Shown: piece by piece, positions 1 to 40,675 of the stretch | How positions within the stretch are numbered: position 1 is the first letter of the stretch | Layout: each line of letters starts with the position of its first letter | Position numbers and translations under genes: made by a program | From: Gammaproteobacteria bacterium | GTDB taxonomy: Bacteria > Pseudomonadota > Gammaproteobacteria > Acidiferrobacterales > Sulfurifustaceae | Length of the DNA: 40,675 bases | Reading direction: 5' to 3' | NCBI GenBank assembly: GCA_016194665.1 | Contig: JACQBD010000079.1 | Location: 1-40,675 of the forward strand | Notes under the pieces: generated by a model | Databases searched by the model: none | Told to the model about the DNA's origin: nothing | Seen by the model: only the letters and a program-made list of their open reading frames with translations

Positions 1-885
1 GATCTCGGCGGCACCAAAACCGAAGGCGTGGTCATGGACGATGCCGGAAATATTCTTGTGCGCGAGCGCCGCCCCACGCCGCAGGCCGAAGGTTACTCGG
101 CCATCTTAAAAAATATTCACGCCTTAGTTCACGATCTCGAAGTGAAATCAGGACAGCGTGGCAACGTAGGTATCGGCACACCCGGCGCCGTTTCCACGCG
201 CACCGGTTTGCTTAAAAACTCCAACACCGTGTGTTTAAACGGCAAACCCATTCAAGACGATCTGGAAAAAATTCTGGCGCGTCCGGTGCGCATCGCCAAC
301 GACGCTAATTGTTTCGCGCTCTCCGAAGCGCGCGATGGCGCGGGACAAAACGCCGACGTGGTATTTGGCGTTATTCTCGGCACCGGCGTCGGCGGCGGAA
401 TTGTATTTCATGGCAAGCTGCACGCAGGCGTGCAACACATCGCCGGTGAATGGGGGCACAATGTTCTCGAAGCCGATGGACCGTCTTGTTATTGCGGCAA
501 ACGCGGCTGCATAGAAACTTTTCTTTCCGGGCCGGGTCTTATTTTCGACTGGCAGCAACATCACGGCAATAATACTTTCGATGTGCCGACCATCGTGGCC
601 CGCGCTGCTCAAGGCGAGACTGTGGCGGAGGCGGCGATGCAACGTTACCTAGATCGTTTTGGACGCGCTTTGGCAATGGTGATTAATATCCTCGATCCGG
701 ATGTCATCGTCCTCGGCGGCGGTATGTCGAATATTGCGCGCCTGTATACGCATGGCCGTGACCGTGTACAGCGCTACGTCTTTAACGATGAGCTGCGCAC
801 ACAAATTGTACCGAACCGGCACGGCGACAGCTCCGGTGTGCGCGGCGCGGCGCAACTTTGGATGCCCGACGAGGCATCGCGCTAG
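1..885 (+). CDS. ROK family sugar kinase (fructokinase/N-acetylglucosamine kinase-like), 5'-truncated by window edge
   Basis: Frame is open from base 1 (DLGGTKTEGVVMDD phosphate-binding motif before the first listed ATG); GVILGTGVGGGIV, CYCGKRGCIETFLSGPG ROK Zn motif, IVLGGGMSN. Confidence 0.9.
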   Translation, partial: DLGGTKTEGVVMDDAGNILVRERRPTPQAEGYSAILKNIHALVHDLEVKSGQRGNVGIGTPGAVSTRTGLLKNSNTVCLNGKPIQDDLEKILARPVRIANDANCFALSEARDGAGQNADVVFGVILGTGVGGGIVFHGKLHAGVQHIAGEWGHNVLEADGPSCYCGKRGCIETFLSGPGLIFDWQQHHGNNTFDVPTIVARAAQGETVAEAAMQRYLDRFGRALAMVINILDPDVIVLGGGMSNIARLYTHGRDRVQRYVFNDELRTQIVPNRHGDSSGVRGAAQLWMPDEASR

Positions 886-930
886 CTGGGTTATACTGCC
901 ATCCGCTCAGATGATTTTAGGGAGAACAAA

Positions 931-1419
931 ATGAAACGCGCCACTTTATTATTTTTTATGTTCGGATTTGTTGTCGCCGTGTTACAGCCAGCGACGGCGG
1001 CTGATTCTAAACATCTTACACTCTATACGACAAAAAACGATTTCGATTCCGTTAAACAAGACCTTGAAATCGCTATCACCGGCCGCGGTTTGGTCGTGGA
1101 TCACACCTCGCATATCAGTGAAATGCTGGAACGCACCGGCAAAGATCTCGGCATCGCCGCCAAACCTATTTATGGCAAAGCCGAATCGCTGCAATTTTGT
1201 TCCGCCGTGGTTTCGCGCCACACCATGGAAGCCGATCCTTCGAATATTGTTTTCTGCCCCTACATCATCGTGATTTACACTTTGCCGTCGGACCCCAAAA
1301 AAGTTTACGTCGGTTATCGTGAACCGCTTCCAGCCGGCTCCCCGGCTTCGCGCAAAGCCTTAGGTGAAGTTAAAACTTTGCTCGATGGAATTGTGCGCGA
1401 AGCGCTCGGCATGCCTTAA
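931..1419 (+). CDS. DUF302 domain secreted protein
   Basis: Signal peptide (MKRATLLFFMFGFVVAVLQPATAA) followed by DUF302-like sequence (TKNDFDSVKQDLEIAITGRGLVVDHTSHISEML...). Confidence 0.75.
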   Translation: MKRATLLFFMFGFVVAVLQPATAADSKHLTLYTTKNDFDSVKQDLEIAITGRGLVVDHTSHISEMLERTGKDLGIAAKPIYGKAESLQFCSAVVSRHTMEADPSNIVFCPYIIVIYTLPSDPKKVYVGYREPLPAGSPASRKALGEVKTLLDGIVREALGMP

Positions 1420-1568
1420 ATTGTTTCCGTGTTGTTCATTCCATCGCAATACTTTGTAACAACTTGCCATACTCCGTCGCACGATGGAAATCAGGCGGAT
1501 ACATCTTGATGACATAATCTTCGTGTTGAATGCACAGCAGCATTTTTAATTTAACACGGAGATTAATC

Positions 1569-1841
1569 ATGAAAAAATTCCTCAGCGCAACACTCGGATT
1601 TACCGTGCTCATTATGCAGGCGGTCAATCCGACCTCGGCGGATAATAACGCAAACACGACAGAGAGCATGAGCGCAGAACAGAAACAGGCCATGCGCGCT
1701 CAGATGCAACAAAAACAGGCGGAGTGGCAAACTTTGTCTCCGGAACAAAAACAAGCCAAACGCAAGACTATGCGCGAACGCATGCAGGCTATGCGAAACA
1801 TGCAAGGCGCTGCGTCTCAGCGCCAACCGTCAAATAAATAA
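1569..1841 (+). CDS. small secreted Gln/Lys/Met-rich protein of unknown function
   Basis: ATG at 1569 (MKKFLSATLGFTVLIMQAVNPTSA signal peptide), upstream AGGA-like sequence (acggagatt); hydrophilic MSAEQKQAMRAQMQQKQAEW.. helix. Confidence 0.6.
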   Translation: MKKFLSATLGFTVLIMQAVNPTSADNNANTTESMSAEQKQAMRAQMQQKQAEWQTLSPEQKQAKRKTMRERMQAMRNMQGAASQRQPSNK

Positions 1842-1865
1842 CTCTCATCTATAATTTTCTAGGCA

Positions 1866-3725
1866 ATGCGGGTGTCCCAAGATCATGTGAATAGTTTGCA
1901 GCGATGGTTAATCGCGGCTTGGCTATTGGCATGCAGCAGCGCGAGTTACAGCGAAACCAATACTCCTAGCGTGACGGCGCCGACCGAACCCGTCACCATC
2001 ACACTAATTCATTACAACGATTTGCATGCGCATCTCACCGCGCATGCCGATCGTGTGCCGGACGCCAAGCTCGGCGAATATGCGACGAATACAAAACTGG
2101 TGGAACGCGGAGGGTTGGCGCGTATCGCGACTCTTATTAAACGCCTGCGTGCCGAGAATCCGAATTCGGTGCTCATGAACATCGGCGATACATTTCATGG
2201 CGGCGTTGAAGCATTGTTCACTTTAGGCAACGCCGTCGTCGATCCGGTCAACGCTCTCGGTATCGATATCGGCGTGCCGGGGAATTGGGATTACGCCTAT
2301 GGTCCGTTGGTGACACGTTTGCGCTACGCCTCGCTCATGCCAGCCGAACAAAGAATGTTGGGCATGGCCTCCGACATGATGATGTCGACGATGTCCATCA
2401 AACGTCCCAATTATCAGAATCTTGCCGCCAATGTCAGCTACACCATGCCCTTCTTCAAAGCCGGCAAACCATTCTTACCGGCAACGTGGATGACGCAGCG
2501 CGCCGGCATCAAACTAGGTTTCATCGGCCTCAGCTCCGATATCGTGCCGCAGATGTCGCCGACGCTGGCCATGGGCTTGGCTTTCCTACAAGGCGAGGAC
2601 AATTATAAAAAACTCGTGACCCAACATGCGCAAGCTTTGCGCGCGCAAGGTGCACAACTTGTTTTCGTCATGAGCGAACTTGGCATACACAAAGACAAGC
2701 GCCTCGCCGATTTGTTGGCGCCGGGATTGGTGAATGTTTTTTTCTCCGCACACACGCATGAAGCTACTTTTACTCCGCTGGTTTCCGCGAGCGGCGCTTT
2801 GGTGGTGGAAGCCGGCAATGACGGTTATGTCGGGCGCATGAACGTTACGTTAAAATCAAAACAAACGCCGAGTTTTAACTGGCTGCTGTTGCCGGTGGAT
2901 AACCGCCTGCCGGAAAATCCGGCGATGAAAACTTTGGTGGATACCGCACGTGCACCATTTCTCGCGCCGCATCCCAACATCAAGCTGCCGATGCCCTACG
3001 CCGACGTCACGCTGACACAAGCCATTACTACCGTCGTCGGTCATAGCAAGGGCGCGCTCGACCGACGTCAAGCTTTGGAAAATACTTTCAATCGCGTATT
3101 CGCCGACGCTCTGCGTCAACGCGCCGATACACAATTGGCAATGACACCGGGTTTCCGCTTCGACAGCATAATTGGCGCGCAGGGTGAATTGTTTGAAGAC
3201 GATACCGTCGCCAACGGCGCGATTACGCTCGAAGACGTTTATCGTTTTTTCCCCGTGGTCTATTCATTGGCCACGGCGGAAGTTTCCGGTGAGCGGCTCT
3301 TGCACATCGCCGAACAAAGCTTAACCCAGGTTTATTCCAAAAATGCTTTTAAGCAGAGCGGCGGATGGTTTGAAGGATTTTCAGGGTTAGGATTAAAAAT
3401 AAATATTGCCGGCAATGATAACGCACGCATTAAAGATGCGTGGCTGACGGACGATCAAGCACCGATCGATGCGCAAAGCATTTACACCATCGCCGGCTGT
3501 CAACGTCCTGATGACGGCGCCGGTGTGTTATGCAGCTATAGCGGCTTTAATAAAGTGCAGGCGCTAATCAACCCGGCCACGGGCAAGGCTTGGAACGTAG
3601 CGGATTTATTTATCGACGTCTTAGCCACAGCTCCGTTGGCGGCGGCGGGCAAAAACCGCTTCACGGAACTCAGCCAAACGCCGGTTTGGCCGCAAGCGCC
3701 ATTCGTACAACCGCTCTGGCAATAA
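1866..3725 (+). CDS. bifunctional metallophosphatase/5'-nucleotidase family protein, SoxB-like (paralog 1)
   Basis: ITLIHYNDLHAHL, GDTFHGG, GVPGNWDYAYG, FFSAHTHEA metallophosphoesterase motifs; C-terminal 5'-nucleotidase domain; N-terminal signal-like sequence. Confidence 0.8.
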   Translation: MRVSQDHVNSLQRWLIAAWLLACSSASYSETNTPSVTAPTEPVTITLIHYNDLHAHLTAHADRVPDAKLGEYATNTKLVERGGLARIATLIKRLRAENPNSVLMNIGDTFHGGVEALFTLGNAVVDPVNALGIDIGVPGNWDYAYGPLVTRLRYASLMPAEQRMLGMASDMMMSTMSIKRPNYQNLAANVSYTMPFFKAGKPFLPATWMTQRAGIKLGFIGLSSDIVPQMSPTLAMGLAFLQGEDNYKKLVTQHAQALRAQGAQLVFVMSELGIHKDKRLADLLAPGLVNVFFSAHTHEATFTPLVSASGALVVEAGNDGYVGRMNVTLKSKQTPSFNWLLLPVDNRLPENPAMKTLVDTARAPFLAPHPNIKLPMPYADVTLTQAITTVVGHSKGALDRRQALENTFNRVFADALRQRADTQLAMTPGFRFDSIIGAQGELFEDDTVANGAITLEDVYRFFPVVYSLATAEVSGERLLHIAEQSLTQVYSKNAFKQSGGWFEGFSGLGLKINIAGNDNARIKDAWLTDDQAPIDAQSIYTIAGCQRPDDGAGVLCSYSGFNKVQALINPATGKAWNVADLFIDVLATAPLAAAGKNRFTELSQTPVWPQAPFVQPLWQ

Positions 3726-3831
3726 AATATTCAAATAAAATTTCACCCTTTTCCTGGTTTGGTCTGCCGGCGTTTCTTTTCTAAGATCGAATCAAGGGTA
3801 TACTACGCGCGCGAATCATAACGAGGTGTCC

Positions 3832-5553
3832 ATGCGCGTATCCCGATTTTTACTTTCCACCGTCCGCGAAACCCCGGCGGAAGCCGAAACCATCAGCCAT
3901 CAATTGATGTTGCGCGCCGGCATGATCCGCAAATTGGCCGCCGGTATTTACACCTGGCTGCCTTTGGGTCTGCGGGTGTTGCGCAAGGTGGAAAAAATCG
4001 TGCGCGAGGAAATGAACCGCGCCGGCGCGCAAGAAGTGCTGATGCCGGCGATACAACCGGCGGAATTGTGGCAGGAATCCGGCCGTTGGGATCAGTACGG
4101 TCCGGAGTTGCTGCGCTTAACCGATCGGCACAAACGCGATTTCTGTTTCGGGCCGACGCACGAAGAAGTCATCACCGATCTGATTCGCCGCGAAATCAAA
4201 AGCTACCGGCAGTTGCCGGCGAATTTTTATCAAATCCAAATGAAATTCCGCGATGAAATTCGACCGCGCTTCGGCGTGATGCGCGCGCGGGAATTTCTGA
4301 TGAAGGACGCCTACTCGTTTCATATCGACGCGGCCTCCTTGGAAGAAACGTATCAGCAAATGCACGCCGCGTATTCGCAAATTTTTCAGCGCGTGGGTTT
4401 GGAGTTTCGGCCGGTGGCCGCCGACACCGGCAGCATCGGCGGCAGCAAGTCGCACGAGTTTCATGTGCTGGCCGATTCCGGCGAAGACGCCATCGCGATT
4501 TGTTCGAAATGCCAGTACGCCGCCAACGTCGAACTGGCGCAAGCGCTGCCGCCGATGGGCAAGCGCGCCGCGCCGGGCAAGCCGATGCAAACGCTGGACA
4601 CGCCGGGACAACACAGCATCGAGCAAGTCAGTAAATTCCTGAAAGTGGATCCAAAACAAACGCTGAAGACCTTGCTGGTCAAAGGCACCGGCGGCGTGAT
4701 TGCGCTGGTGCTGCGCGGCGATCACGAATTAAACGAAATCAAAGCCGCGAAACTGCCGCAAGTCGTCAAGCCATTGGTGTTCGTGACGCCGGGCGAAGTC
4801 GAGTTGGCGGCCGGCTGCGAACCGGGCTCGATCGGACCGGTGGGCTTAAAAATTCCGGTGATCGCGGATGAATCCGCGGCGCGCCTAGCCGATTTTGTTT
4901 GCGGCGCGAATGTCTCCGGCAAACATTTAATAAATGTAAATTGGGGCCGCGACGCCGCCGAACCCATCGTCATGGATATTCGTAAAGTGGTCGACGGCGA
5001 TCCGTGCCCGGATGCAAGCGCGAGTCAATGCAGCGGCGTGCTGTCCATCCGCCGTGGTATCGAAGTCGGACATATCTTTCAGCTCGGCACCAAATACAGC
5101 GAAGCCATGCAAGCCACGGTGTTGGACGAAGCCGGTCAAAACGTCGTCATGCCCATGGGCTGTTATGGCATTGGCGTGTCGCGCGTGGTGGCCGCCGCGA
5201 TCGAACAAAATCACGATACCAACGGCATCCTCTGGCCCGATAGCATCGCGCCGTTTCACTTGGCGTTGGTGCCGATCGGCTATCGCAAATCCGCCGCGGT
5301 GCGCGAGACGATCGATCGACTTTATGCTGAATTAACGCAAGCCGGTTTCGAGGTTCTACTCGATGATCGCGACGAACGCCCCGGCGTCATCTTTGCGGAC
5401 ATGGATTTGACTGGCATCCCGCATCGTTTGGTGCTGGGTGAAAAAGGCTTGGCGAAAGGCATGATTGAATACAAAGGCCGGCGCGATAAACAAGTGCGTG
5501 AACTGCCGCTGGAAAAAATTCTCGAAACGATGCGCGAAAATATAAAACTTTAA
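3832..5553 (+). CDS. proS: prolyl-tRNA synthetase
   Basis: [65 protein letters not shown]; bacterial type with YbaK-like insertion and C-terminal anticodon-binding domain. Confidence 0.97.
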
Positions 5554-5564
5554 TCAAGAACTGA

Positions 5565-6458
5565 TTACGTTTTCACCGCGGTCGAAAGCAGCAATAACCC
5601 TAGGCGATTAAACAGCGGTAGTTTTTCGACGACGCGCGAATAAAATTTTCCCAGTCGCTGGAATCGCCCGAGGTAAGGCAAGGAAACGCAAATAGAATTA
5701 AGCGTGGCGTTCGGGAAATACGCGGTCAATTCTTGTTTTAAACTCGCCGGCGTAAACGTCTGATAAAAAATTCCATTCTTATACCGATCGGCGGTGGGCA
5801 AACGTTTAAGCACGCGCCGCAAATGTTGATGATGCGCGCTCAAAACATATTTACCCTGCGGCTTAAGCGCTGTATGCACCACTTGAGTGGAAGTCAGGCG
5901 AATCGCGCGCGTGGGCAAATTGGAATAAAGCGTGGACAACGCCGCATCGAAACTGGCGGGCCGCAGCTGTAATTGATTTACGTCGGCACGCACGAATCCG
6001 ACATGGCATTGATCGGCGGTTAGCGTTTGCGCATTGACGCGCAGTGATTCCGCCGAAAAATCCAGCGCCAGCACTTTATCGAAACGCCGCACCAGCTCGC
6101 GCGTAAAACGTCCCGTACCGCAGCCCAGTTCCAATATGACGCGTCCCTGGCCGTCGCCGAGACAGGCTAAGGTCGCTTCAATCTCCCTGGCGTCCTCTAC
6201 TCCCAGGGAAGGAACGGACGCGGAGGTCTTGGCTTTGGCATCGCGTACCTGCATCTCCAGTTGACTGCGCGTATCTTCAAGCGACGTGGTCGCCAGTAAA
6301 TCGAGTATTCCTTGCTGAATTTGATAACGCCGGCCGCAAGTGCTGCAACGGACTTGTCCATCCGTTATAAATTCGGCGTCGCTCGCGCCGTCCACCGACA
6401 ACGCGCCGGCATCGCTGCTGCATCGAACGTAATGGAGCAGTTCTATTGGAAATGGCAT
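5565..6458 (-). CDS. SAM-dependent class I methyltransferase with N-terminal Trm112-like zinc segment
   Basis: CSTCGRRYQIQQGILDLL segment; VILELGCGTGRFTRELVRRFDKVLALDFSAESL motif I/II. Confidence 0.85.
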   Translation of the reverse strand: MPFPIELLHYVRCSSDAGALSVDGASDAEFITDGQVRCSTCGRRYQIQQGILDLLATTSLEDTRSQLEMQVRDAKAKTSASVPSLGVEDAREIEATLACLGDGQGRVILELGCGTGRFTRELVRRFDKVLALDFSAESLRVNAQTLTADQCHVGFVRADVNQLQLRPASFDAALSTLYSNLPTRAIRLTSTQVVHTALKPQGKYVLSAHHQHLRRVLKRLPTADRYKNGIFYQTFTPASLKQELTAYFPNATLNSICVSLPYLGRFQRLGKFYSRVVEKLPLFNRLGLLLLSTAVKT

Positions 6459-6488
6459 GTCACTTTCCTTGGACGAAGTTGGCTTAAT

Positions 6489-8696
6489 TTAATGCGCTTG
6501 GCGGCGCACTTGCGTGACGTTTGGAATCTGATCGAGCAGCGCCAACACCCGGCTTAAAGTTTCAATATTGCGGATTTCAAGCGTGAAAGTCATGTGTGCC
6601 ACGTTATTCTTGTCGGTCACGGTATTCACTCCGATTACATTAATTTTTTCGTTGGCCAACAAAGAAGTAATGTCGCGCAACAGGCCGCCGCGATCGTGCG
6701 CGATGACTTCGATCTTGACCGGATACACTTGATCGGTCTTATCGCCCCAGCTGACTTCGATCAGGCGCTCGTTGTGCTCATCGTGGTGACGTAAAGCGTT
6801 GATGCAATCTTGCCGATGCACGGTAACGCCCTGCCCGTGTGTAATAAAACCGACGATGGCGTCGCCCGGCACCGGATTGCAGCATTTCGCCATGCGCGTG
6901 AGCAGATTGCCTATGCCTTGAATAATGACGCCGGAAGATTTGCGCGTCGTACTCGGTGGGCGCGGGATCGCCACCGGGCGTTCGATTTTTAACGCGGTTT
7001 CGGTAAATTCTTGCACCGCTGTCATGAGCTGCCCCGGTTTAATATCGCCGCGACCGACCGCCGCCAGAAAATCTTCGGCGCGATGATATTGAAACCGTTG
7101 CGCCAGCTTTTCATAATTAATGTCGCCAATGCCGAGACGATGAAATTCGCGTTCCAGCACGCTGCGGCCTGCGGCCACGCTGGTCTCATGATTCTGCTCG
7201 CGGAACCAATGATTGACGCGGGTGCGCGCTTTCGACGTATGCAGATAGCCCAAATGCGGCGACAACCAATCGCGCGACGGTCCGCCTTCTTTCACGGTTA
7301 AAATTTCCACCCGGTCACCGGTCTTCAAGACATAAGTTAACGACACCATATGGCCGTTGGCTTTGGCCCCGCGGCAACGATGGCCGATGTCGGTGTGAAT
7401 GTGATACGCAAAATCGAGCGGCGTGGAACCGGCGGGTAAATCGACGATGTTGCCCTTGGGCGTGAACACATACACGCGTTCGCCGAACACTTCCGATTTG
7501 AATTGGTCGACGAAATCGGCGGCTTCGGCGACTTCGTCTTTCCATTCGAGCAAGCTGCGCAACCAGGCGATCTTAGCGTCGTAACTTTTGTCGGCGCGCA
7601 CGCCTTCTTTGTAGCGCCAATGCGCCGCCACGCCGAGCTCGGATTGGTCGTGCATATCGCGCGTGCGAATTTGGACCTCTACGGTTTTTCCTTCCGCACC
7701 AATCACCGCCGTATGAATCGAACGATAGCTGTTCTCCTTGGGCGTGGCGATGTAGTCATCGAATTCTCCCGGCACGTGCTGCCACAGCGAATGCACCACG
7801 CCTAAGGCGGCGTAACAATCGCGTATATCCTGCACCAGCACCCGCACCGCGCGCATGTCAAAAATTTTCTCGAAGTCTTTATCTTTCTTCTGCATCTTGC
7901 GCCAAATGCCGTAGATGTGTTTCGGTCGGCCGCTTATTTCGGCTTTAATGCCGGCCGCGATCAATTCCTGCGCGAGTTTGTCGATGAAACGAGCGATATA
8001 CGCTTCGCGATCGGCGCGTTGCTCGGCGATCAAGCCGACGATGCGCTGATATTCCACCGGTTCCAAATAACGAAACGCCAAATCCTCCAGCTCCCATTTC
8101 ATCTGCCAGATACCCAAACGATTGGCGAGCGGCGCAAAGATATCCAAGGTTTCGCGCGCGATGCGTTTTTGTTTTTCTGGCGTTAGCGATGCGAGCGTGC
8201 GCATATTGTGCAGCCGGTCGGCGAGCTTGATGAACACCACGCGCACATCTTCAGCCATGGCCAGCAACATCTTACGCAGGCTTTCGGCTTGCGCCTGATC
8301 GCGGCGCGAGCCTTCTGGGCGGCTTTGGAATTCTTGGATGACTTTCATTTTGGTGACGCCATCTACCAAACTGGCGATACGCGTGCCGAATTTTTGGCGC
8401 AGCTCATCCAGAACCACGCCGGTGTCTTCGACCACGTCGTGTAAAATCGCCGCCGCCAGGGTCTCATGATCCAATCCCAGCTCGGCGAGAATCTTGGCGA
8501 CCGCCAGCGAATGCTGAACGTAGGGCTCACCGGACGCGCGTGTTTGTCCGGCGTGCGCTTGCTGCGCTAGCAAAACCGCGCGACGCAATACTTCTTTTTC
8601 TTCTTTGGAACGCTCTGGCGTTAATGCTGCGAGCCAAGCTTCGACGTTAAGCTCAGTCGGCTTGTTGGCAGTGGCAGGATGCGTGAGTTTAGCCAT
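6489..8696 (-). CDS. relA: GTP pyrophosphokinase, RelA-type (p)ppGpp synthetase with HD domain
   Basis: GRPKHIYGIWRKMQKK, EFDDYIATPKENSYRSIHTAV, TGS (RVYVFTPKGNIVDLPAGSTPLDFAYHIHTDIGHRCRGAK) and ACT domains; start chosen at MAKLTHP with AAGGA upstream. Confidence 0.93.
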   Translation of the reverse strand: MAKLTHPATANKPTELNVEAWLAALTPERSKEEKEVLRRAVLLAQQAHAGQTRASGEPYVQHSLAVAKILAELGLDHETLAAAILHDVVEDTGVVLDELRQKFGTRIASLVDGVTKMKVIQEFQSRPEGSRRDQAQAESLRKMLLAMAEDVRVVFIKLADRLHNMRTLASLTPEKQKRIARETLDIFAPLANRLGIWQMKWELEDLAFRYLEPVEYQRIVGLIAEQRADREAYIARFIDKLAQELIAAGIKAEISGRPKHIYGIWRKMQKKDKDFEKIFDMRAVRVLVQDIRDCYAALGVVHSLWQHVPGEFDDYIATPKENSYRSIHTAVIGAEGKTVEVQIRTRDMHDQSELGVAAHWRYKEGVRADKSYDAKIAWLRSLLEWKDEVAEAADFVDQFKSEVFGERVYVFTPKGNIVDLPAGSTPLDFAYHIHTDIGHRCRGAKANGHMVSLTYVLKTGDRVEILTVKEGGPSRDWLSPHLGYLHTSKARTRVNHWFREQNHETSVAAGRSVLEREFHRLGIGDINYEKLAQRFQYHRAEDFLAAVGRGDIKPGQLMTAVQEFTETALKIERPVAIPRPPSTTRKSSGVIIQGIGNLLTRMAKCCNPVPGDAIVGFITHGQGVTVHRQDCINALRHHDEHNERLIEVSWGDKTDQVYPVKIEVIAHDRGGLLRDITSLLANEKINVIGVNTVTDKNNVAHMTFTLEIRNIETLSRVLALLDQIPNVTQVRRQAH

Positions 8697-8803
8697 GCAT
8701 GAAATCCTTAGCATTTCTTGCCGGTATTAATGGGGTCGGCGCGACGAAGTTTAATGCCTATAATTCCAGTATAACCATGTCATCCGCTTCTTAGCTATTA
8801 ACC

Positions 8804-9430
8804 ATGCCAGCACCCAATGCAAAAATGACCGGGGTAAAATTTTTTTGCGCGCTGCTAGTCTTCTATTTCGCTATAGCGCTGAATCCGGCTAATGGCGCGC
8901 TGGCTACGCCATCGCCCACCGCCGCGCCCAGCGAGGTCGTCGAACCGGAGTTGCGCGCCCTCGTCAAACAAGCGGCCTTGCAAACCGACAGTTTTAACGA
9001 TCGCTTCGACGGCGAAGTGTGGTTGGCGGATATGTCGCGGCGGCTGGAAAAGCGCGTACCCGACCCGCGTTACCGCGTGGAATTATTACGTCACGTGCAT
9101 TACGAGGCGCACCGCGCCGGACTCACGCCCGAGGTGGTGTTAGCGGTAATCGACGTCGAAAGTAATTTCAATCAATACGCGATCTCGGTCGCCGGGGCGC
9201 GCGGTTTAATGCAAGTCATGCCTTTTTGGTTAAAAGAAATCGGCAAAAGCGGCGATAGTTTATTCCGCGTGCAAACCAATCTACGTCTGGGCTGCACCAT
9301 TTTGAAATTTTACTTGGACAAAGAAAAAGGCAACTTGCACGCGGCGCTCAAGCGTTACAACGGCACACGTGAACGCACGTACTCGCTGAAAGTGGATAAG
9401 GCGCTCAAAACGCGTTGGTTTCGACAGTAA
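8804..9430 (+). CDS. lytic transglycosylase (SLT domain) with signal peptide
   Basis: EVVLAVIDVESNFNQYAISVAGARGLMQVMPFWLKEIG...LGCTILKFYLDKEKGNLHAALKRYNGT. Confidence 0.88.
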   Translation: MPAPNAKMTGVKFFCALLVFYFAIALNPANGALATPSPTAAPSEVVEPELRALVKQAALQTDSFNDRFDGEVWLADMSRRLEKRVPDPRYRVELLRHVHYEAHRAGLTPEVVLAVIDVESNFNQYAISVAGARGLMQVMPFWLKEIGKSGDSLFRVQTNLRLGCTILKFYLDKEKGNLHAALKRYNGTRERTYSLKVDKALKTRWFRQ

Positions 9431-9431
9431 T

Positions 9432-9704
9432 TTATCCGCGTATTGAAAAATCCTCGAATTGCTGCGGTTCCATCTCTTGCGTCACAACTTGAGCGACACG
9501 CGCTTGTGTCGGACCTTGGCGCAACCATTGCTCTAATTCTTTCAGTTGCGCTTCATCGCCGCAGGCAAGCACTTCCACACTCCCATCAGCCAGGTTGCGC
9601 ACCCAACCGGTAACGCCCAAACGCCGCGCCGTGGCTTCGGTCGAGGCGCGGAAGAACACGCCTTGCACGCGTCCTGAAATAATAAATTGCCGGCAGCGGT
9701 TCAT
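9432..9704 (-). CDS. acyP: acylphosphatase
   Basis: [43 protein letters not shown]. Confidence 0.95.
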
Positions 9705-9724
9705 GTCAACGTGGCAATCGAGGT

Positions 9725-9866
9725 AAATAGGGAAACTTTAAAAATCCCCTCTCCCTCCGGGAGAGGGTTAGGGTGAGGGGAAGTTTAACACAATGAATTT
9801 ATTGCCCCCTCATCCCTACCTTCTCCCGGAGGGAGAAGGAGTTTTAATTTTTAGGGGTTCCCTTAA
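9725..9866. repeat. BIME/MITE-like intergenic element (two inverted REP-like palindromes, imperfect outer inverted repeat)
   Basis: CCCCTCTCCCTCCGGGAGAGGGTTAGGGTGAGGGG ... CCCCTCATCCCTACCTTCTCCCGGAGGGAGAAGG; outer arms aaatagggaaactttaaaaat / atttttaggggttccct. Confidence 0.8.
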
Positions 9867-10387
9867 TTTTTGGAGATTTTTTTATTTGCGGGCTTCTGAT
9901 GCTTTTTTTCCAAATCGCGCAGAATATTCTCCGCTTGCTCCTGCGTGACCGGGCCGATGCGCTGCGTCAAAAATTTTCCATCCGGAGAAAAGAAATAATA
10001 GGTAGGCGTACCGATAAACGTGCCGTTGCCGAGTTGCGCGGCGTCTTCGGCGCTGCCGATCAGATTCGGGAAGTTCAGACTTTGATCGGTCACAAAACCC
10101 TGGGCTTTGTCGCGATTGGCGTAGCCGTCGACCGACAAACCCAACACAGTGGCGTCCTTGTTACGGTGCTCGTCGTGAAAAAATGTCATGTGATAAATAT
10201 CGCGCCGACAGATCGGGCAATCGGCCGACCATATGGCAACGACGGTCCACTTTCCGTGACCGATGAACTCGTTCACGTTTCGGTCCTTGCCGGTGAAATC
10301 CTTAAACACCCGATCGGGAGCGGCGGCCAGCGCCAGCAGCGGCGCCAGGCATAACATCACGACTAATAAGCGGATACGTGGCAGCAC
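9863..10387 (-). CDS. TlpA-like thioredoxin-fold protein with signal peptide
   Basis: Signal peptide; WTVVAIWSADCPICRRDIYHM (CxxC), GTPTYYFFSPDGKF cis-Pro. Confidence 0.85.
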   Translation of the reverse strand: MLPRIRLLVVMLCLAPLLALAAAPDRVFKDFTGKDRNVNEFIGHGKWTVVAIWSADCPICRRDIYHMTFFHDEHRNKDATVLGLSVDGYANRDKAQGFVTDQSLNFPNLIGSAEDAAQLGNGTFIGTPTYYFFSPDGKFLTQRIGPVTQEQAENILRDLEKKHQKPANKKISKN

Positions 10388-10484
10388 ATTTGTCTCCCTC
10401 TAACACTCACTATCGATAATCGACTTGCGGATGCAATCCCGCGGCCTGGACTCTATAATTCGTTGCACTAACTTGGAGCGCTCG

Positions 10485-11894
10485 ATGAGTAAAAAATTCC
10501 GCACGGAAAAAGATACTTTGGGTGAATATCCGGTGCCGTTCGACGCCTGGTACGGAATACAGACGGCGCGCGCCGTGGAAAACTTCCCGATTTCAGGCCG
10601 CCGACCGGATCGCGACTTCATCGTCGCGCACGTGCGCATTAAGCGCGCGGCGGCGGCGGTGCACGAAGCCGCCGGCGCGCTCGAACCGCGGCTGGCGCGC
10701 GCCATCATCGACGCCGCCGACGCCATTATAGCGGGAAAACATCAGGAAGAATTCGTCATCGATCGCTTTCAAGCCGGCGCCGGCACTTCGCACAACATGA
10801 ATACCAATGAAGTGCTCGCCAATCTGGCGAACGTGGCGCTCGGCGGCTGTCAGGGCGAATACAAACCGGTGCACCCCAACGATCACGTCAACATGGGCCA
10901 GAGCACCAACGATACTATCCCCACTGCGATTCGTCTCGCGGCGCTGGCTAAACTTCCACGCTTGCTGGACGCCGTGAAGCGCATGGCCGACGAATATGAA
11001 AGCCTCGCGCAACGCGAAGCCAAGACCGTTAAAAGTGGACGCACGCATTTGCAAGACGCGGTGCCGACGACGCTGGGACGTGAATTCGGCGCTTACGCCT
11101 GGATTCTGCAACGCAGCGCCAAACAACTAAAAAATGTTATTCCTTTATTATGCGAAACCGGCCTCGGCGGTTCGGCCGTTGGCACCGGTTTGAATACGGT
11201 TGCCAATTATGCAAATCAAGCCGCTCAGGAACTGGCGCAGCTCACGGGCGAACCGATCCGCGCCGCGAATAATCTCGCGGCGCAGATGCAATCGATGCAC
11301 GACTTGCAGCAACTGTCGAACGCGATTCGCGCGCTGGCTTTGGAGCTGACGCGCATCAGCAATGACATGCGCTTGCTGGCTTCGGGTCCGCGCACCGGCT
11401 TCGCCGAAATCGAATTGCCGGCGGTGCAGCCCGGATCGTCGATCATGCCGGGCAAAGTAAATCCGGTGATGTTCGAAATGCTGAACCAAGTTTGTTATCA
11501 AGTGCTGGGTCAAGACCACGCCATCGCCCTCATGACGCAAGCGGGACAGCTGGAGCTGAATGTCATGATGCCGGCGCTGGGCTCGGCTTTGTTCGACGCC
11601 ATGGATTGGTTGACCAACGCCATCGACATTGTCACTAAAAAATCCTTGCGCGATCTGGCGGTCGATCGCGATCGCTGCCGCGAATTCGCGCACACCAGCG
11701 TGGGCTTAGCCACCTTGCTCAATACTTCCATCGGCTACAGCGCCGCCGCCGAAGTCGCCAAGGAATCGGAACGCAGCGGCCGGCCAGTGCGCGATATCGT
11801 CGCGCAAAAGGGACTGATGAAACTCGAAGAATTCGATCGCCTGGTCGAGCGCGCCGCTATCGAAGGCAACCTTAACCCATCTGCTCGCCGTTAA
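10485..11894 (+). CDS. aspA: aspartate ammonia-lyase (aspartase/fumarase superfamily)
   Basis: FRTEKDTLGEYPVPFDAWYGIQTARAVENFPIS, AGTSHNMNTNEVLAN, GSSIMPGKVNPVMFEMLNQVCYQVLGQD, GQLELNVMMP; features nearer AspA than FumC. Confidence 0.82.
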   Translation: MSKKFRTEKDTLGEYPVPFDAWYGIQTARAVENFPISGRRPDRDFIVAHVRIKRAAAAVHEAAGALEPRLARAIIDAADAIIAGKHQEEFVIDRFQAGAGTSHNMNTNEVLANLANVALGGCQGEYKPVHPNDHVNMGQSTNDTIPTAIRLAALAKLPRLLDAVKRMADEYESLAQREAKTVKSGRTHLQDAVPTTLGREFGAYAWILQRSAKQLKNVIPLLCETGLGGSAVGTGLNTVANYANQAAQELAQLTGEPIRAANNLAAQMQSMHDLQQLSNAIRALALELTRISNDMRLLASGPRTGFAEIELPAVQPGSSIMPGKVNPVMFEMLNQVCYQVLGQDHAIALMTQAGQLELNVMMPALGSALFDAMDWLTNAIDIVTKKSLRDLAVDRDRCREFAHTSVGLATLLNTSIGYSAAAEVAKESERSGRPVRDIVAQKGLMKLEEFDRLVERAAIEGNLNPSARR

Positions 11895-11912
11895 AATTTT
11901 TGCGGGGCGACT

Positions 11913-12114
11913 CTAGTGCTCCGGCAAATAAGTTTTCCCCCATGCTCTTCTTCTCTCAACACACAACAAAGCGTCCCTTCTCCCAGCGGGAGAAGGGCAG
12001 GATGAGGGGAAACTTATGAGGTAGTTTATGATCTCCCTCACCCTTGCCCTCTCCCGGTGGGAGAGGGGGTCTTCTAAAAAGTCGTCGGCAAAAACTTATT
12101 TGCCGGAGTACTAG
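11913..12114. repeat. MITE/BIME-like element with 24-bp terminal inverted repeats
   Basis: Left TIR ctagtgctccggcaaataagtttt (11913-11936) vs right aaaacttatttgccggagtactag (12091-12114), one mismatch; enclosed inverted CCCTTCTCCC..GGGAGAAGGG and CCCTCTCCC..GGGAGAGGG palindromes. Confidence 0.85.
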
Positions 12115-12173
12115 CTCTGACGGTTGCCTTGCCTTAAGCTGTGCCACCAACAACGAGGTTGGCGTTTATTCAT

Positions 12174-13805
12174 ATGGAATCGTGGCTGTCGGTACCTCAA
12201 CTCACGGCGCGTCGTTCCGACGAAATTGAGCTACATCCACATAAATTAAAAATATGGCTGGAAGATCTGCCGCTGCTGAACGTGGCCGATACCAGCCGCA
12301 AAATATTTTCCGCCTTATCCGCGCACAATCGCATTGAGTTCGACAATGCTTGGCGCTGGCAATTGCTCGAATTATTTCGCCAGCCGATCGGCCAAATCAT
12401 TCTCGAACTTACCAAACAGTATATCGGCTTGCCGCTGCCGCTCGACGAAAAACATAAAGCCATCGCCGAGCAGAATCGCCAATTCCAAATGGAACTGGCG
12501 CACGGTTATAAACGATTGGTGCTTAACACCGCCGCCGAAGCCATCGGCGGCAGCGCCAGCCAAATCAAACGCGCGCTGTCGATTCAGCGCGCTATCCGCC
12601 ATTCTGCCGAAGTACTCAAACTGTCTTTCCAAACCTATGCGCCTTTTCCCGCGGACACGTGGAAGGAAATACATAAGTTATATTTGCACGCGGAAAAATT
12701 AGGTCTGACAAAAATTGAATTGGACGATCCCGCCAACCAGGCCGGCGCAAAATCCAGCATCACCCAGGCTTATCAGCAAGCCTTGCTGTTGGATTTCAGC
12801 GATCCTTACCATTTGCCGCCACGCATGATCGACCGCATCCATCATTATCTGGATCGCTGGGCATCGCTGGCGCTGCTGACCGAAGCCACCGCCAAACACG
12901 ATCCGACATGTCAATTTCTCATCGATCAGGACAGCGATCGCGCCGGCATCGCTTACACCGCCGATACCGTGCTTAATGAACCGCAACGCTATCGTTTGCT
13001 CAACACCGTGGCCTTATCGCGCCAGGTCTATACGCAACTGACTTTGATTAAAGGCGGACAAATGCCGCCGGCCGACGGCTTGCAGGAAAATTTCTTCAAG
13101 GAAACCGGGCAGGATATTTTGCGGCGCATGCTGAGCGCCTGGGGCGTTAACCCGCAACGCACGTTTCGCCGCAGTTCGCGCGCCGATCAGCAAGTGGAAA
13201 TGGCAATCGGCCTCGACGCCATTAACTATTGGATCAACGGCGGGCGTAAATTCATGGTGAGCTCGACCTTCGTCGGGCCGATGCCGCAACGTCACGTCGT
13301 CGGCGTGCCCATCATCAAGCATAAGGACGAACGTTTAGCGCCGCGCGAATTTTCAACATGGGAAGTGGAAGACGAAAGCGCCGGGGGATTGTCATTATCT
13401 AAAAACGGACATATCGGCGTGCACGTGCAAGTCGGCGACTTGCTCATCACGCGCACGCCGGGCGAAGGCAATCCATGGAGCATCGGCGTGATACGCTGGG
13501 TAAAAAGTCCGGACACTTCCAATATAGAAGTCGGCATCCAACGGTTAGCGCCGACGGCTGAGCCGGTAGTAGTAAAAACGGTGGCGGAAGATAACCGCGA
13601 AAGCGACTTTCTGCCGGCGTTATTGTTGCCTGAAATCAAACCGCTCAAGCAAGCGCAAACGCTCATCACGCATCGCGGCATGTTCAAACCCGAGCTGCTT
13701 ATTTATTTGGACAACGGTTATCGCTTGTATAAGATTGCGCCGATCAAACTGGTCGATGTAAGCAATTCATTCGAACAATTTCGCTTCGATATTTTAAATC
13801 CTTAA
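12174..13805 (+). CDS. conserved hypothetical protein with PilZ-like C-terminal segment (possible c-di-GMP binding)
   Basis: Long ORF (GTG 12141 or ATG 12174); RLAPR (RxxxR) followed by DESAGG (DxSxxG), then VGDLLITRTPGEGNPWSIGVIRWVKS. Confidence 0.55.
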   Translation: MESWLSVPQLTARRSDEIELHPHKLKIWLEDLPLLNVADTSRKIFSALSAHNRIEFDNAWRWQLLELFRQPIGQIILELTKQYIGLPLPLDEKHKAIAEQNRQFQMELAHGYKRLVLNTAAEAIGGSASQIKRALSIQRAIRHSAEVLKLSFQTYAPFPADTWKEIHKLYLHAEKLGLTKIELDDPANQAGAKSSITQAYQQALLLDFSDPYHLPPRMIDRIHHYLDRWASLALLTEATAKHDPTCQFLIDQDSDRAGIAYTADTVLNEPQRYRLLNTVALSRQVYTQLTLIKGGQMPPADGLQENFFKETGQDILRRMLSAWGVNPQRTFRRSSRADQQVEMAIGLDAINYWINGGRKFMVSSTFVGPMPQRHVVGVPIIKHKDERLAPREFSTWEVEDESAGGLSLSKNGHIGVHVQVGDLLITRTPGEGNPWSIGVIRWVKSPDTSNIEVGIQRLAPTAEPVVVKTVAEDNRESDFLPALLLPEIKPLKQAQTLITHRGMFKPELLIYLDNGYRLYKIAPIKLVDVSNSFEQFRFDILNP

Positions 13806-14671
13806 TCCGTGCGCTGAAAAAATCGCCGTTTCTTGGACGGCGTCGAATGTGTTTCGGTATTTTTCCACTCGGGCAAACTGGCGGTTACTACCGCGCCCAA
13901 CAAAATAATCGTCCAGGATAAATAAATCCAAATAAGAAACATCGGCAGCGCCGCCAACGCGCCGTAGACAGCCTTGTAAGAAGAAAAGTGCAGTACAAAA
14001 AATCCAAAGCCGCGTTTGGCGATCTCGAGTAACGCCGTGGTAAAAAAACTACCGATGACGGCGTGCCGCCAACGCACCGGATGATTCGGCGTGACCGCAT
14101 ACAACAGCATAAAAACCAACCAAGCCAGCGCCACCGCCACCGCGTCAAACATGAACGCTTGCAAGGGGCCCAAAGGCGTACGCACGGAAAATAGCGGCAG
14201 TGAAATAAGATGCGAAACCACCGACAGACTAAGGCCCACCAACATCGGCCCCAAAATCAACAAGGCGCTATAACTTAAATATCGGTGCAGACGTTTACGC
14301 GTATTGGGTACGTGCCAAATATCGTTGAATATGCGCTCGACCGTGGCCATCACCATCATGGAAGTGACGACTAATAAGATAAGCCCCCATGTCGTCAGTC
14401 GATCGGTGTTGGCGGCGAATTGGCGTAAATAACGACTGACAACTTCGCCGGATGCCGGCACCAGGTTGCTATAAATAAATTCCTGCGCCATCGCCATCCA
14501 GGATTCGAATGCCGACAAATGCGAAAATAACGCGAAGGTTACGGCTGTCAACGGCACCAACGCCAGCAAAGTAGCGAAGGAAAGCGCGCCGGCCACACGC
14601 GAACAGCGGTCCTCACTAAACCGTTGCGCGACTTTATAAGAAAACCGCCAGACTAGCCGAAAGAAACGCAC
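13802..14671 (-). CDS. YihY/BrkB family inner membrane protein
   Basis: RVAGALSFATLLALVPLTAVTFALFS, TSMMVMATVERIFNDIWHV, multiple TM helices. Confidence 0.9.
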   Translation of the reverse strand: MRFFRLVWRFSYKVAQRFSEDRCSRVAGALSFATLLALVPLTAVTFALFSHLSAFESWMAMAQEFIYSNLVPASGEVVSRYLRQFAANTDRLTTWGLILLVVTSMMVMATVERIFNDIWHVPNTRKRLHRYLSYSALLILGPMLVGLSLSVVSHLISLPLFSVRTPLGPLQAFMFDAVAVALAWLVFMLLYAVTPNHPVRWRHAVIGSFFTTALLEIAKRGFGFFVLHFSSYKAVYGALAALPMFLIWIYLSWTIILLGAVVTASLPEWKNTETHSTPSKKRRFFQRTD

Positions 14672-14766
14672 GCGATGTATATTGTCGGATCCGAAGAAAG
14701 CTTAGGAAAACTTTTCAAGTTCGATCGTCTAACTATACCATCAACGCGAAACATCGGGGAGATTCC

Positions 14767-15114
14767 ATGTCGGTGACCATTTATCACAACCCACGCTGCA
14801 GCAAATCGCGCCAAACCTTGGCGTTGCTGGAACAGCGCGGGATTAAACCAAAGATAATCGAATACCTCGCCACGCCGCCGTCCGCAGCCGAAATAAAACA
14901 TTTGCTAAAACTTTTGGATCTGCACCCGCGCGATTTATTAAGAACCAAAGAGGATGAATATCGCCAAGCGCAGCTGGACGATCCGAATGTGTCCGATGCC
15001 GACATCATTCACGCGATGATAAAATATCCGCGCTTGATCGAACGCCCGATCGTGGTGGCCGGAAATAAAGCGGCGCTTGGACGTCCGCCGGAGAATGTAC
15101 TGAAAATTCTCTAG
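14767..15114 (+). CDS. arsC: arsenate reductase (glutaredoxin type)
   Basis: IYHNPRCSKSRQTLALLEQRGI, IKYPRLIERPIVV, GRPPENVL. Confidence 0.92.
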   Translation: MSVTIYHNPRCSKSRQTLALLEQRGIKPKIIEYLATPPSAAEIKHLLKLLDLHPRDLLRTKEDEYRQAQLDDPNVSDADIIHAMIKYPRLIERPIVVAGNKAALGRPPENVLKIL

Positions 15115-15123
15115 GGAGTTTTC

Positions 15124-15864
15124 TTACTGAAGATTGCTATCAACGCCGACGTTGCTCATCTCTTCCAGTTCGCGCAAAAACGGAATCGTTACACGCCGCT
15201 GATGCGCCAATGAAACACGGTCGATGCGGTCCAGTAGATCGAACAGCGAAGGCATGTCGCGCGGATAGCGGCTCAAGATATAGCGCGCCACGTCTTCGGC
15301 CATTTCGAAACCGCGGTTATGTGCGCGCAATCGTATCGCGGCTAATTTTTCGGCGTCGTTCAAGGGTTGTAGCGCGTATACCGTGCCCACGGTCAGGCGG
15401 CTGGCGAGATCCGCTAAGCGTAATCCAAGACGTGTAGGCGGCATGGCGCCGGCGGCGATCAGCAGGCCGCCGACTGTGCGTTGGCGTTCGACCAAGCTGA
15501 ATAACGCGCGCTCCCATTCGGCATGGCCGGCGATCTGCTCCACGTCATCCAAGCAAACCAGCGCCGCTTGTTCGCCGCTTTCGAGCAAGACCGGCGAAAG
15601 TTTCATGACGTCGCGCAAGGGCAGGTATAGCGGCGCGATTCCCAACTCTTGCGCCAAGCGACACGCCGCTTGCAATAAATGACTCTTGCCTAATCCTTGC
15701 GCGCCCCACAAAAAAATCATGGGCGGCGAATTTTTCTGCGGCTGAGCCGCGGCCACTACGGCGCTGCGTAAACGCTCCAGGACTTCGCCATTGGCGCCGG
15801 CTAAAAAATTACTGAACGAAGAACCATCTTTGATGCGCAAGTTTAAAGAAAGCTGCGCGCTCAT
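15124..15864 (-). CDS. hda: DnaA-related inactivator Hda
   Basis: N-terminal clamp-binding-like QLSLNL motif, DnaA-like AAA+ domain (FLWGAQGLGKSHLLQAA, VCLDDVEQIAG); located next to a PerM-like permease and purM. Confidence 0.88.
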   Translation of the reverse strand: MSAQLSLNLRIKDGSSFSNFLAGANGEVLERLRSAVVAAAQPQKNSPPMIFLWGAQGLGKSHLLQAACRLAQELGIAPLYLPLRDVMKLSPVLLESGEQAALVCLDDVEQIAGHAEWERALFSLVERQRTVGGLLIAAGAMPPTRLGLRLADLASRLTVGTVYALQPLNDAEKLAAIRLRAHNRGFEMAEDVARYILSRYPRDMPSLFDLLDRIDRVSLAHQRRVTIPFLRELEEMSNVGVDSNLQ

Positions 15865-16946
15865 GGCGGCGGTGGCGGGCGTTTGGGGCGCGCGATTTTA
15901 GCAACTGTGGTAGTTTGCTTACGATAAATTTCACGCAGATGTCGCAACCAGACTTTCAGCACCGCGGCAGTTGGCAGCGCCAGCAAAATGCCGGCGAAGC
16001 CAAAAAGTTGTCCGCCCGCCATGATGGCGAAGATGACGGCCACCGGATGCAGACCGATGCGTTTGCCGACCAAGCGTGGCGTTAACCAAAAACTTTCCAG
16101 CACTTGGCCGGTGAGGAATATGCCGAGCACCCATAATAACGATATGCCGTCGTGAAATTCTAAATACGCCGCCAGGCCAGCGGAAAGTAGGCCGCTGATA
16201 AAACCTAAGTAAGGCACGAAACTGACCAGACCGGCGAAAATTCCGATCGGCAGCGCCAGATTTAAACCCAATAAACTTAAGCCGATCGAATACACCGCGC
16301 CCAACACCAACATCACCGATAATTGACCGCGCAGAAAACTTCCCAAGACTTGATCGGTCTCCTGCGCCAGGCGCGTCGCCCACGCTTGTTGCCGCGTCGG
16401 CATCAGCGTCAAACCCCAGGTTAATATTTTTCCCCAGTCGAGTAATAAATAAAAAGTCACCACAATGACCAACATTAAATTAACCATCCAGCCGAGCACG
16501 CTCAAACCTGAACGCGTTAGATAGGAAAACACCGGGCGCGCCCAATCGCCGAGCTCGCGCCAATGATCCAACATGGCTTCGCGAAACGCCGCCATATCCA
16601 AGGGCAGTTCGACACCAAGCCGTGTTTGCAACTGCGGCAAACCGGTTTGTTGCAGCCAATCGAGATAGTCGGGCGCTTTTTTGATAAATGAAACAATTTG
16701 CGCTTGCAACGCGGGGATCAAAATAAATAATAAAGCGGTGACAAAAAAGATGAACATTATAAATACCAACATCACCGCCAGCGGCCGCGGAAAACGCCAG
16801 CGCACCAAACGCATTACCAAAGGATTGCCGAGATAGGCCAGCAAGCCGCTAATGAGAAAAGGGGTAAGTATCGGTCCTAAAAAATAAAGCAGTACACCCG
16901 CGGCAATGACGAATACGAGCTGGAAGATAAGACGGTTATCGGTCAT
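15861..16946 (-). CDS. AI-2E transporter/PerM family permease
   Basis: Polytopic; LSVMLVLGAVYSIGLSLLGLNLALPIGIFAGLVSFVPYLGFISG; ATGA overlap with hda. Confidence 0.88.
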   Translation of the reverse strand: MTDNRLIFQLVFVIAAGVLLYFLGPILTPFLISGLLAYLGNPLVMRLVRWRFPRPLAVMLVFIMFIFFVTALLFILIPALQAQIVSFIKKAPDYLDWLQQTGLPQLQTRLGVELPLDMAAFREAMLDHWRELGDWARPVFSYLTRSGLSVLGWMVNLMLVIVVTFYLLLDWGKILTWGLTLMPTRQQAWATRLAQETDQVLGSFLRGQLSVMLVLGAVYSIGLSLLGLNLALPIGIFAGLVSFVPYLGFISGLLSAGLAAYLEFHDGISLLWVLGIFLTGQVLESFWLTPRLVGKRIGLHPVAVIFAIMAGGQLFGFAGILLALPTAAVLKVWLRHLREIYRKQTTTVAKIARPKRPPPPP

Positions 16947-17514
16947 GACGCTCCCTCAAAGGCTCCACCTCTTTCATCACCGCCCAAATCCACAAGTAAT
17001 GCACGCCGCTGGCGACGGTCGTCAACAATACCGCATAGATCAACACATTGACCAGCGGCGCATACACCAGGCCGAGCGCGTGCTGAATAAGGATCATGAT
17101 CACCAGCAAGATTTGCATCAGCGTATTGAATTTGCTCAGCCAACTGGGACGCATCTGCACCGGTCCCACCATCGAGGTGTACACCAAGTAGCCGCCGATG
17201 ATTAATAAGTCGCGAAACACCACCGTCAGCACCAGCCAAAACGGCAAGTGCTCGAGCACGGTCAGCATGACGTAGGTGCTGACCAGGAGAATTTTGTCGG
17301 CCAGCGGATCGAGAATCGAACCGAGCCGGCTGACAAAATTAAATCGTTTAGCGATGAAGCCATCCAGGCCGTCGGAGATGCCGGCGATGATAAATACGCC
17401 GAGCGAGGCGGCGTATTGCTCTTCCTTGAGAAGCAGAATCAGCACCGGCGCCAAAGCGATGCGGGACAGCGTAATCAGATTCGGCAAATGCGAAATATTC
17501 ACGATCTCGGTCAT
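16936..17514 (-). CDS. CDP-alcohol phosphatidyltransferase family protein (PgsA-like)
   Basis: ISDGLDGFIAKRFNFVSRLGSILDPLADK matches the CDP-OH-P motif DG(x)2AR(x)8G(x)3D(x)3D with K at the AR position; start MTEIVNISHLPNLITLSRI. Confidence 0.9.
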   Translation of the reverse strand: MTEIVNISHLPNLITLSRIALAPVLILLLKEEQYAASLGVFIIAGISDGLDGFIAKRFNFVSRLGSILDPLADKILLVSTYVMLTVLEHLPFWLVLTVVFRDLLIIGGYLVYTSMVGPVQMRPSWLSKFNTLMQILLVIMILIQHALGLVYAPLVNVLIYAVLLTTVASGVHYLWIWAVMKEVEPLRERHDR

Positions 17515-17707
17515 ATCAAACCTGCATCCATGTGCCGGCAACTATTGACGCAAACTATAGTTAGGGACAGGCCAAGTCAACCCTTGTTTAGGCCATGATT
17601 CAGCGTGTATGCGCTTGCTGCTGGATATCCCAAATCGATATAAATGCATAGATGTTTACGCGCACCGCGACTCGCCCTAACATACGCATCCCGTTAAGAG
17701 CCCGGAG

Positions 17708-18757
17708 TTGGACGTGAACAAACCGCGTGTTTCCCTTTCTTATCGCGACGCCGGTGTCGACATCGAAGCCGGCGACGCCTTGGTCGAAGTCATCAAGCCG
17801 ATCGCGCGCGCCACGCACCGCCCCGGCTTGCTGGCGGGCATCGGCGGCTTCGGCGCGCTGTTCGAGATTCCGCCGGGACAATATCGCGAACCGGTGTTGG
17901 TATCGAGCACCGACGGTGTCGGCACCAAACTCAAGCTCGCCATCGAACTTAAACGCCATGACAGCATCGGCATCGATCTGGTGGCGATGTGCGTTAACGA
18001 TATCGTGGTGCAAGGCGCCGAGCCGCTGTTTTTTCTCGACTACTACGCCACCGGCAAGCTCGATAACAATATCGCGCAGGAAGTGATTCGCGGTATCGGC
18101 GAAGGTTGCCGCCAAGCCGGTTGCGCCTTGGTCGGCGGCGAGACTGCGGAGATGCCCGGCATGTACGCCGCCGAGGATTACGATCTCGCCGGCTTCACCG
18201 TCGGTGTGGTCGAAAAATCCAAAATCATCGACGGCTCGAAAGTCAAAGCCAAAGACACCTTGATCGGTATTTTATCCAGCGGTGCGCATTCGAACGGTTA
18301 TTCGCTGATTCGAAAAATTCTTAGCGTACAAAAAGCCAAGCTCGATCAAGCGCTCGATGGCCGCACGCTCGGCGATCTGTTGCTCACGCCCACACGCATT
18401 TATGTAAAGCCGCTGCTCTCCTTGCTGCGTCAAATTCCGTTGCACGCCGCCGCGCATATCACCGGCGGCGGATTACCCGGCAACGTGCCGCGCGTTTTAC
18501 CCGACGGCGTGCGCGCCGTGATCGACGCGCGCGCATGGAAACGTCCGGCGCTGTTCGATTGGTTGCAGGAAATGGGCGGCGTTGAGGAATTTGAAATGTA
18601 CCGCACCTTCAACTGCGGCATCGGCATGGTGTTGGCGCTGGACGCCGCCGATGCCGAAAAAGCATTAAAGATTTTGCACGACGCCGGCGAAACCGCCGTC
18701 ATCATCGGCCACGTCGAATCTCATCCCGGAGACGAACAGGTTGTTATTTTAAAATGA
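17708..18757 (+). CDS. purM: phosphoribosylformylglycinamidine cyclo-ligase
   Basis: [58 protein letters not shown]. Confidence 0.97.
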
Positions 18758-19416
18758 GCGCGACCCACGCGGGCGTGGTGGTATTAATTTCGGGACGCGG
18801 CAGTAATCTTCAAGCGATCATTAACGCGGTGCGCACCGGTGAATTGCCCACCGACATCAAAGCGGTCATCAGCAATAATCCTAACGCGCCCGGCCTGACC
18901 TACGCGCGCACCGCCGGCATTCCCACGCATATCGTCGACCATCGCGATTTCAGCGCACGCGAGCAATTCGATCGGGCGCTCATAAAAAAAATCGACGCCT
19001 ATCAACCGCGCCTGGTATTGCTGGCGGGTTTCATGCGTTTGCTAAGCGCAGATTTCATCGATCATTACGCGATGCGCTTGTTAAACATCCACCCTTCGCT
19101 GCTGCCCGATTTTCCGGGACTGAATACGCACGCACGGGCGCTGCAAAGCGGTGCTAAATATCATGGCGCCACGGTTCACTTCGTTACCCACGAGATGGAC
19201 AGCGGTCCGGTGATCGCCCAGGCACGCGTGGCCGTGGAATCGGGCGACACCGTCGCCACGTTAGCGGCGCGGGTGCTTAAAGAAGAACATCGAATCTACC
19301 CGAGGGCTATCCGTTGGTTTGTGGAGGGCCGCTTATCTATATATAAGGGGCAAGTCTTGCTCGACGGAAAACAGCATCCAGAACAAGGACTAAACCGAAA
19401 CTCCCACGATCCTTAA
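18754..19416 (+). CDS. purN: phosphoribosylglycinamide formyltransferase
   Basis: [53 protein letters not shown]; 4-nt overlap with purM. Confidence 0.97.
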
Positions 19417-19464
19417 CGATATCGCCGCGCGGCAACATATAATGATAGAAGTCACTCTTCCTAT

Positions 19465-19492
19465 GGGAATAAACCGGCGGAGAGAGTCGTCT
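19465..19492 (+). promoter_or_regulatory. candidate ECF-type promoter upstream of the ECF sigma operon
   Basis: GGGAATAAA (19465-19473), ~16-bp spacer after GGAATA, CGTCT (19488-19492); resembles general ECF GGAAT..CGTC architecture and suggests autoregulation. Confidence 0.5.
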
Positions 19493-19531
19493 TTACACTC
19501 ATATTGAATCACTATATTACGCCCAAAATTT

Positions 19532-20080
19532 ATGGATGTTTTTAATTTCTTATGCCGCACGCGCGAAGCCAAACTTAGGCTCGAGCAACATCGGTTGCGA
19601 CTTTACCGCATTGCTTATTCCTGGACCCACCATGCCGCCCTCGCGGATGATTTGGTGCAAGAAACGCTGACCAAGGCGATGCAGAAATCCAGCCAGTTGC
19701 GCGACCCGAACGCCGGCGAGGCGTGGTTGTACAGTATCCTGGCCAATTGCTACCACGATCATTTCCGGCGCCATCGCGCGTCGGAAGAAATAGATAACAA
19801 TACACTGATTGATGAGTCCACCCCGGAGAAGGAGAGCAGCGAGCAAGAGATCGTCCTAAAGGTAAGGGCGGCAATCGCTAAATTGTCTGAAGGTCAACGC
19901 CAAGTCGTCACCTTGGTCGACATTCAAGGATTGAGTTACATGGAAGTCGCCCAAATTTTGAATGTCCCGATCGGCACAGTCATGAGTCGCCTGTGCCGCG
20001 CTCGGCAAACCTTAAAAGATTTATTAGCGGATCTCTCGCCCAAATTAGCTGACGAAGTAAAAATCCGGAGAATCAAATGA
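19532..20080 (+). CDS. ECF-type RNA polymerase sigma factor
   Basis: Sigma-70 region 2 (LADDLVQETLTKAMQKSSQLRDPNAGEAWLYSILANCYHDHFRR) and region 4 (LSEGQRQVVTLVDIQGLSYMEVAQILNVPIGTVMSRLCRARQ). Confidence 0.93.
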   Translation: MDVFNFLCRTREAKLRLEQHRLRLYRIAYSWTHHAALADDLVQETLTKAMQKSSQLRDPNAGEAWLYSILANCYHDHFRRHRASEEIDNNTLIDESTPEKESSEQEIVLKVRAAIAKLSEGQRQVVTLVDIQGLSYMEVAQILNVPIGTVMSRLCRARQTLKDLLADLSPKLADEVKIRRIK

Positions 20081-20784
20081 ATCAGGAAAAAAAGTTTTCA
20101 GACGAATTTATCAACGCCTTTGTCGACGACCAGCTGACGCTGGAAGAAAAGCAACAGGTATACGCGCAATTGTCCTCCGACGAAACGCTCAAATGGCGGA
20201 TTTGCGAATTGCGAAAAACCCGCGACCTAGTGGCCTTGGCTTATAAAGAACCGCCGATGCCGACGCGCGGCCTGGCGCCTTCCTTGGGTAAACGTAAATA
20301 CAGTCTCGGTGTCGCCGCTGGCTTGGCGTTGATGGTAGGAACCGTGTCAGGCTGGTTTCTGCATCAAACCCCTGCGCCGACAACGCTGAGCTCAGCGCGG
20401 CTTGCCGCGGGCGATGAAACCGCCAAGGTTTTAATTCATGTCAGCGATGGTCACGTCGATCACCTTAAGAACGCCCTGGACGAAGTGGAAAGCTTGATGC
20501 AGTACTACCGCGACTCCAAACAAACCGCGCGCGTGGAAGTTGTCACCAACGGCCAAGGTCTGAGTCTTTTACTGGCCAATGTCACGCCTTTCGCGGAACG
20601 CGTTCAGAGTATGCAAAAAAAATATCCTGGCCTAAGTTTCGTTGCGTGTCAGAACACGATCGAGCGTTTTCAACAGGAAACCGGTGTGGCGGTTAAGCTG
20701 TTGCCGGGGGTAATCGTCATCGATTCCGGCGTCGCGCAGATTATGCGCCGTCAGCATCAAGGCTGGGCTTATATCCAGGTCTAG
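20077..20784 (+). CDS. transmembrane anti-sigma factor fused to C-terminal periplasmic DsrE/DsrF-like domain
   Basis: ATGA overlap with the sigma gene; N-terminal anti-sigma-like FINAFVDDQLTLEEKQQV; single TM YSLGVAAGLALMVGTVSGWFL; C-terminal KVLIHVSDGH...LSFVACQNTIERF DsrE-like. Confidence 0.78.
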   Translation: MNQEKKFSDEFINAFVDDQLTLEEKQQVYAQLSSDETLKWRICELRKTRDLVALAYKEPPMPTRGLAPSLGKRKYSLGVAAGLALMVGTVSGWFLHQTPAPTTLSSARLAAGDETAKVLIHVSDGHVDHLKNALDEVESLMQYYRDSKQTARVEVVTNGQGLSLLLANVTPFAERVQSMQKKYPGLSFVACQNTIERFQQETGVAVKLLPGVIVIDSGVAQIMRRQHQGWAYIQV

Positions 20785-20817
20785 TCCTATTTCTTAAAAC
20801 TGGGAAAGAGGAGATAA

Positions 20818-21264
20818 ATGATGAATAAGCTTATGTCATTGTTATTGATCACTCTGGTCAGCTTGGGGATTAATTTGGGATTGGCGTCGGCGGAAGGCTA
20901 CACCAAACAGAAAGTCGTTTATCACGTCAACTTCGACGATGAAAAACAACTCAAGGCGGCGCTCGGCAACATACAAAATCATATTAACGCCGTGGGCAAA
21001 GATAACCTCGACTTAAGGGTTGTTATGCACGGCCCGGGAATCGCACTATTGCAAATAGCGAATAAGAATGCGGATTTCGCCGACAAGATTAGCAATTTAA
21101 AACGTCAAGGTATCCATTTCAACGTGTGCAACAATACGCTGCAAAGCAAGAAAATAAACTTCAAGAACGACCTGTACGATGTCTCGCAAGAAGATATTGT
21201 TCCCAGCGGCGTCGCTGAGATCGCGCAACTGCAGACGCAAGGTTTCTCCTATGTAAAGCCCTGA
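20818..21264 (+). CDS. secreted/periplasmic DsrE/DsrF-like family protein
   Basis: Signal peptide MNKLMSLLLITLVSLGINLGLASA; KVVYHVNFDDEKQLKAALGNIQNHINA...GIHFNVCNNTLQ. Confidence 0.8.
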   Translation: MMNKLMSLLLITLVSLGINLGLASAEGYTKQKVVYHVNFDDEKQLKAALGNIQNHINAVGKDNLDLRVVMHGPGIALLQIANKNADFADKISNLKRQGIHFNVCNNTLQSKKINFKNDLYDVSQEDIVPSGVAEIAQLQTQGFSYVKP

Positions 21265-21288
21265 GGCGCTACACCGTCTCTCTCCTCC

Positions 21289-21316
21289 AGCCCGCGACGT
21301 CTGCGGGCTTTTTTTT
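21289..21316 (+). terminator. rho-independent terminator
   Basis: AGCCCGC-gacgtct-GCGGGCT followed by T-tract. Confidence 0.88.
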
Positions 21317-21397
21317 AAACCGTCGCTGATGTGTCAAGGAAAGTTTCACTAGGATTACTTCAACATCATATTAAAACTTAATGAAGGAACTCTGCTC

Positions 21398-23188
21398 ATG
21401 AAAGCTATTCAAATAAATAAATTTCTCAGGCTCGTTGGATTATTAGCGGTTATGTCAATTCCTTTGTCGGCAGCGGCCGGTAACAGCGGTCAAGTCACCC
21501 TTATTCATATCGGCGACATTCACGGCCATCTCATTGCGCGCCCGAATTTGCGCAGTGACGGCACCGGCCGTATGGAGGGCGGGGTGGCGCGCATGTATAC
21601 TAAGATTCAAGAAATTCGCCACAAAGAAAAGAATTCTTTGCTGATCAATACCGGCGATACCATCCAAGGTTCGGCCGAAGCCATGTTCACGCGCGGCGAC
21701 GCTTTAATTGAGGTGCTGAATCATTTCAAGATCGACGTGTTTACTCCGGGTAACTGGGAATTTGTGTACGGCACCGAACGTTTCCTTGAACTGTTTGCCG
21801 GTCCATCGCCCAAAGCACCGTGGAATGCAGTATCCGCCAATCTTTATTACAGCAGCATCAGTGAAGATCCCACCACGCCTTATCCGGATAAGACCGGTCT
21901 TTTCCCCAGCGAGCGCCCGAATGAACGCGTCATTCCGCCTTACGTCATTAAAAACGTCGGCGGCCTGAAAATCGGCGTTTTGGGATTCACCACCGATCGT
22001 GGCCCGCAAGTGGTGGGTAAAACGGTCGTTAAAGGCTTCAAGTTTTCCAAAGGCGACGCCGAGATCAAAGAATTTATAAAAATTCTGCGCACGCAGGAGA
22101 AAGTGGACTTGCTGGTGATGATCTCGGAACTGGGCTTGGCTAATAACATTCGTCTCGCCGAGGCCAATGAAGGCGTCGACGTAATTCTCTCTTCGGACAT
22201 GCATGAAGTCACGCGCAAGCCGGTGGTGACCAAGACCGGCACCATCATCGTCGAAGAAGGTCAGGACGGAACGGTGCTCGGCGAGTTGCGCCTAACTGTC
22301 GACAACGGCAAACTAAAAAACTGGGATTGGAAATTCCACACCATCGATACTCGCATTCCGGAAAATGAAATGATCGCGAAAGAGGTGATGCGAGTACGCA
22401 AAAGTTTCGTCGCCGGTCCGGATTTCAAGCAGCACGTCAATCCTTTCAACGGCACGCTGCTACCGCGCCCGATCGACACCGTCGTCGGCAACACCCAAGT
22501 GGCCTTGCACCGTTCCAATTTTTCGCATGAAAACATGCCCGCGGTCATCGAAGGTTCGTCGCATGATTTCCTCACCGATGCTTTTCGCGCGCAAGGCGAT
22601 ACCGATATCGGCGCGTTGCGCGGCTTCCGTTACGGCACGCACGTGCCGCCCGGCCCGATCAAAATGGAAGACCTGTATCATTTCATTCCCATCGGCCCGA
22701 TGATCGCGCGCGGCAATATCAACGGTAAAACACTCGTGGATCAAATTGAGAATGCCGCCGATGGATCGCTCAATCCGGCGGTCAACGAATGGACCGGCGG
22801 CTGGCTGTTCAATTTCAGCGGCGTGACCATGGACATCAATCCGTACGCCGCCCGCGGCGCGCGCGCCGCCAACATTAAAATCTTCAACCGTAAGAACAAC
22901 GCCTGGGAAGCTCTCAAGCCTGAGGGCACTTACAGCTACGCGGCGTACTATTACACGCGCGATCCGGACTTGATCAACGTCATTCCGGCGACGGATATTA
23001 AAGTATTGAAAGACGAGAAAGGTGCCAATCTCGACGGCGTCGAAGTAGTCGTGCGTTACTTGCAATCGCTGCCGAATAAAACGGTTAACCCGACACTGAA
23101 CCGCATCCGTTTAGTTAAGCCCTTGCCGGCGGACACATTCGGTAATCCGGAGATACAGCCTTGGCGCGGTGTGACGCCGGCTCCGTAA
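21398..23188 (+). CDS. metallophosphatase/5'-nucleotidase family, SoxB-like (paralog 2)
   Basis: VTLIHIGDIHGHL, GDTIQGSAEAMFTRGDALIEVLNHFKIDVFTPGNWEFVYG, ILSSDMHEVT; Sec-type signal peptide. Confidence 0.82.
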   Translation: MKAIQINKFLRLVGLLAVMSIPLSAAAGNSGQVTLIHIGDIHGHLIARPNLRSDGTGRMEGGVARMYTKIQEIRHKEKNSLLINTGDTIQGSAEAMFTRGDALIEVLNHFKIDVFTPGNWEFVYGTERFLELFAGPSPKAPWNAVSANLYYSSISEDPTTPYPDKTGLFPSERPNERVIPPYVIKNVGGLKIGVLGFTTDRGPQVVGKTVVKGFKFSKGDAEIKEFIKILRTQEKVDLLVMISELGLANNIRLAEANEGVDVILSSDMHEVTRKPVVTKTGTIIVEEGQDGTVLGELRLTVDNGKLKNWDWKFHTIDTRIPENEMIAKEVMRVRKSFVAGPDFKQHVNPFNGTLLPRPIDTVVGNTQVALHRSNFSHENMPAVIEGSSHDFLTDAFRAQGDTDIGALRGFRYGTHVPPGPIKMEDLYHFIPIGPMIARGNINGKTLVDQIENAADGSLNPAVNEWTGGWLFNFSGVTMDINPYAARGARAANIKIFNRKNNAWEALKPEGTYSYAAYYYTRDPDLINVIPATDIKVLKDEKGANLDGVEVVVRYLQSLPNKTVNPTLNRIRLVKPLPADTFGNPEIQPWRGVTPAP

Positions 23189-23199
23189 ATCATGGCAGG

Positions 23200-23235
23200 G
23201 TGGGTTAGACGCATATATTTCGTGTCGTAACCCAC
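23200..23235. repeat. intergenic inverted repeat (hairpin)
   Basis: GTGGGTTA (23200-23207) ... TAACCCAC (23228-23235) perfect 8-bp arms. Confidence 0.6.
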
Positions 23236-23285
23236 TCGTCGCCCGCGACGCGCGAGTATCGAATTATTTCTCGCCCGTTTCCTTC

Positions 23286-23314
23286 AAAGCCCGCTGATAA
23301 GCGGGCTTTTTTTT
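23286..23314 (+). terminator. rho-independent terminator
   Basis: AAAGCCCGC-tgataa-GCGGGCTTT plus T-tract. Confidence 0.88.
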
Positions 23315-23381
23315 GCTGGCATAGGCGGCTATTCTCTAAACATGATCGGCGCTACCGGCGCCTCCTGAGCACACTATAAAA

Positions 23382-24527
23382 ATGCAAGTACTGTTCGATA
23401 GTCTTCCATCCAGCGCTGAAATCCGCGATTTCTTAAATCTCACTTCCACGTGGTGGCAAGCTGCAATTCTTGCCGTTGGCATGTTGCTCGCTAAATTGAT
23501 CGGCAGTCGCTTGCAAGGCTATCTGCAAACGCTAATACAAACCGGCATGAAGGAAGGCATCGGTCGTACTGCGTTGCGCACGGCGATGCTGGCGCTGGTG
23601 CCGCTGTTGTTGTGGCTGTGGTTGATCGCGGCGCTGGCGATTCTGCATCGCCGCGGCGGCGTCACCACCCTGCTCTATCCGGCGATGATTCTGGCCGGCG
23701 CTCTGGCCGCGATTCGCATGGGCGTGTTCGCCTTGCGCCACAGTTTTAGCCCGGGCAGCAAACTCAAAGCCTGGGAAGGGGTGCTGACGATAACCATCTG
23801 GACTTTGGTCGCCTTGCATATTCTCGATTGGTTGCCGTATGTCGAACAAATGCTGGATGAATACGCTTTTACTTTCGGCAAAGTTCGCATTTCGCTTTAC
23901 AACGTGATCAGTTTTGTTCTGTCGATCGCGCTGATGCTCTTGGTCGCGCTACTGGCATTCGAGGGCTCAATTCGTCCGGGCGACGTGATTAGCTTCGGTA
24001 ACACGTTTGGCACCGTGAAAGCCTTGCACACACGGCACGTTGTGATTCACACGCGCGACGGCCAAGACGTTTTGGTGCCGAACGAAAATCTCATGACGTC
24101 GGATATTACTAACTGGTCCTACGAAGGCGACCGCCGCATTCGCTTGCGCCTCACGCTGCAGATCGCCTATGACGACGATGTCGAGCAAATGATCTTGCGT
24201 CTGGAACGCAGCGCGCGCGCAAACAAACAAGTGCTTGCCGATCCCGCTCCCGCGGTCTTGGTCACTGGTTTCGGCGACAACGGCGTTAATTTAGAACTGC
24301 TGGTTTGGATTGAAGACCCGGAACACAGCGGCGATGTGCGCTCGGAACTTTATCGGCAGATAGCCAAAGACTTCAAAGCCGCCGGCATCAATCTGCCGTT
24401 TCCGCAGCGCGAGGTTTATCTCAAGGCTGCACCGGCGGCAATTTCCCCTGCTGCCGCCAAATCAAATAATCGCGCAGAATCCGCGCGTGATCGAAAACCA
24501 AAACCGAAGGCAACGTCTCCGGATTAA
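23382..24527 (+). CDS. MscS-family mechanosensitive channel-like protein, apparently lacking the canonical pore-helix segment
   Basis: EGSIRPGDVISFGNTFGTVKALHTRHVVIHTRDGQDVLVPNENLMTSDITNWSYEGDRRIRLRLTLQIAYDDD is the MscS beta/C-terminal domain; preceding TM region unusually short. Confidence 0.8.
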   Translation: MQVLFDSLPSSAEIRDFLNLTSTWWQAAILAVGMLLAKLIGSRLQGYLQTLIQTGMKEGIGRTALRTAMLALVPLLLWLWLIAALAILHRRGGVTTLLYPAMILAGALAAIRMGVFALRHSFSPGSKLKAWEGVLTITIWTLVALHILDWLPYVEQMLDEYAFTFGKVRISLYNVISFVLSIALMLLVALLAFEGSIRPGDVISFGNTFGTVKALHTRHVVIHTRDGQDVLVPNENLMTSDITNWSYEGDRRIRLRLTLQIAYDDDVEQMILRLERSARANKQVLADPAPAVLVTGFGDNGVNLELLVWIEDPEHSGDVRSELYRQIAKDFKAAGINLPFPQREVYLKAAPAAISPAAAKSNNRAESARDRKPKPKATSPD

Positions 24528-24924
24528 ACAAGGCCACGCCGGCAGCGTCGTCTTGCGCGCGCGGCTCGCCTTCGGCCTCGGCGACATACACCACGGACGC
24601 AGTGTGACTGCGCGCATCGCGACTCGGATCGGAATAGCAACCGAGCAAAACTTTAAGCGTCACTTGTAAGGCCGTTTCTTCTTCGGCTTCACGCACCGCG
24701 GCATGCTCCACCGTTTCGCCGACATCTACAAAACCGCCGGGCAATGCCCAACCATGCGGTGGGTATTTGCGCCGAATCAGCACAATCGGATTGTCCGCAC
24801 GATCTCTAAGCTCAATAATGATATCGGTAGTGAGCGCGGGAGTTTTGGGTGCGGGCATGGGCTGGTATTCAGGCTCTTTTACGCTGAAACAAGCGCGAAT
24901 TAAATTATCGAGTATACTTAGCAC
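24421..24924 (-). CDS. NUDIX hydrolase
   Basis: Nudix box GGFVDVGETVEHAAVREAEEET; alternative start at 24858 (MPAPKTPAL). Confidence 0.9.
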   Translation of the reverse strand: MLSILDNLIRACFSVKEPEYQPMPAPKTPALTTDIIIELRDRADNPIVLIRRKYPPHGWALPGGFVDVGETVEHAAVREAEEETALQVTLKVLLGCYSDPSRDARSHTASVVYVAEAEGEPRAQDDAAGVALFNPETLPSVLVFDHARILRDYLIWRQQGKLPPVQP

Positions 24925-24957
24925 ATCGTCTGGTCAAATGAAACGGGGGTTTCGTTA

Positions 24958-26148
24958 ATGCTGCAAGGACTAATTGTTCTGCCATGGTGGGGATACCTCA
25001 TCGTGGCGCTGGTTTTCACTCACATCACCATCGCCGCTGTCACCATTTATCTGCATCGCCATCAAGCGCATCGCGCGCTCGATCTGCATCCGATCGTCAG
25101 CCATTTCTTTCGCTTATGGTTGTGGCTTAGCACCGGCATGGTCACTAAAGAGTGGGCTGCGATTCATCGCAAGCATCACGCCAAAGTAGAAACTCCGGAA
25201 GACCCGCACAGTCCGCAGCAATACGGCATCGATAAAGTATTTTGGCAAGGCGCCGAACTTTACCGCGCCGAAGCCAAAAATTTGGAGACTATGGACAAGT
25301 ACGGTCACGGTACGCCGGATGACTGGATGGAACGCAATCTTTACACGCGCCACAGCAAGAAAGGCATCGCGCTTATGTTCGCAATCAACATCGCACTGTT
25401 CGGTCCGCTCGGCATCACCATTTGGGCGATCCAGATGATGTGGATTCCGATTTTCGCCGCCGGCATCATCAACGGCATCGGCCATTTCTGGGGTTATCGT
25501 AACTATGAAGTCGCCGACGCCAGCACCAATATCGTTCCCTGGGGCATCTTGATCGGCGGTGAAGAACTGCACAATAACCACCACACCTTCGGCAGCTCTG
25601 CCAAACTATCTTCTAAATGGTGGGAATTCGACATCGGTTGGATGTATATCCGCATCATGGAAATTTTTGGCTTGGCGCGCGTTAAAAAAATTCCGCCGGA
25701 ACTTACCTGCGATACGGCTAAACAACATATCGATCTCGATACCGTCAAAGCCGTCATCACCGGGCGTTTTCATGTGATGGCGTCGTTCGCGCGCGAAGTC
25801 ATGAACCATGTGCACCGCGAAGAATTGTTGAAAGCCGATCGCAATAATCATGAATCCTGGACCTTGCTCAAGCGCGCGCGTCGACTGATGGTGCGTGAAA
25901 CCACTCTGCTGGACGAAGCCTCACATAAACGTTTGGACAGCTTGCTGGCGCAGAACGGCAGGCTGAAAACCGTCTACACCATGAAGCAGAAGCTGCAAGA
26001 TATCTGGCTGCGTTCCGCCACCACGCAAGAGCACTTGTTGCACGCCTTGCAAGAATGGTGTCACGAAGCCGAGGCCACGGGCATCGAAGCGCTGCGTAAT
26101 TTTTCGCAGAAACTGCGTACCTATACGCTCGTGCCCGTACCTATCTAA
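24958..26148 (+). CDS. acyl-CoA/fatty acid desaturase (delta-9 type)
   Basis: His boxes HRHQAHRAL, HRKHH, HNNHH; multiple TM segments. Confidence 0.92.
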   Translation: MLQGLIVLPWWGYLIVALVFTHITIAAVTIYLHRHQAHRALDLHPIVSHFFRLWLWLSTGMVTKEWAAIHRKHHAKVETPEDPHSPQQYGIDKVFWQGAELYRAEAKNLETMDKYGHGTPDDWMERNLYTRHSKKGIALMFAINIALFGPLGITIWAIQMMWIPIFAAGIINGIGHFWGYRNYEVADASTNIVPWGILIGGEELHNNHHTFGSSAKLSSKWWEFDIGWMYIRIMEIFGLARVKKIPPELTCDTAKQHIDLDTVKAVITGRFHVMASFAREVMNHVHREELLKADRNNHESWTLLKRARRLMVRETTLLDEASHKRLDSLLAQNGRLKTVYTMKQKLQDIWLRSATTQEHLLHALQEWCHEAEATGIEALRNFSQKLRTYTLVPVPI

Positions 26149-26169
26149 TTCGTTCTTCCGATATTAAAT

Positions 26170-26196
26170 AAAAAACCCGCCAATGGCGGGTTTTTT
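26170..26196. terminator. bidirectional rho-independent terminator
   Basis: AAAAAACCCGCC-aat-GGCGGGTTTTTT between convergent genes. Confidence 0.9.
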
Positions 26197-26214
26197 ATTG
26201 GAGTCTTGAGTTTA

Positions 26215-26814
26215 TTAGTTAGCGCTGGCTAAACGCTTATGCAGCGGGCTGTGGCGCGGGAAATGCGCCAGCAGGAATTTCATTTGATCCGCCAGGATCC
26301 GTTTGCCCTGAAGATAAATATATTCCGCGTGCGTGGGCGTAAACGGCACCGCCAGCAACTCCAGCCCGGCTTGCTCCGGCATGCGCCCGGCCTTGTGGTT
26401 GTTGCAGCGTTTGCAGGCGGTGACCACGTTATTCCAGCTGTCTTTGCCGCCCATGGACAGCGGCTTGATATGATCCCGCGACAGGCCGCGCGCCGAAAAC
26501 TGCACGCCGCAATACATGCACAAGTGCGCGTCACGCGCGAACAAGGTTTGATTATTGAGCGGCGGAACGTAATGCGCCCGCGCCTTCAACATCGCGTGGC
26601 TGTCGCCGTGCGTGGCGACGATGGAACTGATTTCGAGGATGGAACGTCGCCCGGTAATGGCGTTATAACCGCCGCGAATTTTATAAAGCGGTACGCCGCA
26701 GGTGTAGGCCACCTGCCCCAAGTGATACACCCGCACCGCTTCCTTGAAATCAATCCATTCCAGCGGCATGCCGGAGGCGTCGGTTCTCAAGACTTGTTGA
26801 TTGAGCGTGTACAC
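26215..26814 (-). CDS. HNH endonuclease family protein
   Basis: CMYCGVQF, LSRDHIKPLSMGGKDSWNNVVTACKRCNNHKAGR. Confidence 0.9.
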   Translation of the reverse strand: MYTLNQQVLRTDASGMPLEWIDFKEAVRVYHLGQVAYTCGVPLYKIRGGYNAITGRRSILEISSIVATHGDSHAMLKARAHYVPPLNNQTLFARDAHLCMYCGVQFSARGLSRDHIKPLSMGGKDSWNNVVTACKRCNNHKAGRMPEQAGLELLAVPFTPTHAEYIYLQGKRILADQMKFLLAHFPRHSPLHKRLASAN

Positions 26815-26940
26815 GAAGCGGTTTTCCGTAAATCAAATCCTCAATATGAGTGGTATTTATCTCAGAAAAGTCAGTGTTTGTACATAGTTTAGCCGGTTTC
26901 TGCGAGTTTGCCCGGCGCGTCGGACGGCGACGCTATAAAT

Positions 26941-26967
26941 GAAAAACCCGGCAGCGCCGGGTTTTTC
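26941..26967 (-). terminator. rho-independent terminator after rpmBG
   Basis: GAAAAACCCGGC-agc-GCCGGGTTTTTC. Confidence 0.88.
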
Positions 26968-26976
26968 ATGAATATG

Positions 26977-27144
26977 TTATTTGATTTTCGATTCTTTATA
27001 GGCCACGTGCTTGCGCACGACCGGATCGTATTTCTTGAATTCGAGCTTGTCGGGAGTGGTGCGCTTATTTTTGGTCGTGGTGTAGAAGTGCCCCGTACCA
27101 GCGCTGGAAACCAATTTAATCTTTTCACGTGCCGATTTAGCCAT
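26977..27144 (-). CDS. rpmG: 50S ribosomal protein L33
   Basis: Reverse translation of 26977-27144: [55 protein letters not shown]; absent from the ORF track because it is under 60 aa. Confidence 0.97.
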
Positions 27145-27155
27145 GGCTTAACCCC

Positions 27156-27392
27156 TTATACCTTTTCGCCGCGGGCGCGCATGTCGGAGAGCACGGCATC
27201 GATACCCTTTTTATCGATGGTGCGCAGGCCTTGGTTCGACAGACGCATCGTCACCCAACGCTTTTCGCTTTCCACCCACAGGCGGCGCTTCTGCAAGTTC
27301 GGCAGAAAACGACGACGGGTTTTATTGTTGGCGTGCGACACATTATTGCCCGCCATCACACGCTTACCGGTTACCTGACATACTCGCGACAT
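27156..27392 (-). CDS. rpmB: 50S ribosomal protein L28
   Basis: [63 protein letters not shown]. Confidence 0.97.
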
Positions 27393-27957
27393 TGAAATCT
27401 CCCAGCTACCCATTCTGACTTCCCTCTTGCCGAGGAAATAAGGTCAGGATGAAAAATTTAAGGACGCGATTTATATCAGAAACCGCTCAAACTGGGTAGT
27501 CCTAATCCTTAAATAGCAAGTATCCCTATAAAACAGCCGTCATTTTATCTGAATATCACCCTGTAGATCATTGTGGGGATCGAATTCATGCTTCCCCAAG
27601 TCAGCGTCGTCAGTGGGTGCTTTAGGCAGGGCTGTGCCCGGGATTGCTCTTCAATTTTTGCGCCAGATAGGCCTGGATGTCAGATCGCGATAAATCTCCT
27701 TGGTACCAAAACTATGCGTTTGTTTCCTCAATCAACCCCATGAGATGGGGCCATCGGTCATTGCATGCGTAGCGGCACAATTAACGAAATGAGTTGGGGT
27801 TCGAACGATTCACATTCTCTGGACGAGGTAATACCTGCCAAAATATTCAAATACAAATGGGTTATAGATGTAAAATTGGCTGAGAATAAATTTTGGCGAC
27901 GCGTGGCTTATTAGAAACTGTCATTTTTTGTTGGCTGCTTCGTCTAAAAGAACATTC

Positions 27958-29637
27958 ATGAACCGCGAACAATCCATTCTCAAGCTGCACAATCTTATTG
28001 CGAACAAACAATTTGTCGAGGCACGAAATTTTTGTCTCGATCTCACGCGAGTATTCCCCGCGGATACCGAAATATGGATGCTGCGTAGCGGCATGCATTA
28101 TCAGCTGGACGAGCTCACTGCCGTCGTAGAATGCTGCCAACGGATCATTGCGCATGATCCTAACCATGCAGGCGCGCATTGCAGCAGCGGACTTGCATGG
28201 CAAGGTCTTAAGCGGCTGAAGGAGGCGGAAGCGGCCTATCGCGAGGCATTGCGTCTCGACCCGCGCTACATGCGTGCGCTTGCGCAGCTGGCGGGCTTAC
28301 TGCGCGAGCAGAAACGTTTTGCTGAAATGCGCGAAATGTTTGAAGCCGCACTCGTTCATCTTCCTCAAGACGCATTCTTGCACTACAACCTCGGGCTCGT
28401 TCTCGTGGAGCTCGGGGACAGACAGAAGGCGCTCGACTCTTTCCAGGCAGCAATTGCTCTTAATCCGCGTTTTGCCGAAGCGCATTACAGTCTTGGTCTG
28501 CAATACAACGTAGTCGACAACTATTCTTCCGCGGTGATTCATTTTGAGCGGGCCATTGCTCTCAACCCTAATTATTTAGATGCTCGCCGCGCCCTGGGCG
28601 ATACTCTGTTGCGAATGGGACAACCTACTGAAGCCATCGCTTGCTACGACCGCGCTCTAGCAGTTGCGCCCAACGATGTGATGGCCCATGGTTCGCGTGC
28701 CATTTGCAACCTGCTGCTTGGCAACTTCAAGCAGGGCTGGCCTGAATATGAATGGCGCTTGCGCCACCAAGATATGGTCACGGCACCGACAGGCAGGCCA
28801 CGCTGGCGCGGCGAACCGCTGCAGGGCAAAACTATCGTGCTGCTCGGTGAGCAAGGCATGGGAGATACGGTGCAGTTCGTGCGTTACGCGCGCATGGTTA
28901 AAACCCGCGGAGCAAGGGTACTGTTAGTTTGTCCCGCGCCATTACGCGGCTTGCTCGCCGACTGCGCAGGGGTTGACGCTATTTTTAATAGTGGCGATTA
29001 CATTCCGGCGTATGATTATGAAATTCCTCTTCTCAGTTTGCCGGGAGTTCTTGGCACCGAGCTTGATTCCATCCCCGCGCAAGTACCCTATCTGCAAATT
29101 CGTCCGGAAGCGGGTATAACGGCGGTCTCCGAGATTGCACGTCACACCGGTGTGTTGCGTGTCGGCCTTGTCTGGGCAGGCGGTGGATTACATCCCAACA
29201 ATTACCGTCGCTCTTGCAAGCTCGCTGCATTACACGAACTGCTGGCGGTTCCCGGCGTTAGATTCTTCAGTTTGCAAAAAGGGACGGCGGCGGACGAACT
29301 TGCTGCGCTGCCCGATAATGGCATTGTTGATCTGGGGCCGTCGCTTAACGATTTCGCCGACACCGCCGCAGCTAGCATGGCTCTCGATCTAGTAATTAGC
29401 GTGGACACCGCCGTGGCGCACGTGGCGGGGGCGCTCGCACGACCGGTATGGATGCTGCTGCCCTTCGCGCCCGATTGGCGCTGGATGTTAAATCGTGAAG
29501 ATTCTCCTTGGTATCCGAGCATGCGCTTGTTCCGTCAATCGACGCCGGGAGATTGGTCATCGGTTAGCGCGCGCGTAGCAACGCGGTTAACTGCATTGGC
29601 TCAAGAAAGATCCGCAACAAGACTTGATCGTAATTAA
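27958..29637 (+). CDS. TPR-repeat protein with C-terminal glycosyltransferase-like (GT-B/GT9-type) domain
   Basis: Successive TPRs (AEAAYREALRLDPRYMRALAQLAGLL, ALDSFQAAIALNPRFAEAHYSLGLQY...), then GLVWAGG...LVISVDTAVAHVAGALARPVWMLLPFAPDWRW. Confidence 0.85.
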   Translation: MNREQSILKLHNLIANKQFVEARNFCLDLTRVFPADTEIWMLRSGMHYQLDELTAVVECCQRIIAHDPNHAGAHCSSGLAWQGLKRLKEAEAAYREALRLDPRYMRALAQLAGLLREQKRFAEMREMFEAALVHLPQDAFLHYNLGLVLVELGDRQKALDSFQAAIALNPRFAEAHYSLGLQYNVVDNYSSAVIHFERAIALNPNYLDARRALGDTLLRMGQPTEAIACYDRALAVAPNDVMAHGSRAICNLLLGNFKQGWPEYEWRLRHQDMVTAPTGRPRWRGEPLQGKTIVLLGEQGMGDTVQFVRYARMVKTRGARVLLVCPAPLRGLLADCAGVDAIFNSGDYIPAYDYEIPLLSLPGVLGTELDSIPAQVPYLQIRPEAGITAVSEIARHTGVLRVGLVWAGGGLHPNNYRRSCKLAALHELLAVPGVRFFSLQKGTAADELAALPDNGIVDLGPSLNDFADTAAASMALDLVISVDTAVAHVAGALARPVWMLLPFAPDWRWMLNREDSPWYPSMRLFRQSTPGDWSSVSARVATRLTALAQERSATRLDRN

Positions 29638-29689
29638 GTGAATTTAGTAATAATTCAAATGCAGATTGCGTTCAGATAGCTTACGGATT

Positions 29690-30364
29690 TCACAGCAACC
29701 CCCGTTCACTGAACGACACCATTTCCCCATCGCCGATGACTAAATGATCCAGCAGCCGCACATCCACCAGTGTCAGAGCCTCCCTGAGCCGCTGTGTGAG
29801 CACTTCATCCGTGGCACTGGGCTCGGCCACGCCCGAAGGGTGGTTATGCACCAAGATCACGGCGGCGGCGTTGTGTTTGAGCGCGCGTTTGAGGATTTCG
29901 CGCGGGTACACGGCAGTGCCGTTTAAGGTGCCGCGAAACAACTCTTCAAACGCCAACACGCGGTGGCGATTATCCAAAAACAATACACAAAATACTTCGT
30001 GCGGCCGATCGCGCAACTGCGCTTGCAGAAAATCTTTGGTGTCTTGGGTGGACGTCAGCGCGATATCGCGCTTGAGTTTTTGCGCCAGAAACCGCCGGCC
30101 CATTTCTATGCTGGCTTGCAGCTGCACGTATTTGGCGTCACCCAAGCCCGGCGTTTCGCACAGCTCCTCGGGGCTCGCCGCCAACAATTCGCGCAAGCCG
30201 CCAAAGCGCGACAACAAATTACGCGCCACGTCCACCGCGGTTTGGCCGGGCACGCCGGTGCGTATAAAAATCGCCAATAATTCGGCATCCGAAAGCGCCG
30301 CGGGGCCCTGTTGCAGCAGTTTTTCGCGTGGGCGTTCCAGTTCCGGCCATTCGCTTATTATCAT
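29690..30364 (-). CDS. radC: RadC family JAB-domain protein
   Basis: [57 protein letters not shown]. Confidence 0.96.
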
Positions 30365-30418
30365 TTATTCCTCCTTAGTTATTTGTCCCCTTCCTCCTGG
30401 GCAAGTACACTTTAACAT

Positions 30419-31645
30419 ATGGCCAGATTGACCAATAAACATATCCTGCTCGGCGTCAGCGGCGGCATCGCCGCGTATAAAAGCGCCGACACCGCGCGAC
30501 GTTTGCGCGACGCCGGCGCCGAAGTGCGCGTGATCATGACGCGCGCCGCGACCGAATTTATTACTCCTTTAACTATGCAGGCCGTCAGCGGCCATCCGGT
30601 TTATCAAGAACTGCTCGATACCAATGCCGAAGCCGGCATGGGTCACATCGAATTGGCGCGCTGGGCCGATGTCATACTGGTGGCGCCGGCGAGCGCCAAT
30701 TTTCTCGCGCGCTTGGCGCAAGGACGCGCGGACGATTTGTTAAGCACCGTTTGCTTGGCGACCGAAGCCACGGTCGCCGTCGCGCCGGCGATGAATCAGC
30801 AGATGTGGAGCAACGCCGCCACGCAAACTAATCTTGCGACGATTAAAAAAAATGGCGTAAAAATTTTCGGACCAGCCGAAGGATCGCAAGCCTGCGGCGA
30901 AGTCGGTCCCGGGCGCATGCTGGAAGCGACGGAATTGGTGACGCTGACCGCGGCCTTGTTTAGCAGCGGCGAACTCGACGGACTCCACATCGTCATCACC
31001 GCCGGCCCCACATGGGAAGCGCTCGATCCGGTGCGCGGCATTACCAATCGCAGCTCAGGCAAAATGGGCTACGCCATCGCTGCCGCCGCGATGGAAGCGG
31101 GAGCACGCGTCATTTTAGTTTCCGGGCCCACAGCGCTGGCGGATCCGGAACGAGTGCAAACCATCCGCGTGCAGAGCGCGCAAGAAATGCACGATGCGGT
31201 GCACGCGCATATTCACAACGCGCAGATTTTTATCGGCGTGGCTGCGGTCGCGGATTATCGTCCAGCGCAAGTGAGCGCCGAAAAAATAAAAAAACAAAAC
31301 GCCGACATGGCGCTTAAGCTAATGCGCAATCCCGATATTTTAGCCAGTGTCGCCGCGCTTGCGGCGGCGCCCTACACCGTTGGCTTTGCCGCCGAAACAA
31401 ACGCGTTGGAAGAGCACGCACGGCGCAAATTAGAAAGTAAAAAAATCGATCTCATCGCCGCGAACTACGTCGGCGACGACCAAGGCTTCGAAGCGGAAGA
31501 AAACAGCCTGCTCTTGATTGACCGCGAAAATATTATCAAACTGCCGACGCAGGCCAAGACCAAACTAGCGCGTGCGCTGATCCAGCAGATCGCCCAAAGA
31601 TACCGCGCCAAATACGGCGCCAAGATACATCGATTACGGAGCTGA
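30419..31645 (+). CDS. coaBC: bifunctional phosphopantothenoylcysteine decarboxylase/phosphopantothenate-cysteine ligase
   Basis: [82 protein letters not shown]. Confidence 0.97.
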
Positions 31646-31646
31646 G

Positions 31647-32102
31647 ATGTCACAAATAGAATTGAAAATACTCGATCAACGCATTGGCAAAGAATTCCCG
31701 CTGCCGCGTTACGCCACGCACGGGTCCGCCGGCATCGACCTGTACGCTTGCCTCGATGAACACCTGCACATCGCTCCCGGCGAAACCCATCTGGTGCCTT
31801 CCGGCATCGCGATTCACATCGCCAATAGCAATCTCGCCGCGGTGCTGTTGCCGCGCTCGGGCTTGGGACATAAACACGGCATCGTGCTGGGAAATCTGGT
31901 GGGCTTGATCGACTCCGATTACCAAGGACAAGTTTTTATTTCCGTCTGGAACCGCGGCCAAAATAATTTCACCATCGAACCCGGTGAACGCATTGCGCAA
32001 ATGATGTTCATTCCGGTGGTACAAGTGGAATTTAAAGTCGTGACGGACTTCGAAGAAAGCCAGCGCGGCGCCGGTGGATTCGGCCATTCCGGGCGCAAAT
32101 AA
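31647..32102 (+). CDS. dut: dUTP diphosphatase
   Basis: [56 protein letters not shown]. Confidence 0.97.
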
Positions 32103-32229
32103 CTCTTTTCTGCGTCGCGCGCATCCGCGCTTAGCCGCCACGGGTCGGAAGAACCGACGACTTTTATGGCTAGCAACGCATAAATTTCCTACCTTTAAAT
32201 TAAGTGATTCTTTGTATATTTAATGGACT

Positions 32230-33750
32230 ATGACTTCGTCGCTCACACGGATTTATTTGCGAGTCTTCCTGATCGTGCTGCTATGTCTGGCTGCGGCCAG
32301 CTATGCGGGTTATTGGGTGGTGCGCGATGCACAACAATCCGCGTATCAAGCCAAAGCCACGCAAACGGCTCATGTATTGGCCACCGACATCAGTGAGTTT
32401 ATCGACCAACAACGTCTCGCCGTCGAAAAAAATGCGCAGCAAACGGCGCTAATTGATTTATTGCAACACATCACCCCAGCGCAGCGCGATCGCAAAGAAG
32501 CAGAAATAAAATCCCTGTTGGCCGGCGCGATCGCGGTTCACTTGTTGCCGCGCAATAATGCCGGCGAGGTGTCGCCCACCGAAGCCGTGGACCCGGCTTG
32601 CATCGAATACATACGACGCGTGTCGGCGGCCAATGCACCCGCCGCGCCGGAATTTCATGCGCTCGGTAGCTCCGCCGGACATTACGATTTAGCCGCGCCG
32701 ATTCGCGACGAAAATAAAAAACTGTTGGGTTATTTGCTGGTCAGTTTTGCGCGCGCGCCTTTGCAAGCGGTTATCGAAGAATCGTTGACGCCGGGCGCTT
32801 ACTTCGAACTACAACAAGCCGTGGGCGCAGCACCCGCGCAAACGGTTATCACCGCGGGCAAGATCCCCACGTCGAACGCACCGCTGGTGACAACTTCGCT
32901 GGGCAACAGCCCGTGGACTATGCTGTATCAAACCGCCGAAGTCGCGCCGAAGATTTTGAGCGGTAACCGAATTTATTACATTGGTTTTATTTTAATTTTA
33001 TTCCTATTGATCAGCGTCATGCTGTTTCACTTTTACCGCCGCACGGTCAACGCCATCCGTCATGACGTGCGCTCATTGATCCGTATGTTTCACGATCTGC
33101 GCGAAGGCAGTGTGCGCGTGGAATATCCCATGGAGTTGCGCGAATTTTCGGATATCTTCGATTACCTGCGCGACCGCGGACAAAAACTGGTCAACGAAAA
33201 AGAAAAAATGAAAGACATGGGATTGATGGACCATCTTTCGCAACTCGCCAATCGCCGCCACTTCGAGATGCGCTTAAAAGATTTATTCGAAGCATCCAAA
33301 ACCCATGGCCCCTCGTCGGTGTTGATCATCGACATGGATCACTTTAAAGCCGTGAACGACAAACACGGCCACGACGCCGGCGATGCCTTGATCGTCGGCT
33401 TTGCCAATGCGTTACGCAAAGTCGTGCGTCAAACCGACGTGCTGGCGCGTTTGGGCGGCGACGAGTTCTGCATCATCTACGCCTATGCTTCATTCGAGAA
33501 AGCTCAGGCGCTGGCCGAACGTTTGCGTAAACATTTGCCGCGCGAAATAAGTTTGCCCAAGGGTGTCAGTCACCCGCTGCGTTGGACCGGCGGCTTGAGC
33601 GTGATGGACGACAAAGACACCAAGCCGGACGATGTGTTATGGCGCGCCGATCAAGCACTGCTGCAAGCCAAAGAAGGCGGACGCAATATCACCAAAATCT
33701 ACGACCCTGCCACCGGTCAGCCTGAAAAAAAACGCATCGTAGTAGGTTAA
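32230..33750 (+). CDS. membrane-bound diguanylate cyclase (GGDEF) with periplasmic sensor region
   Basis: Two TM segments; RQTDVLARLGGDEFCII (intact GGDEF, RxxD I-site five residues upstream). Confidence 0.93.
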   Translation: MTSSLTRIYLRVFLIVLLCLAAASYAGYWVVRDAQQSAYQAKATQTAHVLATDISEFIDQQRLAVEKNAQQTALIDLLQHITPAQRDRKEAEIKSLLAGAIAVHLLPRNNAGEVSPTEAVDPACIEYIRRVSAANAPAAPEFHALGSSAGHYDLAAPIRDENKKLLGYLLVSFARAPLQAVIEESLTPGAYFELQQAVGAAPAQTVITAGKIPTSNAPLVTTSLGNSPWTMLYQTAEVAPKILSGNRIYYIGFILILFLLISVMLFHFYRRTVNAIRHDVRSLIRMFHDLREGSVRVEYPMELREFSDIFDYLRDRGQKLVNEKEKMKDMGLMDHLSQLANRRHFEMRLKDLFEASKTHGPSSVLIIDMDHFKAVNDKHGHDAGDALIVGFANALRKVVRQTDVLARLGGDEFCIIYAYASFEKAQALAERLRKHLPREISLPKGVSHPLRWTGGLSVMDDKDTKPDDVLWRADQALLQAKEGGRNITKIYDPATGQPEKKRIVVG

Positions 33751-33863
33751 CATTCTTCTGAAATTTCGGACGCGCAGCGCTTTTCCTTTATTTTGGAAAT
33801 CCGTTTCGTCGGCATTGGCTTATGCGGTAAACTGCGCGCATTCCCCATCTAAAAAATACGATC

Positions 33864-35273
33864 ATGTCCAAACTAGAATCCGCCGTCGATTCGGCCGCTT
33901 CATCCTTACCTCCTGAAATCTTCAAGGCTTACGACATCCGCGGCATCGTCGATAAATCGCTCACGCCCGAAATCGTCGAACGCATCGGCCATGCCTTAGG
34001 CAGCGAGGCCATCTCACAGCAACAGAAACGATTCGTCATCGGTCGCGATGGGCGGCTTTCGGGGCCAAGCTTATCGGCGGCCTTGGCGCGCGGCATCGCC
34101 AAGAGCGGCTGCGACGTCGTCGACATCGGCATGGCGCCGACGCCGGTGGTGTATTTCGCGATTCAACATTTAGGCGCCGGCTCCGGCGTGGCCGTCACCG
34201 GCAGCCACAATCCGCCGGATTACAACGGCCTGAAAATGGTCATCGGCGGCCACACGCTTTCCGGCGATGCGATTCAGAATCTGCGCATCCGCCTGCTTAA
34301 GAATAATTTAGTCACCGGCCAAGGAAAAATTTCCGCCACCGACGTGCGCGCGGCGTACATCGATCGCGTCGCCAACGACGTCAAACTCGCGCGCCCACTG
34401 CGCGTCGCCGTGGACTGCGGCAACGGCGTGGCCGGTGAAATGGCGCCGCAATTGCTCAAACGCATGGGCTGCCAAGTCACCGAATTATTTTGCGAAATCG
34501 ACGGCCACTTTCCGAATCATCATCCCGATCCGAGCAAACCGGAAAATCTCGAAGATTTGATCGCGGAAATAAAAAAAGGCCAATACGACGTAGGCCTAGC
34601 CTTCGACGGCGACGGCGACCGTCTCGGCGTCATCGCTCCCGATGGTCAAGTCATTTGGGCCGACCGCCAAATGATCTTGTACGCGCGCGACGTGCTGTCG
34701 CGCAATCCTGGCGCGGAAATTATCTACGACGTCAAATGCTCGCGCACCCTCGACGCCGAAATCCGCAAAGCCGGCGGCAAAGCCACCATGTGGAAAACCG
34801 GCCACTCCTTTATCAAAGCCAAACTCAAAGAAACCGGCGCGCTATTAGCCGGCGAAATGAGCGGCCACATCTTTTTTAAAGAACGCTGGTACGGCTTCGA
34901 CGACGGCCTCTACACCGCCGCACGCTTGCTGGAATTACTCGCGCGCGATAAACGCTCCACGCAAGAAATTTTTTCGTCATTGCCGAACACCGTCAATACC
35001 CCGGAATTAAATCTCAAACTCGCCGAAGGCGAACATTTCGCGCTCATCAAAGAATTGGTGGCACGCGCGCATTTCCCGGACGCAAAGATCACCACCATCG
35101 ACGGCCTGCGCGCGGATTTTGCCGACGGCTTCGGCTTAGTGCGCGCTTCCAACACCACGCCAGTGTTGGTACTGCGCTTCGAGGCTGATAATAAACCGGC
35201 GTTGGATCAGATTTTGGAGCGGTTTCGGGAATTGATACATTCGGTAAGGCCGGGGACTACGTTACCTTTCTAG
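33864..35273 (+). CDS. algC: phosphomannomutase/phosphoglucomutase (AlgC/ManB type)
   Basis: IFKAYDIRGIVDKSLTPE, VAVTGSHNPPDYNGLKM, LAFDGDGDRLGVI; follows coaBC-dut as in many gammaproteobacteria. Confidence 0.9.
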   Translation: MSKLESAVDSAASSLPPEIFKAYDIRGIVDKSLTPEIVERIGHALGSEAISQQQKRFVIGRDGRLSGPSLSAALARGIAKSGCDVVDIGMAPTPVVYFAIQHLGAGSGVAVTGSHNPPDYNGLKMVIGGHTLSGDAIQNLRIRLLKNNLVTGQGKISATDVRAAYIDRVANDVKLARPLRVAVDCGNGVAGEMAPQLLKRMGCQVTELFCEIDGHFPNHHPDPSKPENLEDLIAEIKKGQYDVGLAFDGDGDRLGVIAPDGQVIWADRQMILYARDVLSRNPGAEIIYDVKCSRTLDAEIRKAGGKATMWKTGHSFIKAKLKETGALLAGEMSGHIFFKERWYGFDDGLYTAARLLELLARDKRSTQEIFSSLPNTVNTPELNLKLAEGEHFALIKELVARAHFPDAKITTIDGLRADFADGFGLVRASNTTPVLVLRFEADNKPALDQILERFRELIHSVRPGTTLPF

Positions 35274-35295
35274 ACTGTCATTTTTTCCGCTCACT

Positions 35296-35480
35296 CTGTC
35301 ATTCCCGCGAAAGCGGGAATCCAGGGTTTGAATGGAATCGCGCATTGCGCGCGATCTCAAAATTTAATTACAGTCGAGCGGCCTACAGCCGCGTGTTAAT
35401 TGTGGGTGGTTGACCCACGGCAAGTGACTTTTCTTTGCTTGTCTGAACAGAGACTAGATAATTGAGAGCGGAATGACGAG
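35296..35480. repeat. dispersed-repeat mosaic (palindromic REP-type sequence plus partial inverted end)
   Basis: ATTCCCGC-GAAA-GCGGGAAT at 35301-35320; gtcattcc... mirrored by gcggaatgacgag (35468-35480); internal GAGCGGCCTACAGCCGC and GTGGGTGGTTGACCCAC hairpins. Confidence 0.6.
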
Positions 35481-35541
35481 ATAAATCGATATTTGATGGG
35501 ATAACATGGGATAGAAATTTAGTTAAAAATGAAAATGATTT

Positions 35542-35946
35542 TCAGAAATTAACTGGTGGCACTGGAGGGGTCTGATTTGTTTTTAGGGCACGCATGGAGG
35601 CAATGTGGCGGCGGCAGTCGGCGATTATCCGGTAGAGATGTTGAACAGAAATATTGTGTCGGTCGCAAACATCTTGACGGTTTTGGCCGTTGAACTCCCT
35701 GTATATGGCCCAGTCACGTTCGGCCAACTGGAAAAATCTGAGTGTGTTGCCGTTCCAGTTACCTTTCGGGAAATAAATATACGACCCGCCCCAGTTCTGA
35801 GCCATTACGTCAGTGATGGCGATAGCGAGCGTTTCGGCCTTCTCGGACGATAGACCGCCACTGGCTTCTAATACCTGGGCCACTTTATCCATTAAGTCAA
35901 CGAGTAGTTCCGGTCCTTGGTTATTGTACCGCCGCCCATTATTCAA
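35542..35946 (-). CDS. mor: Mor-family transcriptional activator (Mu middle-operon regulator)
   Basis: NWGGSYIYFPKGNWNGNTLRFFQLAERDWAIYREFNGQNRQDVCDRHNISVQHLYRIIADCRR: Mor/C family fold and HTH. Confidence 0.85.
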   Translation of the reverse strand: MNNGRRYNNQGPELLVDLMDKVAQVLEASGGLSSEKAETLAIAITDVMAQNWGGSYIYFPKGNWNGNTLRFFQLAERDWAIYREFNGQNRQDVCDRHNISVQHLYRIIADCRRHIASMRALKTNQTPPVPPVNF

Positions 35947-36430
35947 TGAGTTCGATTTTGCATCGCCTCGCCCAAGATTTTAGGTGTTCGATAACTTTTT
36001 GCGCTACGTTTCCCGGTAAAAATTCAGGCGCACTATAACCAACGCCAGCATTATGATAACGGCGCGTGGCCGAGCGCACCCACGCGCGCAATCCTTGTTC
36101 GTCGCGATTTTTAACAGCGCCACCATCCGCCATCTGTATCCAGAGCGAGCGGATCATCCGCACTTGAGGATCGGAAGCCAGAATATCGCCGGCTGCGGTG
36201 ATACGTTTTTTTGTCTGCTTATCCTGGTGGCGGCCATTCCAACCAACACGGCGAAAATGCGCCAGCACACGCGCGCGGCCGAGCGGGCTTAAGTCTGCCG
36301 AGCTGCCGGATTCGGCGCCACCTACCGAGCGAACGATCGTTCGGTAGGTTTCGTCGTCGAGCGAGAGATCCTTCTTAGCGATATGGATCTTCGCTAAATC
36401 GTTGCGGCGATTGTCATGGGCAGGTTTCAT
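35939..36430 (-). CDS. gemA: GemA/Mu gp16-family regulatory protein
   Basis: RRNDLAKIHIAKKDLSLDDETYRTIVRSVGGAESGSSADLSPLGRARVLAHFRRVGW; DPQVRMIRSLWIQMADGGAVKNRDEQGLRAWVRSATRRY. Confidence 0.88.
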   Translation of the reverse strand: MKPAHDNRRNDLAKIHIAKKDLSLDDETYRTIVRSVGGAESGSSADLSPLGRARVLAHFRRVGWNGRHQDKQTKKRITAAGDILASDPQVRMIRSLWIQMADGGAVKNRDEQGLRAWVRSATRRYHNAGVGYSAPEFLPGNVAQKVIEHLKSWARRCKIELIE

Positions 36431-36431
36431 G

Positions 36432-37238
36432 CTAAAAGAGCCTTAAGGTTCCGGTTTCTCGACGTCTTGTTTCGCAGTGTTCGTTCCACAGCAGAAGCTC
36501 GCGCGCTTGGCTTGTTTGTGCTCCACCACCAACCGTGTAGGTGATCCCCAGGACGTCGCTGTGCAATCCCGCGAATATCCGGCGCATATCAGGATGATCA
36601 TTGATGCTGATCACCACCGATCCATTGATGGATCTCGCCAACTCCGCCATGCGCCGATAGTTCTCGATTCCGAACTCAACCCCATATCCTTCCGTCTGCC
36701 AGTAGGGCGGATCCAAATAAAACAAAGTATGCTCGCGGTCATATTTGGTGATCACTTGTTCCCACGGTAGATTTTCGATATGTGCTCCGTGCATTCGTAG
36801 ATGTGCCTCCCTCAGGTCTTCTTCGATTCGAAGCAAATTCAGGCGCGGCCCCGTCGTCGTGGCCGTGCCGTACGCTTGACTCTCTACCCGCCCGCCGAAA
36901 GAAAGTTTCTGCAAATAAAAAAACCGCGCCGCTCGCTGGATGTCCGTCATGGTCTCCGGATTTTTCTTCCGCTCCCATTCGAAAACCTGTCTTGAACTTA
37001 ACGCCCACTTGAATTGCCTCACGAACTCCTCCAGGTGGTGTTGAACCACTCGATAGAGGTTGACCAGCTCGCCATTGATATCGTTTAGAACCTCGACATC
37101 GGACGATTCCTTGCTGAAGAAAATAGCCGCCGCACCGCAGAAAGCCTCCACGTAGCATGTGTGCGCCGGAAATAAATCTAAAATAGGCTTCGCAAGACGG
37201 CGTTTTCCGCCAATCCAGGGAATAATCGGGATTGCCAT
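36432..37238 (-). CDS. DNA adenine methylase (Dam/D12 class)
   Basis: MAIPIIPWIGGKRRLAKPILDLFPAHTCYVEAFCGAAAIFF, TLFYLDPPYWQTEGYG (DPPY); GGAGAGG SD before ATG 37238. Confidence 0.9.
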   Translation of the reverse strand: MAIPIIPWIGGKRRLAKPILDLFPAHTCYVEAFCGAAAIFFSKESSDVEVLNDINGELVNLYRVVQHHLEEFVRQFKWALSSRQVFEWERKKNPETMTDIQRAARFFYLQKLSFGGRVESQAYGTATTTGPRLNLLRIEEDLREAHLRMHGAHIENLPWEQVITKYDREHTLFYLDPPYWQTEGYGVEFGIENYRRMAELARSINGSVVISINDHPDMRRIFAGLHSDVLGITYTVGGGAQTSQARELLLWNEHCETRRRETGTLRLF

Positions 37239-37400
37239 GAGCCTCTCCATTTTTGTTTTCAATGGTTGTGGTAGGCTTTTCCAGCCGCGTACGTGGCAGG
37301 AGGGCCTTGTCTGGCTCACAGTATTTGTCACTGTGAATCGGGGACCGGGCCGTGTTGACGCACGGTTTGGTCGCCCTCTTCAAATTTTCGGGGAGAGCGT

Positions 37401-38180
37401 TCACGGTATGTTCCGTACATGCTCAACTACACCGCGCGCATCTGGCTTGCCCCACTTTCGCCGCTTGTTAATCTCGAATTTACGCGCGATCGCGGCTTGC
37501 AAGTTCCCTCCATTTTGATGCGCCAAATGAAATAGCAGGAGCATACAGTCGGCCAGTTCCTCCATGTCGCGCGGATTATCGGAGAGCTCGATTACTTCCT
37601 TAGACAAATGCGCCACGATGCTAGGCCCGCGATAGCCGCCGTCGGGCGCGAACGTCATGTTGGCCCAAGTGCCAAACTGTCGGACGATGTCGTTCAGTGT
37701 ATGGCTGAGATGGGCAGCGCGCAGTTCATGTCCGTCTGGCGCGTCCTTCCACCAGGCCCGGTTCGGATAGTCGTCTTTACCAGTGGCGTGCGGTAAATAA
37801 TTTCCTTCACGCCAAAATCCCCAGCCCTTTGTGCGCGGGCCGTGGATGAAGAGTGTCCATGCCTCGCTGCCGGGCGTGAGCACGATCCGATGAAAATCGG
37901 TACCGCGAATAATGTTTAGCCGTCCCGGCCGCAGACTGCGCGCGAAGTCTGCGCTGCGTATCTCGCGATAACCTCCGGCAAGCACCAGGCTAACGGACCA
38001 GTCCCACGGATGATCATGTAATCCGCGATCTGGATCGCTGGCGACGAACCGGTGGATATACGCCTGCAGGCCCAGAAACCGGCACAGGAAGTATCGCTCC
38101 AGATAGGGTTCGCCGTTATCTCCATTGATAGCGCGCGCGGGTAACCTGTTGGTCAGCCATAAAAGAAAGTTTCTGATCAT
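37401..38180 (-). CDS. two-domain protein: N-terminal cupin-like, C-terminal MazG-like/dATP-dGTP pyrophosphohydrolase-like
   Basis: LHDHPWDWSVSLVLAGGYREI...GTDFHRIVLTPGSEAWTLFIHGPR (cupin-like); GPSIVAHLSKEVIELSDNPRDMEELADCMLLLFHLAHQNGGNLQAAIARKFEINKRRKWG (MazG-like). Confidence 0.7.
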   Translation of the reverse strand: MIRNFLLWLTNRLPARAINGDNGEPYLERYFLCRFLGLQAYIHRFVASDPDRGLHDHPWDWSVSLVLAGGYREIRSADFARSLRPGRLNIIRGTDFHRIVLTPGSEAWTLFIHGPRTKGWGFWREGNYLPHATGKDDYPNRAWWKDAPDGHELRAAHLSHTLNDIVRQFGTWANMTFAPDGGYRGPSIVAHLSKEVIELSDNPRDMEELADCMLLLFHLAHQNGGNLQAAIARKFEINKRRKWGKPDARGVVEHVRNIP

Positions 38181-38728
38181 GCGGCCTTGACCTCCGTCTT
38201 CACCGGCTCGGCGCGTTCGATCTGGCTTTCGAAAGGCTTCGCCACGAACTCTTCGCGCCGTTTAATCTTGATGCCGGCGATGCCTTTTACGGCGTCGACG
38301 TCGTCGAGCACGGCATCTTTGTTGACCTCTTGTTTTGTGCGCACTAGATGGCCGAGGTCGGCGCTTATTAGTGCCTGCACTACCGTGTCTTGATTTTTTG
38401 GTAGGCTGACGTGTGGCGGCCGGGTGCGCCAGAGCAGTTCGCCGGTGGCCAGCTTCACGGTCTTGGACTTGCCCTTGAGCAGCGCGGAGCGATTTGCCTC
38501 GGCCCAGATGTGCAGCGCTTGAAACTTGTTTTCAATTTGTTGATTCAGCGGCTGCGCGAAGAGCTCGAATTGTTTTTTAATCCCTGCCAGTTTGTCGTTC
38601 ATGTTCGCCTCGATCTTTACCACTTCGCGCTGCAGCGAGCCGATCTCATGGAGCAACTGCTCCGCCTGCTCGCGCATTGCTGGCATCAGGATGGCCGTTG
38701 TCTTCATTTGTTTCTTGCTTTTGCTCAT
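38177..38728 (-). CDS. gam: host-nuclease inhibitor Gam (Mu Gam family)
   Basis: Coiled-coil N-terminus, ALHIWAEANRSALLKGKSKTVKLATGELLWRTRPPHVSL, NKDAVLDDVDAVKGIAGIKIKRREEFVAKPFE. Confidence 0.88.
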   Translation of the reverse strand: MSKSKKQMKTTAILMPAMREQAEQLLHEIGSLQREVVKIEANMNDKLAGIKKQFELFAQPLNQQIENKFQALHIWAEANRSALLKGKSKTVKLATGELLWRTRPPHVSLPKNQDTVVQALISADLGHLVRTKQEVNKDAVLDDVDAVKGIAGIKIKRREEFVAKPFESQIERAEPVKTEVKAA

Positions 38729-38773
38729 GACTCATTTCCCCGATTCGTTATAAAAAATTTGTAAATTAATGTT

Positions 38774-38896
38774 TCACCACGGATCCCAATTCCATCCCCG
38801 GAACGCCCGGCCCAGCCACCAGGCCAGCACAACCGACACGATCCCAACCACGCCGAGCGCGACGCCGAGAACAATGGCAATGGTTTGCCAGTTCAT
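38774..38896 (-). CDS. 40-aa single-pass membrane peptide
   Basis: MNWQTIAIVLGVALGVVGIVSVVLAWWLGRAFRGWNWDPW*, start codon overlaps the stop of the upstream ATPase gene (ATGA). Confidence 0.6.
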   Translation of the reverse strand: MNWQTIAIVLGVALGVVGIVSVVLAWWLGRAFRGWNWDPW

Positions 38897-40675
38897 TGCC
38901 TCATCGGAAAAAGCAACGCGGTCGCGCACACGCGTCCCTTGGCCGGGTAATCGATCGCGCCTAGCGAACGCAATGTGCCGAGGTTATTTGTGTAAGAGCT
39001 GCTTGTGACACTTGCGTTGACTCCCCGCGCGAGCTGGTCTTTGTCGATATCAGCGGGATAAATCTCAATAACTTTTTTCAAAATATCCGCTTGCGGTCGA
39101 GAGAGTTTAGCGAACCAAGTTTCATGAATGGCAGAGTTTGTGGTGACGTCATCTGACAATGCGGCAAATTGGCGTCCAATATCCGTGAGCGACGAATGAT
39201 CGCCGTCTAAATAGACGATCAATCCACGCGAACGCAGCGTACCTAGATTGTTGGTGTAACTACTGCTGCGCGGAGATGCGTTGGAGTAAAATGCCGTGAG
39301 CACACGGCGAACGCGCTGTACGCCCATCGCCTCAAACGAGGCCAGCGCATTTAGAATGCGCTGTTGTGGGCGAGTAATGTCCGTATTGGCGGCGGACCCA
39401 TTTCCGCCGCCTTCGCTTGTGGTGCTGCTTGGTTGGGGAGTGACGCCTGAGCCCGACGGCGGGCGGGGTTGTTCCATCCCTGGAACTAGCGCCGTTGGCC
39501 GTTTCCCCTCGGTGGTAATTCCCGATATCGACTGCGCGATGCGACCCAGGCCGCGCTCGAAATTCTGAAAATCCTTTTCCATTGATTCGTAAACGCTCAT
39601 CACGCGCCGATTCGAATCGCGCGTCTCGGCCAGCTTGAGACGCACTTCATTGAACGCGTGATGGAGCCACTTTCGGTCGATCTCTTTAAGGACCGGCACC
39701 TCGATGCTCTCGGCCTTTGCTGGCGCTGTTACTGGGCGCGCCTTCAGCTGTCGCTGCAGTTCGGCAATCTGTTTACGTAGCTCCTTTGGATCGTCGGCCT
39801 TAACGCGCTCAACGGTTGCGGCGATCTCCGCGCCCAGCTTGGCCAGGTCGATATCCGCCATCTTGCTCGGCGCTACGACGCGGCTGCCGACTTCAGGGGT
39901 AGCGCTGGAATCGAACGTTGCTCGCGCGCGGAATTTAGTGCGAACGAATAATTCCAGCCAGGCCGGAGACCAGATCCATGCCTCACCGCGCTTGAGCGAT
40001 GACAGGCTGGTTATCATCTGTTTGGCTGCTTCCGTATCGTCGCCGTGAACATCAATCCATTCCTGAATCGCCTTGCGGTCGCGGGGTCCGACTATTTGCA
40101 TGGCGATCAATACCTCGCAGGCCGAACGGATGCTTGTGTTCACGATCGCCGGGCGCGGGCTGATGACGGTGACGCCGAGTCCTCGGCGACGCCCCTGCAA
40201 TACGATGTCTTCTAGCGCGCCAACCAAGCGCGCAATCTCCGGCATCGCTTTGAGATTCTGCGGCGCGACTGTCTGGGCTTCGTCTATAAAAAAATGAAGT
40301 GGCTCACGATTGCGGTGATAGAGCGTTTCGCAAAACGCGGTCATGAAACGGATGCGCGCCCCTTTGCGCATCAGGCCGCAGTCGAGGATCGCCGGCAGTC
40401 GGCGTTCGACGATGACGGTTGCGATCATCTCGCCCGCGGTTTCTTCGAGCGGCACGTCGGCATGCTCTCCACCGAAAATCACAACCGGAAATCCGGGCCG
40501 CTTGCCATCTGCCGACGATTTGAGACCCCACCAAGCGCTTGTCGGATCGTAGACCACTATCGGTTGCCCTTGCGTGAGCATCTCCTCAGCCAGCACCGAG
40601 GCAGTATGAGTTTTGCCGACGCCGCGCTTCGCCATTATGGCGAAGGTCTGCGTGACCGCATCGAGCGGCAGCGCG
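38893..40675 (-). CDS. HerA/FtsK-like P-loop ATPase with C-terminal duplicated winged-helix-like repeats, truncated by right window edge
   Basis: Frame open to edge (ALPLDAVTQTFAIMAKRGVGKTHTASVLAEEML, Walker A); LHFFIDEAQTVAPQ Walker B; GRRRGLGVTVISPRPAIVNTSI; two copies of SSSYTNNLGTLRS. Confidence 0.82.
   Translation of the reverse strand, partial: ALPLDAVTQTFAIMAKRGVGKTHTASVLAEEMLTQGQPIVVYDPTSAWWGLKSSADGKRPGFPVVIFGGEHADVPLEETAGEMIATVIVERRLPAILDCGLMRKGARIRFMTAFCETLYHRNREPLHFFIDEAQTVAPQNLKAMPEIARLVGALEDIVLQGRRRGLGVTVISPRPAIVNTSIRSACEVLIAMQIVGPRDRKAIQEWIDVHGDDTEAAKQMITSLSSLKRGEAWIWSPAWLELFVRTKFRARATFDSSATPEVGSRVVAPSKMADIDLAKLGAEIAATVERVKADDPKELRKQIAELQRQLKARPVTAPAKAESIEVPVLKEIDRKWLHHAFNEVRLKLAETRDSNRRVMSVYESMEKDFQNFERGLGRIAQSISGITTEGKRPTALVPGMEQPRPPSGSGVTPQPSSTTSEGGGNGSAANTDITRPQQRILNALASFEAMGVQRVRRVLTAFYSNASPRSSSYTNNLGTLRSRGLIVYLDGDHSSLTDIGRQFAALSDDVTTNSAIHETWFAKLSRPQADILKKVIEIYPADIDKDQLARGVNASVTSSSYTNNLGTLRSLGAIDYPAKGRVCATALLFPMRQ

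Follow-up and report, generated by a model that had tools for sequence, protein, structure and literature searches.

How sulfur-oxidising bacteria sense sulfur compounds outside the cell is poorly understood, according to a study whose own regulators act on the cytoplasmic side (PMC11582611). The locus considered here, part of a 40,675-nucleotide stretch from a gammaproteobacterium of the Sulfurifustaceae (the window), encodes an ECF sigma factor, an anti-sigma factor and a secreted protein, and it raises the question whether an anti-sigma factor with a DsrE-like outer domain may carry such a signal across the membrane, and to which genes. Our reading, to which we give a probability of about 0.75, is that the locus encodes an autoregulated ECF26-type switch that drives thiosulfate oxidation, with an invariant cysteine of the DsrE domain as sulfur sensor and the sox genes in its regulon. 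Such a switch probably fills part of the gap in what is known of how sulfur oxidisers detect sulfur outside the cell.

Organisation of the locus

In Pfam the first gene product passes the cut-offs for both sigma regions, with 50.9 bits for region 2 and 61.5 bits for region 4, and it reaches 89.7 bits against the sigma70-ECF model TIGR02937 (cut-off 42.9); with regions 2 and 4 only and a length of ~180 residues, it has the make-up of an ECF sigma factor. Pairwise comparison gives 37-40% identity to a pSymA sigma factor (taken as RpoE6) and to RpoE6-like and RpoE1-like plasmid-borne sigma factors. The sequence-only reading had described a second ORF that overlaps the sigma gene by ATGA and encodes a protein with an anti-sigma-like N-terminus including a FVDDQL segment, no zinc motif and one transmembrane segment. 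This layout was borne out by sequence and hydropathy: the overlap lies at 20077-20080, FVDDQL is present, and the single hydrophobic stretch (residues 77-95) is immediately preceded by the basic residues KRK. A sequence scan of the anti-sigma factor found no HxxxCxxC motif, placing it outside the zinc-binding anti-sigma (ZAS) factors.

The third gene had been taken to encode a secreted DsrE-like protein, and so it does: its product exceeds the Pfam DsrE cut-off of 22.7 bits (33.7 bits), matches 1L1S by sequence (E 3.6e-13) as well as by fold, and has a signal-peptide-like N-terminus. The operon probably ends at the predicted terminator downstream of this gene. Coordinates are given in Table 1.

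Table 1. Features of the switch locus, in window positions
Feature	Position	Strand	Basis
ECF promoter GGAATAA-N15-CGTC (GGAAT-N17-CGTC), predicted, 40 nt before sigma start codon	19466..19491	+	upstream-region conservation
ECF sigma factor, 182 aa	19532..20080	+	Pfam Sigma70_r2 and r4_2 above cut-off
Sigma Cys73 codon (region 2)	19748..19750	+	invariant, 92/92 sigma partners
Anti-sigma factor (cytoplasmic anti-sigma domain, one transmembrane segment, periplasmic DsrE domain), 235 aa	20077..20784	+	model, fold match, alignment
Anti-sigma domain, residues 8-57, three helices	20098..20247	+	pLDDT ~90; helices 9-16, 22-32, 36-57
Anti-sigma Cys43 codon	20203-20205	+	Cys43 in 88/91
Transmembrane segment, residues 77-95	20305..20361	+	top hydropathy window of protein
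Periplasmic DsrE domain, residues 115-235	20419..20781	+	1L1S TM 0.91
DsrE-domain Cys191 codon	20647-20649	+	Cys191 in 91/91
Secreted DsrE protein, 148 aa	20818..21264	+	Pfam DsrE 33.7 bits; 1L1S fold TM 0.92
Secreted DsrE Cys104 codon	21127-21129	+	invariant in 11 aligned homologues
Intrinsic terminator, predicted, AGCCCGC-loop-GCGGGCT and T run	21289..21316	+	sequence reading

The DsrE domain of the anti-sigma factor

The proposal that the external domain is DsrE-like was upheld by structure prediction. In an AlphaFold model computed with 13 homologues as input, the outer domain (~115-235) has a pLDDT >90 and three N-terminal helices are confident, while confidence is low around the transmembrane segment. 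Foldseek matched the outer domain to 1L1S (MTH1491; TM 0.91) and to 2PD2 (TM 0.89), and the next matches were all of the DsrE family (SSO1126, Swol_2425 and, at TM 0.67, DsrEFH); TM values are normalised by target. As a single sequence the domain stays under the cut-off of Pfam DsrE (PF02635; 16.5 versus 22.7 bits), and its assignment therefore rests on the fold and not on the sequence score; we are confident, on the strength of the model, that the outer domain has a DsrE fold. In the model Cys191 closes a central strand (186-191) of the domain, which thus holds the conserved cysteine of DsrE proteins. Like Cys191, Trp230 and Tyr232 are invariant among the 91 full-length homologues.

Distribution among sulfur oxidisers

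Matches were found in 53 of 60 relatives. When 85,462 species genomes were scanned, 280 candidate stretches came up, and 183 relatives were confirmed among them. The architecture had been called uncommon, which proved wrong, as it is common among sulfur-oxidising beta- and gammaproteobacteria. Of these 183, 80 named loci were kept; their carriers include Sulfuricaulis, Acidiferrobacter, Candidatus Muproteobacteria, Thioalkalivibrio, Thiohalobacter, Sulfuricella, Sulfurimicrobium, Sulfuritalea and Sedimenticola, and nearly all named carriers are sulfur oxidisers. Of 83 cases, 82 have the sigma gene followed by the anti-sigma gene with the two within 60 nt of each other, so that the arrangement in the window is not due to chance. 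Three loci (L054, L057, L107) hold two neighbouring copies of the sigma/anti-sigma-DsrE pair.

Among 369 genomes sampled across the class, 67 encode a full-length anti-sigma-DsrE protein, and SoxY was found in 58 of these carriers versus 133 of the 302 non-carriers (Fisher p 1e-10, shared descent being ignored). The nine carriers without SoxY imply that sox cannot be the sole target everywhere. In a phylum sample the full-length fusion occurs in 3 of 399 genomes, all of the window's class; the other classes in that sample have DsrE proteins lacking an anti-sigma part. No full-length DsrE-bearing anti-sigma factor was found in a plasmid collection.

Promoter element

The predicted promoter in front of the sigma gene recurs with the switch. 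Of the 81 sigma upstream regions examined, which come from the named loci plus the window, 74 contain GGAAT-N17-CGTC (0.04 expected from shuffled sequence) and five more have the element with N16 spacing, while 24 carry a copy on the opposite strand that would serve the divergent neighbour. Together the 80 named loci hold 116 sites of GGAATA type, where 2.5 would be expected; 79 of the 116 lie ahead of sigma genes and at least 13 ahead of recognised secreted DsrE genes; others precede soxY or soxZ (L090, L095, L105, L110, L115) and a YeeE gene (L091). The site in L115 lies 49 nt before soxY and ~6 kb from the switch, so that it does not merely reflect a promoter region shared by divergent genes. 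A looser pattern was used for counting, as a strict one (NWA after CGTC) misses true sites including that of the window.

The element is the published ECF26 promoter, with GGAAT at -35 and CGTC at -10 (PMC6527743); the rpoE4 promoter has the same elements at 17-nt spacing (PMC6180224). The switch is therefore, by its promoter, best read as of ECF26 type.

Predicted regulon

In the genome to which the window belongs, a draft assembly of 197 contigs with 82% completeness, a pattern search gave 14 matches versus one for a reversed control pattern. One of the 14 is the site ahead of the sigma gene itself. Two more lie on one contig: a site at C169:3634 ahead of soxX-soxY-soxZ-soxA, where SoxX (TIGR04485), SoxY (TIGR04488) and SoxZ (TIGR04490) all score above cut-off, and one at C169:33673-33698 on the minus strand ahead of a gene for a YeeE/TsuA-like sulfur transporter resembling thiosulfate transporters. 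Others precede a SoxH-related metallohydrolase gene (C58) and a YeiH-family gene (C87); by sequence reading, C87 also has a site with 16-nt spacing that is oriented like a gene for a secreted rhodanese-like protein. The true soxB (876.6 bits) has a further GGAATA site, 97 nt upstream. Five of the 14 matches fall inside genes and are regarded as chance, and those near guaB and htpG, and L123, are ambiguous. A site at position 9970 of contig C43 (L223:3971) precedes an operon for a membrane protein and large multihaem cytochromes, possibly a further electron-transfer part of the sulfur regulon.

The same association is seen in relatives, of which 30 SoxY loci were compared. Of the 24 from carriers, 13 have a site on the same strand as sox, against none of the six from non-carriers (Fisher p 0.02), and in the 24 carrier loci there are 20 sites in forward and none in reverse orientation, with about 0.5 expected. 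In nine SoxY loci the site stands about 70-150 nt before soxB; in 11 of the 24 carrier loci no site lies within the stretch viewed. Sox genes adjoin the switch directly in seven of the 80 named loci (L081, L090, L091, L095, L096, L105, L110), and in an eighth they are 1.2 kb away. The link to sulfur that the sequence-only reading had drawn from the DsrE domain is thus strongly supported by the distribution, the sox neighbours and the shared promoters ahead of sox genes. Six genomes of named isolates or MAGs hold the strict motif 0-2 times each, mostly ahead of the sigma gene itself, and the wider regulon is therefore best supported near the window's own family.

Proposed mechanism and alternatives

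As long as no signal is present, the membrane-bound anti-sigma factor would hold the sigma factor through its cytoplasmic N-terminal helices. A reduced sulfur compound in the periplasm (thiosulfate, tetrathionate, polysulfide or a sulfite-derived compound are candidates) would give a sulfur group to Cys191, either directly or by way of the secreted DsrE protein, whereupon the charged anti-sigma factor would change shape or be cut and free the sigma factor. The latter would then read GGAAT-N17-CGTC promoters, raising its own operon and the secreted DsrE protein, and also soxXYZA, soxB, the YeeE/SoxT-type transporter, the SoxH-like hydrolase and the YeiH-family exporter, with a periplasmic rhodanese perhaps a further target. 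Binding of the two factors, the chemical nature of the signal and the release step are inferred. The DsrE homologue DsrE3A takes up thiosulfate on a cysteine from tetrathionate (PMC4175335), which provides a precedent for the chemistry proposed at Cys191, a residue that would most likely take up a sulfur group. A more far-reaching version, in which the anti-sigma factor stands for a hitherto undescribed class of outward-facing sulfur sensor and reads periplasmic sulfur through charging of the DsrE cysteine, with the secreted DsrE protein as relay and together with the Cys43/Cys73 set, and is a main transcriptional control of sox genes in beta- and gammaproteobacterial sulfur oxidisers, is tentative and in our estimate falls a little short of even odds.

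Near-invariant cysteines are also found on the cytoplasmic side (sigma Cys73 and anti-sigma Cys43, Table 1, and sigma Cys155, kept in 82 of 92 aligned partners), and a periplasmic model leaves them unexplained. Conserved cysteines on both sides of the membrane suggest a thiol or sulfur switch there. Alternatively, the locus may be a sulfur-oxidation switch with a signal other than sulfur on Cys191. Its DsrE domain could dock the secreted DsrE protein as the actual sulfur carrier, or the cytoplasmic thiols could set the switch, as might fit two alphaproteobacterial ECF26-like sigma factors having R or L in place of Cys73. Docking would agree with the linkage of the secreted DsrE gene to the switch, seen in most loci, and with its own copy of the promoter where it is divergent (in named loci), but in some loci no such gene lies nearby, and the invariance of Cys191, while the residues following it vary (Q192 in 42 and N193 in 39 of 91), fits a reactive residue. 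We regard this alternative as a serious one, with a probability of perhaps a third, and the sensing of sulfur at Cys191 remains our preferred reading.

It is improbable that the sox promoters are read by another sigma factor, which would leave the present system in control of no more than its own operon and the secreted DsrE protein. The scarcity of strict motifs beyond the sigma gene in several named genomes would agree with it, but the four other sigma relatives found in the window's genome all lack the motif upstream, sites ahead of sox genes are seen in carriers and in none of the six non-carrier loci, and sox operons directly adjoin the switch in several genera. That the sox-linked sites are read by this sigma factor and no other is what we infer from these observations. 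Outer domains of ECF anti-sigma factors are of many kinds. The least probable reading, and a quite improbable one, is that the sigma factor answers to general envelope or redox stress and that the DsrE fold is a structural relic devoid of sulfur chemistry. That diversity, and the periplasm-exposed cysteine by which ECF16 anti-sigma factors are thought to detect their signal (PMC8315932), might suggest it, but distribution and promoter targets concern sulfur oxidation.

Comparison with known systems

The nearest characterised systems are the ECF26 sigma factors RpoE4 (EcfR4) of Sinorhizobium meliloti and SigE of Starkeya novella, which respond to thiosulfate or to sulfite-generating compounds, by an activation mechanism described as hypothetical (PMC3511301, PMC6527743, PMC6180224), and so give a precedent for the response proposed here. 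Shared with the window are the -35 and -10 elements, the 17-nt spacing (rpoE4), the autoregulation (at rpoE4; proposed here) and an operon joining the sigma gene to that of a membrane-spanning anti-sigma factor with a periplasmic domain. However, the outer domain of the RpoE4/SigE anti-sigma factors is described as having some similarity to RsiW, not to DsrE (two plasmid-borne relatives have no Pfam match), their main target is sulfite dehydrogenase (sorT, sorAB) and not sox, and no secreted DsrE partner is described for them. In Hyphomicrobium denitrificans, SoxR and SoxT1B exert thiosulfate-responsive control of sox and sulfur transport genes, with a YeeE-type protein involved (PMC11582611), but there a repressor acts on the cytoplasmic side on a signal brought in by a membrane protein, whereas here a sigma factor would act and an outer DsrE domain would receive the signal. 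MTH1491 and ST0148 have the fold of both DsrE parts of the window, but these proteins and DsrE3A of Metallosphaera cuprina, stated to be cytoplasmic (PMC4175335), stand alone, with neither transmembrane segment nor anti-sigma part.

The suggestion of a previously undescribed sulfur-responsive system consequently holds in part. ECF26 sigma factors, their promoter and their sulfur link are known, as are DsrE sulfur carriers and SoxR/SoxT control of sox genes in an alphaproteobacterium. New, as far as the literature searched shows, are the DsrE domain as outer part of an anti-sigma factor, the secreted DsrE protein under a promoter of the same type and the predicted ECF-driven sox regulon in beta- and gammaproteobacteria. 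No DsrE-bearing anti-sigma factor was found in that literature, to which the 2021 ECF reclassification, which could mention one, does not belong; a "DsrE" in an excerpt of an S. meliloti paper was DsRed and was discarded. If correct, our reading would provide a direct outside-to-inside route for sulfur signals in a group that is large and of ecological importance (Sulfuricella, Sulfuritalea, Thioalkalivibrio, Acidiferrobacter, Sulfuricaulis) and a signalling role for DsrE proteins. The promoter and the cysteine of this route are defined, it has a partner protein, and all three are open to test.

Neighbouring genes and variants of the locus

The gene at 21398 was considered as an operon member and rejected, given the terminator, the lack of a motif upstream and its absence from that spot in the relatives examined. 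Nor is it soxB, as it reaches 167-177 bits versus a SoxB cut-off of 550 and the true gene lies elsewhere in the genome. In L043, L044, L046 and L060 the signal sequence of the secreted DsrE homologue is followed by a lipobox-like cysteine, which makes these proteins possible lipoproteins. In one family (L024-L037) a gene for a beta-propeller-like protein (YVANYNNS start) directly follows the anti-sigma gene in many loci, replacing the secreted DsrE gene; in Starkeya novella a YVTN beta-propeller gene lies near an ECF sigma gene (PMC6527743). The window itself contains two SoxB-like metallophosphoesterase genes of the 5'-nucleotidase family (21398-23188 and 1866-3725; about 157-177 versus 550 bits), with more on other contigs of the genome, and the one at 1866-3725 adjoins a gene for a secreted protein with a weak DUF302 match (931-1419; 18.8 versus 23 bits).
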